From NCBI GenBank assembly GCA_021323865.1, contig JAJPKF010000026.1, forward strand, positions 61,660-125,659: DNA of 64,000 nucleotides, read 5' to 3'. The stretch is from Pseudomonadota bacterium. GTDB taxonomy: Bacteria > Chloroflexota > UBA5177 > JAJPKF01. Below the pieces are notes generated by a model. It did not search any database, had not been told where the DNA came from, and was given only the letters and a program-made list of their open reading frames with translations. This document shows, in pieces, positions 1 through 64,000 of this stretch. The first letter of the stretch is position 1, and each line of letters starts with the position of its first letter. Both the position numbers and the translations under genes were made by a program.

Positions 1-1
1 G

Positions 2-184
2 GCAGAGCCGCTGGGGGAGGCAATCGTCCGGCTCGTGTCCGATGTCGGCTACCGTCACCGACTGGCCGAAGCGGCACTCGAACGGTCTTCAGAGCTTGAC
101 TGGCCGGTGGTGCAAGCGCCCATTCTCGATGCCATTCACTCGCTTGTTCCGGCTCGCGCGACGAGGCCGCAACCGGTTGGCTGA
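2..184 (+). CDS. C-terminal fragment of a glycosyltransferase (GT4-like), truncated by window edge
   Basis: Frame-2 translation AEPLGEAIVRLVSDVGYRHRLAEAALERSSELDWPVVQAPILDAIHSL...PVG* resembles the C-terminal tail of GT4 glycosyltransferases; the next gene is a GT2. Confidence 0.5.
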   Translation, partial: AEPLGEAIVRLVSDVGYRHRLAEAALERSSELDWPVVQAPILDAIHSLVPARATRPQPVG

Positions 185-218
185 CTCGAGCGCTTCGGGC
201 CAGCCGGCGGCAGACGCG

Positions 219-1157
219 ATGTCGCACCCTCTCATTGTGGCCGTTGTATTGAACTGGAACAGCGCGGACGAAACTCTCTCCTGCGTCCAGTCGCTCCTGG
301 GTCAGAGCTATCCCAACCTGCAGGTGCTGGTTGTCGATAACGCGTCCTTCGACGGGGCGATCGAGAGGGTTCGGGATGAGTTCCCCCAAGTCCATGTCCT
401 GCAGCTGGAGCGGAACACCGGATACGCGGGTGGAAACAATGCCGGAATCCGGAAGGCGCTCGTGCTGGGGGCTGACCAGGTCTTGATCCTCAACAGCGAC
501 GTCATCCTCGACCCGCCGGCCGTAGAACTCCTGTCTCAGGCAATGGGCTCCGGTGTGGCTGTGGCTGGCCCCACCGTTTACGACATGGATACGCCGGCGC
601 GCGTCCAGAGTGCCGGCTGCCTGCGGCGCGAATGGTCGAGCACCTTCCGGGTATTGGACGATGTCCCGGAATCGGCGAGTCGCGGCGTCGACTATGTGGC
701 GGGATGCGCCCTCCTGATGTCGCGAGCGGCCGTGGAAAGTGTGGGCCTGTTCGACGATTCGCTCTTCGCCTACTGCGAAGAGGTGGATTGGTGCCTGCGA
801 GCAGGACAACGAGGGTATCGTGTCGTGCACGTGCCGGCCGCCCGCGTGTGGCATCGGCGGGGAGCGTCAACCCCATCGCCTGTCCAGTCCTTTCTGCTCA
901 GCAGGAACGCGCTCACCGTGGCGTGGCGGCGCTCTCGGGGTTGGCGGAGGATTACGTCAGTCCTATATCTCACACTGCTGCGCGACCCGCGACGCGCACT
1001 TGTCCTACTCCGTCGTGGTGACATCCGCGGGGCCGTCGCCGTTGCGCAGGGTGTTGGCTGGCATCTCCACCTGTTTCGGACCAGAAGCCCGCTGCAATTC
1101 CTTCAGACTCGGGCCTCGACGGGATCGCTGGTCGATGCCGACCAAGATAGCCAATAG
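219..1157 (+). CDS. Glycosyltransferase family 2 (rhamnosyltransferase-like)
   Basis: VAVVLNWNSADETLSCVQSLL...VLVVDNASFDGA...LERNTGYAGGNNAGI...ILNSDV is the GT2 signature; start taken at internal ATG 219 rather than ORF start 42. Confidence 0.9.
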   Translation: MSHPLIVAVVLNWNSADETLSCVQSLLGQSYPNLQVLVVDNASFDGAIERVRDEFPQVHVLQLERNTGYAGGNNAGIRKALVLGADQVLILNSDVILDPPAVELLSQAMGSGVAVAGPTVYDMDTPARVQSAGCLRREWSSTFRVLDDVPESASRGVDYVAGCALLMSRAAVESVGLFDDSLFAYCEEVDWCLRAGQRGYRVVHVPAARVWHRRGASTPSPVQSFLLSRNALTVAWRRSRGWRRITSVLYLTLLRDPRRALVLLRRGDIRGAVAVAQGVGWHLHLFRTRSPLQFLQTRASTGSLVDADQDSQ

Positions 1158-1204
1158 GAGTGAAGCTGGCGGATGTCCGGTCAGCCAGGGCCAACAGGGG
1201 CTGC

Positions 1205-3304
1205 TCACCGGTTTGTCGCTTCGCTCATGTCGATGGATCCCAGCAGGCGGATGACGCTCCAACGGCGGATGACGAACCGGAGCGGATCGCCGGTCACTCC
1301 ACGGAACGTCTGAGCCAGTCCAGCGGGCCGGAGATGGAGTGTGTGCCACCGACCGTCTGGCACAAGGTGGTACGCCCCGGATATGTTGGGGACTTGGGCC
1401 GCTTGGCTGCTGCCCGGCCGCAGCAGCCCACCCGAACGGAAGGCGAATGTTGGGCCGAGACGTATCGCGGTCGGCTTTTCCGCCGCGTGGATCTGGACCA
1501 CTGCGCTGCGATAGTAGTCGGCAATCGTTGCTGTTCTGGCCAAACCTTCGACGTCTCCCTCGCCCAGGAGCAACAGCTGAGCGTTGGCGTCGCGAGTCCG
1601 GTATACGACCTTCAGGTTGGTCAAGGGGGCCGGCTGGCGCACCATGTCGAGGAGAAAGTCATGCTGGTAGGAGAGCGGCACCGGCATGGCAGCGAACCGC
1701 GCGTAGTGCCCGAGTGGCCCGCCGCGGAGCAACTGCTCGCCTTCGTTCGGCACAAGCAGCGCCGGAGTGTTGAAGCGCAAGTCGAACCCTGACTGAACGA
1801 AAGGTCTGCGGTCGAGCAGGATGTATGCAGACTGGGCCGGCCCCGGGAAGGGGTCCCCTCCAAGCCTCAGGCTCCCGGATACCTTCGCGCCGTCGACGGT
1901 AAACATGGGCCGAGAGAGTCGAAAGGAGCGAGATCTGTTCCCGCGTGATTCATAGGGGTTCACGACCACAAGGCCGCGGGAGAATCGTCGGAGCAAGAGG
2001 CCGTTTGGTGTCCGGACCCGGGAGCTGGACTCCGGCGTCCCGAGGGGTACCAGCTCGTCACTGTAGACATCTGTACCCCGCGCCCGACCGTACCCCACCA
2101 CGCCGGGCACGTAGGCCGCTGGCGGCCCGAACGAGCCAACAAAACTGAATGCTGAGTTCCGATTGGCCCCGAGGAGGTATGCCGCATAGACATAACGCTG
2201 CACGGAATAGTCCTGGCGATACGTCAGGTATCGGTCCCACGGCGGCCGACCATAGACCAGGAACCGAGTTCGGGGAAGCGATCGCATCAGCGCCAGCTCC
2301 GGGGCAATGCTGGTGCTAAAGAAGGACTCCGCGCTCCGCACCCGGTAGGTCCCAAAATCCTCCAGCATCGCGCCCCCGGCGATGGTCAGCAGAGTGCGTG
2401 CCGACCGGATCCAGGGCCCGGTCCTCGGCTGGCCCACCGGTATACCAGGATTTATGACCAGGAATCGTTGCGGCCCCAGATCTCTCCGGATCAGTGTGAC
2501 TAGCCTCCTCACGCCGGCAGCATACCCGGTGCAGAACGCGTGATCTGCCGGAGGGCCGCCCGGGCCGCAAATGACCGACTCCCGTCTGGCGCTGGTTGAT
2601 TGCAGGCCGGGACAAGCCGCAGGACTCAACGCCGGCGAGCCCATCCGGCGACCGGCCGGATTGGTAGAGAGGGTGACCGATCCCGAGGGAACGTTATCAA
2701 CCAAGAGCCCGTTCAGCCCGCTTTTCGCTGTGAACCGCGTCAGCTGCCCGGCGACCGTGGAGTCATATCGTCGTGACAGAACATTCCCGGCCAGCCAGTG
2801 GGCCCAACAGAACGGACTCCCATCCGGCGCCCGGAGGAGTGGCAGTCGAGAGAAATCTCCGATCGCGTGGTACTGGGTCCACCCGTCGAGCTGTGACTGT
2901 ACCGGTGTCGGCCCCTGGGCCGCCCAGGTGTATCCGAGCACCGGCAGTCTGCGGTTCAGGTGGTGGAGCTTCTGGACCACGGACGGGTAGCTGAACACGC
3001 CGACACCGGTGAGCTGCCCCTGGACCCACACGACGCTGCCATGGGCCGCCACAAATTGAAGCAGTTGGGGCGCGTAGACCTGATTCTGAACACCTCCGAG
3101 CGTTAGCGCCACGTGATCGGGGCTCGGGATGAAAGAGACCCTGTTGAAGACCGGGTGCGCCGACTCGCCACACCCCGCCAGAACGACAGCAATCATTGAG
3201 AAGAGCGCCAAGGCAAGCCCGCGCGAGTGGCGATGTGACACGATGAGCTCCGTCCGGCCTGGGTGAAAGCGAGCCCCTTGCTCGCACTTGCCCAGGATCG
3301 TCAT
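1205..3304 (-). CDS. Secreted lipoprotein, possible glycoside-hydrolase-like (GHL15-type) protein in the polysaccharide locus
   Basis: Long ORF with hydrophobic segment and lipobox-like VVLAGC; YTWAAQGP...GLNGLLVDNV and the surrounding architecture suggest a TIM-barrel hydrolase-like domain. Confidence 0.55.
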   Translation of the reverse strand: MTILGKCEQGARFHPGRTELIVSHRHSRGLALALFSMIAVVLAGCGESAHPVFNRVSFIPSPDHVALTLGGVQNQVYAPQLLQFVAAHGSVVWVQGQLTGVGVFSYPSVVQKLHHLNRRLPVLGYTWAAQGPTPVQSQLDGWTQYHAIGDFSRLPLLRAPDGSPFCWAHWLAGNVLSRRYDSTVAGQLTRFTAKSGLNGLLVDNVPSGSVTLSTNPAGRRMGSPALSPAACPGLQSTSARRESVICGPGGPPADHAFCTGYAAGVRRLVTLIRRDLGPQRFLVINPGIPVGQPRTGPWIRSARTLLTIAGGAMLEDFGTYRVRSAESFFSTSIAPELALMRSLPRTRFLVYGRPPWDRYLTYRQDYSVQRYVYAAYLLGANRNSAFSFVGSFGPPAAYVPGVVGYGRARGTDVYSDELVPLGTPESSSRVRTPNGLLLRRFSRGLVVVNPYESRGNRSRSFRLSRPMFTVDGAKVSGSLRLGGDPFPGPAQSAYILLDRRPFVQSGFDLRFNTPALLVPNEGEQLLRGGPLGHYARFAAMPVPLSYQHDFLLDMVRQPAPLTNLKVVYRTRDANAQLLLLGEGDVEGLARTATIADYYRSAVVQIHAAEKPTAIRLGPTFAFRSGGLLRPGSSQAAQVPNISGAYHLVPDGRWHTLHLRPAGLAQTFRGVTGDPLRFVIRRWSVIRLLGSIDMSEATNR

Positions 3305-3345
3305 GATGGGCCCTGACTTCTGCAGCGCAGCTCACGCTGGCGCCG

Positions 3346-4326
3346 TTGGGCCAATACGAGTGTACGTGGACCGAAGCAATGGCCCGTCCCGATGGACCTA
3401 AAATGGGACACTTTGTGCTCCGAACGAGCCAGGCTGGACGATCAACACGCCTTCGCCTCGATCTTGTTGCGAAGCCGTTCCTTGACAAGAGCATGAGACT
3501 GGACACCCCCACACCTGTGGAGTCCGGCCAGGCCGAGCGCCACGCGGCGTCACGACTGGTTGCGGAGGCGCTCGACGCAGTCATCGCTCGCTATCCGGCC
3601 CCGCTCCGTCCCTACATAAACCGAAGCTACGACCGCTTTCTCTTCGACGTGTCGCTTGCCGAGCCGTTCCGACCGGGAAGCCGACGCGTGTGTGACGTGG
3701 GCGGGGGCTATTCGCCCTTTACGGCCGTGTGCGCAGCACTGGGGGCAAGGGCCACTCTGATCGACGACTTTCTCGATCCCTGGTTTGGTCACGAGATGGA
3801 GGCGTTCCTGCGGATCCTCGATGAGTTTGGCGTGGAGGTCGTGCGGAGGGACGCGCCGGTCCAGGGAGCGGGCCTCCTGCCGGCCAGCGTCGACGTCGTA
3901 ACCTGCTTCCATTCCATGGAGCACTGGCATTGCTCTCCCAAGGCGCTGTTTCACGAGCTGACCCGCTCTCTCGTCCCAGGGGGTTCGTTCATCCTCGCGG
4001 GCCCAAATGCGGTCAACCTGAGGAAGCGCATCAGCTGCCTGTTTGGGCGTTACACCTGGAGCCCGATGTGGGCCTGGTACGAAGAGCCGACTTTCCGGAG
4101 CCATGTGCGCGAGCCGGATGTCCGGGACCTTCGCTACATCGGTTCGGATCTCGGTCTGGTTCACGTCCGCATCATCGGCAAGAACTGGATGGGACTGCGA
4201 AACCAGAACCCCGTAATTGCTTGGGCCGCACGTTTCGGAGACCGGCTGCTTCAGGAAATGCCGGCACTCTGTAGCGACATTTATCTTCTCGGGGCCGTGG
4301 CTTCCACTCCGGTCGACTCTTCATGA
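3346..4326 (+). CDS. SAM-dependent methyltransferase (class I); true start may be 3403 or 3493
   Basis: VCDVGGGYSPFTAVCAALGARATLID...VDVVTCFHSMEHW...PGGSFILAGPN methyltransferase motifs. Confidence 0.8.
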   Translation: MGQYECTWTEAMARPDGPKMGHFVLRTSQAGRSTRLRLDLVAKPFLDKSMRLDTPTPVESGQAERHAASRLVAEALDAVIARYPAPLRPYINRSYDRFLFDVSLAEPFRPGSRRVCDVGGGYSPFTAVCAALGARATLIDDFLDPWFGHEMEAFLRILDEFGVEVVRRDAPVQGAGLLPASVDVVTCFHSMEHWHCSPKALFHELTRSLVPGGSFILAGPNAVNLRKRISCLFGRYTWSPMWAWYEEPTFRSHVREPDVRDLRYIGSDLGLVHVRIIGKNWMGLRNQNPVIAWAARFGDRLLQEMPALCSDIYLLGAVASTPVDSS

Positions 4327-4359
4327 CCTGGGCCCCGGTCTCGACCGGTCAATCAGCCG

Positions 4360-6018
4360 ATGGCCTCGAATCGCAGGATGGGTCGGGTTAAGGGGAGCGT
4401 GGGCCACCTGGACCGTTCACTGAGCGTCGAGGACGTTCGCCAAGTGTCCGTGGCGTCGGGAGCCGGGGGAAACACATCCGTAGAAGGGGCGGGGCCACAG
4501 ACCGCCAGCGCGGGAGTGAGCCGGAATATCCTGGCGAACCTGATCGGAAACGGCTGGACCGCCCTCCTGGCGCTGGCCATGGTGCCGCTGTACGTCCATC
4601 TGCTTGGACTCCAGCAGTACGGAATCGTGGGCTTCTACACGGCGCTGCAAACCCTGGTCGTGTTGCTTGACCTGGGCATCAGCACCACCCTAAACCGAAC
4701 GCTTGCGCGGCTCTCCGCCTACCCCGACAGCGGTCAGCAGATGCGAGACGTCGTCCGGACCCTCGAGATGCCCTACTGGGCAGCCGCTGGGCTGATCTGC
4801 GTGCTCATGGCCGCCGCCAGTCCGTTGATCGCGGACGGATGGTTTCGGAGCCACCACATCAGCACGGCAACACTTCAGCAGGCGCTGCTGCTCATGGGCT
4901 TCGCCATGGCCCTCCAGTTTCCGTTTGCACTCTATTCGGGCGGCCTCCTGGGCCTCCGACGTCAGGTGCTTCTGAATGTCATCATGGTGGCGGTCGGCAC
5001 CCTTCGCGCTATCGGAGCGGTTGCGATCCTGGGGCTGGTCTCGCCGACTATCCAGGCCTTTCTGATCTGGCAGGTGGTCACCAGCCTGCTGTTGTCGGCG
5101 CTGACGGGCGTGGCCCTGTGGCGCTCGCTTCCCCACTCGACGCTGCAACCGGCGTTCAGGCGGGAAATTTTGCGCACGAGTGCCGGCTTTGCCCTCCGGA
5201 TATTCGCGATGAGCGTTCTGGCTTTGATCGTGGTACAGGGCCCACGCCTGGAGGTCAGCCGGCTGGTGTCTCTCAAGGAGTTCGGCTACTTCACGATCGC
5301 GACCGTGCTGGTCTCGGGCCTGGGCCTGGTCGTGGTGCCGGTGTACTCGGCCGTGTTTCCGCGACTTACTCAGCTGGCCGAGCTGACACAGCAGCAGGTC
5401 ATGGCCCGGCTCTACCACGACGGCGCCCAGATGGTGTCCGCCCTGGTGCTGCCGGCGGCCTGCACCCTGGTGGTCTACGCACCGCAGGTTCTCTACGTGT
5501 GGACGGGCAGAAGCGGCGTCGCGGCGGGGGCCGGCACCCCACTGGCGTTTCTTGCGGCCGGGTCGGCGGTCAACGCCATGATGTACATCCCCCAAGCCCT
5601 CCAGCTCGCCCACGGATGGACTCGCCTGACGATCGGGCTCGGCACTGCCATGGTCGCCATCGCGCTGCCCTGCACGTTCATTCTCACCGAGCGATATGGG
5701 ATATCGGGGGCGGCATTCACCTGGCTGGCCACCAATGCTGCAGCCCTCCCGGTTGACCTCTGGCTCACCCATCGGCGGTTCCTGCCCGGGCACCTGATCC
5801 GTTGGTTCCGGGTTGACGTCCTTCCCACCACCGCCGTCAGTACCGGCGTCGCCCTGCTCTTCCGTCTCGCGCTGCCGGGCTCACCCAACCGCTACTTGGC
5901 GCTGGCGGAGCTGGCCGCCTGTCTCGCAGGCGTGTCCCTGGCGGCAGCCCTCGTCACCCCGCGTACGCGAGGCCCGGTCATCTCCTTGTTGCGAGCCCGC
6001 GTTCCGGCCTTCAGCTAG
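4360..6018 (+). CDS. Oligosaccharide flippase / polysaccharide biosynthesis (Wzx-like, MATE/MVF superfamily)
   Basis: Multi-spanning hydrophobic protein, NILANLIGNGWTALLALAMVPLYVHLLGLQQYGIVGFYTALQTLVVLLDLGISTTLNRTLAR. Confidence 0.88.
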   Translation: MASNRRMGRVKGSVGHLDRSLSVEDVRQVSVASGAGGNTSVEGAGPQTASAGVSRNILANLIGNGWTALLALAMVPLYVHLLGLQQYGIVGFYTALQTLVVLLDLGISTTLNRTLARLSAYPDSGQQMRDVVRTLEMPYWAAAGLICVLMAAASPLIADGWFRSHHISTATLQQALLLMGFAMALQFPFALYSGGLLGLRRQVLLNVIMVAVGTLRAIGAVAILGLVSPTIQAFLIWQVVTSLLLSALTGVALWRSLPHSTLQPAFRREILRTSAGFALRIFAMSVLALIVVQGPRLEVSRLVSLKEFGYFTIATVLVSGLGLVVVPVYSAVFPRLTQLAELTQQQVMARLYHDGAQMVSALVLPAACTLVVYAPQVLYVWTGRSGVAAGAGTPLAFLAAGSAVNAMMYIPQALQLAHGWTRLTIGLGTAMVAIALPCTFILTERYGISGAAFTWLATNAAALPVDLWLTHRRFLPGHLIRWFRVDVLPTTAVSTGVALLFRLALPGSPNRYLALAELAACLAGVSLAAALVTPRTRGPVISLLRARVPAFS

Positions 6019-6064
6019 TCTGATTGTGTCGCTGCGGGGCAGCCGGCCCTGCCGAAGGGAGGGC

Positions 6065-7015
6065 GTGCTGGGGCAATTCCTGGTGGTGGGTGGCGCGGGG
6101 TTCATTGGGTCGCGCCTTACGCTTCGGCTGCTGTCCCTCGGCCACCAGGTCCGGGTGCTCGACAACCTCTCGACCGGTCTCCGCGGGAACCTGTCCTCGG
6201 CAGACAGCCCGCCGGAGCTGATCGTCGCCGACATGCGGGATTCGGCCTCGGTGACGGCGGCGATGGACGGCGTCGACGCGGTCGTTCTGCTGGCCGCGAT
6301 TCCCTCGGTTGCCCGCTCGGTGGCAGACCCGGTAGGAACAACGGACGTCAACATCGGGGGCATGGTGACCGTCCTGGAGGCGGCACGACGGCGCGATGTG
6401 GAGCGGCTCGTCTTTGCGTCCTCGGCCGCCGTCTACGGTAAATCACCCGATCCCATGCCCCGACGCGAATCACAGACGCCGTTGCCGGCGTCTCCCTACG
6501 CCGTGGCGAAGCTGACCGGAGAGCACCATGCGCGGGTGTTTCGGGAGCTATTCTCGCTTCGCACGGTAAGTCTCCGATTCTTCAACGTCTTTGGGCCGCA
6601 TCAGCGCGTGGAGTCGGAATACGCATCGGCGGTACCGCGGTTCATGAGCGCCCTCATGTCGGGCCGTCGACCCGTCGTGTTTGGGACCGGCATGCAGACG
6701 CGGGATTTTGTGTACGTCGAGAACGTAGTCGACGCCGTGGTTCTCGCCGCCACGGGTGACGACCCGGGGCCGGGGCCATTCAACATCGGAGCCGGCCGGT
6801 CCACGAGTGTGCTGGCTATGTTGGAGATGATCGGCGGCGTGCTCGGGGTGACGGTTGAGCCGCAGTTCACGGACTCGAGGCCGGGAGATGTCATGGCGTC
6901 TGAGGCAGACATAGCCCTGGCTCGGTCGGCTCTCGGTTATGAGCCTCGGGTCCCGATCGAACAGGGTCTGGCGGAGATGGCTGCCTGGTTGGGCAACTCT
7001 CGCACGAAGTCTTAG
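6065..7015 (+). CDS. NAD-dependent epimerase/dehydratase (UDP-glucose 4-epimerase-like SDR)
   Basis: GTG start; FLVVGGAGFIGSRLTLRLLSLGHQVRVLDNLSTG, catalytic SPYAVAKLTGE (YxxxK). Confidence 0.92.
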   Translation: MLGQFLVVGGAGFIGSRLTLRLLSLGHQVRVLDNLSTGLRGNLSSADSPPELIVADMRDSASVTAAMDGVDAVVLLAAIPSVARSVADPVGTTDVNIGGMVTVLEAARRRDVERLVFASSAAVYGKSPDPMPRRESQTPLPASPYAVAKLTGEHHARVFRELFSLRTVSLRFFNVFGPHQRVESEYASAVPRFMSALMSGRRPVVFGTGMQTRDFVYVENVVDAVVLAATGDDPGPGPFNIGAGRSTSVLAMLEMIGGVLGVTVEPQFTDSRPGDVMASEADIALARSALGYEPRVPIEQGLAEMAAWLGNSRTKS

Positions 7016-7776
7016 GCGCCCGACTGAGCAGTCGCAACTAGGGATTCATCCCGCGACTCGGCGTCGAGGGCAGCGAGAAAGGCGTCCACATCGTCGAATA
7101 GGTGGGCCATTGCGCGGAGTCGCTCCTCCGGCCAGGTCCACCAGGCGATCTCTAGAAGTCGACGTCTTGTCGGCTCGTCGAAGCGGTATCGAACCAACCG
7201 GGCGGGACTGCCGGCGACCACGGCGTAGGGCTGCACGTCCTTGGTGACGACGGTTCCCGGTAGCACCACCGCCCCGTCCCCGATCCGCACGCCACCCATG
7301 ATCATGGCGCGAGCGCCGATGCCCACCTCGTTGCCGACGATGGACCCGGGCGTGACCGGATACGTCTCGCCATGAACGAGATCCCAGCCAAATTCCGGCC
7401 GATGTGAGTGCATGGCCGGGTGCCAGGAAACATGACCGGACAATGGGTGCTCTCCCAGCCCGATCCAGACATCGGCCCCGGAGGCACAGAAGGCGCCCAG
7501 GGTGGAATCGCGGATGACATTGCCGCGGCCGATCACAGTGTAATCGCCAAGTACGGACCCGCGGATGGCGCTGTCTCGCTGCACGACCGTGTTTCGGCCC
7601 AGGTGTGAGTGTTGGATATCACAGCCGGCCCCGATACTGGCTGCGCCCTGGTCGGCGAGCAGATGGTAGTTCTCCTTGCGACCACGGTACCAAACGCGGC
7701 CCCCCCGGGCGGCCTCCACGGCGAGATAGCTGATCAGACCACGACGCGTTGCCCGCTTCCGGGTTCCTGGGTTCAA
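7012..7776 (-). CDS. Left-handed beta-helix acyltransferase (hexapeptide repeat)
   Basis: Hexapeptide pattern IGRGNVIRDSTLGAF...PGSIVGNEVGIGARAMIMGGVRIGDGAVVLPGTVVTKDVQPYAVVAGSPARLVRYRF. Confidence 0.9.
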   Translation of the reverse strand: MNPGTRKRATRRGLISYLAVEAARGGRVWYRGRKENYHLLADQGAASIGAGCDIQHSHLGRNTVVQRDSAIRGSVLGDYTVIGRGNVIRDSTLGAFCASGADVWIGLGEHPLSGHVSWHPAMHSHRPEFGWDLVHGETYPVTPGSIVGNEVGIGARAMIMGGVRIGDGAVVLPGTVVTKDVQPYAVVAGSPARLVRYRFDEPTRRRLLEIAWWTWPEERLRAMAHLFDDVDAFLAALDAESRDESLVATAQSGA

Positions 7777-8074
7777 GAAAGCCGCCGGCCCAGGAGGTCG
7801 GTCACGCTCGAGATGCCGCGCATGATCGAGTGCGGGCGTTCTGGCTCAGCCGGCCCTCCTCCAATAGACGCCCGTCCAGTCCACGGGGGCCAGCTTCAGG
7901 AGGTCCAGATAGAGCGAGGCGGTTGCCGAGGTAGCTCCAGGAGCGTCAGCAGCCACCGCCATCACAGCCTCGCCATTCCTTTCTGGACCCGCCGACAGAC
8001 AGAACAATATATCAACCAGGGCAATCGGGGGCGGCAAATGGGCTACACTTGCCTGTCACGTTGCCCGTAACCCC

Positions 8075-9634
8075 ATGAATCAGTCACTCGGCCTTCCCCG
8101 CCTCCCATCGACGGCACGTGGCCCATTCCGGCTGCTGCCCCCGCTGCTCGGGGCAGCCGTCCTCTGCCTGGCGCTCGACCTCGGGCTGCTGTACTGGATC
8201 AGGATTGGGCCACCTGCCGGAAAGGGCGAGCTGTTCTTTGTCGAGCTGGCCGTCCTGCTCGCCGCCGCGGTGGTGGTGACGGCGGCAGGCATCCTGGCCC
8301 CGGAGGCGGCGCGAAGGGCCGCTCCGTTTCTGTTCGTCATCCTGGCCTGGCACACCGGCTTTCAGGTCCCGCTGGAGCCGACCCAGCGGTTCGTGCTCAC
8401 GGTCTTCGACGTGCTGGTCCCACTGGCCCTGTTTCTGGGGCTGATCGGACACTGGCAGCTGGCGAGCGACGATCGGAAGACGTGGTTCCAGGAACACTGG
8501 CGGGTGATGCTCGTCTTCTGGGCCTTCTGCCTCTGGGGTCTCCTGCTGGCCATCATGCGCGACGTCGCCGTGCAGCCGATGCTGGCCAATCTCAAGTCGT
8601 TTCTCATCTATCCGCTGATCATGGTCATCATGCCCTGGCTGATCCGGAGCTGGAAGCAGCTCTACGCCGTCGTGGGCCTGATGCTGGTGCTGATCACGGA
8701 GCGGGCGCTCGACGGGCTGCACCAGGCCCTCACCCATCAGGTGCTCAAGTTCCAGACACTGCTGAGCCCAGGTCACATCGTCTACCGCATCGACGGCGAT
8801 ATGGCGGCCACCAATCAGTACGCCACCTATCTGTTGACCGGCGCCCTCATCCTCCTGGCGCTGGTGGCGGCTTCGAAGCTGAGCAGGCGGTCCCGATTGG
8901 CGTTGGTGGCGCCGCTGGCGTTCATCAGCCTGGCGCTGTTGCTCACCTACAGCCGGGGCGCTTGGCTGGGCACGGCGGTGGCCGTGGTCACGCTGCTCTT
9001 CATCCTGCGGCCGCGTCAGTCGCTGGCCACGCTGGGGGTCTTTGGGGCCATCATCGTCATCATTGAGGTGGTCCATCCAGGGGCGGGCAGCCAGGTGCTG
9101 GCGCGCGCCAACGACTACGACCATTCCATCGTGGCTCGGGAGCAGTATCAGGCCATCGGCATGGCGGTGATCCAGCACTATCCACTGGGGGCCGGTTGGG
9201 GAGCGTGGTTTGCGCGAGTACCCAGTGGCGTCCAGGCGGTGCCAGGCTTCCCCTGGTACCACGACGACTATCTACAGCTGGCCACGGAGATCGGCATCGC
9301 GGGCGTGGCAATCCTGATCTGGATCCTCGGATCTATAGTGCTCCTGGGCTGGCGTGCCAGCCGGATGGCCCTCGACGGTACGCAGGCGGCCCTCCTGGCC
9401 GGCCTCACGGCAGCCTTCGTGGGCATGCTGGTTCAGACGGCGACTGACCAGTTCCTGTGGCATGCCGACATTGCGCCCCACATCTGGATCGTCGGAGGGC
9501 TCATCGGAGCGGCCGCGACGCTGCTCTCGGCGGAGCGCGCCAGGCAGCGCAAGATCGACGAGGCCGTCGAGTTCGCGGAGCAGCGACACGGGCCTCGAGC
9601 CGTGACTACAAGCGCTCCTTCGGCACACCCATAG
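8075..9634 (+). CDS. O-antigen ligase/polymerase family membrane protein
   Basis: Polytopic; LLTYSRGAWLGTAVAVVTLLFILRPR and QYQAIGMAVIQHYPLGAGWG...YHDDYLQLATEIGIAGVAI typical of Wzy/WaaL family. Confidence 0.88.
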   Translation: MNQSLGLPRLPSTARGPFRLLPPLLGAAVLCLALDLGLLYWIRIGPPAGKGELFFVELAVLLAAAVVVTAAGILAPEAARRAAPFLFVILAWHTGFQVPLEPTQRFVLTVFDVLVPLALFLGLIGHWQLASDDRKTWFQEHWRVMLVFWAFCLWGLLLAIMRDVAVQPMLANLKSFLIYPLIMVIMPWLIRSWKQLYAVVGLMLVLITERALDGLHQALTHQVLKFQTLLSPGHIVYRIDGDMAATNQYATYLLTGALILLALVAASKLSRRSRLALVAPLAFISLALLLTYSRGAWLGTAVAVVTLLFILRPRQSLATLGVFGAIIVIIEVVHPGAGSQVLARANDYDHSIVAREQYQAIGMAVIQHYPLGAGWGAWFARVPSGVQAVPGFPWYHDDYLQLATEIGIAGVAILIWILGSIVLLGWRASRMALDGTQAALLAGLTAAFVGMLVQTATDQFLWHADIAPHIWIVGGLIGAAATLLSAERARQRKIDEAVEFAEQRHGPRAVTTSAPSAHP

Positions 9635-9710
9635 GCGTTTTCCTGGTTGGTCCGAAGGCCATCAACATGCTAGATTTGCAGAGTCCAGCGCCCCTCGGAG
9701 CCCCTCCCAC

Positions 9711-11288
9711 ATGCAGACCATAGCCCGAAACAGCCAGGCCAACGCCTACCTCAACGTCTTTCGTCGGTGGTGGTGGCTGCCCGTTTTGCTCGCCGTCCTG
9801 TCGGCGGGCCTGACCTACGCCGGCACCAAGGCTTTGATCAAGCCCCAATACGGGGCGACCATCCAGCTGCAGATACAACCGACAGACGTTGGAGCGACCA
9901 ACAACCAGGTGGTGGATGCGAATGCCGCCGCCACGCTGATGACCAGTGGGACCGTGCTGAACCTGGCCGCGCATCATCTCACCGGTGTCGCGGCCACCGA
10001 TACCGGCGCGCTCTATCGGACCAGCTGCATCGCAGACAGTGCCGACCGCTTCGTCTCCTGCAGCACCACGAGCCGGAACTACCTGGTACCAGCCATGGTC
10101 CTCAACACACTGGCGCACACCTTCATCCCATGGAACCGTCAGCGCCTGAGGAGCGTGTTCCAGGGAGACATCAGCGGTTACAGCAACCACATCAACCAGC
10201 TCAACAAAGAAATCGCCAGGCTGAAGAATCAGCTGAAGACGGTCTCGCCCTCGTCCTTGCAGTACAGCTTCATCACCAACCAGATCCTCCAGGACAAGAG
10301 CAGCCTCCAGTCGTTTTTTTCTCAGCGTCAGCAGGCCTACAGCAGCATCACGGCCGACGCCGGCTCCGTTACCGTCACCAGCCCGCCGGCGGCGAAGGAC
10401 GTTCCCGTCAGCCCCCATCCCGCGCGCAACGCGTTCCTGGGCGCCATCGTGGGCATCGGCATCGCCGCGGCCCTGATCGTTCTGCTCGAGTACCTGGACG
10501 ACTCGTTCCGCTCGAGCGATGAGGTGGCCGAGGCCACCGGGCTCAGCATTCTCGGCGCAGTCCGGCGGTACGAGGAGAGTGGCGAGGAGATGGGCATGGT
10601 GGCGGCCAAGAAGCCGCGTACCGCCATGGCCGAGGCGTATCGCGTGGCGCGCGCGAATATTCAGTTCACCAATGTCTCAGGGACGCTTCGCGTTCTGGTC
10701 ATCACCAGCGCCCGAGACGGCGAGGGAAAGACGACCACGGCGAACAACCTCGCGACCACCTTTGCCCTGGCCGGTCAGCGGGTGCTGCTCGTCGACGCCG
10801 ACCTGCGGCGGCCGGGACTCACCAAGATGCTCCACCTCAAGGACGTGGCCGGCCTCAGCTCGGTCCTCGTCGAGCCCGGCACGGCGGTCATTCAGACCAC
10901 CGAGGTGGCCGGACTCAGCGTGGTTCCCTCGGGACCCATCCCCCCCAACCCCGCCGAGCTGCTGGGATCACAGCGCATGCGTGACTGGGTGGAAGAGGCG
11001 GCCAAGCGCTATGACCTGGTCATTCTGGACAGCCCGCCCGTCCTCTCGGTCGCGGACACGCGGATCCTGGCGACCGTGGCCGACGGCGTCGTCATGGTCC
11101 TGGACCCCAGCCTGACCACGCGCCGGATGATCAAACAGGCCGCCCTGGCCATCGAGAACGTGGGGTCCCGGGTGCTGGGCCTGATCCTCAACCGCGACAC
11201 CATGCGCGGCGAGGGCTACTACTACAACTATTACTACTATTACGGCAGCAAGGGGGAAGGGGAAGCGGAGCGGGCTCCGGCGCGCTAG
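9711..11288 (+). CDS. Fused Wzz chain-length determinant / bacterial tyrosine kinase (CpsD/CapB-like)
   Basis: N-terminal Wzz TM domain; Walker A SARDGEGKTTTANNLATTFA, Walker A' VLLVDADLRRPGL, C-terminal Tyr cluster GYYYNYYYYYGSKG. Confidence 0.93.
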   Translation: MQTIARNSQANAYLNVFRRWWWLPVLLAVLSAGLTYAGTKALIKPQYGATIQLQIQPTDVGATNNQVVDANAAATLMTSGTVLNLAAHHLTGVAATDTGALYRTSCIADSADRFVSCSTTSRNYLVPAMVLNTLAHTFIPWNRQRLRSVFQGDISGYSNHINQLNKEIARLKNQLKTVSPSSLQYSFITNQILQDKSSLQSFFSQRQQAYSSITADAGSVTVTSPPAAKDVPVSPHPARNAFLGAIVGIGIAAALIVLLEYLDDSFRSSDEVAEATGLSILGAVRRYEESGEEMGMVAAKKPRTAMAEAYRVARANIQFTNVSGTLRVLVITSARDGEGKTTTANNLATTFALAGQRVLLVDADLRRPGLTKMLHLKDVAGLSSVLVEPGTAVIQTTEVAGLSVVPSGPIPPNPAELLGSQRMRDWVEEAAKRYDLVILDSPPVLSVADTRILATVADGVVMVLDPSLTTRRMIKQAALAIENVGSRVLGLILNRDTMRGEGYYYNYYYYYGSKGEGEAERAPAR

Positions 11289-11352
11289 TTTCTCTCGCCC
11301 CGCCGGCCGGATCGCAGCCATCTCTCTCGGACAGGAATCCGGCGGTCCTGAC

Positions 11353-12417
11353 CTACAGGACCTCCAGCCGGCTATGGTCTCCGAGCATGAGCCGGTAGGT
11401 CCGCGGCTGCACGCCGCCGCGGCGGATCTCGACGTCGCGGCCGATCAGAGAATCCTCTATCCGGTGCGGGACGTGCTCGATGACGGTGTTCTCCATGATG
11501 ATCGAGTGCTCGATCTCGCTGCCCCGGATCGTGCAGCCCGAGCCGATGGCCGAGAAGGGGCCAATGTAGCTCTCCTCGATGGTGGCGTTCTCGCCGATGA
11601 TGAGCGGGCCCCGAAGCCGGCTATGAGTGACCGTTGCGCCGGCACGAATGATGACCGTCCCCTGGAGGACGGAGTCGTCGGAGACCGACCCCTCGTTGGC
11701 CGGCCCTAGTCGCTCCAGAACCAGCCGGTTGGCGTCGAGCATGTCCTCCATCTTGCCGGTATCGATCCACCAACCCTCGACCACACGTGCCTGGACGTCG
11801 TGGCCGCGGTCGACGAGCCAGGAGATGGCATCGGTGATCTCCAGCTCCCCGCGGCCGGAGGGGCGGATGCTCTCCACGGCGGTGTGGATGGTTGGGTCGA
11901 AGAGGTAGATGCCCACCAGGGCAAGCCGGCTGCGCGGCTGCGCCGGCTTCTCCTCGAGATGCACCACCCGGCCCTCGCGTAGCTCGGCCACGCCGAACTG
12001 CTGTGGATTGGGGACGTCGTGCAGGAGGATCGACGCGCAGGCCGTCGACGCGGCGAAGTCCTGGACGTATTCCCTGATACCGGCCTCGATGAAGTTGTCG
12101 CCCAGATACATGACGAAGCGGTCTGGTCCGAGGTACTCACGCGCGATCTTGACGGCATGGGCAAGGCCGGCGGGGCTGTCCTGACGGATGTACGTGACCC
12201 GGGCGCCGAACCGCTCGCCCGATCCCACGGCCTCCTGGATCTGATCGGCGGTATCGCCGACGACCAGGCCGATGTCGGTGATGCCGGCGGCGACGATGTC
12301 CTCGAGAACGTAGAAGAGCACCGGCTTGTTGGCCAGCGGGACCAGCTGCTTGGCGCCCGAATAGGTGAGCGGCCGGAGACGCGTGCCCTTGCCCCCGCTC
12401 AACACCAGGGCCTTCAC
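11353..12417 (-). CDS. Glucose-1-phosphate thymidylyltransferase-like NDP-sugar pyrophosphorylase (long form)
   Basis: MKALVLSGGKGTRLRPLTYSGAKQLVPLANKPVLFYVLEDI and C-terminal LbH repeats. Confidence 0.93.
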   Translation of the reverse strand: MKALVLSGGKGTRLRPLTYSGAKQLVPLANKPVLFYVLEDIVAAGITDIGLVVGDTADQIQEAVGSGERFGARVTYIRQDSPAGLAHAVKIAREYLGPDRFVMYLGDNFIEAGIREYVQDFAASTACASILLHDVPNPQQFGVAELREGRVVHLEEKPAQPRSRLALVGIYLFDPTIHTAVESIRPSGRGELEITDAISWLVDRGHDVQARVVEGWWIDTGKMEDMLDANRLVLERLGPANEGSVSDDSVLQGTVIIRAGATVTHSRLRGPLIIGENATIEESYIGPFSAIGSGCTIRGSEIEHSIIMENTVIEHVPHRIEDSLIGRDVEIRRGGVQPRTYRLMLGDHSRLEVL

Positions 12418-12483
12418 GCGCGACCCCTTTGGCCTGTCATCCTTGAAGGATAGCCCGAGGCTGGAGCCGGCTCGGCCGCGGGT

Positions 12484-13755
12484 CTAGGGCAGGTCGACGG
12501 CCTCGCGTCCGAATGCCAGGTCGAGCAGCCAGCTTGCCGCAACCCGGACCCGGCCGCCGGTGCTGGGCATCTTGCCCAGGTAGACGGCGCGCCACATGGC
12601 CCAGGCCGGTGCGCCCGACAGATGGAACCCGTAGACGCTCGCGACGCCGGCCCGTTTCCCCACCATGGCCAGCTCCCCAATGGGTGTGTAGCGGAAAGGC
12701 TGCGGAGATTGTCCATCGAGCGACCGGACGATGTTCGCGGCAACGGCCTTCCCCTCGCGGGTCGCGTTCTGCGCGGTTGGGCTATAGGTCTTGTGACCTC
12801 CCGGCATGGGAATCTCAGCACAATCACCCAACGCCCACACACCGGGCCGGTCGGCCGCCCGCATGCACTCGTCGGTCACCATGCCGTGGTGTTTGCCCAG
12901 CTGAGCGCCCGATTCCTCGATCACCGGGTTCGGCCGGACACCACCCGCCCAGATGAGCAGGTCACAGGCAATGTCCTTCTGACCGTCGACGGGTGGATCC
13001 ACCTCCACGGATTCGGCAGATGCTCCCGTGATCTTGGTGTCCAGGGCGATCCGGACACCATGACGCTCCAGCGCCGACTGTGCGTAGCCGGCCAGGTCTT
13101 CGCTCAGCTCGGGCAGCAGACGCTCCCCGGGGTGCACGACGAAGGTCCGCACCTGGTCGCGGCGCAGGTTGGGGTAGCGAGGCAGGCTGTACTGGATCAG
13201 ATCATTCACGGCCGCGGCCGTCTCCACGCCCGAGAACCCTCCACCGCCGACGACCACCCCGAGCGGCTCTTGAGGTTTGGTTTCCGCAGATGCGTTGGCG
13301 CGTTCCAGTGCTCGAAGCACCCGGCTACGGATGCGGCCGGCATCTCCAATCGACTTTATGGTCAGGGCGTGCTGCTGCAGACCCGGGATGTCGTGGAAGT
13401 TCGTCTCCGAGCCGAGGGCGACGACCAGGTGGTCGGCTTCCAACGTCCGCGTGGGGGCTGGATGTGGGCTTCCGGAGCTGAGATCAACGGTGACCTGGCG
13501 GCGCTCGGTATCAAGCCGAATGACATCACCCTGCAAGAATTCGATTCGCGGCGAGATGGAGCGAATCGGCACCACAACATCCTCGCCGTCAACCTCGCCG
13601 CCGGCCAGCTCGGTGAGGAGCGGTGTGAAAACGAGGAAGTTGTGGCGGTCGACGAGCGTGATCCGGCACCGGGGTGCTGGGAGCAGGCGGCCAAGCTCAC
13701 GTGCCGCCGAAGTCCCGGCGAACCCCGCGCCCAGGATGACGATGTGTGGGGGCAT
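12484..13755 (-). CDS. Type II NADH dehydrogenase / FAD-dependent pyridine nucleotide oxidoreductase
   Basis: Start at ATG 13755: MPPHIVILGAGFAGTSAARELGRLLP...NFLVFTPLLTELAGGEVDGEDVVVPIR; second Rossmann VVVGGGFSGVETAA. Confidence 0.88.
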   Translation of the reverse strand: MPPHIVILGAGFAGTSAARELGRLLPAPRCRITLVDRHNFLVFTPLLTELAGGEVDGEDVVVPIRSISPRIEFLQGDVIRLDTERRQVTVDLSSGSPHPAPTRTLEADHLVVALGSETNFHDIPGLQQHALTIKSIGDAGRIRSRVLRALERANASAETKPQEPLGVVVGGGGFSGVETAAAVNDLIQYSLPRYPNLRRDQVRTFVVHPGERLLPELSEDLAGYAQSALERHGVRIALDTKITGASAESVEVDPPVDGQKDIACDLLIWAGGVRPNPVIEESGAQLGKHHGMVTDECMRAADRPGVWALGDCAEIPMPGGHKTYSPTAQNATREGKAVAANIVRSLDGQSPQPFRYTPIGELAMVGKRAGVASVYGFHLSGAPAWAMWRAVYLGKMPSTGGRVRVAASWLLDLAFGREAVDLP

Positions 13756-14035
13756 GAGCGTTATCCTCCGGCTGGTGTTCCCCGAAAGGACGGCATGTTC
13801 TGGACCGTGGGTCCTCCTCTCCAATCGGCTTGTCGCGACAACATCAGGAGCCGCACATGACGGACAGAAGAACGCTTTCCTCAGGCCCCGTTGCCGGACG
13901 GGACTTGGAGTCGCCCCGGACGACAGGCGATCGGCGCGGACCGACATAGACACATTTGGCAATCGGCGGCGTGCCTTCTGCTGCCTATCATCAGAGAGTG
14001 GGCGTGTCGAACCGGTAACGAAGGCGATCAACTGA

Positions 14036-16507
14036 GTGAGTGATCAGGACCGCACCGGCCCGCCACCGGTGTCCGGCCCGGATGTCGAGCGGCCGCCGGC
14101 GACGGAGCTCGAAGGATCCCTCGGAAGGCTCGTCGAGCACATCTCCGACATCGTGACGCTCTTGAGCCCGACGGGCGAGGTGCTGTACCAGAGCCCGTCG
14201 ATCGCTCGGGTCCTCGGGCATGACGCGGAGGTCCGCAGGGGGCACAACATCTTTGTGGCGCCAATCGTTCATCCCGACGACCTACCGGTCAAGCGTCGCT
14301 TCCTCCAGGAGGCCGTCGAGGGGCGCGGCGAAGTCCGCGCTGAGTTCCGGCTCCGCCACGCCGACGGAAGCTGGCGATACGTGCAGGCGGTGGGCATTCT
14401 CGATCCTGGCTTGGGAGGCGTGGTGGCCACCTACCGAGACGTCACGGAGGCCAGAAAGGCCTCGGCCGCCCAGCGGTTTCTTTATGAGGCTGGACGCCAG
14501 CTGGCCTCATCACTGGACTACGAGTCCACGCTGGCCTCGGTGGCACGCCTGGCGGTCCCCGAGATTGCCGACTGGTGCGTGGTCGATCTGGTCGATGGCG
14601 ACGGCAATCTGAAAAGGGTCGCCGCCGCCCATTTTGATCCGGCCCGTGAACAGTGGGCCGTCGAGATGGCCGCTCGCTACCAGCCCACGGAGCCGGGCAC
14701 CAGGGACGCACTGCGCGCGGGCGAGTCGCGGCTGGTCTCGGAGATCACGGAAGAGATGCTTTCCGCCTCCATTTCGGACCCGAGCTATCTCGACGAGCTG
14801 AAGTCCGCCGGGCTCCGGTCGGGCATGACGGTTCCGCTGATCGCACGCGGGCACCGGCTCGGCGTGGTCACCTTCCTCACCGCCGAGTCCGGCCGGCGGC
14901 TGGATGAGCGGGATCTGGCGGTCGCCGAGGAGCTGGCCATACTTGCCGCGCTGGCCATTGAAAACGCCCGGCTCTACCAGGCGGCGGAGCACAGCCGCGC
15001 GCGCCTGCAGGACCTTTTCATGATGGCGCCGGCCATCATCGCCGTGTCGCGGGGGCCGGATCAGGTCTTCGAGCTGGTGAACCCCAAGTTCGTCGAGCTG
15101 CTGGGGGAACGGGATTTCGTGGGCCGGGAGGCACGCGAGGCGATCCCCGAGGCCGACCGGCAGGGTGTCCTCGACCTCGCCGACCATGTATTCCGGACCG
15201 GCCGGCCGTTCGTCGCGGACGAGATGCGGGTTGAGCTGGTGGGAGGCGACGGCAAGCTACGCGAGGGGTACTTCAACTTCGTCATCCAGCCGACCAGGGA
15301 CCTGAACGGTGCCATCGACGGCACCATGGTTCATGCGATCGAGGTGACGGAGCAGGCACAGGCGCGGACGGCAATCGAGCGGTTCGCCGCTGAACGTAAC
15401 GCCATGCTGGCCCAGATGGCGGAAGGCGTGGTGATCGTCGATCCGACGGGTACGGTGACCTTCATGAACGATGCGGCCGCCCGGATGTATGGCGGCCGGA
15501 CACTGGGCTACAACGCCCTGGAAATGCCCGAGTCGCTGACCATCTCAGAGCGGTCGGGCGATGTGACGGAGATCGACCAAACGCCGCTGGCGCGGGCTCT
15601 GCGCTTTGGAGAGACCGTCGAGAACTCCGAGGTCAGGGTGCGTCGAGCCGATGGCTCCCAGGTCATCCTTCAACGGAGTGCGGCGCCCGTCTGTGCCGAG
15701 AACGGCACGCTGGTCGGCGCAGTCATGACCGTTCGCGACGTCACCGCGCTGCGCACGATTGAGGAACAGAAGAGCGAGTTTCTGACCGCGGCGGCCCATG
15801 ATTTGCGCACGCCGCTGACCACCATCAAGGGGTTGGCTCAGTACCTGGAGTCGCGGGGCCGTCGAGATGGCCATGAGCCAATCGCCCAGCACCGGGACGC
15901 GCTGCGGCGGATCGATTCGAGCGCCTCACGGATGTCGGACCTGATCGACGAAATGCTGGACGTTACCCGGACCGCCATGAACCAGCCGGTACCGCTGAAG
16001 CGTAGGCGAACCGACATCGTGCGGCTGGTGCGAACCGTGGCCGCCGAGCTGGCCGAGACCTCGCGTGGTCACCGCGTGCTGGTGGAGCCCTCCGTGGACC
16101 GGCTCACGGGCTTATGGGATCCGGTTCGGTTGGCTCGCTGCATCTCCAACCTCATCAACAATGCCATCCGCTATAGTCCCGACGGCGGAGACGTGAGGGT
16201 CAGCATCGATCGGTCCGCCGGGGAGAACGGTCCCGGGGCGGTAATCGGCGTCCACGATCGAGGAGTGGGCATCGCCGAGGAGGACCTCCCGCGCATCTTC
16301 GACCGGTTCTATCGCGGCCGAAATGTGGCCGGCAAGATCAGTGGAACAGGCATCGGCTTGGCCGGCGCTCGGTACATCGTCCAGGAGCACGGGGGGACCA
16401 TCGGCGTGGAGACGGAACCGGACGCCGGCACCACGTTCACGATTCGCCTCCCACTGCGGCCACCGTCCTCCGAGCCGACGACCTCCGCGGTGGCCTCAAG
16501 GAGCTGA
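14036..16507 (+). CDS. PAS-GAF-PAS-PAS sensor histidine kinase
   Basis: GTG start; PAS/PAC, GAF, then HDLRTPLTTIKGL H-box, NLINNAIRYSPDGG N-box, GTGIGLAGARYIVQEHGGTI G-box. Confidence 0.93.
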   Translation: MSDQDRTGPPPVSGPDVERPPATELEGSLGRLVEHISDIVTLLSPTGEVLYQSPSIARVLGHDAEVRRGHNIFVAPIVHPDDLPVKRRFLQEAVEGRGEVRAEFRLRHADGSWRYVQAVGILDPGLGGVVATYRDVTEARKASAAQRFLYEAGRQLASSLDYESTLASVARLAVPEIADWCVVDLVDGDGNLKRVAAAHFDPAREQWAVEMAARYQPTEPGTRDALRAGESRLVSEITEEMLSASISDPSYLDELKSAGLRSGMTVPLIARGHRLGVVTFLTAESGRRLDERDLAVAEELAILAALAIENARLYQAAEHSRARLQDLFMMAPAIIAVSRGPDQVFELVNPKFVELLGERDFVGREAREAIPEADRQGVLDLADHVFRTGRPFVADEMRVELVGGDGKLREGYFNFVIQPTRDLNGAIDGTMVHAIEVTEQAQARTAIERFAAERNAMLAQMAEGVVIVDPTGTVTFMNDAAARMYGGRTLGYNALEMPESLTISERSGDVTEIDQTPLARALRFGETVENSEVRVRRADGSQVILQRSAAPVCAENGTLVGAVMTVRDVTALRTIEEQKSEFLTAAAHDLRTPLTTIKGLAQYLESRGRRDGHEPIAQHRDALRRIDSSASRMSDLIDEMLDVTRTAMNQPVPLKRRRTDIVRLVRTVAAELAETSRGHRVLVEPSVDRLTGLWDPVRLARCISNLINNAIRYSPDGGDVRVSIDRSAGENGPGAVIGVHDRGVGIAEEDLPRIFDRFYRGRNVAGKISGTGIGLAGARYIVQEHGGTIGVETEPDAGTTFTIRLPLRPPSSEPTTSAVASRS

Positions 16508-16609
16508 TCGGGCCAGCCGGGCAGGGACGGGCGTATCGTGAGTTTGCTCCGCCGGGTCACGCCCCAGGAGCCCACGGTGGCGGCCCGTCGGCTTGGTCTG
16601 GAAGAAGGC

Positions 16610-16636
16610 GGGGGTGGCCCACAGGCCACCCCCTTT
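16610..16636. terminator. Intergenic hairpin between convergent genes (bidirectional terminator candidate)
   Basis: GGGGGTGGCC-CACA-GGCCACCCCC perfect 10-bp stem followed by TTT. Confidence 0.7.
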
Positions 16637-16646
16637 GCTGTCTTAC

Positions 16647-17765
16647 CTAGCGGTCCCGGTGTCGGCCGTGTCCGCTGCGGATGAGCCGGGTCATCGGCTC
16701 TACATTGGCCTTGTCGCAGGTGTTGGCCAGGCAGCCGAGATGCCAGGCATCCTCCACCGTGGCCAGCAAGGAGAAGTGGTTGTAGGGCACGAACGAGTCG
16801 CGCGGGTGGCCGGCCTTGCTGCGGATGACGATGGTCAAGACGTGGCCCCCGCCCTGACCCGCGGGCGAGTCGCAGCAGCCACTGTCATCGCCGAAGCCCT
16901 GATAGCCGTTGTTGGTGAAGTCAGACTCGTCCCAGGTGATGATGATCGCCGACGGCTGGTGCCAGGCGCGAGAGCTCATGATGGCATCGACGGTTGAATG
17001 CAGAAACGCGTCGCCCATGGAGATCAGGCTCTGGACCTGGGAGAAGTCGCACGGATCGGATGTGGTCGGAGCGGCCACGCCGTGCATGTCGTGGCACTGG
17101 TCGGGGCTGATCCACACGAAGTTGGGAGCCCTCTTGGCGTTTAGGTCGCTCTGTAGCTGCGAGAAGTCGACGATGTTTTTCATCCGGCTGGCGCTGGCCG
17201 CCACGTCCTGGTAGCTGACAAACGGATCGTGCTTGCGCTCGTAGAGCTGGGCCCCGTAATGCGCATCGCCGCAGGCATGGTCGAACTTGTAGTACGTGGT
17301 CTCGCCGGAGATGGTGGTCGGCGTGGCCGTGCCCGAAATGCAGTCGTTCAGGGACTGCATGTATGCCCGCCAGGTCAGATGCCGTGCTTCCAGCTGATCG
17401 ACCAGGTTGGTCACGTTGAGACTCGTGTCGGCGTCCGAGGTCACCCCGTTGAGTGAGCCCGAGGTGGCAGAGATGTAGTTGGGCTGACTGGGATGGGTGA
17501 CACCGTAGTAGTTGCCGGCGACGTTGTACTTTTGCACCGCGGCGTTGATCCAGGGAGCATTGGGATTCCCGAGCAGGGTGTCGTTCCCAGTGTTCTCCAT
17601 CATGATCACGAAAATGTGACGGAGCGCCGTCTTGCCGTGATGCTGGTGATGATGACGATGATGTGCTCCCGAACGGGCAGAGACCGTCCCTCCGACGGCG
17701 AAGAGGGAGAGCGCGAAGGCGGCCACGAGAGCCAAACGAAGCGCAATCTTCCTGCTGTTTCTCAT
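16647..17765 (-). CDS. Secreted phosphoesterase-family protein (acid phosphatase/phospholipase C-like) with His-rich N-terminus
   Basis: Signal peptide; HIFVIMMENTGNDTLLGNPNAPWIN...GVTHPSQPNYISATSG; HHRHHHQHHGK after the signal peptide. Confidence 0.85.
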   Translation of the reverse strand: MRNSRKIALRLALVAAFALSLFAVGGTVSARSGAHHRHHHQHHGKTALRHIFVIMMENTGNDTLLGNPNAPWINAAVQKYNVAGNYYGVTHPSQPNYISATSGSLNGVTSDADTSLNVTNLVDQLEARHLTWRAYMQSLNDCISGTATPTTISGETTYYKFDHACGDAHYGAQLYERKHDPFVSYQDVAASASRMKNIVDFSQLQSDLNAKRAPNFVWISPDQCHDMHGVAAPTTSDPCDFSQVQSLISMGDAFLHSTVDAIMSSRAWHQPSAIIITWDESDFTNNGYQGFGDDSGCCDSPAGQGGGHVLTIVIRSKAGHPRDSFVPYNHFSLLATVEDAWHLGCLANTCDKANVEPMTRLIRSGHGRHRDR

Positions 17766-17981
17766 CTCGTCCTCCTAGTCCATGTCCTCAAATGAACGAG
17801 TGTGATCGTGTGCTGTTCTTGAGCTCACGGGTCAAAGACGGTCCGCTCACCTCCTTTCCGACACTGGTTCCTCTCAGTGGTACCACGGCGGAATCGGGGC
17901 CAGACCTCATCGGGCATCATGACCCGGCGTCGGCTTCCGGATTCACCCGGGCGTGATGGGAAGGCCAGACGGACTGCCGGT

Positions 17982-18524
17982 TTATGCGAAGGCGGTGCCA
18001 CACTCCGGACAAAACTTGGTTCCTGCCTCGGCGGTGGTCCCACAGGATGCGCAGGTCAGTGGGGCCACGCTCTTGCCGCATTCGGGGCAGAACTTGGGAG
18101 TCCCTTTGACCTCAGCGCCGCAGTGCGGACAGGGCGCCACCTGCTCCTTGGCCGCACAGGCAGAACACATATACATCTCGGCGTTCCAGCAGTTGTCCCG
18201 GCACACCCAGCTGCCACAGCTCGGGCACTGCTCGAACTGGGACTGCACCTCGGCGCCCGCGGACGCGAGCGCCTTCTCCTTCTCCTTGGGCTCGGCGACG
18301 TTTTGCAGCATCGAGCTGCCCCGCTCCGCCACCTTCGTCAGCCGTCCGCCGAACATCTTCCCGAGTCCCTGGCTGGCCTTCTCGGCCACCTCCTGCGTCT
18401 TTGACGCCTTGAACGTGGACTTGTAGCCCGTTCCGCAGCGCTCACAGAAGAACTCGAACTGGAAGCCTTGGTCGTTGCTCAGATCGGTGAAGTTCGTCGT
18501 GTAGGGGACTCCGGCGACACTCAT
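17982..18524 (-). CDS. Zinc-ribbon (double) domain protein
   Basis: Repeated CxxC pairs: CERCGTGY, CPSCGSWVC, CSACAAKE, CPHCGAE, CPECGKS, CASCGTT, CPECGTAF. Confidence 0.8.
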   Translation of the reverse strand: MSVAGVPYTTNFTDLSNDQGFQFEFFCERCGTGYKSTFKASKTQEVAEKASQGLGKMFGGRLTKVAERGSSMLQNVAEPKEKEKALASAGAEVQSQFEQCPSCGSWVCRDNCWNAEMYMCSACAAKEQVAPCPHCGAEVKGTPKFCPECGKSVAPLTCASCGTTAEAGTKFCPECGTAFA

Positions 18525-18599
18525 CTGAAGCTCCTTATTGCCGCTAACTGACGGCGAATTGTACGTCAGCCGGCGCAGTCCGCGACGGGACCGGCCGTT

Positions 18600-18638
18600 G
18601 TCATCAAACCGTCATCCATCCCACAGAAAGCCGTCATT
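18600..18638 (+). promoter_or_regulatory. Direct-repeat operator (11-bp phase), candidate OmpR-type regulator site
   Basis: GTCATCAAACC|GTCATCCATCC|CACAGAAAGCC|GTCATT: three GTCAT[C/T] at 18600, 18611, 18633, all in 11-bp register; closely matches 22735-22756. Confidence 0.55.
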
Positions 18639-18701
18639 GCGGCTCCCTACGTTGAGATTGTGGGCCGATAGAGACGGCCGAATCAGCGTAGTGGAGACTG
18701 G

Positions 18702-20108
18702 ATGAACAGCGAGATGGTTCGGACACGGAGGCTCCCGCGGACCGTGCCGGCGACGGACACGGTGTGGGACGCCGGCACCGTACGCAGGTTCGCCAGGTCT
18801 GCCCTTCGAGGGGCGCTCGTGGGCGTTCTCACCTCCGGCGCAATGACCATCCTGGCATTCTGGCTGCGCGACGGAGGCGTGATGGGGGCCACCACCCTCG
18901 GCGATGGCCTGACCAGCGCCGGACGCCTGACCGGCCTTCTGGGCACCTATCTGCTGTTGCTCCAGCTCCTACTCATGGCGAGGATCCCATTTGTCGAGTG
19001 GCTTGTTGGGTTTGACCGTCTGACCGTGATGCACAAGCTCAACGGCAAGGCCACCCTGTACTTCATCCTGGCGCACGTGGTTCTGATCACGACCGGATAC
19101 GCCGTGGTCGACCACGTGTCGATTCTTCGCGAGTCGATCATCATGCTGACGACCTATCCCGGGATGATGGCGGCAGTGGCGGGGACGATGCTGCTCATCG
19201 GAGTCGTGGGGACATCGCTGGTTATCGTTCGCCGGCGGCTGCGCTATGAAACATGGTTTCTGGTACACCTGATGGCCTACGCGGCCCTGCTTCTGGCCTG
19301 GTTCCATCAACTGCCCACGGGCAACGACTTTCTCATCAACCCCTTCGCGGCCGCATTCTGGGTGGCCATTTACGTGGCCACCGTGCAGCTCATCGTCCTG
19401 TTCCGGCTCATCCATCCCACCGTTCGGGCCGTCTGGCACGGGCTCAGGGTTGCAGAGGTTGTTCGGGAGGGGCGCGATACCATTTCCATCCGGCTCACCG
19501 GCCGGGACCTGCGCTGGCTGAACGCCCGTGCCGGGCAGTTCTTTCTCTGGCGCTTTCTCGATCGCAGCCGGTGGATGGAGTCCCACCCGTTCTCGCTGTC
19601 GGCGGCCCCGGATGGAAAGTCGCTACGCATCACTGTGAAGGTGCTGGGCGATTACACCTCGAAGTTGGCCGCCATCCGCCCCGGGACGTTCGTGGTGGCC
19701 GAAGGGCCATTCGGACGGTTTGTCGACGACGAGCGTACTACTGATCGGGCGGCCCTGATCGCCGGCGGCGTCGGCATCACCCCCATACGGGCTCTGGCCG
19801 AAGAGATGAACGGCGACGTGGTGATCGTGTACCGGGCGATGAGCGAGGAAGACGTCGTCTTCCGGTCGGAACTGGAGGAGCTGGCTCGGGAGCGCGGCAT
19901 GACCGTCCGATTCGTCCTGGGCGACCATCGACTTCCGGAACATGCCCGGCTGATGTCGGCGGCCCACCTGCGCGAGATCATCCCGGATCTCCGGTCGCGT
20001 GAGGTCTATCTGTGCGGCCCACCCGGCATGGTGCGCCTTCTCGAGCGGAACGTGATCCAAGCCGGCGTCCATAAGTCCCTGATCCACACGGAACAGTTTG
20101 CCCTCTGA
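18702..20108 (+). CDS. Ferric-reductase-like transmembrane / FAD-NAD(P) oxidoreductase
   Basis: Hydrophobic N-terminal half with conserved His; C-terminal FNR fold ESHPFSLSAAPDGKSLRITVKVLGDYT...LIAGGVGITPIRALAEE...YLCGPPGMVRLLE. Confidence 0.9.
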   Translation: MNSEMVRTRRLPRTVPATDTVWDAGTVRRFARSALRGALVGVLTSGAMTILAFWLRDGGVMGATTLGDGLTSAGRLTGLLGTYLLLLQLLLMARIPFVEWLVGFDRLTVMHKLNGKATLYFILAHVVLITTGYAVVDHVSILRESIIMLTTYPGMMAAVAGTMLLIGVVGTSLVIVRRRLRYETWFLVHLMAYAALLLAWFHQLPTGNDFLINPFAAAFWVAIYVATVQLIVLFRLIHPTVRAVWHGLRVAEVVREGRDTISIRLTGRDLRWLNARAGQFFLWRFLDRSRWMESHPFSLSAAPDGKSLRITVKVLGDYTSKLAAIRPGTFVVAEGPFGRFVDDERTTDRAALIAGGVGITPIRALAEEMNGDVVIVYRAMSEEDVVFRSELEELARERGMTVRFVLGDHRLPEHARLMSAAHLREIIPDLRSREVYLCGPPGMVRLLERNVIQAGVHKSLIHTEQFAL

Positions 20109-20142
20109 AGTGCCCGAACCAGCCACCAGAAAGGACAACTCC

Positions 20143-20733
20143 ATGAACCCACTTAAGCCGCATCGCATCGTTCCGGTTGTGGCCATGACCGCGGTCACGG
20201 CCATTCCCGCGCTGACCATGTTCAAGGTGCTGACCACGGCCCCGCAGAGTCAGGCGGCTCCCCGACCGGTGGGCGGCACGACCAATCGGACGACCTCGGG
20301 CTCCACGTCCACGAGGCCAACCCCTGCCACGACCCCTACCGCCGCCTCGCCGACCGCAACGAAGCACTCGGCGACTACGACCGGCCAGTCCACCACGACC
20401 GCAACCGCGACTCCGACCAGGACCCGGGCGTCCGGCTCGACCTCCTCGCGTGTCGCGACGTCCAAGACATACCGCGGCCCCGCGGTCGCCGATCAGTATG
20501 GAATCGTGCAGGCGTCAGTGACCGTGAGGGGCAAGCGCATCGTCGGCGTCTCCATCTCGGCGCCCATGGACAATCCCCGATCCACCATGATCAATCAGAC
20601 CGCGACGCCCATTCTTCGCTCCGAGACGCTGCAGGCGCAGAGCGCCAACGTGGCCGTGGTTTCGGGAGCCACCGAAACCAGCGACGCCTACATGCAATCT
20701 CTGCAGACTGTTCTGCAGAAGGCCGGGCTTTGA
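20143..20733 (+). CDS. Secreted FMN-binding domain protein with Thr/Ser-rich linker
   Basis: Start taken at ATG 20143 (MNPLKPHRI). Signal/TM, TTSGSTSTRPTPATTPT... linker, FMN-bind domain with VVSGATETSDAYMQSLQTVLQKA flavinylation-type SGAT motif. Confidence 0.85.
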   Translation: MNPLKPHRIVPVVAMTAVTAIPALTMFKVLTTAPQSQAAPRPVGGTTNRTTSGSTSTRPTPATTPTAASPTATKHSATTTGQSTTTATATPTRTRASGSTSSRVATSKTYRGPAVADQYGIVQASVTVRGKRIVGVSISAPMDNPRSTMINQTATPILRSETLQAQSANVAVVSGATETSDAYMQSLQTVLQKAGL

Positions 20734-20854
20734 GCACTGTTTCCGCACCAGGACTGGGACATTTAGGACCCAGCGCCTGCCATAACCGTCTAGCATTCGT
20801 TGACGGTCGAAGATCTGGATACCTGTCGCTTAGGAATGCCGCGAGGAGAAAGAG

Positions 20855-21868
20855 ATGAGATTGTTGATGCGCCTCTGCGCCGGCCTATCGTTGTTGATCG
20901 TGGCCGGCGTTGCGCCCGCGGCCCATGCGCAGACGGTCCCAACGGCCCCCAAGGGATTCCGGGTCTCCGTGTTTGCTCAGGGTCTGAATGAGCCGACGGC
21001 GCTGGCGGTGGGTCCCGACCATCGCGTCTACTTCGCCGAGCAAGGCGGTTTCATCGGAGTAGTGGGCCGCCACGGCGTGATGACGGTTGCGACCGGGTTC
21101 TCGACTCCCTTGGGCCTGGCATGGCATGCCCACCGGCTGTACGTGTCCTCGACGGGACGGGTCACAACACTGACTCCGTCCAATCACTTCCGCAGCTTTC
21201 GCCGTCGAACGATCGTCCGAGGTCTGCCGGCCGGCGAACACCAGAATGACGGCCTTGCCTTCCGCGGCAAGTGGATGTACGTGGGCGTCGGCTCGACATG
21301 CAACGCCTGTCGGGAGCCCGACCCTCGCAGCGCCACGATCATGCGGTTCCATGACGATGGATCGCATGCCCAGATCTACGCTCATGGCGTACGCAATCCC
21401 TTTGGTCTCGCCATCCGCCCGGCGACGGGCGGTCTCTACGCGACGGACAACGGACGTGACGACCATGACGACTCGGTCCCTGACGAGCTCAATTTGATCC
21501 TGAAGGGAGGCCGCTATGGCTGGCCGAGCTGCTGGGGCAATCACCTCGGGACCGGTTGTAAGGGAACCATCTCGCCGGTGGCCCTGTTCGAGCCGCACGC
21601 CTCGGCCGACGGCATCGTCTTCTATCGTGCCCATGCTTTCTCCAACAGCTACCGCGGCACTGCCTTCGTGGCTGAATGGGGGGATGACGCCAACAATCTG
21701 GGCACCGGCCACATCGTCAAACTGGTGAGATTCTCCGGGAAACGGACCAGGGTGTCAACCTTCGCCCGTGGCTTTCAGCATCCGCTGGCCGTGACCGTCT
21801 CGCCCAACGGGTCGCTGCTCGTGGCGGATTGGGGGACCGGGATCATCTGGCGGATTCGACGGGGATAG
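20855..21868 (+). CDS. Secreted PQQ-type sugar dehydrogenase-like beta-propeller
   Basis: Signal peptide; GVRNPFGLAIRPATGGLYATDNGRDDHDDSVPDELNLILKGGRYGWPSC is the glucose/sorbosone dehydrogenase motif. Confidence 0.85.
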   Translation: MRLLMRLCAGLSLLIVAGVAPAAHAQTVPTAPKGFRVSVFAQGLNEPTALAVGPDHRVYFAEQGGFIGVVGRHGVMTVATGFSTPLGLAWHAHRLYVSSTGRVTTLTPSNHFRSFRRRTIVRGLPAGEHQNDGLAFRGKWMYVGVGSTCNACREPDPRSATIMRFHDDGSHAQIYAHGVRNPFGLAIRPATGGLYATDNGRDDHDDSVPDELNLILKGGRYGWPSCWGNHLGTGCKGTISPVALFEPHASADGIVFYRAHAFSNSYRGTAFVAEWGDDANNLGTGHIVKLVRFSGKRTRVSTFARGFQHPLAVTVSPNGSLLVADWGTGIIWRIRRG

Positions 21869-21876
21869 CGGCCGGA

Positions 21877-22716
21877 ATGCGGTTCGGACCTGCCACGACG
21901 CTGATGACGGCCATGCTCATCGCTCCGATCGCGCTGCCGACCTCCACGCGGACTGCTTTCGGGCAGGTGACCCTCAATGCCGCCTGCACGCCAAGGGTCA
22001 AGACGTTGGCGAATGGCTTTGGGGCGCCCGACGACCTGGCCGTTCGTGGGCGGCACATCCTCTTCGGCGACATCAGGGCCGGCGAGGTGGTCGAGCTGAG
22101 CGGTGGCCGCCGCCAAATTCTCGTCCGGCATCTGCGGGTGCCTGAGGGCATGGTGGTGGCCGGGAAGCACAAGCTCATCGTCGTGGAGCAGGCTCTCAAC
22201 CGGCTGGATGTCATCAACCTGAAGACGGGAAGGTCGTCCGTGCTGCTCCGGCTGAAGAACGGGACGGGGGCGGCGGGTGTGGACGGCATCGCGGGCTCTG
22301 CCGGAAACCTCATCATTCCCAATAGCCCTTACGGGACCGTGCTTCGGCTTCATGGAGGACGGCTCAGCACGCTGGTCAGCGGACTGTCGAGGCCCACGGA
22401 TGCGACCGGCTATCGCGGAGGTCTGGCGATTGCCGACGAGAACGCGGATGCCATTTGGATGCTTCGCAAGGGCCGGCGCACAAAGCTGGCATCTCTCCCG
22501 ACCCCCGACGACGTGGCGGTGGTGGGCAAGGCGCTGCTGGCCGTCACACTGGGGGACGGATCTCTCTGGGAGATCAAGCCCCGCGTTCGACGCATCTCGC
22601 GTATCTTCAGCCAGCCTCAGGGACTCTTGAGCCTGGGGCATCGAACCGTTATCGTGGCCGACAGCGCCCAGAACCGCATCGTCCGGCTCAGCCTCTCCAA
22701 GGGCTGCCTTCGTTGA
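21877..22716 (+). CDS. Secreted SMP-30/NHL-like beta-propeller
   Basis: Signal peptide; repeated GAPDDLAVRGRHILFGD / GLSRPTDATGYRGGLAIADENADAI / QGLLSLGHRTVIVADSAQNRIVRL blades. Confidence 0.65.
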   Translation: MRFGPATTLMTAMLIAPIALPTSTRTAFGQVTLNAACTPRVKTLANGFGAPDDLAVRGRHILFGDIRAGEVVELSGGRRQILVRHLRVPEGMVVAGKHKLIVVEQALNRLDVINLKTGRSSVLLRLKNGTGAAGVDGIAGSAGNLIIPNSPYGTVLRLHGGRLSTLVSGLSRPTDATGYRGGLAIADENADAIWMLRKGRRTKLASLPTPDDVAVVGKALLAVTLGDGSLWEIKPRVRRISRIFSQPQGLLSLGHRTVIVADSAQNRIVRLSLSKGCLR

Positions 22717-22734
22717 GGTTGGCCGTCATGAAAC

Positions 22735-22756
22735 CATCATCTTTCCCCACCATGGT
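22735..22756 (+). promoter_or_regulatory. Direct-repeat operator upstream of the two-component system
   Basis: GTCATGAAACCATCATCTTTCC, 18/22 identical to GTCATCAAACCGTCATCCATCC at 18600-18621. Confidence 0.55.
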
Positions 22757-22774
22757 GACGAGAGGAGAGCTCTG

Positions 22775-23446
22775 ATGCGCTTGCTGGTTGTGGAGGATGA
22801 TCCATCGGTCGCCGGCCTGCTTAAGAAGGGGCTGTCCGAGGAAGGCCACGTGGTTGACGTGGTCCACAACGGAGGTGCAGCGCTCGATCAGGCACACGAG
22901 GACATCTACGACGCGGTGGTGCTGGACGTCATGCTTCCAGGCGCCAGCGGGCTGGAAATCGCATCCAGCATGCGTCGAAACGGCGTCCAGACTCCGGTGC
23001 TCATGCTGACCGCGCGAGATGCGCTGCCTGACCGGCTGAAGGGGTTCGACGCCGGAGCGGATGACTATCTGGTGAAGCCGTTCGCGTTTGTGGAGCTGCT
23101 GGCGCGCCTCAAGGCCATCACCAAGCGGATGGGGCTTGCGCAGGAGGAAGACCGTCTGGTGGTTGCCGACCTGGTCATGGATCTGAAGGCCCACGAGGTC
23201 ACGAGGGCCGGGTGCCCCATCGAGCTTTCGCCACGCGAGTACAGCCTGCTGGAATACCTCATGCGCAATGCGGGTCAGGCGCTGAGCCGTACCATGATCC
23301 TCGACCGCGTCTGGGAGTACACCTTTGATTCGTTCGCCAACGTCGTCGACGCCACCATCCGCCGCCTCCGGAAGGCGGTCGACGACAATTTTGACCGTCC
23401 ACTCATTCACACGGTTCGTGGGGTCGGCTATAAGATCAAAGGCTGA
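22775..23446 (+). CDS. OmpR/PhoB-family response regulator
   Basis: MRLLVVEDDPSVAGLLKKGLSEEGHVVDVV...YDAVVLDVMLPGASGLE; winged-helix C-terminus NAGQALSRTMILDRVWEYTFDSFANVVDATIRRLRKAVDD. Confidence 0.96.
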   Translation: MRLLVVEDDPSVAGLLKKGLSEEGHVVDVVHNGGAALDQAHEDIYDAVVLDVMLPGASGLEIASSMRRNGVQTPVLMLTARDALPDRLKGFDAGADDYLVKPFAFVELLARLKAITKRMGLAQEEDRLVVADLVMDLKAHEVTRAGCPIELSPREYSLLEYLMRNAGQALSRTMILDRVWEYTFDSFANVVDATIRRLRKAVDDNFDRPLIHTVRGVGYKIKG

Positions 23447-23452
23447 GAGGCG

Positions 23453-24862
23453 ATGAGATCTGTCCCGCGGCCCTCGATTCTTCGCCGCGGCGCCGGCGGA
23501 GATGACGCGGTTGTCAGCCGCCTCGGCTGGAAGCTGGCCGCGCTGACGAGCCTCCTGCTCATCGGCCTGGTCGTGGCGATGGGAGCAGCCATTTATGTGA
23601 AGGCCGGGTCAGATATGCTCCAGCCGATCCGGAGCATCGCCCAGAGCCGGGCGTCGGAGGATGCCGGCCAGCTCATTCGACCCTCTGGCGCACAGGGGAG
23701 TTTCCGAGGCCACGGAGGATTGCGGACCCCTCCACAGAGCCGGCAGCGACCGCCGGGAAATGAGCCGGTGATCGGCGGTGTGTTTGCCTATGACCTCGGC
23801 CCCAACTTGAAGGTGATCACCTCCAGCTCCGGAGGCCCGCGGGGTCGAAGGGTGCCCTCGCCCCAAGAGGCTCGGGACGTTCTCGATGACCGGGAGGCGG
23901 ACTTTACGACCATCACTGTCCGTGGTGTGCACTACCTCGTCTACACGAGACCGGTCGTGCGCGGTAACACCCTCCTGGGGATCGTGCAGGTGGCCACGCC
24001 ACTGACCGAATACGACAACGGTCGAGAAGCCCTGCTGAAGGTGCTGGTCCTGGTGGGGCTGCTCGGGGTGATTGCCGCGATGGGGATCACCGTGCTGGTC
24101 GTGCGCCGCGCCATGCGTCCCATTCAAGTCTCGATGCGACGTCAGCGGGATTTCGTCGCCGACGCGGCGCATGAGCTACGGACACCGCTGACGATACTTC
24201 GATCGGTCGCCGAGTCGGGAATCGGCCGGGGAGATGCCGAAGAGCAGCAGCGGGCCGAGATGACGCTTCACCAGACCATGCACCTGACGAGGCTGGTATC
24301 GGACCTCTCCCTCCTCGCCCGAGCGGATACCGGCAAGCTCGATTTTGCCCTCGCTCCGGTGGCGCTTGATCTTTTGCTGGCCCAGGTGGTTGACGATGCA
24401 CTCATGCTCGCCGAGGATCGTGGGGTGCATATGCGCTCCGACATCGCGCCTGACGTGACGGTTCAGGGGGATACGGACCGGCTCCGTCAGCTCCTGCTGA
24501 TCCTTCTCGACAATGCGCTGAAGTACTCGCCTCGCGCCGGCACGGTCTCGGTTCAGCTGGGCGTGAGCCGTCGTGAAGCGATGCTGCGGGTGCTGGATGA
24601 AGGCCCGGGGATCGATCCTCAGGATCTGCCCCACATCTTTGAGCGCTTCTACCGGTCAGACCGTTCCAGAACAGGGGACGGAACGGGCCTTGGATTGGCG
24701 ATCGCCGATTCCATTACCCAGGCGCACCATGGACGCATTACCGCTGAGAACCGGTCGGGCTCCGGGGCCGTGTTCACCGTGGTGCTGCCCCTGCTGGACC
24801 ACCGTGGCGCTCTCGAGCGCGACTCAGCGCCTACGCTGCAAGGTGCCTCTGGAAGAAGTTGA
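23453..24862 (+). CDS. Sensor histidine kinase, partner of the preceding response regulator
   Basis: HELRTPLTILRSVAESG H-box, LLILLDNALKYSPRAGTV N-box, GDGTGLGLAIADSITQAHHGRI G-box. Confidence 0.95.
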   Translation: MRSVPRPSILRRGAGGDDAVVSRLGWKLAALTSLLLIGLVVAMGAAIYVKAGSDMLQPIRSIAQSRASEDAGQLIRPSGAQGSFRGHGGLRTPPQSRQRPPGNEPVIGGVFAYDLGPNLKVITSSSGGPRGRRVPSPQEARDVLDDREADFTTITVRGVHYLVYTRPVVRGNTLLGIVQVATPLTEYDNGREALLKVLVLVGLLGVIAAMGITVLVVRRAMRPIQVSMRRQRDFVADAAHELRTPLTILRSVAESGIGRGDAEEQQRAEMTLHQTMHLTRLVSDLSLLARADTGKLDFALAPVALDLLLAQVVDDALMLAEDRGVHMRSDIAPDVTVQGDTDRLRQLLLILLDNALKYSPRAGTVSVQLGVSRREAMLRVLDEGPGIDPQDLPHIFERFYRSDRSRTGDGTGLGLAIADSITQAHHGRITAENRSGSGAVFTVVLPLLDHRGALERDSAPTLQGASGRS

Positions 24863-25646
24863 TCGTGATCGGCCAGGCCTCGGCCGATGCGCTCTCGCTG
24901 TACATGTCCGGGCGTTGGTCATTGAGGAAGGCGTGGCCCGCCTGCTCGAAGACGTGCAGGCCATACTGGAGGTCCGCATCCTGGACGGCACGGACAAGAT
25001 CGGGCACCTGCGGCATGATGAAGGGATCGTTGCGCCCGTACATAAGCAGGAGAGGACAGGACACAGCAGAGATCCTATCGAGCGGCGGGTTGCTGCCGTA
25101 AAAGGGTGCCGCCGCGTCTACGGCAACGCCCTCGACCAGGCTGCGCAGCGTCATCCCGCCTCCGAAGCAGAACCCGAGCAGCCCAACCTTGTCGCCGCAC
25201 CAATCGTTTGAGCGCAGCCACTGGACGGCGCGATCCACATGGGCGGCCAGGGCTCCCATGTCCCGATTCCCCGACCACTGCATGACTTGACGAAGACGGT
25301 CTGCACGCTCGGCCGGCAGCGTGGAGAGCACCTCATTCAAGGCTCCCGGATCGCGTCGGCGCTCGGGCGGTACCCGTCCTCGCAGTGCGAACAACTCCAT
25401 GACCTCCTCAGGCTTGACGGTGCGACCAAAGGGATCGACGGAGAAGAGGTCGGGAGCCGCGGTGATGAACCCCTCCGACGCGAACCGCCGGGTTATGTCC
25501 TGCACCCACTGGTCGATGCCGAAGGCTTCGTGGATCAGGACCAAACCGGGAGGACGCTCCCTGCCCGACGGCGTTGCGATAAACACGCGCATCTCGACGT
25601 CGGTGGTGGCGCCCGGGATGGATGTCCAGCGATCCGTTGTTTCCAT
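24831..25646 (-). CDS. Dienelactone hydrolase family protein
   Basis: GLVLIHEAFGIDQWVQDITRRFASEGF...VGLLGFCFGGGMTL catalytic Cys nucleophile motif. Confidence 0.9.
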   Translation of the reverse strand: METTDRWTSIPGATTDVEMRVFIATPSGRERPPGLVLIHEAFGIDQWVQDITRRFASEGFITAAPDLFSVDPFGRTVKPEEVMELFALRGRVPPERRRDPGALNEVLSTLPAERADRLRQVMQWSGNRDMGALAAHVDRAVQWLRSNDWCGDKVGLLGFCFGGGMTLRSLVEGVAVDAAAPFYGSNPPLDRISAVSCPLLLMYGRNDPFIMPQVPDLVRAVQDADLQYGLHVFEQAGHAFLNDQRPDMYSESASAEAWPITINFFQRHLAA

Positions 25647-25695
25647 GAATGTCCTCAGTTGATGGCGGCCGCCGGCCGCAGATGGCCGGGCGTGA

Positions 25696-27096
25696 TCACA
25701 GGATGTTGGTCACGTCGAGCACGGGATAGATCGCCAGGTGCGCCAGCACCTCGTCTCGAATCTCCTTGAGTCGCTGGTCGGTCTTGGCCTCGAAGCGCAT
25801 GGTCAGATTGGGTTCGGTATTGGACGCCCGAACGAGCCCCCAGCCATCCCCGAAGTCAACGCGTGCCCCATCGATAGTGATGACCCGGTGGTCGCGCTCG
25901 AAGTGCTCCTGAACCCGCTTGATGACCGTGAACTTCTGGTCGTCCGGACAAAAGAGGCGCTCCTCGGGAGTCGCGACATATTGGGGGGCCGATGCCATGA
26001 CCTGCGAGAGCGGTTCGTTGAGCCCCGACAGGAAGGCGAGCACCTGACAGGCCGTGAAGGTGCCGTCGTCGAAGTCGATCCGGGGGTCGTCGAAGAACAC
26101 ATGGCCACTGAACTCGCCGGCAAGCGGAGCGTGCTCCTTCTTGCGCTTTTCGGAGATGTTGGGATAGCCGGTCTTCCACATGATGGGAATGCCGCCGTGT
26201 GACCGAACATCTTCCTGCAGCGCCAGACTCGTCTTGACGTCGAATACGATCGCTGCCGGGCCGCGTCGCTCCAGCGCTTGACGGGCCAGTGGAATCAGGT
26301 ACTGATCGGGCCAAAGGATGGACCCGTTGTTGTCGACGACACCGCACCGATCGCCGTCTCCATCGAGGCCGATGCCGACGTCGCACCCTTCCCGACGCAC
26401 CAGGTCGATGAGATCCACGACGTTCTCGGGCTTGAGCGGATTGGGGATGTGGTGGGGAAAGGATGAATCGGGCTCTATGTAGAGGGGAGCGACCTCGCAG
26501 CCAAGATCCTGGAAGATCGTCAGTGCGGTGGGACCGGCCACGCCGTTCCCGGAGTCCAGTGCGACCTTCAGCCGCCGTTTGAGGTGGATGCGGCTCTTCA
26601 CATACTCGATGTAGCGCTGGAGAATCTCCACGCGGCGCGAGGTGCCCTGGCCGGTCGCGAAATCGTCAGTCTCGACGATGACGCGAAGCTGCTGCACCTC
26701 ATCCGGATCGAGGGGCACGCTCGAGGCTCCCGATCGCCAGCGCAGCTTCAGGCCGTTGAACTCGGGCGGATTGTGACTCGCGGTGATGACCACGCCGCCG
26801 TCGACATCCAGCTCACCCACCGCGAAGTAAAGCACCGGCGTGGGCACCTCCCCAACGTCGACTGCCTCACATCCGGTCGCCTCGAGTCCTTGGATGAACG
26901 CGGCAGAGAACTGCTTGGAGCTGGCCCGGACATCGCGCCCCAGCGCCACCCGCGCCGGCCGGCCGATCTTCTGCTCGATCAACGTCCCGTAGGCGCGCCC
27001 AAGGACGGTCAGGACGTCGACGGTCAGATCCTCGTCGACGATGCCCCGGATGTCGTATTCGCGGAAGATGTTGGGGTTGACTTTGACCGCCATGCC
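25696..27096 (-). CDS. Phosphomannomutase/phosphoglucomutase
   Basis: NIFREYDIRGIVDEDL; VITASHNPPEFNGLK active site; GLDGDGDRCGVVD metal loop. Start 27096 (MGMAVK) is an estimate. Confidence 0.93.
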   Translation of the reverse strand, partial: GMAVKVNPNIFREYDIRGIVDEDLTVDVLTVLGRAYGTLIEQKIGRPARVALGRDVRASSKQFSAAFIQGLEATGCEAVDVGEVPTPVLYFAVGELDVDGGVVITASHNPPEFNGLKLRWRSGASSVPLDPDEVQQLRVIVETDDFATGQGTSRRVEILQRYIEYVKSRIHLKRRLKVALDSGNGVAGPTALTIFQDLGCEVAPLYIEPDSSFPHHIPNPLKPENVVDLIDLVRREGCDVGIGLDGDGDRCGVVDNNGSILWPDQYLIPLARQALERRGPAAIVFDVKTSLALQEDVRSHGGIPIMWKTGYPNISEKRKKEHAPLAGEFSGHVFFDDPRIDFDDGTFTACQVLAFLSGLNEPLSQVMASAPQYVATPEERLFCPDDQKFTVIKRVQEHFERDHRVITIDGARVDFGDGWGLVRASNTEPNLTMRFEAKTDQRLKEIRDEVLAHLAIYPVLDVTNIL

Positions 27097-27261
27097 CATG
27101 GGCGCTCCTCCTGTCCCGCCGTTCTCGTTTGATTGTGGCACTCAAGCTGCGACGGTCCGTCGTCAGTCGATCTGGAGAACCACGGCTACGGCCGTGGGTT
27201 CGGCAGGCGCCGGGCAACCTGGGACCGGGATGGGAACCCACTCCCGCCTCGCGCTGAGGAG

Positions 27262-28536
27262 TTAGATTCTGCCGGCTCGTCGCAGCGGCGCCGTCATCTC
27301 AAAGACATAGCGCAAGAGCTGGATGCGTGCTTCGGTCTGCTCGACCTGGCGTCGGTTCATCGCGATGTGGGCAGTTTCGAGCATTCGATCGAAGTCGTAC
27401 TCCTGATAGGAGCCGTCACCGCCCCAGACAAAACAGGGAACCACCTTGGGCAGCATGCCGCCGCCAAAGAGATTCGAGCCCGTGCCGATGGTGCTGCCGG
27501 AATTGAGGAGCACGCCGATGCCGAGCTTGACGTGATCGCCCACGATGCTTCCCAGCTTGGTCAATCCGGTGTCGACCTGACGGCCCTGAACCTCCACTCG
27601 CACCGATCCGTAGGTGTTCTTCAGGTCGCTGGTGGTGGTCAGTGCGCCGACATTGACCCATTCGCCGAGATAGCTGTGGCCGACGAAGCCGTCATGGTAC
27701 TTGTTCGAGTAGCCATGCAGGATGGAGCACTCAATCTCCCCACCGACGCGACAATGCGGCCCGATGGTGGTATCCTCGCGGATCTTTCCGCCCACGATCA
27801 GCGCATGAGGACCGATATAGGCCGGCCCCTGGATGAATGAGAACGGCTGGATCTTTGCCCCGTCATCCACCATGATTGGACCGGTCCGAGCGTCCAGTAC
27901 CGCTCCGGCCATCACTTCGGCCGTGGGCGAGGTCCAGACAGACTCGGGGTTGTATACCGCCGCCTGCGGATGAATTGCCTCGCTGGAGCCATCACCCCGC
28001 AAGTCCTGGAAGTCGAGCGCAATCTGGGCGCCGTTGCGGTGCACCAGATCCCATGGGTAGGTCACCATGTCCGGCTCGACACGTCGAATGGGCACCTCTC
28101 GGGCGATGGTCGCAAGAACACTCTGACTGTCTTGCTCCGCCAGCCACTTGATGGCAATGGTGAGCCGGGGTCCCGAGAGTCGGGCAGCCACAAGGCCCGC
28201 ATCGGACACAAAGATCTCGTCGGGACCGTCTGGAGGGATATCGTCGATCAGGCCATGATCGGCCATCACCCGCCCATTGACAAAGAGCACCTGACGGTAC
28301 GACTGCAGCAGCTCGTGTGAGTAGCCGACGAGCGACGGTTTGCCCTCGGAGGCGGTCGTGCGAGCCAGATAGGGGCGGCAGAGCTGGCGCACGTGGCATC
28401 CGTCGTAGGCGGTGGCGATCTTGTCGTAGAGCGTGCGGATTCCACAGCGCAGATCGAAGACGGGCCGCGTATAGGTGAGGGGAAGGAAGCTTTCGGCCTG
28501 TTCGTCTTCAAAGACGCAGACCGTGGGGATCGCCAC
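27262..28536 (-). CDS. Putative sugar nucleotidyltransferase (GlmU-like with LbH domain)
   Basis: CVFEDEQAESFLPLTYTRPVFDLRCGIRTLYDKI; C-terminal LbH hexapeptide repeats. Confidence 0.82.
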   Translation of the reverse strand: MAIPTVCVFEDEQAESFLPLTYTRPVFDLRCGIRTLYDKIATAYDGCHVRQLCRPYLARTTASEGKPSLVGYSHELLQSYRQVLFVNGRVMADHGLIDDIPPDGPDEIFVSDAGLVAARLSGPRLTIAIKWLAEQDSQSVLATIAREVPIRRVEPDMVTYPWDLVHRNGAQIALDFQDLRGDGSSEAIHPQAAVYNPESVWTSPTAEVMAGAVLDARTGPIMVDDGAKIQPFSFIQGPAYIGPHALIVGGKIREDTTIGPHCRVGGEIECSILHGYSNKYHDGFVGHSYLGEWVNVGALTTTSDLKNTYGSVRVEVQGRQVDTGLTKLGSIVGDHVKLGIGVLLNSGSTIGTGSNLFGGGMLPKVVPCFVWGGDGSYQEYDFDRMLETAHIAMNRRQVEQTEARIQLLRYVFEMTAPLRRAGRI

Positions 28537-28542
28537 CTCAGC

Positions 28543-29718
28543 TCAACCGGCGAGTGCTTGGCTGCGAGATTGGACGATGATGTTGCGGATGACCCGGCCC
28601 AGCTTCTCCGAGTCGTGGCGAATGACGCTCACAGTTTGTTCGCGTGTGGTGCCGCCCTCTGGATCGAGGGTCAACCGGCTCTCGTTGATGACTTCTATGA
28701 TGTCGGCCTCGATTACCGTGGAGCCGCCGATGCTGAGGGTGGTCGATCCGGGGAAGTGGCTACCGAGCACCACCTTGGAGGCGTCGAGGTGCTCCTCCGG
28801 CGTGACCATGATCGGGTACGACCCGGTGACCTCGTAGCGACTGAGGATGTTGGAACCGGGATAGCTGCGATTGACGATCGTGAAGTGGGGCGGGAAGCCG
28901 GCGTAGTCGGAGAAGGTGCGGATGAAGTCACTCACCGTCCAGCCGTCGGTGCGTCCCGGCTCCGTCATCACGTTGCAGATCAGGACCGTGGAGGCCTTGG
29001 CCGCAGCGATGCGGTCGCGAACGCCGGTTACAAGGAGTGAGGGAAGGACGCTGGTAAAGAACGATCCCGGACCAAACACGATGAGGCCGGCGGCCGAGAT
29101 CGCTTCCTGCAGCTCCTGACTCACCGGCCAGTCGGGGACTGCGCCGTCCTTGGAGTTTGAGGACAGATAGACCCGCCGGATGGGGGCCGGCACGCCATCC
29201 TCGAGCGCCCCGGCGCCACTCACGATCTCCCCGTTGGTCAACTCCGCGCAAAGCTGCGCGTTCTCGGCCGTGGCGGAGACGACTCGAGCGTCCGAATGCG
29301 ACGTTCGAATCAGACGGGCGATGGTGCGGAAGTCGCTGCCGCTCGGTGGGACTGCCAGCAAGCGGCCAACGGAGTCCTGCAGGGCGTTGAGCATGATGAG
29401 CAGACCCATGTGGCCGCTGAAGACGACGGCGCTGGGAAGGCCGGCCGTTGGCTGACGGGTGACGAGGACGTGCCCCGGCGATTGCTGCTCGACGATGGAA
29501 AGCGTGATGCCGAAGCTGGTCCGCCGCAGCTGCCAACCGGCGAGGCCGACCAGCACGATGCCCACGCCGAAGACGACCGCTCCCTGAGCGAACTTACCCA
29601 GCTCTCGTAGGGTCACATGGTCGACGAACCCGGCAGGCAGGATGGATCGCGCAACCTGGAGAACCGCCTCGCCGATACCGGCGCCCAGGAACATGATGCC
29701 GACGGCCAGCACTGCCAA
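28543..29718 (-). CDS. Membrane-anchored YvcK/CofD-family protein lacking the usual N-terminal GGGTG region
   Basis: Two N-terminal hydrophobic segments; retained C-terminal half GLIVFGPGSFFTSVLPSLLVTGVRDRIA...LICNVMTEPGRTDGWTVSDFIRTF. TTG start in the track; in-frame sequence upstream (LNHWLRGGTRVNLL) may belong to the protein. Confidence 0.8.
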   Translation of the reverse strand: MAVLAVGIMFLGAGIGEAVLQVARSILPAGFVDHVTLRELGKFAQGAVVFGVGIVLVGLAGWQLRRTSFGITLSIVEQQSPGHVLVTRQPTAGLPSAVVFSGHMGLLIMLNALQDSVGRLLAVPPSGSDFRTIARLIRTSHSDARVVSATAENAQLCAELTNGEIVSGAGALEDGVPAPIRRVYLSSNSKDGAVPDWPVSQELQEAISAAGLIVFGPGSFFTSVLPSLLVTGVRDRIAAAKASTVLICNVMTEPGRTDGWTVSDFIRTFSDYAGFPPHFTIVNRSYPGSNILSRYEVTGSYPIMVTPEEHLDASKVVLGSHFPGSTTLSIGGSTVIEADIIEVINESRLTLDPEGGTTREQTVSVIRHDSEKLGRVIRNIIVQSRSQALAG

Positions 29719-29913
29719 AAGCAGGTTTACGCGGGTTCCCCCACGAAGCCAATGGTTCAGGGAAACCTCCGATCGAGACGGCGCCCGCTGCTCATCGTCG
29801 GAGACGTCCGCGGATTTGTCAAGTCAGGACAGAAGGCGGAAATTCGGTACATTTTGCCGCCATCATGGGTAACCTTTGTTAGCCTTTGGGAGTATAGCAC
29901 CATCGGGACGGTA

Positions 29914-30921
29914 ATGGCACAGTCAGAACAGCCGCGCCCGGTGGTGGTCATCGGTGGAGGAACGGGAGCGCCGCAGCTTCTTCAAGCGCTGGCGAGACTC
30001 GACCTTCCCGGCCCGCTGATTCTCATCGTGCCCGTCACCGACACGGGCAGAAGCACGGGAGCGGCGCGGCGGCTCTTTGGTATTCCCGGTCCGGGGGATA
30101 TTCGGCACGCCCTCACCACTCTTGCCGGGACGGAGTCGGGCTGGGCACGACTGCTCGAACGGCGTCTCGAAGCAGAAGGAAACCCTGACCTTGACGGCAT
30201 GGCAATCGGGAATCTGGTGCTGGCCGGCCTGGTTCAACAGGTTGGCGACATCGGTCGAGCGAGTCGAGTGGTGCAGCAGCTCCTGGATGTGGCACAGTCG
30301 GTTCTTCCCGTTAGCGTGGAAGATCTGCATCTCTCAGCCGTGCTGGAGGATGGCACCCGCGTATCGGGCGAGTTGGAGGTCCGGCGGCCCGGGAAGGCTC
30401 CGATTGCGGAGCTCGAGGTGGAAGGGCAGACAGCCGGCGCCTGGCCTCCCGTCCTGGAAGCCTTGGAGCAGGCGCGAGCGATCGTCATTGGACCGGGAAG
30501 CCTCTGGACCAGCTTGGGCGGCGTGCTGGCGGTGCATGGTGTATGCGAGGCGATTGGCCGGTCACGCGCCCGGGTGGCGTTTGTCTGCAACACCACCACA
30601 CAGCCGGGGCAGACCGACGGCTATAGCTTCCTCGCCCACGTGGTGGCGCTGGGCCGGCTGCTTGGCCGCACGCCCGACGTGGTGATCGGCAACACCGGGA
30701 AGCTGGGCGAGGCAGAGGAGCAAGATCTTGCCGAGCATGGGCTGCACCTGGTCTGCCCTGAGGAGACCGGTACCGTACGACTGGAAGGTCATGGTGTGGA
30801 GGTCGTCGGGGGCGACATCGTGCTCCGATCGGACGGTGCTCCCCGGCTCTGGCAGAAGCTGCACACGGCGTATCACGACATGGACAAGCTGGCCACGGTC
30901 GTCGCATCGGTCATTCGATAG
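29914..30921 (+). CDS. YvcK/CofD-family protein (gluconeogenesis factor-like)
   Basis: PVVVIGGGTGAPQLLQAL...VTDTGRSTGAARRLFGIPGPGDIRHAL...GMAIGNLVLAGL...IVIGPGSLWTSLGGVLAV...CNTTTQPGQTDGYS. Start at ATG 29914. Confidence 0.9.
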   Translation: MAQSEQPRPVVVIGGGTGAPQLLQALARLDLPGPLILIVPVTDTGRSTGAARRLFGIPGPGDIRHALTTLAGTESGWARLLERRLEAEGNPDLDGMAIGNLVLAGLVQQVGDIGRASRVVQQLLDVAQSVLPVSVEDLHLSAVLEDGTRVSGELEVRRPGKAPIAELEVEGQTAGAWPPVLEALEQARAIVIGPGSLWTSLGGVLAVHGVCEAIGRSRARVAFVCNTTTQPGQTDGYSFLAHVVALGRLLGRTPDVVIGNTGKLGEAEEQDLAEHGLHLVCPEETGTVRLEGHGVEVVGGDIVLRSDGAPRLWQKLHTAYHDMDKLATVVASVIR

Positions 30922-30961
30922 CATTCGGTTCCCCTCGCCCTGAGCCTTCCCGCCTGAGGTG

Positions 30962-31078
30962 CGGGACGGTGGACTTGCCGGCATTGGGCAGGCCGATGAC
31001 GCGGGGGCCCGACAACAGCTTCAGCTCGACCAGCAAGCGTCGCTCCTGTCCGGGCTGGATTTGAGGCGATTTCTCGCC
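30962..31078 (-). pseudogene. Short remnant resembling the G1 region of an Obg-type GTPase
   Basis: Minus-strand [39 protein letters not shown] resembles Obg (...[29 protein letters not shown]...); no flanking Obg sequence. Confidence 0.5.
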
Positions 31079-31111
31079 TGGATAGAATGAGCAGACACTC
31101 CGGAGGTAACC

Positions 31112-31600
31112 ATGGCGTTGGCGGCCGGAAGCGACGCTCCGCCCTTTGACCTGCTGGCCGCCTGGAACGGAACGATCTCCCGCGTGACCCTCGACAACCT
31201 GTTGGTCGGCAACGCGGGATTGATTCTCCACACCTACCCGTTGGACTTCACGGGTGGGTGAACGAACCAGCTGTCTCACTTTCGAGACAAGTACGGCGAG
31301 TTTCGCCGGATGAACGTGCAGTTGGCATCGGTCAGTGTGGACAGCCCCTATTCGCATCTCGCCTGGGCACGACAGCTGGAGGTTGAGTTTCCGATGATCA
31401 GCGACTTCGGCCGCAAGCTGCTCCGGGATTATGACGTCCTCGGTCCCGGCTCGGAGCTGCTGCCCGAGACCGCTCTCCGGAGCGCGTTCGTCATCGATCA
31501 GGGTGGGAAGATTCGATACTCCTGGCAGCAGCCGGCCGAGGGGGGTCTGCCGCCCGTGGATGAGATCTTGGAAGCAGCTGGGAGCCTCGTCGCGTCGTGA
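31112..31600 (+). CDS. AhpC/TSA peroxiredoxin with in-frame TGA (31259-31261) at the peroxidatic Cys position: candidate selenoprotein
   Basis: RBS CGGAGG; translation MALAAGSDAPPFDLLAAWNGTISRVTLDNLLVGNAGLILHTYPLDFTGG-U-TNQLSHFRDKYGEFRRMNVQLASVSVDSPYSHLAWARQLEVEFPMISDFGRKLLRDYDVLG...; ORF 31310-31600 is the same frame downstream of the TGA. Confidence 0.82.
31272..31289 (+). promoter_or_regulatory. Candidate bacterial SECIS hairpin immediately 3' of the UGA
   Basis: TGTCTC-ACTTTC-GAGACA, perfect 6-bp stem; apical loop starts 17 nt after the A of TGA. Confidence 0.5.
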
Positions 31601-31830
31601 CGCGGGCAGGCGACTGGTTGCGAAAGGTGGATCCGATGGAAGACGCCGACGTTGCAGCGATTCATGAGCGTATCAATCGGCTCTGCGACAACATCGCGGG
31701 CGGTGCCGACGAGTGCGCCAATCCGGACCATCTGATCCGCATTGTCGGGGCGCTGGAGTGTGTCTTCATGTCCGGCCATGACGACATTGATTACGAAGAC
31801 GACGGTGAGGAGCGGCGCCCGGACGCGTAA
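31597..31830 (+). CDS. Small acidic protein of unknown function, overlapping the peroxiredoxin stop
   Basis: GTG start overlaps TGA stop (GTGA); 77 aa with three Cys; alternative start ATG 31636. Confidence 0.55.
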   Translation: MTRAGDWLRKVDPMEDADVAAIHERINRLCDNIAGGADECANPDHLIRIVGALECVFMSGHDDIDYEDDGEERRPDA

Positions 31831-32024
31831 CTCCCGAGCCGATGGATGGCTCACGGGAAGTCCGCGGACCCAAGCTGTTCCCGGCACTAGTCCCCGACAC
31901 CTGGTCGAATGTGCAGCCGGAACCTAGCCGTTTGACTGATGTCAGCGGCGGCGCCACGAGCTGATCCTGAAGTGCAAGGTGTCCGGATTCCACCGGACAG
32001 CACTTCTTTCAAGGAGATCAGTGA

Positions 32025-32999
32025 ATGACAGACGTTGCGTCGACGGGCCTCGTTGCCCTATCGGACGATCTCGCGGCGGCCGTGAATCGAGCGGGGCGGC
32101 ATCTGCTGTCCGTCTCGGCGAGGCGGCGACAGTCGGGAACGGGCATCCTCTGGAAGCCTGGCGTAGTGGTGACTGCTGACCACGTAATCGAGCGTGATGA
32201 AGGGATCGAAGTGGCCGGTCCCAATGGCGAATCGGTCAAAGCAACGTTGAAGGGTCGTGATCCCAGCACCGACCTGGCCATGCTGGCGATTGAGGGTGAA
32301 ACGGGAGCCGTGCCTGCAGATCCGGCAACCGCTCCGGCCCGCGTCGGCGAGCTGGTGCTCGCGGTGGCTCGGCCTCGGGAAGGCGGGCTGAGCGTCAGCT
32401 TTGGCGCCGTGGGCGGCGTTGGCGAGGGATTCCGCACCTGGGGCGGCGGGCGGATTGATCAGCTCATCCGTGCGGATGTCACCTTCTATCCGGGCTTCTC
32501 GGGCGGCGCGCTGGTCAATGCCTCTGGTGACGTCATGGGGCTCAACACCTCGGGGCTGGCACGCGGGCTCGCCCTCACGATTCCTACGGTCACCGTCGAG
32601 CGCGTGGCAGGTGCCCTTCTCGAGTCGGGACGGATACAGCGCGGATACCTGGGCGTGAGAATGCAGTCGGTCGAGCTACCCCCAAGCGCACTGGCCCAGC
32701 AGGAGTCGAGCGACGGCAGAGGGTTGTTGGTTGTCTCGGTTGAACCAGGCTCACCGGCCGAGAATGCAGGTGCCCTGGTGGGGGACATTCTCGTCACTCT
32801 GAACGGACATCGCGTGACAGAGGCGGATGTGCTCCAGTCACTGCTCGATCCCGAGACGGTGGGTCAGACGGTGGAGCTGGGCATCGTTCGAGGAGGCGCA
32901 GCACGTACGCTGAGCGCCGTGATCGCCGGGCGCCCCCAGTCAAACGAAGGTCAGCGTCGATCAGGACATGGCCGTCGCCGGGGTCATCACGATGGCTAG
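32025..32999 (+). CDS. S1C (HtrA/DegP-like) serine protease with PDZ domain
   Basis: VVVTADHV (His), STDLAML (Asp), YPGFSGGALVNASGDVMGLNT (Ser); PDZ GLLVVSVEPGSPAENAGALVGDILVTLNG. Confidence 0.9.
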   Translation: MTDVASTGLVALSDDLAAAVNRAGRHLLSVSARRRQSGTGILWKPGVVVTADHVIERDEGIEVAGPNGESVKATLKGRDPSTDLAMLAIEGETGAVPADPATAPARVGELVLAVARPREGGLSVSFGAVGGVGEGFRTWGGGRIDQLIRADVTFYPGFSGGALVNASGDVMGLNTSGLARGLALTIPTVTVERVAGALLESGRIQRGYLGVRMQSVELPPSALAQQESSDGRGLLVVSVEPGSPAENAGALVGDILVTLNGHRVTEADVLQSLLDPETVGQTVELGIVRGGAARTLSAVIAGRPQSNEGQRRSGHGRRRGHHDG

Positions 33000-33858
33000 C
33001 GCCAGACTGCCCGCTGTGAACGGCGAGCTGCGCGAGCTCGCCGAACGCACGGCGCGGTCGGTGGTGCGGATTCGCGGGCGGCACGGGGCCCATGGATCAG
33101 GCAGCATCTGGGACCGCGCCGGCGGCATTGTCACGAATGCACACGTGGCCGTTCAGCCAGAGCTGGACGTCGAGACGCCGGATGGGCGGCAGTCCCGGGC
33201 CCGTCTCGTCGCTCGGGACGCCCATCTCGACCTCGCCGCGCTGCACGTCGACGTCGATGATTTGCATCCACTCGAGATCGGCGACAGTCGTGCAGTCAAG
33301 GTTGGACAGCTCGTCGCAGCGATGGGTAATCCATTCGGCCTGACCAATGCGCTGACGCTGGGGGTGGTGCACGGGGCACCCTCGGCCAACCACATGGGCA
33401 TGCTCCGAACCGATCTTCGCTTGGCGCCAGGATATTCTGGTGGGCCGATGATCGACATGTCGGGCCGGCTTCTGGGCATCAACACCATGGTCGCGGGCGG
33501 TCTCGGGCTCGCGGTGCCCGCCAACACAGTCGAACGCTTCCTCCGTTACACCTCCCGTCCCAAGGTTGGTGTGGGACTCCGAGTGGTTCGCGTCGTCACG
33601 CCGGCAGGTGACCAGCGGTCTGCGCTCCTAGTGACCGAAGTAGCGGCCGACGGCAGGGCGGATCGATCGGGGGTGCTGGTGGGGGACGTGCTCCTGGAAG
33701 CCTCGGAACGGCGGCTCACCGAGCCTGAGGATCTTGCCGAAGCGGTGATCGCCGGCCGGGGAGCCGTACGGCTCCGCCTGCTGCGTGGAGGCAGACCGAC
33801 AATCATCGAGCTGCAGAGCGATGTTCCAGACGCGACGCATGAGGGCCGGGCGGCTTGA
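32992..33858 (+). CDS. Second S1C (HtrA-like) serine protease with PDZ domain
   Basis: GGIVTNAHV (His), HLDLAALHV (Asp), APGYSGGPMIDMSGRLLGINT (Ser), PDZ RADRSGVLVGDVLLEASERRLT. Confidence 0.9.
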   Translation: MASARLPAVNGELRELAERTARSVVRIRGRHGAHGSGSIWDRAGGIVTNAHVAVQPELDVETPDGRQSRARLVARDAHLDLAALHVDVDDLHPLEIGDSRAVKVGQLVAAMGNPFGLTNALTLGVVHGAPSANHMGMLRTDLRLAPGYSGGPMIDMSGRLLGINTMVAGGLGLAVPANTVERFLRYTSRPKVGVGLRVVRVVTPAGDQRSALLVTEVAADGRADRSGVLVGDVLLEASERRLTEPEDLAEAVIAGRGAVRLRLLRGGRPTIIELQSDVPDATHEGRAA

Positions 33859-34478
33859 TTCGAGTCGCCGTGCATGCCCGGTCGGCTCTCATTCGGGCTG
33901 GTCTGGAGCGTGCCGTCGAGGGATTGGCGGATACCCTGCTGGTCGCTCGAACCGGGGAACTCGAGGAGCTGGATCGGCAGCTCGAGGAAACGCGTCCCGA
34001 TCTGCTCCTGATCGACGTGCCGGCGGACGAAGGCTTGTCGCTCTCGGCAGTCCTGACACTTGCTCCTGCCGTGGTGGCTCTCGCGGGCGGTCCCACAACC
34101 ATGGGCGCCGAGCGAGCGCTGCTCGGCGGCGCCAAGGCGATCTTGCCCCCCAGCGCCTCAATCGAGGAGATCGCGGCCGCGGCAGCCTCGGTTTGCGCCG
34201 GTCTCATCGTCCTCCATCCGACACAGGCCGGTGTGTTGACGGGAGCCACTCGCGCCGTTGGAGACGCCGTCGCGACATCCGGCACCTTGACTGCTCGTGA
34301 GGGCGAGGTGCTGGGTCTGATGGCCGAAGGCCTGGCCAACAAGAGCATCGCGCGGCGGCTGCATATTTCGGAGCACACCGTGAAGTTCCATGTCGGCTCC
34401 ATCCTGGGAAAGCTGAATGCCGAGAGCCGGACGGAGGCCGTTGCCGAGGGATTGCGTAACGGGCTGATCACCGTTTGA
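33855..34478 (+). CDS. NarL/LuxR-family response regulator
   Basis: TTG start overlapping preceding stop (TTGA); LLLIDVP receiver Asp; LTAREGEVLGLMAEGLANKSIARRLHISEHTVKFHVGSILGKLNAESRTEAV HTH. Confidence 0.9.
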   Translation: MIRVAVHARSALIRAGLERAVEGLADTLLVARTGELEELDRQLEETRPDLLLIDVPADEGLSLSAVLTLAPAVVALAGGPTTMGAERALLGGAKAILPPSASIEEIAAAAASVCAGLIVLHPTQAGVLTGATRAVGDAVATSGTLTAREGEVLGLMAEGLANKSIARRLHISEHTVKFHVGSILGKLNAESRTEAVAEGLRNGLITV

Positions 34479-34568
34479 GAAGGACCGGCATCGCAGCCCA
34501 TGGTTTAGGTTGGAGAGAGTCGTGGGGCCCAGCCCCCGCCTGCCTGCCGCCACAAGGAGGAATGTGAG

Positions 34569-35177
34569 ATGGCTTTTGAAGTTCCGCCGCTTCCCTACGC
34601 GTACGAGGCCCTGGAGCCGCACGTCGACTCAGAGACGATGCACCTGCATCACGACAAGCACCACCAGGCCTACGTGACCAACCTCAACGCGGCGATCGAC
34701 AAGCACCCGGAGCTGGCCGGCCGAAGCGCGGAGGATCTGCTGCGCGATATCAACTCGGTGCCCGAAGACATACGAGCCGCCGTGCGGAACAACGGCGGTG
34801 GTCATGTGAACCACAGCATGTTCTGGAGCATCATGGGGCCCAACGGCGGCGGAGAGCCCAGCGGCGCGATTGCCGATGCCATCTCCCGCAGCTTCGGTGG
34901 GTTCGAGGAGTTCAAGACGCAATTCAACGACGCCGGGACCAAGCGTTTCGGCAGTGGATGGGCCTGGCTGGTGCGAACCGGCTCCGGTCAGCTCCAGATC
35001 ATTTCGACCGCCAACCAGGACAGTCCGCTGATGGACGGCTCCTTCCCCATCATGGGAAATGACGTCTGGGAGCACGCGTATTACCTGAAGTACCAGAATC
35101 GACGGCCCGAGTATCTCAATGCCTGGTGGAACGTCGTCAACTGGGATGAGGTGAACCGCCGGCTGCAGCAGGGCTAG
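34569..35177 (+). CDS. sodA: Fe/Mn superoxide dismutase
   Basis: [41 protein letters not shown]...[28 protein letters not shown]. Confidence 0.96.
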
Positions 35178-35210
35178 GAGCCGCCACCCCAGCCTGCCGG
35201 CTGTCGGGCG

Positions 35211-36518
35211 TCAGCGAACCGCGTTGTAGAGGAGCGCCAGGTCGGCGAGTCCCATGATTGCGGCCGCTGCGATGACACCTGCCCGTTCCCAGACGGTGGC
35301 CACGTACGCGCCCATCAGCCGTGAACGCGTGGCCAGCAGGATGATGACGACCAGCAGCGGAGGCGCCACGATCCCGTTCAGGATCTGGGAATATAGCAGG
35401 GCTTTGATGGGACTGAAGCCACTGATTGCGAGCTGCACGCCCGCCAGGAGCGACAGGGCGATCACGCTGTAGAACCCGGGGGCGGCGAATGCTTGCCGGC
35501 CCAGCCCCATCCGCCATCCGAACGTGCCCGATAGGGCATATCCCGTGGAGACGGCCAGGATGGGAATGGCGACGAAGCCGGACCCGAGGATGCCGATGGA
35601 GAAAAGAACGGACGCCGCAGGTCCCGCGACCGGTCGAAGTGCGTGGGCGGCTTGAGCAGCCGTGTTGACGGACTGATGGTGCGCGAATAGCGTGGCTCCC
35701 GTGGAGATCATGATGAAGCCGGCTACGAGGTTGGACATCAACATACCGGCCGTCACGTCCAGATAGGTGTCGCCCATCTGCTCCACACCCCGACGCTCCT
35801 CTCGCTCGCCGGCAGTCTGCCAGAAGAAGAGATAGGGCGTGATGGTGGTTCCGAGCAGCGCGACCGCGCCCGACACGTACGTCAGATTGAGGCGAATGGG
35901 CGGAACGACAATCTGCAACAGGACCGAGCCCCAATGCGGATGCGCGAGAATCCCTGCGGCGACGTAGGTCAGGAATACCGCAATCAACCACAGGAACAGT
36001 CGTTGAATGGTCTTGAAGTTCTGGAATATGGTGACGTATCCCATCACCACGACCAGCGGAACGATGAAGAGAATGAGCTTGACTCCCGTCAAGAGCTGGA
36101 GGACAGCGGCCATCCCCACCAGGTCGGCTCCGATGGTGGCGATGTTTGCCACCACCAACAGGCTCCCCGCCGCCAGGGCAACGGTCATCCCGAACTCATT
36201 GCGAATCAGCTCGGCCAGTCCGAGTTTCGTTACCGCGCCCAGTCGAGCCGCCACACCCTGTACGGCTATGAGGAGCGGGATGGAGAGGACCAACAGCCAG
36301 AGCTGAGAGAAGCCCGAACTGGCGCCCACGCTCGAGTAGGTGGTGATTCCGGCCGGGTCGTTGTCCGCGCCCCCAGTGATGATGCCGGGTCCGGCGACGC
36401 GAACGACGCGCCGAAGCGTCCGGCCTGGATCCTCCGGCAAGGATTCAGCCTTCTTCACCGTCACCTTCGTCCGGCTCAGCCAAGGGAGTCGGGTTCCGGA
36501 GGGAGCGTTCGGATGCAT
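35211..36518 (-). CDS. Nramp-family divalent metal transporter
   Basis: GPGIITGGADNDPAGITTYSSVGASSGF (DPAG motif), multi-TM. Confidence 0.93.
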   Translation of the reverse strand: MHPNAPSGTRLPWLSRTKVTVKKAESLPEDPGRTLRRVVRVAGPGIITGGADNDPAGITTYSSVGASSGFSQLWLLVLSIPLLIAVQGVAARLGAVTKLGLAELIRNEFGMTVALAAGSLLVVANIATIGADLVGMAAVLQLLTGVKLILFIVPLVVVMGYVTIFQNFKTIQRLFLWLIAVFLTYVAAGILAHPHWGSVLLQIVVPPIRLNLTYVSGAVALLGTTITPYLFFWQTAGEREERRGVEQMGDTYLDVTAGMLMSNLVAGFIMISTGATLFAHHQSVNTAAQAAHALRPVAGPAASVLFSIGILGSGFVAIPILAVSTGYALSGTFGWRMGLGRQAFAAPGFYSVIALSLLAGVQLAISGFSPIKALLYSQILNGIVAPPLLVVIILLATRSRLMGAYVATVWERAGVIAAAAIMGLADLALLYNAVR

Positions 36519-37045
36519 TGCGCCCGCGTGCCCTCGAGGCTGGATATGATGCGAACGGCCTCATCCTCGGGAACGCGGTCAATCAGCAGCGCCTTTCCAT
36601 TGCGAATTGCGTCGACCAGATCCTCGAGAGAATCCGAGGGCACTCGGGCAGACTCGGCCAGCTCCCTCAACCGTCGGCGTGCCTCGCGGACACCCTTGTG
36701 AACTTCAGGCACACGGTCGCCATGCCACTTCCAGGCGGAGACCGTCTGAGCGGCCACACGAGCCTCGTCCGCGTTTCCAAACAGCGCCAGCACCGCCTGG
36801 TTGTGTTGAGTCTCGTCGTTTCCCACCACGGTGAGGCGGTTCACGATCTCGTGCTGAGGCGCCGCCGCACGCGCCTCCGCTTCGATCTCCTCAGCCTGGT
36901 CTGCCGATTCGACCGTTCCTTCGAGGGTGACGACCTGCCCGTCGACTTTGACGTAGAGGTCGTTGCCGAGCACGGGATGCGCGCTGTGGCTCTCCTGCAG
37001 GAGAGCCTTGGTCCACCACTCGCGCATCGTGTGGCCGGCTGACAT
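36476..37045 (-). CDS. BON-domain protein
   Basis: LYVKVDGQVVTLEGTVESADQAEEIEAEARAAAPQHEIVNRLTV is a BON domain. Confidence 0.8.
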   Translation of the reverse strand: MSAGHTMREWWTKALLQESHSAHPVLGNDLYVKVDGQVVTLEGTVESADQAEEIEAEARAAAPQHEIVNRLTVVGNDETQHNQAVLALFGNADEARVAAQTVSAWKWHGDRVPEVHKGVREARRRLRELAESARVPSDSLEDLVDAIRNGKALLIDRVPEDEAVRIISSLEGTRAQCIRTLPPEPDSLG

Positions 37046-37141
37046 GGCTGAACCTCCGTTGGAGAGTCGAAGAAAGCAAGAACTATGCCGGATCTAATGT
37101 AACGTCAAGAGCTTGCCTGCCCGTCGGAACCCACGCGAGCG

Positions 37142-38458
37142 CTAGCCGAGCCGCTTGTGAGGTGCGGCCAGCGTATTGAGATCGGTGGCGAGAGACTCGA
37201 GGCTGGCGAGGTTGCGCACCGAGAGGAACCGGTCCGTGTGCGGAAGGGCCGCCTGCATGCCCTGAGTCAAGGGCGAGTATCCGGAGGAGCCGAGAAGGGG
37301 ATTGAGCCAAATCAGTGCGTGGCTGGTACGACGAAGACGAGCCATCTCACGCTGCAGCAGCTGCACGTCACCCCGGTCCCAGCCGTCGCTGATGATCATA
37401 ATCACCGCCCCATGGGCCCCGACTCGTCGTGACCAATCGCGGTTGAAGCTGCGGAGAACCTCGCCGATACGTGTTCCGCCCGACCAGTCGTGTACTTCCT
37501 CGGAGAGGGCCGGTAGGGCGGCCGCGATGTCTGCGTCAGCAAGGACCGATGTGATGCGGGTCAGCCGCGTACTGAAGAGGAAGATCTCCGTACGCCGAAA
37601 GGCGGTCCCGAGGCTATGCAGGAGATGCAGCAGCATTCGCGTATAGACGTCCATCGAGCCGCTGACGTCGCACAGCAGCACGAGCTTTCGAGGCTTGAGC
37701 TTGGCCCGTGCCCTGGGGATCGACACGATTTCGCCCTGATGGGGTCGGCACGAACGCAAGAGCCGACGCACGTCGATGTCACGCCCGTGCTTCGCCCGTT
37801 CTCGCCGTCGTGAGCGGCGCATCGGAAGCCGCCATCGCAGCGCGCTTAGAAAGCGCCGGGCCTCGTCCAGCTCCGCATCCGTATAGTCGGCGAAGTCACG
37901 CCACAGCAGCCGCTCCATGCGACTGTAGAGGGCCCGGCTGCCGCCCTCTCCCTCTGCATCGAGGTCCAAATCGGTGAGCGAAGGCGGCCGGTCGGCAGGT
38001 TGCGTGAGGGGTGCAGTTGACTCGATCGCCGCAGATTCTGCCGCTTCTGGCCCGGGTACGAGGCTCTCCGGAGGTTCCGCAGTAGGTGCGAAGAGTCCGG
38101 CAAACAGCCGCTCGACGATCGCCACCTCCTCGGGAGAGGATGCCAAAGTGGCGACGGCCGCGTGGCGAACGTCATCGTGTTGATCCAGACCGATGCGCTC
38201 GGCCGCGGCCAGAAAGAGCAGCAGGCGGGGCGTCGAAACGGGCACGCCCTGCGTCCGGAGCAAGCGACCAAATAGGACGACTCGTCCTTGAAGCGCCTTA
38301 CCTACGCCGTCCGTCGTGCGGCCTCGACGAGATCGTTCAGCAAGGGGCCGTGGAGCTGTGCCAGATCCTCCTGGTTCTTTATCAGGATGCCGAGCGTCAG
38401 CCTCGTTGTGTCCTCGTCCAAGTCGTCCACGCCGAGCAGCGCAAGCGACCGGGCCCAA
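37142..38458 (-). CDS. VWA-domain protein, CoxE-like (N-terminal start uncertain, probably near 38276)
   Basis: RKLVLLCDVSGSMDVYTRMLLHLLHSL (MIDAS DxSGS); GTRIGEVLRSF; adjacent to MoxR ATPase. Confidence 0.88.
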   Translation of the reverse strand: MGPVACAARRGRLGRGHNEADARHPDKEPGGSGTAPRPLAERSRRGRTTDGVGKALQGRVVLFGRLLRTQGVPVSTPRLLLFLAAAERIGLDQHDDVRHAAVATLASSPEEVAIVERLFAGLFAPTAEPPESLVPGPEAAESAAIESTAPLTQPADRPPSLTDLDLDAEGEGGSRALYSRMERLLWRDFADYTDAELDEARRFLSALRWRLPMRRSRRRERAKHGRDIDVRRLLRSCRPHQGEIVSIPRARAKLKPRKLVLLCDVSGSMDVYTRMLLHLLHSLGTAFRRTEIFLFSTRLTRITSVLADADIAAALPALSEEVHDWSGGTRIGEVLRSFNRDWSRRVGAHGAVIMIISDGWDRGDVQLLQREMARLRRTSHALIWLNPLLGSSGYSPLTQGMQAALPHTDRFLSVRNLASLESLATDLNTLAAPHKRLG

Positions 38459-39270
38459 TCCAGAGTTTCCGCCGTACCTGGGGGCTTGTATATGTCGAGA
38501 GCGCGCGTCCGCTGCACGAATTCAACAATCTGCCGCCGCAAGGAAGCGGTGATCGCGGGAGCCCTAGCGCGAAGGATGGCAATCTCCTTCTGCACGGACG
38601 GGTATTCGATCCAGTGGTACAGGCAGCGGCGCTTCAGGGCATCGTGTAGCTCCCGCGTCCGGTTGGAGGTGATCACCACGACGGGCGGAGGATCGGCGCG
38701 GATGGTGCCGATCTCCGGGATGGTCACCTGGAAGTCGGACAGCACCTCGAGGAGGAAGGCATCGAATTCGTCGTCGGCTCGATCCAGCTCGTCAATGAGC
38801 AGTACCGGAGGCGAGTGCTCGGAGCCTCCCTCCAACGCCTGCAGGATCGGCCTGCTGATCAGGAACTCGCGGCTGAAGACATCGGGCACATGATGCCCTC
38901 CCGCTTCGGCCATTCGAATCGCGAGGATCTGCCGCGCATAGTTCCACTCGTACATCGCCGACCCGATGTCAATGCCCTCATATCCCTGCAGCCGGATCAA
39001 GCGGGTGTCCAGCATGGAGGCGAGCACCTTGCCCACCTCCGTCTTGCCGACTCCCGCTTCACCCTCCAGGAGGAGAGGCTTCCGGAGGCTCAGCCCTAGA
39101 AAGACGGCTGCCGCGAGGCCCCGATCGGCCACATACTGTTGGGCCTCCAAGCCGGCCTGCACGTCGTCGATGGAGGCGAACACGGCACATTCTAGGGGGC
39201 GGCGGGCCGATTCCCGAGCCGCATCGCCCGGCTCTTTAGCCTTGCCAGACCCCTTGTGCGGCGGGCTCAC
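38302..39270 (-). CDS. MoxR-family AAA ATPase
   Basis: PLLLEGEAGVGKTEVGKVLA Walker A; VLLIDELDRADDEFDAFLLEVLSD Walker B; VVVITSNRTRELHDALKRRC. Confidence 0.93.
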   Translation of the reverse strand: MSPPHKGSGKAKEPGDAARESARRPLECAVFASIDDVQAGLEAQQYVADRGLAAAVFLGLSLRKPLLLEGEAGVGKTEVGKVLASMLDTRLIRLQGYEGIDIGSAMYEWNYARQILAIRMAEAGGHHVPDVFSREFLISRPILQALEGGSEHSPPVLLIDELDRADDEFDAFLLEVLSDFQVTIPEIGTIRADPPPVVVITSNRTRELHDALKRRCLYHWIEYPSVQKEIAILRARAPAITASLRRQIVEFVQRTRALDIYKPPGTAETLDWARSLALLGVDDLDEDTTRLTLGILIKNQEDLAQLHGPLLNDLVEAARRTA

Positions 39271-39787
39271 CGCTTCGGTCCAGGGCCTCCACCGCCTCGT
39301 CGACCGTGTCCACCACGGTCAAGAGATCGAGATCCCGGTTGGAGACGACGAGGTTGGCCCGAAAGGCATCCAGCATGGCTCGCCAGACCGGGCCCACGAG
39401 AATGACCGGCTTGTGCGGCATCAGCTCCATCTGTCGGAGGTTCCAGGCGAGCGCCACCTCCCCCAGTGTGCCGGCGCCACCGGAGAGGGCGATCAGGGCG
39501 TCGCTCTCGATCAATGCCTCAATGCGTTGGAACAGGCTTTCCGCCGCCCTCTCCTCCGATAGGAAGCGGTTGGCCTGCAAGCGGGACGACCAGGGCGCCA
39601 TGGTGACGCCAATGACCTGACCCTCCGCCTCACTCGCTCCGCGACTCACTGCCTCCATGAGGCCGCCATAGCCTCCCGACAGGATGACGTCGCCGCGCGA
39701 GCCGAGAATCGACCCCAAACGGACGGCCTCGCAATACTCGTCGGTGTCTGCAGCGAGTCGGGCAGAACCGAATATCGTGACCCGCAC
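39236..39787 (-). CDS. LOG-family (TIGR00730-like) Rossmann protein
   Basis: VILSGGYGGLMEAVSRGASEAEGQVIGVT...ALIALSGGAGTLGEVALAW is the PGGxGTxxE-type family signature. Confidence 0.88.
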   Translation of the reverse strand: MRVTIFGSARLAADTDEYCEAVRLGSILGSRGDVILSGGYGGLMEAVSRGASEAEGQVIGVTMAPWSSRLQANRFLSEERAAESLFQRIEALIESDALIALSGGAGTLGEVALAWNLRQMELMPHKPVILVGPVWRAMLDAFRANLVVSNRDLDLLTVVDTVDEAVEALDRSGEPAAQGVWQG

Positions 39788-39789
39788 GC

Positions 39790-40200
39790 TCAGGCCCTGG
39801 CGCCCGGCAGCTCGAAGCCCAGGAACAATAGCTCTCCCACGGTCTTTGAGCCGACGCGGTCGATGTCGACAATGGCGTCTCTTCCCATCTGGTCCAGGGC
39901 GATCTGCCGGCAGGCGCCGCAGGGAGTGAGATTGACGGGGTCGGCCCCCTCAGGCGCGTCCACGCAGGCGACGGCGAGCCGCACGGGTCGCACACCCTGG
40001 GAGACGGCCGCGAAGAGGGCAACCCGCTCCGCACAGCAGGACAGGCCGTAGCTGGCCGATTCGACATTGCAGCCGCGGACAATCTCACCGCCGGCCCCCA
40101 GAACGGCAGCCCCCACGCGGAATCGGGAGTACGGAGCGTGGGCATGAACGGCGGCCCGGCGAGCTTCCTCGAGTAAGGAGCGCTCCGCGCTCGCGGTCAC
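39790..40200 (-). CDS. cdd: Cytidine deaminase
   Basis: ARRAAVHAHAPYSRFRVGAAVLGAGGEIVRGCNVESASYGLSCCAERVAL...TPCGACRQIALDQM. Confidence 0.95.
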   Translation of the reverse strand: MTASAERSLLEEARRAAVHAHAPYSRFRVGAAVLGAGGEIVRGCNVESASYGLSCCAERVALFAAVSQGVRPVRLAVACVDAPEGADPVNLTPCGACRQIALDQMGRDAIVDIDRVGSKTVGELLFLGFELPGARA

Positions 40201-40673
40201 TCGATGCTCAGGATGGTGACGGTCTTTGATTGCCCCGCCGGGGTCTGGTAGCTGACGGACTCACCCGGGACGTGGCCCAGGAGCGCGGCTCCCAGGGGAG
40301 ACTCGTCCGAGAGGAGACCCTCGGAGGGTCGCGCGCTCAGCTTGCTGACCACGCGGAAGGAGCGCTCGCCCCCGCTTTCGTCCTTGATGTGAACGAGATT
40401 CCCCAAACCGATGGCGTCCGCCTGAGGCTCGACGACCACCGCATTGCGGACGACGTACTCGAGCTCGGCGATCCGGCCCTCGATGTGGGCCTGCTGCTCC
40501 TTCGCGTCGTGGTAGGCGCCGTTCTCCGACAGGTCGCCGTCGGCGGCCGCGCGGCCGATCTTCCCGGCGATCTCGGGTCGTTTAACGGAGATGAGCTGAG
40601 TCAGCTCCTGTTCGAGACGGCGCTTTTCTTCTGCCGTCATTTGCACTTGTTGCTCAACAGACATGGAAACCAA
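40197..40673 (-). CDS. greA: Transcription elongation factor GreA
   Basis: MTAEEKRRLEQELTQLISVKRPEIAGKIGRAAADGDLSENGAYHDAKEQQAHIEGRIAELE. Alternative start ATG 40664. Confidence 0.96.
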   Translation of the reverse strand: MVSMSVEQQVQMTAEEKRRLEQELTQLISVKRPEIAGKIGRAAADGDLSENGAYHDAKEQQAHIEGRIAELEYVVRNAVVVEPQADAIGLGNLVHIKDESGGERSFRVVSKLSARPSEGLLSDESPLGAALLGHVPGESVSYQTPAGQSKTVTILSIE

Positions 40674-40680
40674 TCTTGAG

Positions 40681-40711
40681 ACAAAATAAAAATAAGCCTC
40701 GCACAGAGGCT
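40681..40711 (-). terminator. Intrinsic-terminator-like hairpin in the greA leader
   Basis: On the minus strand AGCCTC-TGTGC-GAGGCT-TATTTTTATTTTGT: 6-bp stem followed by a U-rich tract. Confidence 0.65.
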
Positions 40712-40718
40712 ACTGGCC

Positions 40719-40748
40719 ATTGTACGCCCGGCTCGCCGACCTGGTCAA
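40719..40748 (-). promoter_or_regulatory. Sigma70-type promoter for greA
   Basis: Minus strand TTGACC (40748-40743)-N18-TACAAT (40724-40719). Confidence 0.6.
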
Positions 40749-40756
40749 GCGCCCCG

Positions 40757-41251
40757 ATGACCTTGGAGGACGTTCCGAGCCGAAGCGGCTTACACACAGC
40801 GGTTCGAACGAGGCAGGGAGATACCACTCTGGTGATTCAAGCGCCGGTTCCTGGCCAGACAGCCACGGTCAGACGGACCTTCACGCTGAAGCACATTCGG
40901 TCGTTTCTGGCCATCACCGCGGAGAGCAACCCGCTGCATCTGGACCCGGCCTATGCCGAGTATGCGCCGCTTGGCCGGCCGGTTGTTCCGGGCACCCTGG
41001 TGGCCGGCCTGTTTGAAAGTATGATCACAACCCTGCTTCCCGGTCCCGCACCAGTCCTCAATGGCCAGATGCTGAAGTTCCTCCATCCGGTGTATGTCGG
41101 AGAGACGGTGACGGCCGATGTGACAGTCGAGGAAATTCGAGAGCGTCACGGCGTCGCCCGATTGGGGCTGCGGGCAACCACTGCTCGGGGCATCTGCATC
41201 GAGGGGGAAGCGGTCGCGCGCGTCCCCAGGAATCACGGCTCCAGCGGCTAG
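40757..41251 (+). CDS. MaoC-like hotdog-fold hydratase
   Basis: FTLKHIRSFLAITAESNPLHLDPAYAEYAPLGRPVVPGTLVAGLFES; hotdog C-terminus PVYVGETVTADVTV. Start ATG 40757. Confidence 0.88.
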   Translation: MTLEDVPSRSGLHTAVRTRQGDTTLVIQAPVPGQTATVRRTFTLKHIRSFLAITAESNPLHLDPAYAEYAPLGRPVVPGTLVAGLFESMITTLLPGPAPVLNGQMLKFLHPVYVGETVTADVTVEEIRERHGVARLGLRATTARGICIEGEAVARVPRNHGSSG

Positions 41252-41254
41252 CCC

Positions 41255-43198
<1,944 letters not shown>

Positions 43199-43382
43199 TC
43201 ACTCCCACTCACACGGCAAGGCCAAATTGCCGCCCGCCTATACTACCGGCGACACTCTCAATTGTATCAGTACAAGGTCAAACTTGGCCAGTTTTTCGGG
43301 AAAATCGACACCATTCAACCTCTTGACGAGACCGCCGATTATAGGCGACGCCACCATAGGACGCGAGTGGCAAGTGGTACGG

Positions 43383-43411
43383 TTGACGACACGAGTGCCA
43401 TGGGCTATATT
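43383..43411 (+). promoter_or_regulatory. Sigma70-type promoter
   Basis: TTGACG (43383-43388)-N17-TATATT (43406-43411). Confidence 0.7.
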
Positions 43412-43412
43412 A

Positions 43413-43440
43413 GAACAGGTGGTCTATAGTACACCTGTTC
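43413..43440 (+). promoter_or_regulatory. 28-bp near-perfect palindromic operator
   Basis: GAACAGGTG-GT-CTATAG-TA-CACCTGTTC; starts 1 nt after the -10 box, spanning the expected +1. Confidence 0.65.
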
Positions 43441-43459
43441 GATACAGGAGAGTGTAGCC

Positions 43460-43624
43460 ATGCGCAGTCGGGTTGGACGCTATGCCTACCGCGATCGGAG
43501 CGGCGATGCCGTCGCCGCCGTGGACGAGCTGATGACCGTCCTCGGCGAGCGTATGCCGCAGATCCTGCTCTTCAGCCTCTTCTGTCTGGTGTGGGCGGCC
43601 GTCTTTACGCTGGTGCTGCGCTGA
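43460..43624 (+). CDS. Small single-pass membrane protein (54 aa)
   Basis: ATG 43460 with upstream AGGAG; MRSRVGRYAYRDRSGDAVAAVDELMTVLGERMPQILLFSLFCLVWAAVFTLVLR*; not in the supplied ORF track (too short). Confidence 0.65.
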   Translation: MRSRVGRYAYRDRSGDAVAAVDELMTVLGERMPQILLFSLFCLVWAAVFTLVLR

Positions 43625-43625
43625 G

Positions 43626-44567
43626 CTAGCCCGTGCCGGATCTGCGGGCCGTCCCCGCTTCACGAGCCACGTTGCCCATGATGAAGAGCAGGTTGGCCGG
43701 TCGTTCGGCCAGCCGTCGCATCAAATAGGGGTACCACTGAGTCCCATACGGGATGTAGAGCCGCATACCGTATCCCTCTGCCCGTAGGCGGCGCTGAAGG
43801 TCTCGCCGAACTCCGTACAGCATCTGGAACTCAAAGTCCTCGGGTCCTCGGCCCAGCGACCTGGCCCGATCCTTCACGTACTCGATCAGGGCGATGTCGT
43901 GGGTGGCGAACGCCGGAAAGGTGCCGTCCGCAAGCAGCGCGTCCGCCAGGCGCCGGTAGCTCGCGTCCACGTCGGCCTTGTTCGGATAGGCCACCGACGC
44001 CGGTTCCAGATAAGCGCCCTTGACCAGACGGACGCGAATCCCCCGACCATTGAGATCTCTGATGTCGTCGGCCGAGCGGTACAGGTACGCCTGAATGACG
44101 GTACCCACCGAGCGGGTGGCGTCAAAGATGGACTTGGTCATGGAGACGGTCCGCTCGGTATAGGCGGAGCCCTCCATGTCGAGGCGCAGAAAGTTGCCGT
44201 TGCGCGCGGCGGCCTCGGCGACAGTTCTCGTCAGCTCCTCTGCGACGTCAACGCCCAGATCGAGCCCCAGATGGGTAAGCTTGCAGCTGATGTTTGCATC
44301 GAGGCTGTTCGCGGCAATGGCATCGAAGGCCTGACAATAGCCGTCGGCCGCCTCGGCCGCTTCCTCTCGCGAGGTGACGTTCTCGCCGAGGTGGTCAAGG
44401 CTGGCGCGCATGCCCAGACGGTTGGTCTGCTGGATGGCTCCCAGAGCTTCGGCAAGCGTCTCACCGGCGACGAATCGAGAGGCCAGCTTGCGAGCCACCG
44501 GATTGGTGGCGGCGAGCCGTCGCATTCCCTGGTGGCCGGCCAGGTAATGGAGCCCCTCACGCAACAT
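43626..44567 (-). CDS. Proline dehydrogenase (stand-alone)
   Basis: FVAGETLAEALGAIQQTNRLGMRASLDHLGENVTSREEA...RLVKGAYLEPASVAYPNKADVDASYRRL...FEFQMLYGVRRDLQ. Confidence 0.94.
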   Translation of the reverse strand: MLREGLHYLAGHQGMRRLAATNPVARKLASRFVAGETLAEALGAIQQTNRLGMRASLDHLGENVTSREEAAEAADGYCQAFDAIAANSLDANISCKLTHLGLDLGVDVAEELTRTVAEAAARNGNFLRLDMEGSAYTERTVSMTKSIFDATRSVGTVIQAYLYRSADDIRDLNGRGIRVRLVKGAYLEPASVAYPNKADVDASYRRLADALLADGTFPAFATHDIALIEYVKDRARSLGRGPEDFEFQMLYGVRRDLQRRLRAEGYGMRLYIPYGTQWYPYLMRRLAERPANLLFIMGNVAREAGTARRSGTG

Positions 44568-44642
44568 CTCGCCCCTCCCACTGCCCGCTGCATTTCAGCC
44601 TAACAACGGCCCGACTCGGAGATTGGCGGCCGATGACGAAGA

Positions 44643-44667
44643 ACGGGCCCGCGTGATGCGGGCCCGT
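44643..44667 (-). terminator. Strong hairpin downstream of the NlpC/P60 gene
   Basis: ACGGGCCCGC-GTGAT-GCGGGCCCGT perfect 10-bp stem; on the minus strand followed by TCTTCG. Confidence 0.6.
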
Positions 44668-44690
44668 CATCATCTGTGTCCGGTAGGCGG

Positions 44691-46373
44691 CTAGCTGATG
44701 TAGGCGCCGTCCACGTAGCCGGTTGCGCCGTTGGGAAGACGGACCAAGTCCCAGCCCCGAATCGTGCGAAGCACGGTCACGTGAGTGCCCCGATATACCA
44801 GGCCGATGACTCGGGCACGAAGCCCGGGAACGGCGTGCATTCTCACCGTGGCCGTCGCCACCGGTCCGCGCAGGTGGGCATGTCGCCGGCCCCGATGGAT
44901 CGAGAGCCGGACGCCTCCGGACCGACCCACGAACCGGCTTTCGATCCAGCCGTTCACGCCGCTCGACGTGACCACGTGGGCGAACCCGCCGGCGTATCCA
45001 AGCACGCGGACCCGCATGCCTGCAGTGGTCGCGGCGATTACGCCGGCGCTCACAGATGGCCGGTCATGGATGCGAACGCCACCGACGACCCGGATGCCAC
45101 CCGAGAAGCGTACCGCGAGGCGATGAACCCCGTGCGCCCGCCGTACGACACCACCCAGGAACCGTCTTGACACCCAACCCGTGGCGCCGGTCGAGAGCCG
45201 CACACGAGCCCAGCCCGGGTCCCAGCGAAGGACATGGACAGGCGCTCCATTGGATACCGCGACCACGCCGGTGCGGAATCCCGGAGACGCGTGAAGGTTG
45301 ACACCGGCCTGCAGCGGGGTCCGGCCGGCTCGTCTCACCAAAGCGAGACGATGAACCCGATGATGTCGAACGAGGCCGCCCTGCCCGACGTACCGAGACA
45401 GGACCCACCCGACCCGGCCGGAAGCCATGACGATCTTGTCCCAAGCGCCGGTCCTCAGGATGATTCCGACGCGGTTGCCTCGAGAGAGACCGGCGATGAC
45501 GGGCGCCTGCATGGAGGGAGCGCTATGCACCCGCAGTCCCGTGACGAAGATGCTCCGCGATCGAGCCCAGGCTGCCCGGCGGGCCGAATGCAGATGGCGC
45601 CGGTGACGGCCGGGGCGCCGCTGATAGCCGAACCCACGGGCAACTCCGCTGCGCCGGACCCAGCCGAGAGTGCCCGAGGCGGTTCGCACCCTGACCCAGG
45701 CGGGACGCCAGCCCTCAACGGTCACGCGGGTGCCCCGGGATAGCACCTCAATCACGGTGTCGCCGGTCGAGGGCCCTGAACGAAGGTCAAGGCTCGAGGC
45801 CACGACCACCAGGACATGGAGCCGGTGGTGACGGAAGGGACCGCGCCCACCCGAGCCGGCAGGACCGTTCCAGGGCCGCTCGGCCACCAGATAGTGTTGC
45901 TGCCAGTAGCTGCCGTCCCGAGAGTCGTTGGTGATGCTCGAAATGGTCACACCGTTCTGGGGATTTTCGGCGTGAATGATCTTGCCGCCGCCGATGTAGA
46001 TGGCGACGTGTGACACTCCCGCCCACCAGGTGTTCTGGAAGAACACGATGTCGCCGGGCAGCAGATTGCTTTCCGAAACCCGGGGGAAGGCCGCCATTGC
46101 CGACGCGAGGGTGCCGGGGATGTTCTGGCCGAGCTGGTGGTACACGTACCAGACAAAACCGATGCAGCTGAAACCGGTGCTGGGGCTGTCACCGGTATAC
46201 GAATAGGGATACCCCAGGAACTTCTCCGCCTCGGCCACGACCGCGCTTCCCGAGACACCGGCGGCGACGCTGGTCTGCGCCGATGGCTGGATTGCGGCAG
46301 TGGCAGACATGAACGGTACGGCGCTCAAGGAAAGGCTGGCCAAGAGCGCCACCAACAGAAGTCGAGTCCTCAA
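44691..46373 (-). CDS. Secreted NlpC/P60 (C40) peptidase with five SH3b repeats
   Basis: Signal peptide; GYPYSYTGDSPSTGFSCIGFVWYVYHQLG...GVSHVAIYIGGGKIIHA; five repeats ending xGWV/xGWI/TGYV. Confidence 0.9.
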   Translation of the reverse strand: MRTRLLLVALLASLSLSAVPFMSATAAIQPSAQTSVAAGVSGSAVVAEAEKFLGYPYSYTGDSPSTGFSCIGFVWYVYHQLGQNIPGTLASAMAAFPRVSESNLLPGDIVFFQNTWWAGVSHVAIYIGGGKIIHAENPQNGVTISSITNDSRDGSYWQQHYLVAERPWNGPAGSGGRGPFRHHRLHVLVVVASSLDLRSGPSTGDTVIEVLSRGTRVTVEGWRPAWVRVRTASGTLGWVRRSGVARGFGYQRRPGRHRRHLHSARRAAWARSRSIFVTGLRVHSAPSMQAPVIAGLSRGNRVGIILRTGAWDKIVMASGRVGWVLSRYVGQGGLVRHHRVHRLALVRRAGRTPLQAGVNLHASPGFRTGVVAVSNGAPVHVLRWDPGWARVRLSTGATGWVSRRFLGGVVRRAHGVHRLAVRFSGGIRVVGGVRIHDRPSVSAGVIAATTAGMRVRVLGYAGGFAHVVTSSGVNGWIESRFVGRSGGVRLSIHRGRRHAHLRGPVATATVRMHAVPGLRARVIGLVYRGTHVTVLRTIRGWDLVRLPNGATGYVDGAYIS

Positions 46374-46741
46374 GATGCGACCTCCAGATCAAAGTTGGTC
46401 GCACTGAAGCCTGGGCTTCTCCAAACCCTCACACAGGCTCAGCACGCAAAACGCAACGTCAACGTAACATCTGCTGAAGGGACTGTCAAGGTTGGGACGG
46501 TCGTATCGGCTGCCCCCCAGTTTTCCGCGCGTTGACGGGAGAAATCGAGATACTCGGCAAACGGTCATACGTTCGAAGTCTCTGTGGCGACGGTTCCTAT
46601 GGAGTCGCATGAATCCGCGAAAAATGCGAGAAGCGCCGCAGTGACGGTGGTCACGTTTTTGTCAAGAGATTGGCAATTACTAACAACTGTACAGACCCGA
46701 AGTCTTGACGAAGGCATTGAATCCGGGGTACTCGTGATACA

Positions 46742-47995
46742 GTGAACACAGGAAAGGGAGCGACTTTGGATCCCGTCTTCGCAGACGAGGTTGCGCCCAG
46801 TGGGCCGCCCTCACCTCGGGTTGCGTTTCTGACCACATACCCACCTAGGGAATGCGGGATCGGAACCTTCACCTATGACCTGGTCAATGCCTACGACGCC
46901 ATCGACCCGTCGAGGCTTTCCACCGTCGTCGCGCTGACCGACTACGGGGCCAAGTACGACTACGACCTGCATGACTACCAGGGTCGGGTGCGGCTGGAGA
47001 TCCAGGCGGATGATCGCGCCTCATACCGGCGCGCTGCCCTGGAGATTAACAAGAGCAGAACCCAGGTGGTCAACATCCAGCACGAGTACGGCATCTACGG
47101 GGGCGACGACGGTGACTACGTCCTCGACTTCATGGCCGCCTGCACAAAACCCATGGTGGTCACGCTCCACACGGTGCTGCCCCGCCCGGAGGGGCACTTC
47201 CGTCAGGTGACCGAGCAGATGGTCAACATGGCGTCCGCCGTCGTGGTGCTGGCCCGGTCGGCCGAGCCCATGATCCTCGATCACTACAGCATCCCGCCCG
47301 AGCGCCTGCACGTGATCCCCCACGGGGTCCCCGTCTTCACGCGCAAGGAAACCATCCGGCGACGGACCAAGGGCTTGCTGGGCTTCAGCGGGCGGCGCCT
47401 TCTGTCCACGTTTGGACTCATTGGGCCCAGTAAGGCCATCGAGTATGTGATCCAGGCGCTGCCGCACATCGTCGAGGCGCACCCCGACGTGCTCTATCTA
47501 GTCCTGGGCGAGACGCATCCCGTGTTGCGCAGCCGTGACGGTGAGGCCTACCGAAACAGTCTGATCGAGCTGACGCGTAGCCTCAACCTGACCGACCACG
47601 TCAAATTCAACAACCGGTTTCTGAGCAATGCGGAGCTGGTCCGGTACCTGGCCGCCACCGACGTGTACATCATGCCCTACCTGGGCAAGGACCAGATCGT
47701 CAGCGGCACCCTGGCCTACGCGGTGGGGTGCGGAAAGGCGGTGGTCGCCACCCCGTTCACGTATGCGGTCGAGATGTTGGCGGAGGGACGCGGCGTCATC
47801 GTGCCGTTCCGAGATTCAGAGGCCATCGGCCGCGTGGTCACGGAGCTGCTTGGTGAGCGCCGCAAGCTGCTGCAGATCGAGGAGCGTGCCTACCGGTTCA
47901 GCCGCAACATGACCTGGCCCAATGTGGCCCGTGCCTATCTGGAGCTTTTCCGCTACACGTCCTACTTCCGAACTCGGACGGCGATCGCGGTTTGA
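46742..47995 (+). CDS. Glycosyltransferase family 4
   Basis: VAFLTTYPPRECGIGTFTYDLVNAY...VNIQHEYGIYGGDDGDYVLDF...FGLIGPSKAIEYVIQALPHIVEAHPDVLYLVLGETHP. Confidence 0.92.
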   Translation: MNTGKGATLDPVFADEVAPSGPPSPRVAFLTTYPPRECGIGTFTYDLVNAYDAIDPSRLSTVVALTDYGAKYDYDLHDYQGRVRLEIQADDRASYRRAALEINKSRTQVVNIQHEYGIYGGDDGDYVLDFMAACTKPMVVTLHTVLPRPEGHFRQVTEQMVNMASAVVVLARSAEPMILDHYSIPPERLHVIPHGVPVFTRKETIRRRTKGLLGFSGRRLLSTFGLIGPSKAIEYVIQALPHIVEAHPDVLYLVLGETHPVLRSRDGEAYRNSLIELTRSLNLTDHVKFNNRFLSNAELVRYLAATDVYIMPYLGKDQIVSGTLAYAVGCGKAVVATPFTYAVEMLAEGRGVIVPFRDSEAIGRVVTELLGERRKLLQIEERAYRFSRNMTWPNVARAYLELFRYTSYFRTRTAIAV

Positions 47996-48041
47996 TCCGC
48001 ACCAGTCGGATTGTGCCTGGAGTCCGGGTCCACGGGTTTGC

Positions 48042-49280
48042 ATGGTGAACGAGAGCCTGATTTACGACTGGAACGTCGCCGGCCCACGGGCGATCCCCGC
48101 GCCCAGGCCCCTCCAGCTCGACGACGAGACCCTTCGGGATGGCCTGCAGTCTCCGTCGGTTCGCACGCCGGCCATCGAGGACAAGCTGCGGATGCTGCAC
48201 CTGATGGACCAGCTGGGCATTGACTCGGCCGATATCGGTCTGCCCGGCGCCGGCACTCACGTGCTGACCGACGTCAAGCGACTGGCCCGAGAGATTGCCG
48301 ACAGCCGGCTGCGGATCTCCGCCAACTGCGCAGCGCGGACGCTCCGTGTCGACATCGATCCAGTGGCCGAGGCTGCCCAGTATGCCGGCATCCCCATCGA
48401 AGTCAGCGTGTTTATCGGCTCGAGTCCCATCCGCCAGTACGCCGAGGATTGGGACGTCGACACCATGCTTCGGCACACGGAGGACGCGGTCACCCATGCC
48501 GTGGGCCTGGGGCTGCCCGTCATGTACGTGACCGAGGACACCACGCGTGCCCACCCCGAAACGCTCGAACGGCTCTATCGGACCGCCATCGACTGTGGGG
48601 CCGAGCGCATCTGTTTGTGCGACACCGTTGGGCATGCGACGCCGGAGGGCGCGTTCAACCTGGTGAGCTGGGCGCGGGAGATGTTCACATCCGCCGGCCG
48701 CCAGGTATGGATCGACTGGCACGGACACAATGATCGCGGCCTCGGGGTGGCCAACACTCTGGCGGCGGCCTACGCCGGCGCCGACCGCGTCCACGGCACG
48801 GCTCTCGGGGTGGGCGAGCGGGTCGGCAACGCTTCCATGGACCAGGTCCTGGTCAATCTTTCCCTCCTGCGCTGGATCGATCGGGACCTCTCGCCGCTGA
48901 GCGACTATTGCGAGCTGGCCAGCGCCATGACCGGCATAGAGATTCCCTGCATGTATCCGGTCGTGGGCGCGGACGCGTTTCGCACCGGCACGGGCGTGCA
49001 CGCGGCGGCCATCATCAAGGCCCTGAAGAAGGGCGACACCTGGCTGGCCGACCGGGTTTATTCGGGCGTCCCCGCTTCCAGCTTCGGGAGGAAGCAGCAG
49101 ATCGAGCTGGGACCCATGAGCGGGCAGTCGAATGTGCTGTTCTGGCTCGCCCAGCGGCAAATGGATGCCGATCCTCGGGTGGTCGAGGCCCTGTTCCAGG
49201 CCTGCAAGGGCTCTCCGACCGTGCTGACGGAGGAGCAGGCACGCGGCATCGTCTTCGCGATGCAAGAGCCGGGCGCCTGA
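48042..49280 (+). CDS. 2-isopropylmalate/homocitrate synthase-family protein (short, no C-terminal regulatory domain)
   Basis: LDDETLRDGLQSPSVRTPAIEDKLRMLHLMDQLGIDSADIGLPGAG; CLCDTVGHATPEGAFNLV; IDWHGHNDRGLGVANTLAAAYAGADRVHGTALGVGERVGNASMDQVL; 412 aa. Confidence 0.85.
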   Translation: MVNESLIYDWNVAGPRAIPAPRPLQLDDETLRDGLQSPSVRTPAIEDKLRMLHLMDQLGIDSADIGLPGAGTHVLTDVKRLAREIADSRLRISANCAARTLRVDIDPVAEAAQYAGIPIEVSVFIGSSPIRQYAEDWDVDTMLRHTEDAVTHAVGLGLPVMYVTEDTTRAHPETLERLYRTAIDCGAERICLCDTVGHATPEGAFNLVSWAREMFTSAGRQVWIDWHGHNDRGLGVANTLAAAYAGADRVHGTALGVGERVGNASMDQVLVNLSLLRWIDRDLSPLSDYCELASAMTGIEIPCMYPVVGADAFRTGTGVHAAAIIKALKKGDTWLADRVYSGVPASSFGRKQQIELGPMSGQSNVLFWLAQRQMDADPRVVEALFQACKGSPTVLTEEQARGIVFAMQEPGA

Positions 49281-49365
49281 AGCACGCAGCACGCAAGTAG
49301 CGGTTTCGCCGCCTGCCTCTGCGAGGATGCGCGACGGCGCGCCTAGAATCGTTTGAGGTGCTGAG

Positions 49366-50673
49366 ATGGGCATGACCATAACCGAGAAGATCCTGGCGGC
49401 GCATGCCGGCAAGGACGTCGTGCGGCCGGGTGAGATTCACATGGTCAAGGTCGACGTCAACCTGGCCAACGAGCTGTCGGCCGCGCTGGCGATCGACGAG
49501 TTCAAGAAGATTGAGGGCGCGAGCCGCATCAAGGACCCCAAGACGGCGGTCTTCGTACCCGACCATTTCACCCCCAACAAGGACATCACCACGGCCAAGC
49601 TGGTTCAGCGAGTGCGCGAGTTTGCGTTGGACCAAGAGGCCATTTGGTTCGAGATCGGCCGGGCAGGCATCGAGCATTGCGTGTTGCCGCAGAACGGCTT
49701 GGTCGGCCCCGGCGACCTCATCATTGGCGGCGACTCGCATACCACCACCTATGGCGCCCTGGGGGCCTTCGCCACCGGCGTCGGTTCGACCGACGTCGCC
49801 GTGGCCTGGGCCATCGGCGAGACCTGGCTCAAGGTGCCTCCGACCATCAAGTTCGTCTACAAGGGCGCGGTTCGGCCATGGGTGGTGGGCAAGGATGTCA
49901 TCCTCTTCACCATCGGCAAGATCACCGTCGACGGCGCCACCTACAAGGCCATGGAGTTTCACGGCGAGGCCCTGGCCACCATGCCTTTCGCCAGCCGGTT
50001 CAGCATGGCCAATATGTCCATCGAGGCCGGTGCGAAGAACGGCATCTTCCACGTCGACGAGCTCACGCGGGAGTTTCTTGCCGGCGTCCATAAGGAGGGA
50101 TACACCGAGTACCAGAGCGACCCGGATGCGGACTATGATGACGTCATCGAAATCGACGTGAGTGACATCGAGCCGCAGGTCGCCTATCCGAGCCTTCCGG
50201 GCAACGCCCATCCCATCTCTGAAGCGCCCAAGGTGCGCGTTGATCAGGTGGTCATCGGCACCTGTACCAACGGCTGGATCGAGGATATGCGCCAGGCCGC
50301 GGACGTGCTGCGCGGTCAGAAGGTGGCAATGGGCCTTCGCTGCATCATCGTTCCCGGAAGTCAGATCGTCTACAAGCAGGCGCTCAAAGAGGGCCTTATC
50401 GACGTCTTCGCCGAGGCGGACTGCATCGTTTCCACGTCCACCTGCGGGCCTTGCATCGGCGGCCACATGGGCGTCCTTGGCGACGATGAGGTGTGCGTGT
50501 CCACAACCAACCGCAACTTCGTGGGGCGGATGGGCGCACGCAGCGCTCAGATCTATCTGGCCAACCCGGCCGTGGCCGCGGCCTCCGCCGTGGCCGGCGA
50601 ATTGACCGGCCCCGAGTCCATCGTCGGCTCCCGGGCCCCGGTCCCCATTGATCGTGAGCCGGTGGCCGCCTGA
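49366..50673 (+). CDS. leuC: 3-isopropylmalate dehydratase / homoaconitase large subunit (short type)
   Basis: EKILAAHAGKDVVRPGE; GDSHTTTYGALGAFATGVGSTDVA; VIGTCTNGWIEDMRQAADVL; STCGPCIGGHMGVLGDDEVCVSTTNRNFVGRMG. Confidence 0.92.
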   Translation: MGMTITEKILAAHAGKDVVRPGEIHMVKVDVNLANELSAALAIDEFKKIEGASRIKDPKTAVFVPDHFTPNKDITTAKLVQRVREFALDQEAIWFEIGRAGIEHCVLPQNGLVGPGDLIIGGDSHTTTYGALGAFATGVGSTDVAVAWAIGETWLKVPPTIKFVYKGAVRPWVVGKDVILFTIGKITVDGATYKAMEFHGEALATMPFASRFSMANMSIEAGAKNGIFHVDELTREFLAGVHKEGYTEYQSDPDADYDDVIEIDVSDIEPQVAYPSLPGNAHPISEAPKVRVDQVVIGTCTNGWIEDMRQAADVLRGQKVAMGLRCIIVPGSQIVYKQALKEGLIDVFAEADCIVSTSTCGPCIGGHMGVLGDDEVCVSTTNRNFVGRMGARSAQIYLANPAVAAASAVAGELTGPESIVGSRAPVPIDREPVAA

Positions 50674-50697
50674 GCACGCGGAGCAGGAGGAGATCCC

Positions 50698-51201
50698 ATG
50701 AATAAGCTGCGCGGCCGGGTGTGGAAGTACGGTCCGGACATCAACACGGACGTCATCATCCCCGGTCGCTACTGTCACATCACGGAGCCCAAAGAGCTGG
50801 CCAAGTACTGCATGGCCGACCTGGATCCTGAGTTCGTCAACAAGATGTCCCCGGGAGATATCATCGTCGCCGGTGGAAACTTCGGCTGCGGGTCATCCCG
50901 AGAAGTGGCGCCGCTATCGATTAAGGCGACCGGAACGGCCGCGGTGGTGGCGCCCAGCTTCGCCCGGATCTTCTATCGAAACGCCATCAACATCGGCTTT
51001 CCGATCTTCGAGTCGACCGAAGCATACGACCGGATCAACGAGGGGGACGAGGTCGAAATCGACCCGGATGCCGGAGAGATCCGCGACCTGACCACGGGCG
51101 AGACCTTCAAGTCCGGGGCATTTCCGGAGTTCGTGCAGGAAATCATGGCCAAGGGCGGCCTGTCTCGATACGCGGAGGAGCGTCTCGCAGCCGGCGTCTG
51201 A
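50698..51201 (+). CDS. leuD: 3-isopropylmalate dehydratase / homoaconitase small subunit
   Basis: GRVWKYGPDINTDVIIPGRY...GDIIVAGGNFGCGSSREVAPLSIKATGTAAVVAPSFARIFYRNAINIGFPI. Confidence 0.93.
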   Translation: MNKLRGRVWKYGPDINTDVIIPGRYCHITEPKELAKYCMADLDPEFVNKMSPGDIIVAGGNFGCGSSREVAPLSIKATGTAAVVAPSFARIFYRNAINIGFPIFESTEAYDRINEGDEVEIDPDAGEIRDLTTGETFKSGAFPEFVQEIMAKGGLSRYAEERLAAGV

Positions 51202-51307
51202 GCCAACTTCGTAGTCTCGCTTGCCGGCTTAGACTGCGCGCTACCGGTCTGACCGAGTCTGGCTCCGAAGGCGGGGGCACTCAGACCAATGAACTGTCGA
51301 GAAATGG

Positions 51308-51343
51308 CTGAGCGGACGGAGTCGCGGGACCCCGTCCGCTCAG
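51308..51343. terminator. 12-bp stem hairpin between convergent genes
   Basis: CTGAGCGGACGG-N12-CCGTCCGCTCAG; no clear U-tract. Confidence 0.45.
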
Positions 51344-51371
51344 ACCTGTGTGAGGGCTGAGTGTAGGCGAT

Positions 51372-52046
51372 CTACGTTTCGGGTCCGGTCTCCGAGCCCG
51401 CGGCCACGGCAGCCCGGGCGTCGTCGGATCCCACGTTCTGGCTGCTTGACCGCCCTACGCCAAACGCAGGCACGTCGTCCTTGGCGACCGGCTGCCGGCC
51501 CCAATCGGCGCCTTCCGACTCGTCCCGATTGGAGTAGGCGCCGGACCCCGTTTGCGTCGAACTTGCCACGCCCACGGGTGAGGGCTCGGACTTCGGAGCT
51601 TCGATCGTTCCTCGCCAGGCGCCGGACTCGACGCCCTGGCGTTCGATGAACTCCTTGAACCGCTCCAGGTCTCCCTCGATCTGGCGCGACACGAATCCCA
51701 GCGCATCGCCGATCGACTCGATGAACCCAGAGGGAGTGTACTCGAGCTGGAGCGAGACGCGGCAGGACTGGTCGGTGATGCGATGAAAGGTCACCACGCC
51801 GGCATTTTCGGCGCCCCGCTCATTGGTCCATGCGATCCGCTCATCCGGGATCTGCTCGGTGATGACGGCGTCCCACTCTTCGGTGCTTCCGTAGAGGTTG
51901 GCACGCCAGCGCAGGCGTCGCCCATCCAGCTGTTGCACGTGCTCGACGCCCTGCATGAAGCGCGGAAACGACTCGAACTGCGTCCATTGGTTGTAGGCGG
52001 TGCGAACCGGTACGTTCACCTCGATCGATTTCTGCACGAATGCCAT
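51372..52046 (-). CDS. SRPBCC (polyketide cyclase/dehydrase-like) protein
   Basis: KSIEVNVPVRTAYNQWTQFESFPRFMQGVEHVQQLDGRRLRWRANLYGSTEEWDAVITEQIPDERIAW. Confidence 0.9.
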   Translation of the reverse strand: MAFVQKSIEVNVPVRTAYNQWTQFESFPRFMQGVEHVQQLDGRRLRWRANLYGSTEEWDAVITEQIPDERIAWTNERGAENAGVVTFHRITDQSCRVSLQLEYTPSGFIESIGDALGFVSRQIEGDLERFKEFIERQGVESGAWRGTIEAPKSEPSPVGVASSTQTGSGAYSNRDESEGADWGRQPVAKDDVPAFGVGRSSSQNVGSDDARAAVAAGSETGPET

Positions 52047-52216
52047 GAGAAACCTCTCCTTGACTCGAATGGAGTCAACAGAGCGCCTGCAAGGCCTATG
52101 CCACCGGGGTTGAGCCGACGGCCGGCGGCAACCAGCCGAGTGCTAGCCCGTTCGGGCGAAACCGAGATTCGCATGTCCGTTTGGCGCCGTTTCTTCAACC
52201 AGAAACGCGGATACAT

Positions 52217-52756
52217 ATGGCACGAATACTCGTCGTTCGACTCATATGGACGCTGGTGGGCCTCGGCCTCGTCGCGTCTGTCCCGCCAAGCCTGGCGGCG
52301 GCTCGGACCTCCCAATCCGCGGCTCACCTCTCCGGCAAGAAGGTCAGGAAGCTACGGAAGGAGCTCTTGCACCTCATCAATGCGGGTCGGGCGCAGCGGG
52401 GAATCCCGAAGCTGACGCTGAGCAGAAAGGAGTCGTCGTGCGCCGCCGCCCACTCGCGCGCGATGGCGGCCCAGGGTAGCATCTTTCACGGGATCCCAGG
52501 AGATATCTGCATCGCCTTCGCGGTGGCGGGAGAGAACATTGGCGAGGCTTCAGGGACCCCGCTGGCGGCCGTGCGGTACATCAATCATGAGATGTGGGCC
52601 GAGGGCCCCTGTCCCCGTGCGTGCCCTGCCGGCAGCGCCCTTTGGATGCTGCACGGGCACTACCTGAATCTGACCAACGGCGCGTTCCATCGCGTCGGCC
52701 TAGGGTTTGCCATTGCCTCCGGCGTCACCTGGCTGACGGAGGTATTCACCAACTAG
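52217..52756 (+). CDS. Secreted CAP (SCP/PR1-like) domain protein
   Basis: Signal peptide; LRKELLHLINAGRAQRGIPKLTLSRKESSCAAAHSRAMAAQGSIFHG...AGENIGEASG. Confidence 0.82.
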   Translation: MARILVVRLIWTLVGLGLVASVPPSLAAARTSQSAAHLSGKKVRKLRKELLHLINAGRAQRGIPKLTLSRKESSCAAAHSRAMAAQGSIFHGIPGDICIAFAVAGENIGEASGTPLAAVRYINHEMWAEGPCPRACPAGSALWMLHGHYLNLTNGAFHRVGLGFAIASGVTWLTEVFTN

Positions 52757-52774
52757 CCGGCGCTCCGGCTGCCC

Positions 52775-53368
52775 TCACCAGTGCTCGTAGTGCAGCACCT
52801 CGCCGAGCGGCCGCCGTCCACGCTTGAGTGACGGTGATTTCACATCCGTGTCCCCGTGTCCCAGGAGCGCGATGCCGATGGGGTGGAAGTGCTCGGGTAT
52901 CCCCAGGAGCGATCGCAGCCCGTCCTTGTCCCAAACGCCCACGAAGGCCCCCGCCAGCCCCTGATCCACCGCCGCCAAGAGAATCAGCATCAGGGCACAC
53001 CCGGCATCGGTGTGCCAGTAGGGTGTCGGCCACTCCGGTTGCTCGCCGTCGTCTCCCGCCTTGTCCGGCTCCCGGTAGCGATCCTTGTAGATCTTCTCGC
53101 TGGTGCAGATGACGATCTGAGCGGGCGCCTCCGAGATGAACGGATGCATGGGCGCGAGGGTGCTGCTTGTGTACTGCTCCTCCCCCGCGATTTGCGCCAC
53201 CTCCTGCCGGCACGCCTCGTCAGTTACCAGGACGAAGGAGACTCCCTGGCTGAAACCGGCACTGGGGGGCGTGCTGCGCGAGAGAGATGATGTGCTCAAT
53301 GGTGGCGATCGGAACGGGCTCGGGCGTGAAGTGTCGAACCATACGCCGCGCGAGGACAACCTGCTCAA
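52775..53368 (-). CDS. Nitroreductase-family protein
   Basis: SAGFSQGVSFVLVTDEACRQEVAQIAGEEQY...DAGCALMLILLAAVDQGLAGAFVGVWDKDGLRSLLGIPEHFHPIGIALLGHG. Confidence 0.82.
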   Translation of the reverse strand: MSRLSSRGVWFDTSRPSPFRSPPLSTSSLSRSTPPSAGFSQGVSFVLVTDEACRQEVAQIAGEEQYTSSTLAPMHPFISEAPAQIVICTSEKIYKDRYREPDKAGDDGEQPEWPTPYWHTDAGCALMLILLAAVDQGLAGAFVGVWDKDGLRSLLGIPEHFHPIGIALLGHGDTDVKSPSLKRGRRPLGEVLHYEHW

Positions 53369-53411
53369 ACTCCACTGGCTCTACCTCCGATGCGAACGGG
53401 AATTCGGCGGA

Positions 53412-55322
53412 TTAGAAGTGATTGCCGGCGCTGAGAGTGGCGAAGAGGAAGACTGTTGGGGCCGTGTAGTCGTCGGCCGGCTCCACGCTTGGCCAGTCAG
53501 CCACGTTATCGACATAACGAACGCCGCGGGCGTCAAACGGTCGATAGCGGTCGCCGCCGCGTGGAGGACACCGGCGCATGCCCTGCTGCAGACCCAGGCC
53601 CTGGAACGCAGCAACGGCATTGGGTCCGTCGACCGTGGCGCCCCAGTCGATGGGTCGCCGGCCATCAAGGGAGCCCGACAGGTTGGCCACCTGATGCTGC
53701 ATGCAGTCGGGGAACCGGGAACCGGCTCCCACGATGAAGGCGGACCCCCATGCGTTCAGACCGAGCGCCCAATTGAGCTGATTCAGTCCGAACCCGGCAA
53801 ATCGGGAGCTGCCCGTCAGACGGTGGTAGAGCAGCGCCTCCACGGCATAGCCGAGCGCATGAGGAGTCAGGTCTTCCTGACTGTTGTATGCGAGACCGAA
53901 ACGGAAGGGGTCCGATCGCGATTGCCGGCGGCCGGCCGCCAGCAGACGGGCGAGATCCTGGACGAGCGCCGGTCGCCCCACTCGCAAGCCGGAATCGTGC
54001 CGCGGCAGCGCGGAGGCCAGCTCAGCATCGGCGAGCCCGCTGACGTCGTACAGATTGAGGGAATCGGAGCCGTCGTTCGGACCCGAGATGTAGTCCTTGG
54101 CCCAGCGGGCGGCCAGACGGAGATATCGTCGCCGCTCCATACCCTGCGACCCCTTGGCGCCATAGGCGCGTGCCATCTCAGTGGCGCCCAGCTGCAGGTC
54201 GTCCTTCCAGGTGCTTTCGGGATAGTAGTCATGTGGGCTGGTGGTGAGCAGCTGCCGAACATGTGCGGTCCGAGCCAGAGCGAAGACGTGCCGGCCCGAC
54301 CTCAGGCAGCGGCGGGCCAGTGACGGCGAATTGCGCCGGAAGACCTGCGCGCACAAACCGAAGTCGGCGGCCAGGCGACCGGCGAGGTTGGGGCTGAGGC
54401 GGGAGCCGGGTGGACCGGCACGAAACACGGGCCGGTACTTGACGTAGTACCAGGAGGAGCCGCCCGCGGCCCGCATATGGTCGTCGTGCTGAGGGAGCCG
54501 CCACAGATCGTGGTCGCCGTGGATGCGGGCATTGCCGTCGCCGATGCCGACCTGATAGTACAGCGTTCGGTGCCGGTCGTCCCACATCTTCATCAGCCAG
54601 GCCAGACCAAATCGAGCCTCATCCCGGAAGTCGATCGCCGAGGACGACAGCAGGCGAGGATAGTCGCGAACGGCCAGAAGCATCAGGGCCACCGTATAGC
54701 TGGCCGTCTGCACGAACTTGAGATAGTCACCGGCGTCGAACCAGCCGCCCTCGGCATTCACCCTCGTCCCCAGGGGATGGAGCGTTCCCTGAAGGACGTC
54801 GTTGACGTCATATGTCGGCGGTCGGTACGTGCGCGCGACACGGTCGAGCAGATGCGATGGCCGCCGGCCGAGCACGTCGTGGAACACATGTCGTCCGTCC
54901 CGTTGAGCCCGATAGAAGAACAACGCGTGCGCGAGCAGTGGACGGTAGAGCGCCCGGGCAGAGCCGACCGGGAATGCCGGCGAGCGGGCACCCGTCGACA
55001 GCACGACGCGGTATCGGCCAGGGGCTCGGACCCGGTCGAATTGAACCTCATACGCATACCGAAACGCCCTGCTCCACGCCGGCAGGGCGACGAGGCCGCG
55101 TGTGCGATACACGGTTCGTCCCGAGGCATTGACCACGCGGGCCGAGGCACGATTCAAGGGCGCCGCCGACAGGACCACGGCCCACTTGCGCCAGCGCGTC
55201 ACGTAGCCGGCGCCGTTGATCCGAATGACGGTGTGGGTCCGCGCCGCGGCGGCGCCGTGGACGCGAGCCGGGAGCACAAAGGCGGCGAGCAAAAGGACGG
55301 CGGCAGCCGAGGCGGATCTCAT
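53412..55322 (-). CDS. Secreted glycoside hydrolase family 9 (endoglucanase-like) with N-terminal Ig-like domain
   Basis: Signal peptide; GGWFDAGDYLKFVQTASYTVALMLLAVRDYP; ALGLNAWGSAFIVGAGSRFPDCMQHQVANLSGSLDGRRPIDWGATVDGPN. ATG overlaps the upstream menE stop (ATGA). Confidence 0.88.
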   Translation of the reverse strand: MRSASAAAVLLLAAFVLPARVHGAAAARTHTVIRINGAGYVTRWRKWAVVLSAAPLNRASARVVNASGRTVYRTRGLVALPAWSRAFRYAYEVQFDRVRAPGRYRVVLSTGARSPAFPVGSARALYRPLLAHALFFYRAQRDGRHVFHDVLGRRPSHLLDRVARTYRPPTYDVNDVLQGTLHPLGTRVNAEGGWFDAGDYLKFVQTASYTVALMLLAVRDYPRLLSSSAIDFRDEARFGLAWLMKMWDDRHRTLYYQVGIGDGNARIHGDHDLWRLPQHDDHMRAAGGSSWYYVKYRPVFRAGPPGSRLSPNLAGRLAADFGLCAQVFRRNSPSLARRCLRSGRHVFALARTAHVRQLLTTSPHDYYPESTWKDDLQLGATEMARAYGAKGSQGMERRRYLRLAARWAKDYISGPNDGSDSLNLYDVSGLADAELASALPRHDSGLRVGRPALVQDLARLLAAGRRQSRSDPFRFGLAYNSQEDLTPHALGYAVEALLYHRLTGSSRFAGFGLNQLNWALGLNAWGSAFIVGAGSRFPDCMQHQVANLSGSLDGRRPIDWGATVDGPNAVAAFQGLGLQQGMRRCPPRGGDRYRPFDARGVRYVDNVADWPSVEPADDYTAPTVFLFATLSAGNHF

Positions 55323-56821
55323 GGGCTGGTCTCCCTGGCTCCATTCTCGCCGCCTTCAAACCGCCGCCGAAGCTCCGTCCGCAGCACCTTGCCGGAGGCG
55401 CTGAGGGGCAGCTCCTCGAGGATGTGCACCCGTTTGGGGACCTTGAAGGCGGGCAGCCTGCTGCGGCAGAACGCCAGGATGGCCTCGTCGGTGGTGTCTC
55501 CGGTTGGTTCGACGGCCGCGGCCACGATCTGTCCCCAGCGCGAATCGGCCAGTGGGAACACGGCGGCTCGCCGCACTCCGGGGTGCTGCACCAGAATCGC
55601 CTCCACCTCGCTGGGCGCCACGTTCTCTCCACCGGTCACGATCAGGTCGACGCGGCGGTCGAGGACGGTCAGGAACCCCTCTTCGTCGCGAACACCGAGG
55701 TCGCCCGTGGACAGCCAGCCTCCGGTGCGTTCCAGGCCCGTTTCGGGCGAGAACCTGGCCGGCGAGAGACATGGCCCACCGACGAGGATCTCGCCGATCT
55801 CGCCCGGCCTCGCCTGTTCGGAGGCAGTCTTGATGGCCACCCGGGCCCCGAGCAGCGGCCGGCCCGCCGATGCCGGTCTCGACCGTACCTCAGCCGGACG
55901 CAGCGTGGTCACCTGGGACGCCGTTTCCGTCATCCCGTAGGTCGGCGCGACTGGAATACCGGCGTCCATACATGCCTCCATCAACGAGGCCGGAATCGGT
56001 CCCCCACCGAGGAGCACGCAGCGGAGACTGTGCGGAAAGGGGCGATGGCAGCGCAGCTCGAGCATCCGGTCCAGCATCGTGCTCACCAGCGAAACCAGGG
56101 TAATGTGCCCTCGGTCGATCTCCGCATTCACTGCTTCCGGATCGAACCGCCCATGCAGTGTGACCGGCACCCCGGAGAGGACTCCTCGGATCAGGATGGA
56201 AAGGCCGCCCACATGGAAGAGCGGCAGGCAGTCGAGCCAGCGATCGGCGGCGGAAGCGCCCAGATTCAGGGCCGACCCCATGGCGTTCCACCAGGTGTTC
56301 CCATAGGTGAGCACCACCACCTTGCTCGTTCCTGTGGTGCCCGAGGTGGGCATGATGAACTGCGGCTCGTCCAGGGGTGTTTCCGCCGGCCAGGACGGCA
56401 GACCGCCGCCCCCTCCCCGCAGCCGCGCCAGGCGCAGCTCCGCCGTGATGTCGATCCCCTCGCCGGACGAGAGAGACGCCGCAGAGGCGTCCGAGTGCTC
56501 ATGAAGGAGGTGCGTGGCGGCGGCCGACATGAGCAGCCGCTGCTGATCTTGGGGACGCAGCCGGCTGTTGAGCGGCATGAGCACGGCGCCGACCCGGCCG
56601 ATGGCATGGATACACGCCACGAGGTCGACAGTCGGGCGGGCCAGAACCGCAATTCTGTCTCTTGGTTTGATTCCCGCCGCCCGCAGTGCCGCCGCGATCT
56701 CGTCGGTCCGGCCATCGAGCTGGCCAAAGCTCAGCTCCTGGGACCCGCTGACGATGGCCGGCCGTTGAGGTACGGCCCTGGCCCGATCCCGCAGCCAGTC
56801 GGGGGGACGAGCGCCGCTCAT
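55319..56821 (-). CDS. menE: o-Succinylbenzoate-CoA ligase (AMP-forming)
   Basis: MPTSGTTGTSKVVVLTYGNTWWNA; TYGMTETASQVTTLRP; GWLSTGDLGVRDEEGFLTVLDRRVDLIVTGGENVAPSEVEAIL; in men operon. Confidence 0.92.
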   Translation of the reverse strand: MSGARPPDWLRDRARAVPQRPAIVSGSQELSFGQLDGRTDEIAAALRAAGIKPRDRIAVLARPTVDLVACIHAIGRVGAVLMPLNSRLRPQDQQRLLMSAAATHLLHEHSDASAASLSSGEGIDITAELRLARLRGGGGGLPSWPAETPLDEPQFIMPTSGTTGTSKVVVLTYGNTWWNAMGSALNLGASAADRWLDCLPLFHVGGLSILIRGVLSGVPVTLHGRFDPEAVNAEIDRGHITLVSLVSTMLDRMLELRCHRPFPHSLRCVLLGGGPIPASLMEACMDAGIPVAPTYGMTETASQVTTLRPAEVRSRPASAGRPLLGARVAIKTASEQARPGEIGEILVGGPCLSPARFSPETGLERTGGWLSTGDLGVRDEEGFLTVLDRRVDLIVTGGENVAPSEVEAILVQHPGVRRAAVFPLADSRWGQIVAAAVEPTGDTTDEAILAFCRSRLPAFKVPKRVHILEELPLSASGKVLRTELRRRFEGGENGARETSP

Positions 56822-57720
56822 ATGAGGATGGCGGCCGCCAGAATGATGCCGAACGCCAGGTGCAGCCGCGCCGTCCCCCGAAGGGCGGCGTTCAATGGCG
56901 GTCCCTCCTCGGTGCGAGCGACGACCGAGATCAGCCGGACGCTGAGCGGAAGAGTGAGCAGCGGCAGCCAGACAATCCACCAGCGGATTCCGCCGGTGAG
57001 GGCCAGACAGAAGGGAAACACGTAGGGACCAAGCAGCAGGACGTCGTACAGGACTCGCGCGCCCCTTCTGCCCAGGCGCACGGCCAGCGTGCGCTTCCCG
57101 GCTCGACGGTCCGTGTCGATGTCACGAATGTTGTTCACCACCAGGATTGCGGTGACCAGAAGCGCTACGGGGAGGGACGCCAGCAGCGCATCGAGGTGGG
57201 CGTGACCCGTCTGCAGATAGTCCGTGCCCATGACCGCGACCGGTCCGAAGAAGACAAAGCAGGTGATCTCCCCCAGCCCCCGATATCCAAGGGGAACGGG
57301 GCCCGCGGTATAGGCCAGCCCGGCAGCAATCGAGGCCAGCCCGATGAGCAGGATGGGAAGCCCACCCACCACCATGAGGTAGGCGCCGATGGCCGCGGCC
57401 GCCGCGAAGGTGGCCAGGGCGGCGAGAAGCACCGTCGAGGGTCTGGCTGCGCCGCTCGCGGCGATCCGCGGCGGGCCGATGCGCTGCGCCGTGTCGGCGC
57501 CTTTGGCGAAGTCGTAGTAGTCGTTGGCCAGGTTGGTGCCGACCTGGATGAGAACGGCGGCGGCCAGCGTTGCCGCCAGGATCAACGGGTGAAGGGAGTG
57601 ATGGCGCGCCGCCACGGCCGAGCCGACGATGACCGGGGTGAGGGCGGCCGGCAGCGTCGGCACGCGAATCCCATGCACCCATGCCGATCGACGGCTCGAT
57701 GCCGTGGCGGGGAGATTCAC
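56818..57720 (-). CDS. menA: 1,4-Dihydroxy-2-naphthoate polyprenyltransferase
   Basis: UbiA family; QVGTNLANDYYDFAKGADT; VNNIRDIDTDRRAGKRTLAVRLG. Confidence 0.94.
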   Translation of the reverse strand: MNLPATASSRRSAWVHGIRVPTLPAALTPVIVGSAVAARHHSLHPLILAATLAAAVLIQVGTNLANDYYDFAKGADTAQRIGPPRIAASGAARPSTVLLAALATFAAAAAIGAYLMVVGGLPILLIGLASIAAGLAYTAGPVPLGYRGLGEITCFVFFGPVAVMGTDYLQTGHAHLDALLASLPVALLVTAILVVNNIRDIDTDRRAGKRTLAVRLGRRGARVLYDVLLLGPYVFPFCLALTGGIRWWIVWLPLLTLPLSVRLISVVARTEEGPPLNAALRGTARLHLAFGIILAAAILI

Positions 57721-57751
57721 GTCAGGCCGCGGCTCCGGAATGCGCCTGTGG

Positions 57752-58573
57752 CTACGGCAATCTCTTGAATTTGTCGAAGTTCGGCTTCCGCTTCTCCAGG
57801 AACGCCTGCTTGCCCTCCTTGGCCTCGTCGGTCATGTAGAACAGCATGGTGGCGTTGCCGGCCAGCTCCTGAATCCCGGCGAGCCCATCGGTGTCCGCAT
57901 TGAACGCCGACTTGAGAAAGCGGATGGCCATCGGGCTCTTCTCCAAGATTTCTCGCGCCCACTGGACCGTCTCCTCCTCCAGTCGCTCGAGCGGCACAAC
58001 CGCGTTGACCAGGCCCATGTCGAGGGCCTGCTGCGCGGTGTATTGGCGGCAGAGGTACCAGATCTCGCGCGCTCGCTTGTGGCCGACAACCCGGGCCATG
58101 TAGGTGGCGCCCCAGCCGGCATCAAAGCTGCCCACACGCGGGCCCGTCTGCCCGAAGCGGCCGTTCTCGGCGGCGATGGTGAGGTCGCAGAGGAGCGCCA
58201 GCACGTGGCCGCCCCCGATGGCATATCCGGCGACCATGGCGATGACCGGCTTCGGCAGGTACTTGATGGACTTCTGCAGGTCGAGGGCGTTCAGTCGTGG
58301 GACCCCCTCGTCGTCCACGTAGCCGCCCTCGCCGCGCACCCGCTGATCGCCTCCCGAGCAAAAGGCATCCGGCCCCGCTCCGGTCAGGATGACCACCCCG
58401 ACGTCAGGGTCATCCCGGGCCGCCGCGAACGCCTCGATCAGCTCCGATAGCGTGCGCGGCCGGAAGGCATTGCGGACCTCGGGTCGGTTGATGGTGATCT
58501 TGGCGATCCCCTCGCCGACCTCATAGCGAATGTCGGTAAATTCACGCGTTGACTGCCATGCCGGAAGAGACAT
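57752..58573 (-). CDS. menB: 1,4-Dihydroxy-2-naphthoyl-CoA synthase
   Basis: [91 protein letters not shown]. Confidence 0.96.
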
Positions 58574-59387
58574 CCATCCTCCTTTCGTTGTTCGACGCCC
58601 GTCGGCGCAAGAACTCCAAGACCAGTCGGGAGAAGGCGCGGGGCTGCTCCAGGTGAATGGTGTGACCCGCTCCGGAAACCACCCGCACCTCTGCATCGGG
58701 AATCATGCCGCCCATCCGCTCCGCCAAGGCGCGGTACTTCCGGTCGGCCGCTCCCGCCATGACCAGACTCGGACAGCGGAGTTTCCCCAGCTCGGCCCAC
58801 AAGGCGGGCTGCCGGCCCTGGCTCAGCTCCCGCAGCGCCCACTGAGCACCCGAGGCGGTCGTGGAGGCCCGGATACGCCGCTGCTCCGCGCGGGCAGCGG
58901 CGTTCAGGTTCTCGTGCGAGCCGAAGATGGGCTGCTGCTCCCAGGCGGCCACGAACGCTTGCATACCCACTTCCTCGATCCGGGAGGCCCATTCCGCATC
59001 CGCCGCCCGGCGGTCTCGCCGTTCGGCAGCGTCGACGATGCCCGGTGATGCACTCTCGCAAACCAGCTCCGTCACCGCATCGGGACGAGACAGCGCCAGA
59101 CACAGGGCGATGCGCCCCCCCAGCGAGTATCCGAGGACGGCGTACTCAGAGAGCTGCAGCCGGGCCAGGGTCGCCTCGATGTCGTCGATCAGGGCCGACA
59201 TCGGATAGGGCAGGGGCGGCGGCGCGCTCCGGCCGTGGCCGGGCAGGTCCATGAGCACGCATGTGCGTTCGGAGGTCAGTGACTGCAGGCAGGGCGCCCA
59301 GCTCTCGCCGCTGCCCAGAAACCCGTGGAGAAGCAGGAGCGGTGGCCCCGAGCCGGCAATGCGCACGTGCAGGCGTTGACCATCCAT
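58542..59387 (-). CDS. menH: Alpha/beta hydrolase, probable 2-succinyl-6-hydroxy-2,4-cyclohexadiene-1-carboxylate synthase
   Basis: [60 protein letters not shown]; position between menD and menB. Confidence 0.87.
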
Positions 59388-59393
59388 ATCCGG

Positions 59394-61160
59394 CTAGAAG
59401 GGCAGGCCGGCAGATAGCGCCTCAGTCACCGCGCTCCAGATCTGCCGGTGCAGGGCTGCGTTCCGCTCACGGTCCGTTCGGATCTCGACCACCGTGAGAC
59501 CGGGTCGCCGCAGGCTCTCGTCGATCTCCGCGCGCACCTGCGGCCAGGTTTGGGGCCGGCGGAAGACCCCGCCGTACATTTCCACGGCCGGCGCGAAGTC
59601 GAGACCCGTCGGCGTGGCAAAGTATCGTTCGAAGACCGACTCGTGCTCGGCCTGGGGCAGGAAGTGAAAGATGCCGCCCCCGTCGTTGTTCAGGAGCACC
59701 ACCGTGGCGTCGATCGCCTGGAGTTTGGCCGCCAGCAGCCCGTTCAGATCGTGATAGAAGGACAGATCGCCGATGACCAGAACCACGCGCCGGTCCACCG
59801 CGGCCCCGGCTCCCAGGGCCGTCGAGACCACGCCATCGATCCCGTTGACTCCTCGATTGCCGAGCGACCGTAGCGACGGCTCACGGACGGCAAAGAAGGC
59901 ATCGCAATCCCTGACCGGCATGCTGTTGCCCACGAACAGCAGCACATCCTCGGCCAGGGCCTCCCGCAGCTCCGCGAAGACCCGCGGCTCGCACAGCTCG
60001 GTCATGGCCGCCAGGTGCGCGTCCACAACCAGACGGCAGCGGCTCGAAACCGATCTCCAGCTCTCCAGCCAGCCGGCATCTGCCGCCGGCCGTCCGTCGA
60101 GGTGTCGGAGCAGGGATCGACAGAAGCTCGGCGGATCGACAGCCATCGTCTCCCGAGTAACCCGGAGCGGATCATTGGCGCTGCCGCCCGGGTTGACAGT
60201 GATCTGCCGCGCGTCCGCGTGGCGCTCTAGGTAGGTGAGCAGCGGTTTGGAGGTCGGGGTGAGGCCGAAGCGGAGCACCAGGTCGGGCCGGAGTCCCGCG
60301 GAGACCATCTCCGAGCGGAGGATCAGGTCGTAGCTGTCGACGATGAGGGCGTTCCCGCTCGGGCCAAACCGGACCTGCGAGAGTGGGTCGGCCAGGATGG
60401 GATAGCCTGCGGCTTGGGCCAGCTGCAGGACTGACTCTCGAAGGCCGGGATCTTCCTGAGCGCCGCACACGATGAGCCCGCGAGGAGCCTTCCGAATGGC
60501 GGCTGCCAGCTCACTGGCCTCCGAATCCGGCAGCTCCAGCGCCCGCACGGGCAGCGGCCGCCCCCGAGCCTCTTCCACCCGGCTCGTCGATCCTGCGGGC
60601 GGCACCAGCGGCTCGGCAAACGGAAAGTTGAAGTGAACCGGTCCGGCCGGCGCACGCAGCGCCAGCTCCAGCCCCTGCCTCGCAACGTCGCGCGCGTAAC
60701 GCTCGCGGTTCACCTCATCAGGCGGCGCCATCTCCACGAAGCCCTTGACCTGTGAGCCGTAGAGCTTGATCTGGTCGATGGCCTGGAGTGCCCCGGCGCC
60801 GCGCAGCTCGTGGGGCCGGTCGGCTGTCAGCGCCAGGAGCGGTGTATGGCTGTGGAGCCCTTCGACGATGGCGGGATAGAAGTTCGCCGCGGCCGTCCCC
60901 GAGGTGCTGACCACGGCCGTCGGGCGGCCGGTCGCCTTGGCCGCTCCCAACGCAAAGAAGGCGGCTGATCGCTCGTCGACGAGGGGAATGGAGCGGACCT
61001 CGGGGTGCGCCGCGATGGCCAGAGCGAGCGGCGTGGAGCGCGAGCCCGGACAGATGCAGGCCAGCCGCATCCCGCCTGCGACGAGCTGGTCCACAAAGGC
61101 GCCCGCGTACGCTAGGCTGACCAGGGCAGGGCCCGTGGCCTGACGGGGGTCGGCCGTCAC
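59394..61160 (-). CDS. menD: SEPHCHC synthase (TPP-dependent)
   Basis: ACICPGSRSTPLALAIAAHPEVRSIPLVDERSAAFFALGAAKATGRPTAVVSTSGTAAANFYPAIVE; SLGNRGVNGIDGVVSTALG; VVLLNNDGGGIFHFLPQ. Confidence 0.97.
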   Translation of the reverse strand: MTADPRQATGPALVSLAYAGAFVDQLVAGGMRLACICPGSRSTPLALAIAAHPEVRSIPLVDERSAAFFALGAAKATGRPTAVVSTSGTAAANFYPAIVEGLHSHTPLLALTADRPHELRGAGALQAIDQIKLYGSQVKGFVEMAPPDEVNRERYARDVARQGLELALRAPAGPVHFNFPFAEPLVPPAGSTSRVEEARGRPLPVRALELPDSEASELAAAIRKAPRGLIVCGAQEDPGLRESVLQLAQAAGYPILADPLSQVRFGPSGNALIVDSYDLILRSEMVSAGLRPDLVLRFGLTPTSKPLLTYLERHADARQITVNPGGSANDPLRVTRETMAVDPPSFCRSLLRHLDGRPAADAGWLESWRSVSSRCRLVVDAHLAAMTELCEPRVFAELREALAEDVLLFVGNSMPVRDCDAFFAVREPSLRSLGNRGVNGIDGVVSTALGAGAAVDRRVVLVIGDLSFYHDLNGLLAAKLQAIDATVVLLNNDGGGIFHFLPQAEHESVFERYFATPTGLDFAPAVEMYGGVFRRPQTWPQVRAEIDESLRRPGLTVVEIRTDRERNAALHRQIWSAVTEALSAGLPF

Positions 61161-62545
61161 TCGCCGAGCAGCGCCGAACGCATCGGCTGCATCTTCGTCA
61201 CCGTCTCATCCCACTCATTCTCGGGCCGGCTCCTTGCTATCACGCCACAGCCGGCAAACAGGTGGGCGCGCGCCTCCGATACGAGCGCCGATCGCAGCGC
61301 CACCACGAATTCCGCCCGTCCGTTGGTGTCCAGCCAGCCGATCGGTCCGGCATACCATCCTCGGTCGATGGACTCGAGCCGTCGCAGCGCCGGTAGTGCC
61401 TCCTCCCTTGGATAGCCACCCACGGCCGCCGTGGGGTGCAGGGCGTCGAGCAATTCCAGCGGACCCACGCCGGCGTTCGCCCGAGCCCGAACCAGGGAAC
61501 GGAGGTGGTGAATGTTGGGCAGGGTCATGACCGAGGGCCGGCCCTCAGTCTTCACCGAATCGCCGCACATCGGGCCGAGCGCCGCTTCCACCGACCGGAC
61601 CACCAGCTCGTGCTCGGAACGGTTCTTGGGGTCGTGCAGCAGCTCCTCCATCCGGCTCCGGTCCTCCAGCACTCCGGCGCCCCTGGGCGCGGAGCCGGCA
61701 ATGCAGGGAACCTCCACCGTACCGCCGTCGACCCGAAGCAGTCGCTCGGGTGTGGCGCCCAGAAAGCAGGAGCCGTCGCGCCCGATGGCGAAGGTGGTGG
61801 CGTCTGGATGGCGAGCGCGTAGCCGGTTGAGGATTGCGGCGGGGTCGACGGGGCGCCGCAGCTCGAGGTCCAGACGCCGCGCGAGCACCACCTTCTGGTA
61901 CCGGCCTGCCTTGATGTCCTCCACGGCCTGCCCCACCGTTTCGAGCCACGCCGCTCGCGGCGGGATTTCCAGGGAAGCCGCCGGCTCGCAGCGCGGTTCG
62001 GGCTCCAGCGTTCCAGTCTGCGGCCAGAGTGGCATGGCGGCGATGTCGCGCTCCCACTGTCTGCCCGCCTCGGCGGAGTCGATCATCCGAGCCAGCTGCA
62101 GCGTGCACGTTGGGCCGGCAGCAGTAGCCAGAACCTCCGGGACTGTCAGCTCCGTGGACGGGAACTGGGACCAGATCTCCTCCGCGGCCGGCTCGTCGGC
62201 CCAGAAGGCGGCGCCGCAGAAGGCCCGGACCTCACTGCTCTTGGGCTCAACGAATGCGTCCCGTCGGGCGTCGTCCCATCCCGTCTTCAGCGCTGAGAAC
62301 CGGCCTGGGCCCTGGGCGGACAGGGACAGGGCGCTGCCGCTCCACGCCATGGCCGCGCCCTGACTCCGCTGCTCCCAAAAGCCGCCCGGCTTTCCCGTCC
62401 AGGAGGCAAAGAGGCCGAGAGGATCAGCGGCGGGAATCTCCAGGCTCACGACCGCGAGCACCGGGCGGCCCAGGGATTCCGCCTGCTCTCTCGCTCTTCG
62501 GGCCGCCGCCGACACGCGGGCGGTCTCGAGGCGTGAGTCCATCAC
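61157..62545 (-). CDS. menF: Isochorismate synthase
   Basis: YQKVVLARRLDLELRRPVDPAAILNRLRARHPDATTFAIG...FLGATPERLLRVDGGTVEVPCIAGSAPRG; LLDALHPTAAVGGYPREEAL. Confidence 0.95.
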   Translation of the reverse strand: MMDSRLETARVSAAARRAREQAESLGRPVLAVVSLEIPAADPLGLFASWTGKPGGFWEQRSQGAAMAWSGSALSLSAQGPGRFSALKTGWDDARRDAFVEPKSSEVRAFCGAAFWADEPAAEEIWSQFPSTELTVPEVLATAAGPTCTLQLARMIDSAEAGRQWERDIAAMPLWPQTGTLEPEPRCEPAASLEIPPRAAWLETVGQAVEDIKAGRYQKVVLARRLDLELRRPVDPAAILNRLRARHPDATTFAIGRDGSCFLGATPERLLRVDGGTVEVPCIAGSAPRGAGVLEDRSRMEELLHDPKNRSEHELVVRSVEAALGPMCGDSVKTEGRPSVMTLPNIHHLRSLVRARANAGVGPLELLDALHPTAAVGGYPREEALPALRRLESIDRGWYAGPIGWLDTNGRAEFVVALRSALVSEARAHLFAGCGVIARSRPENEWDETVTKMQPMRSALLGE

Positions 62546-62846
62546 CGCGTTCGCCGACGCAGTCCTCCCGGCACAGCCTGGGGCACGCGCGAGAACACTG
62601 CCGGCTGGCCCACGTTTGGTAGCCCTGGAAACGTCCGATTATCCCACGGCATGGAGCCGGATTCGGACCGAGCGACTCGATCTGAGTGGCCGGCTGTCGT
62701 CTCCCGCTTCTCTCTGATCGCTTGCCACCGTACCGGCCCTCTTCCGCTCCGGCCTGTCTTTCGCTGGCGGTTTAACTTCGAACGTGGCCCGTTGGGCACG
62801 TAACCGCAAAGATGGGCAGTGAAGGGAGACGCGAATCGACTGCGCC

Positions 62847-63684
62847 GTGCTGGAGGGTGGGATCCGCATCATCACTCAGCGCGGCTTCAACGTGGCCCTG
62901 GGCCGACATAAAAACCCGACCACCGGCCAGAGGACCGCCGGAAAGCCCGGGTTTTTGTCGGCGAAGAGGCTCGAACCCTTTATTTCGCCCGACTTAGAGC
63001 GGTCGTCGGAACCCATCCTCTTTCACTCCCGCGGAGGCTATCGGGGCAATATCGGATTTGGATACCTTGCGGAGCTGCTCCCCCTGGTGTGTAGTACATT
63101 CGTTGACCCAGATGATGCAGGAGCCTTGCCGAAGAGCGAAGCGAACAAGCGTACTGTGCAGCGCGCGCGGCAGCTGCTACGCGCGTTCGCAACGGTGGGA
63201 ATCATCGCCCTGGTTGACGAGGCGACCGGATACCAGGAGGACCGTGATCGAGACGAATTGCAACGGATCCTCGCAGCATACATCTCCCCGGCGCTCATGC
63301 CATGGACGCGCCGATTCCCGGAGGCCTTCTATCAGGAAATGTTCCGGCTTTGGGGATGGACACACCGGCCCAAGCGGCCACAGTATCGTCCCCTTTTAGC
63401 TGGCAAGCTCACGAAGCAGTTTATCTACGAGCAGTTGCCTCCTGGCGTTTGTGAGGAATTGGAACGGCTTAACCCTCCGAACGAAAAGGGGCATCGGAAA
63501 CGCAAGCACTTCCAGTTCCTTACCAAACGAGATTGGGAACCCGCATCTAGAGAAGCAGGTCGCGGTCGTCTCGGCCCTCATGGCGATTTCCCCGAACCGG
63601 AGGATCTATCTACGCAACTTCGCCCGTGCGTTCCCAGGTGGCCCGCGACAGCTCGAACTTCTTCCCGATGAAGACGAGGAGTAG
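62847..63684 (+). pseudogene. P63C-domain protein gene disrupted by a frameshift near 63520 (and probably at its 5' end)
   Basis: GFNVALGRHKN...LRAFATVGIIALVDEATGYQEDRDRDELQRILAAYISPALMPWTRRFPEAFYQEMFRLWGW...KLTKQFIYEQLPPGVCEELERLNPPNEKGHRKRKHFQFLT, continuing in the +1 frame as NEIGNPHLEKQVAVVSALMAISPNRRIYLRNFARAFPGGPRQLELLPDEDEE*. Confidence 0.75.
62902..62962. repeat. Inverted repeat inside the P63C reading frame
   Basis: GCCGACAtaAAAACCCG (62902-62918) versus CGGGTTTTTGTCGGC (62948-62962), 2-nt insertion in one arm. Confidence 0.6.
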
Positions 63685-63967
63685 AGCGGGAACAGGGAAA
63701 GGGCGTTACCCGGGCGGCGGAACCGGCAAACACACAGGGTCCCGAGGAATCCGCCTCGGATGCCACCTTAGATGCGTCGGCCGTGTGGCCTCCGCCGCAT
63801 CCATCGCTGACCCGTAGCGAGCCGCGCGCCGCCCTCCCCATGGCAAACTAGGTCAAGCGCTGAGTCGTGGCTGATGCGTATCGCTATACTCGCTGTCCGT
63901 CCCCCCAAAAACTGGTCCACTTTGAGTCTCGTGGTTTGAGAATTCAGTAAGACCAGTTGGAGGTGGT

Positions 63968-64000
63968 ATGGCAGCGGCCAAGAAGTACAGCGTAGAGAAG
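63968..64000 (+). CDS. N-terminus of probable IS3-like transposase OrfA, truncated by window end
   Basis: RBS GGAGGTGGT then MAAAKKYSVEK...; preceded by TCCCCCCAAAAACTGGTCCACTTTGAG, resembling an IS3-family terminal repeat. Confidence 0.45.
   Translation, partial: MAAAKKYSVEK

Follow-up and report, generated by a model that had tools for sequence, protein, structure and literature searches.

Flavinylated MsrQ-like redox systems are widespread, and when cells use them is little understood. The window, which is the whole stretch of 64,000 nucleotides of DNA analysed, raises this question for one ferric-reductase/FMN operon (ATG 18702), as similar tandem repeats precede both this operon and the gene of a response regulator downstream (ATG 22775). 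An autoregulated OmpR/PhoB-type system, in which the 22775 regulator would bind the tandem operators and activate both its own and the MsrQ-like redox operons, is considered highly likely.

All genes of the locus from 18702 through 24862 were on the + strand. The redox operon began with a ferric-reductase-domain/FAD/NAD(P) oxidoreductase, MsrQ-like or NOX-like (18702-20108; PF01794, PF08022, PF00175), and continued with a secreted FMN_bind protein (20143-20733; PF04205), in which an SGATET flavinylation-type motif was read from the sequence. A GSDH/ScyD-ScyE-like secreted beta-propeller (20855-21868) and a ScyE-like secreted protein with a weak match (21877-22716) were possibly on the same transcript. 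A GSDH homologue in G004 (L173:167-1230), approximately 66% identical to 20855-21868, adjoined the orthologous two-component system, and was read in two frames, perhaps from a frameshift.

A PF01794 protein clustered with an FMN-binding protein, typically with apbE included, makes up an MsrQ-like flavinylation system, and such clusters have been described mainly in Actinobacteria (Meheust et al. 2021, PMC8238504). As in those systems, the PF01794 protein had a C-terminal PF00175 NAD domain, its gene was clustered with that of an FMN-binding protein, and ApbE was encoded in the genome. Unlike in those systems, there was no apbE in the 18702 operon, and the ApbE (flavin transferase) gene was at C25:244753-245391, beside paralogous operons on that contig. 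The redox operon probably passes electrons from cytosolic NAD(P)H through the membrane to an extracytoplasmic protein that carries covalent flavin. Two-component control, as proposed here, is not described for MsrQ-like systems in PMC8238504.

The candidate box binder (22775-23446, + strand; Response_reg and Trans_reg_C) was an OmpR/PhoB-type response regulator of the CusR/RppA/HprR-like subfamily, with 98 bits for PF00072 and 92 bits for PF00486. It scored below the cut-offs for PhoB (TIGR02154; 199.7 bits, cut-off 296.2) and HprR (NF008567; 205, cut-off 353), and close to but under the cut-off for CusR/CzcR/SilR (TIGR01387; 260 bits, cut-off 279.2). Its identity to Escherichia coli PhoB was 35%, and a scan of the genome contigs with it returned distant relatives only. 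The cognate membrane histidine kinase (23453-24862, + strand; HisKA and HATPase_c) had a small extracytoplasmic sensor region, and its structure model was of moderate confidence (pLDDT 69.5, with the sensor partly below 50).

An extracytoplasmic Cys-Cys pair was present in five of eight related kinases (L166, L168, L173, L175:10895-12319 and L171:1013-2497), most of which had a further Cys pair; the window kinase and two others were without the sensor Cys-Cys pair. A parallel split was seen in the regulators, whose recognition helix had either ILR or IRR. The sequences suggest two subtypes of the kinases, one that senses redox state or metals and one of a non-Cys type.

Site 1, GTCATCAAACCGTCATCCATCC, was at 18600-18621, where the earlier note had placed it. 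Site 2, GTCATGAAACCATCATCTTTCC, was at 22725-22746 and began 50 bp 5' of ATG 22775; the earlier coordinates for it (22735-22756) were 10 too high. The two sites differed at four of 22 positions, in agreement with the 18/22 identity given before, and the DNA flanking one was dissimilar to that flanking the other. When the window was shuffled 100 times with dinucleotides preserved, the site pattern was never matched. With the degenerate pattern of the earlier note, sites 1 and 2 were the only matches at up to three mismatches in the 2.96-Mb genome, and a reversed control pattern had no match at the same threshold and in the same genome. The bare core GTCAT-N6-RTCAT occurred eight times in the whole genome, and the six copies besides sites 1 and 2 were, according to simple gene calls, within genes or at a gene end. 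The genome-wide scan that had been proposed as a check thus found the motif not to be common at random positions.

A weak-site scan of the genome at up to two mismatches returned 98 matches vs. 33 for the control. Among five followed up, C22:54289, ahead of a secreted 389-aa protein, was a plausible if unproven additional site. C30:91613 was approximately 270 nt ahead of the next gene, and the remaining three were in or at genes.

At the redox operon, the operator comprised four boxes on the + strand: GTCATCAAACC (18600-18610) and GTCATCCATCC (18611-18621), both evident in the sequence and conserved in relatives, the degenerate CACAGAAAGCC (18622-18632), recognised with box profiles, and GTCATTGCGGC (18633-18643), recognised by sequence and box profiles. 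The GTCATT that had been reported at 18633 was confirmed: it follows the first box by 33 bp (3 x 11) and is in phase. It is box 4 of the array rather than a third repeat, box 3 being the degenerate one. At the regulator gene, the operator comprised two boxes on the same strand, GTCATGAAACC (22725-22735) and ATCATCTTTCC (22736-22746), both likewise evident in the sequence and conserved in relatives. In both operators, a predicted -10 hexamer lay at an offset of 15 nt from the start of the last box, TACGTT at 18648-18653 and CATGGT at 22751-22756. The latter is a weaker -10, which keeps A2 and T6, and the leader that it implies, of only approximately 12 nt, is unusual; the G005 regulator orthologue had nearly the same short-leader layout.

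The distance to the -10 was evaluated at all exact GTCAT-N6-RTCAT sites in seven genomes, with no promoter criterion for their inclusion and with offsets of TANNNT counted from the start of the second box. Among 56 intergenic sites, TANNNT was found 11, 4 and 12 times at offsets 15, 26 and 37, respectively, and at most twice at any other offset. There was no offset peak among 24 intragenic sites. The three offsets equal 15 + 11k, in register with the 11-bp pitch, so the -10 stays at a constant distance from the last box, and arrays are extended in the upstream direction by 11 bp per box. In the consensus built from 20 four-box promoters, three boxes were strong and the third was weak, the same pattern as in site 1. 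The 11-bp tandem geometry proposed before was therefore right, and extends to four-box arrays and a fixed distance to the -10, as in OmpR/PhoB-type tandem operators; what was called a 22-bp operator is better described as a two- or four-box array plus its -10.

A search of the + strand of the region for sigma-70 promoters found none that had a -35, which fits a regulator that would substitute for this element. The same geometry bears on the direction of control. The boxes overlap the -35 position and site 2 is near the start codon, and both would agree with repression by the same regulator at the same sites, be it of its own operon (negative autoregulation) or of the redox operon. However, a -35 hexamer was not recognisable, and the spacing from box to -10 was that expected for a PhoB-type activator, which makes repression unlikely.

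Conservation was evaluated in seven genomes (G000 to G006), comprising the genome of the window, five of the same order and one of the same class; most relatives were fragmented assemblies, with gene starts called by a simple script. Orthologues and paralogues of the regulator were found by protein similarity search, so the test of their upstream sites was not circular. The 300 bp before each start were scored for two boxes (10 core positions) and a TA..T hexamer, allowed at an offset of 15, 26 or 37 nt counted from where the second box starts, with a maximum of 13. The regulator orthologues were 63-69% identical to the 22775 regulator, and each of the eight in the seven genomes was preceded by GTCAT-N6-GTCAT, exact or with one letter changed, and by a -10-like hexamer at the correct place, which in two of the eight kept only two of three key bases. 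They scored 12-13, and at most 1 in 300 dinucleotide shuffles scored as high. None of 13 paralogous regulators of the same genomes scored above 10.

The site was carried by 9 of 11 ferric-reductase operons. Eight scored 11-13 within 300 bp, including one in G005 (G005b) that scored 11 because its -10 was out of register; the G006 operon had a four-box site 303 nt before the start, beyond the 300-bp limit. In G003, a PRC-like gene immediately preceded the ferric reductase, and the site was ahead of that gene. Sites were absent at the own-genome + strand operon on C25 and at one operon in G003 (G003b). The check in relatives proposed by the earlier note thus separated orthologues from paralogues, and its autoregulated system controlling the redox genes is supported, by sequence comparison, through the conservation of the sites, their spacing to the -10 and their association with both sets of genes.

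Phosphate control would account for some of these features. The PHO box of E. coli consists of two direct repeats of 11 nt that include CTGTCAT (PMC4415409), and it overlaps the -35 (PMC3348028). The present sites are like it in pairing a winged-helix OmpR/PhoB regulator with head-to-tail 11-nt repeats of a GTCAT core, located at the -35 position directly upstream of the -10, and a phosphoesterase gene was close by (16647-17765). They could then be true PHO boxes of the phosphate-starvation PhoB, with the redox operon in the Pho regulon. Against this, none of four pst-phoU clusters, two of which were partial loci, had the composite site. The clusters in G003 and G004 had their own PhoB-like regulators, 38% identical to the 22775 regulator, and no linked regulator was seen in the G000 cluster or the G006 fragment. 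The targets here were redox, envelope and regulator genes rather than phosphate uptake genes, with no pst/phoU linkage, unlike those of E. coli PhoB, and many promoters had four boxes with a degenerate third, unlike the PHO box. Membership in the Pho regulon was rejected on the pst-phoU clusters without the composite box and on the linked regulators, which, where present, were different; the reading is very unlikely.

Likewise very improbable is that another OmpR-family regulator binds the boxes, with the neighbouring two-component system as just one of its targets. The genome has at least three further regulators 44-55% identical to the 22775 regulator, and OmpR-family sites resemble each other. 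However, the boxes were at all orthologues of the 22775 regulator in the seven genomes and at no paralogue, and the recognition helix differed in box-free paralogues (NVVDATIRRLRKAV against NVVDIYVHYLRNKI). A chance resemblance between the sites, or their origin by a recent duplication of intergenic DNA, which could be suspected with just two strong sites in the window, is practically negligible given the absence of matches in shuffles, the uniqueness of the sites genome-wide, their unlike flanks and, contradicting it directly, their conservation across different genera and families.

Across the phylum, the composite exact pattern occurred 14 times in the 7 genomes of the class vs. 17 times in 144 other genomes. 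Regulators (46-56% identity) and ferric reductases (39-44%) of other classes were generally without the composite site in the stretch scanned, and related TTCAT repeats were found at two regulators from other classes (L125 and L134). Similar boxes near other regulators in the phylum mean that, as judged from sequence, the specificity is not unique to this regulator family.

In a small 1.7-Mb genome elsewhere in the phylum, four GTCAT-N6-GTCAT-N10-TATNNT sites, closely similar to each other, occurred at G033:C1 positions 657390, 1120549, 1124794 and 1668088; they may form a regulon of their own that uses the same operator code. The composite site was also found within approximately 200 bp of other OmpR-type regulators on the opposite strand (G091:C1:4098047, G099:C258:49211 and G026:C34:2654), which suggests putative autoregulated divergent promoters of a similar kind.

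Activation by the 22775 regulator, the preferred reading, would extend beyond the window. A third site in the same genome, with four boxes and TACGGT (C25:242251-242304, - strand), was 56 nt upstream of a paralogous ferric-reductase/FMN operon. The surrounding region (G000:C25:239762-245391, L162) had two divergent paralogous operons of this kind, with boxes only at the leftward one. A full ApbE gene was present to one side of them and an ApbE-like fragment (118-aa frame) to the opposite side. In relatives, sites with a correct -10 preceded genes for FMN_bind, PRC-barrel, GtrA, PMT_2 mannosyltransferase, HtrA-like protease, DUF5666, intradiol-dioxygenase-like, DoxD-Rieske and arylsulfotransferase proteins; the boxes before genes other than ferric reductases indicate that the regulator may be a broader envelope regulator. 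Back-to-back box arrays were present in G006 (L179:1326-1412) between the regulator gene and a divergent HtrA-like protease gene.

In the mechanism proposed, kinase 23453 would respond to an envelope or redox signal, as we infer, and phosphorylate regulator 22775. The phosphorylated regulator would bind the GTCAT boxes head-to-tail at the 11-bp pitch, with two monomers occupying its own promoter and up to four that of the redox operon. With the last GTCAT ending 10 bp 5' of the -10 and the array in place of the -35, the bound regulator would recruit RNA polymerase in the manner of PhoB. It would activate its own operon, the 18702 ferric-reductase/FMN operon and the paralogous ferric-reductase/FMN operon elsewhere in the genome; very probably, then, it switches on its own expression together with that of the redox genes.

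The nearest functional parallel is in E. coli, in which HprSR and CusSR control msrPQ through the inverted repeat CATTACAAAATTGTAATG (PMC9302797). Both cases combine a two-component system of the heavy-metal/HprR subfamily with a membrane redox protein of the MsrQ family, the control being predicted here. The present operators differ in being direct repeats, and the operon in having no MsrP and a ferric reductase with its own FAD/NAD module.

No published description of the regulon was found in the literature, and it is apparently undescribed, the class of mechanism being already known. A class-wide reading, given slightly less than an even chance, is that a PhoB-like operator code of two or four GTCAT boxes fused to a -10 was taken over by a separate two-component family. 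Under the control of this family would be transmembrane flavin electron transfer along with genes for envelope glycosylation, for proteolysis and for Rieske/dioxygenase proteins, in a general response to extracytoplasmic redox stress. A motif that resembles the PHO box does not by itself imply phosphate control. The regulator, its operator, the promoter spacing and a list of co-regulated genes can be read from sequence alone in uncultivated relatives, and reading out the regulon in this way offers a route to the signal and the physiological role of flavinylated redox systems.
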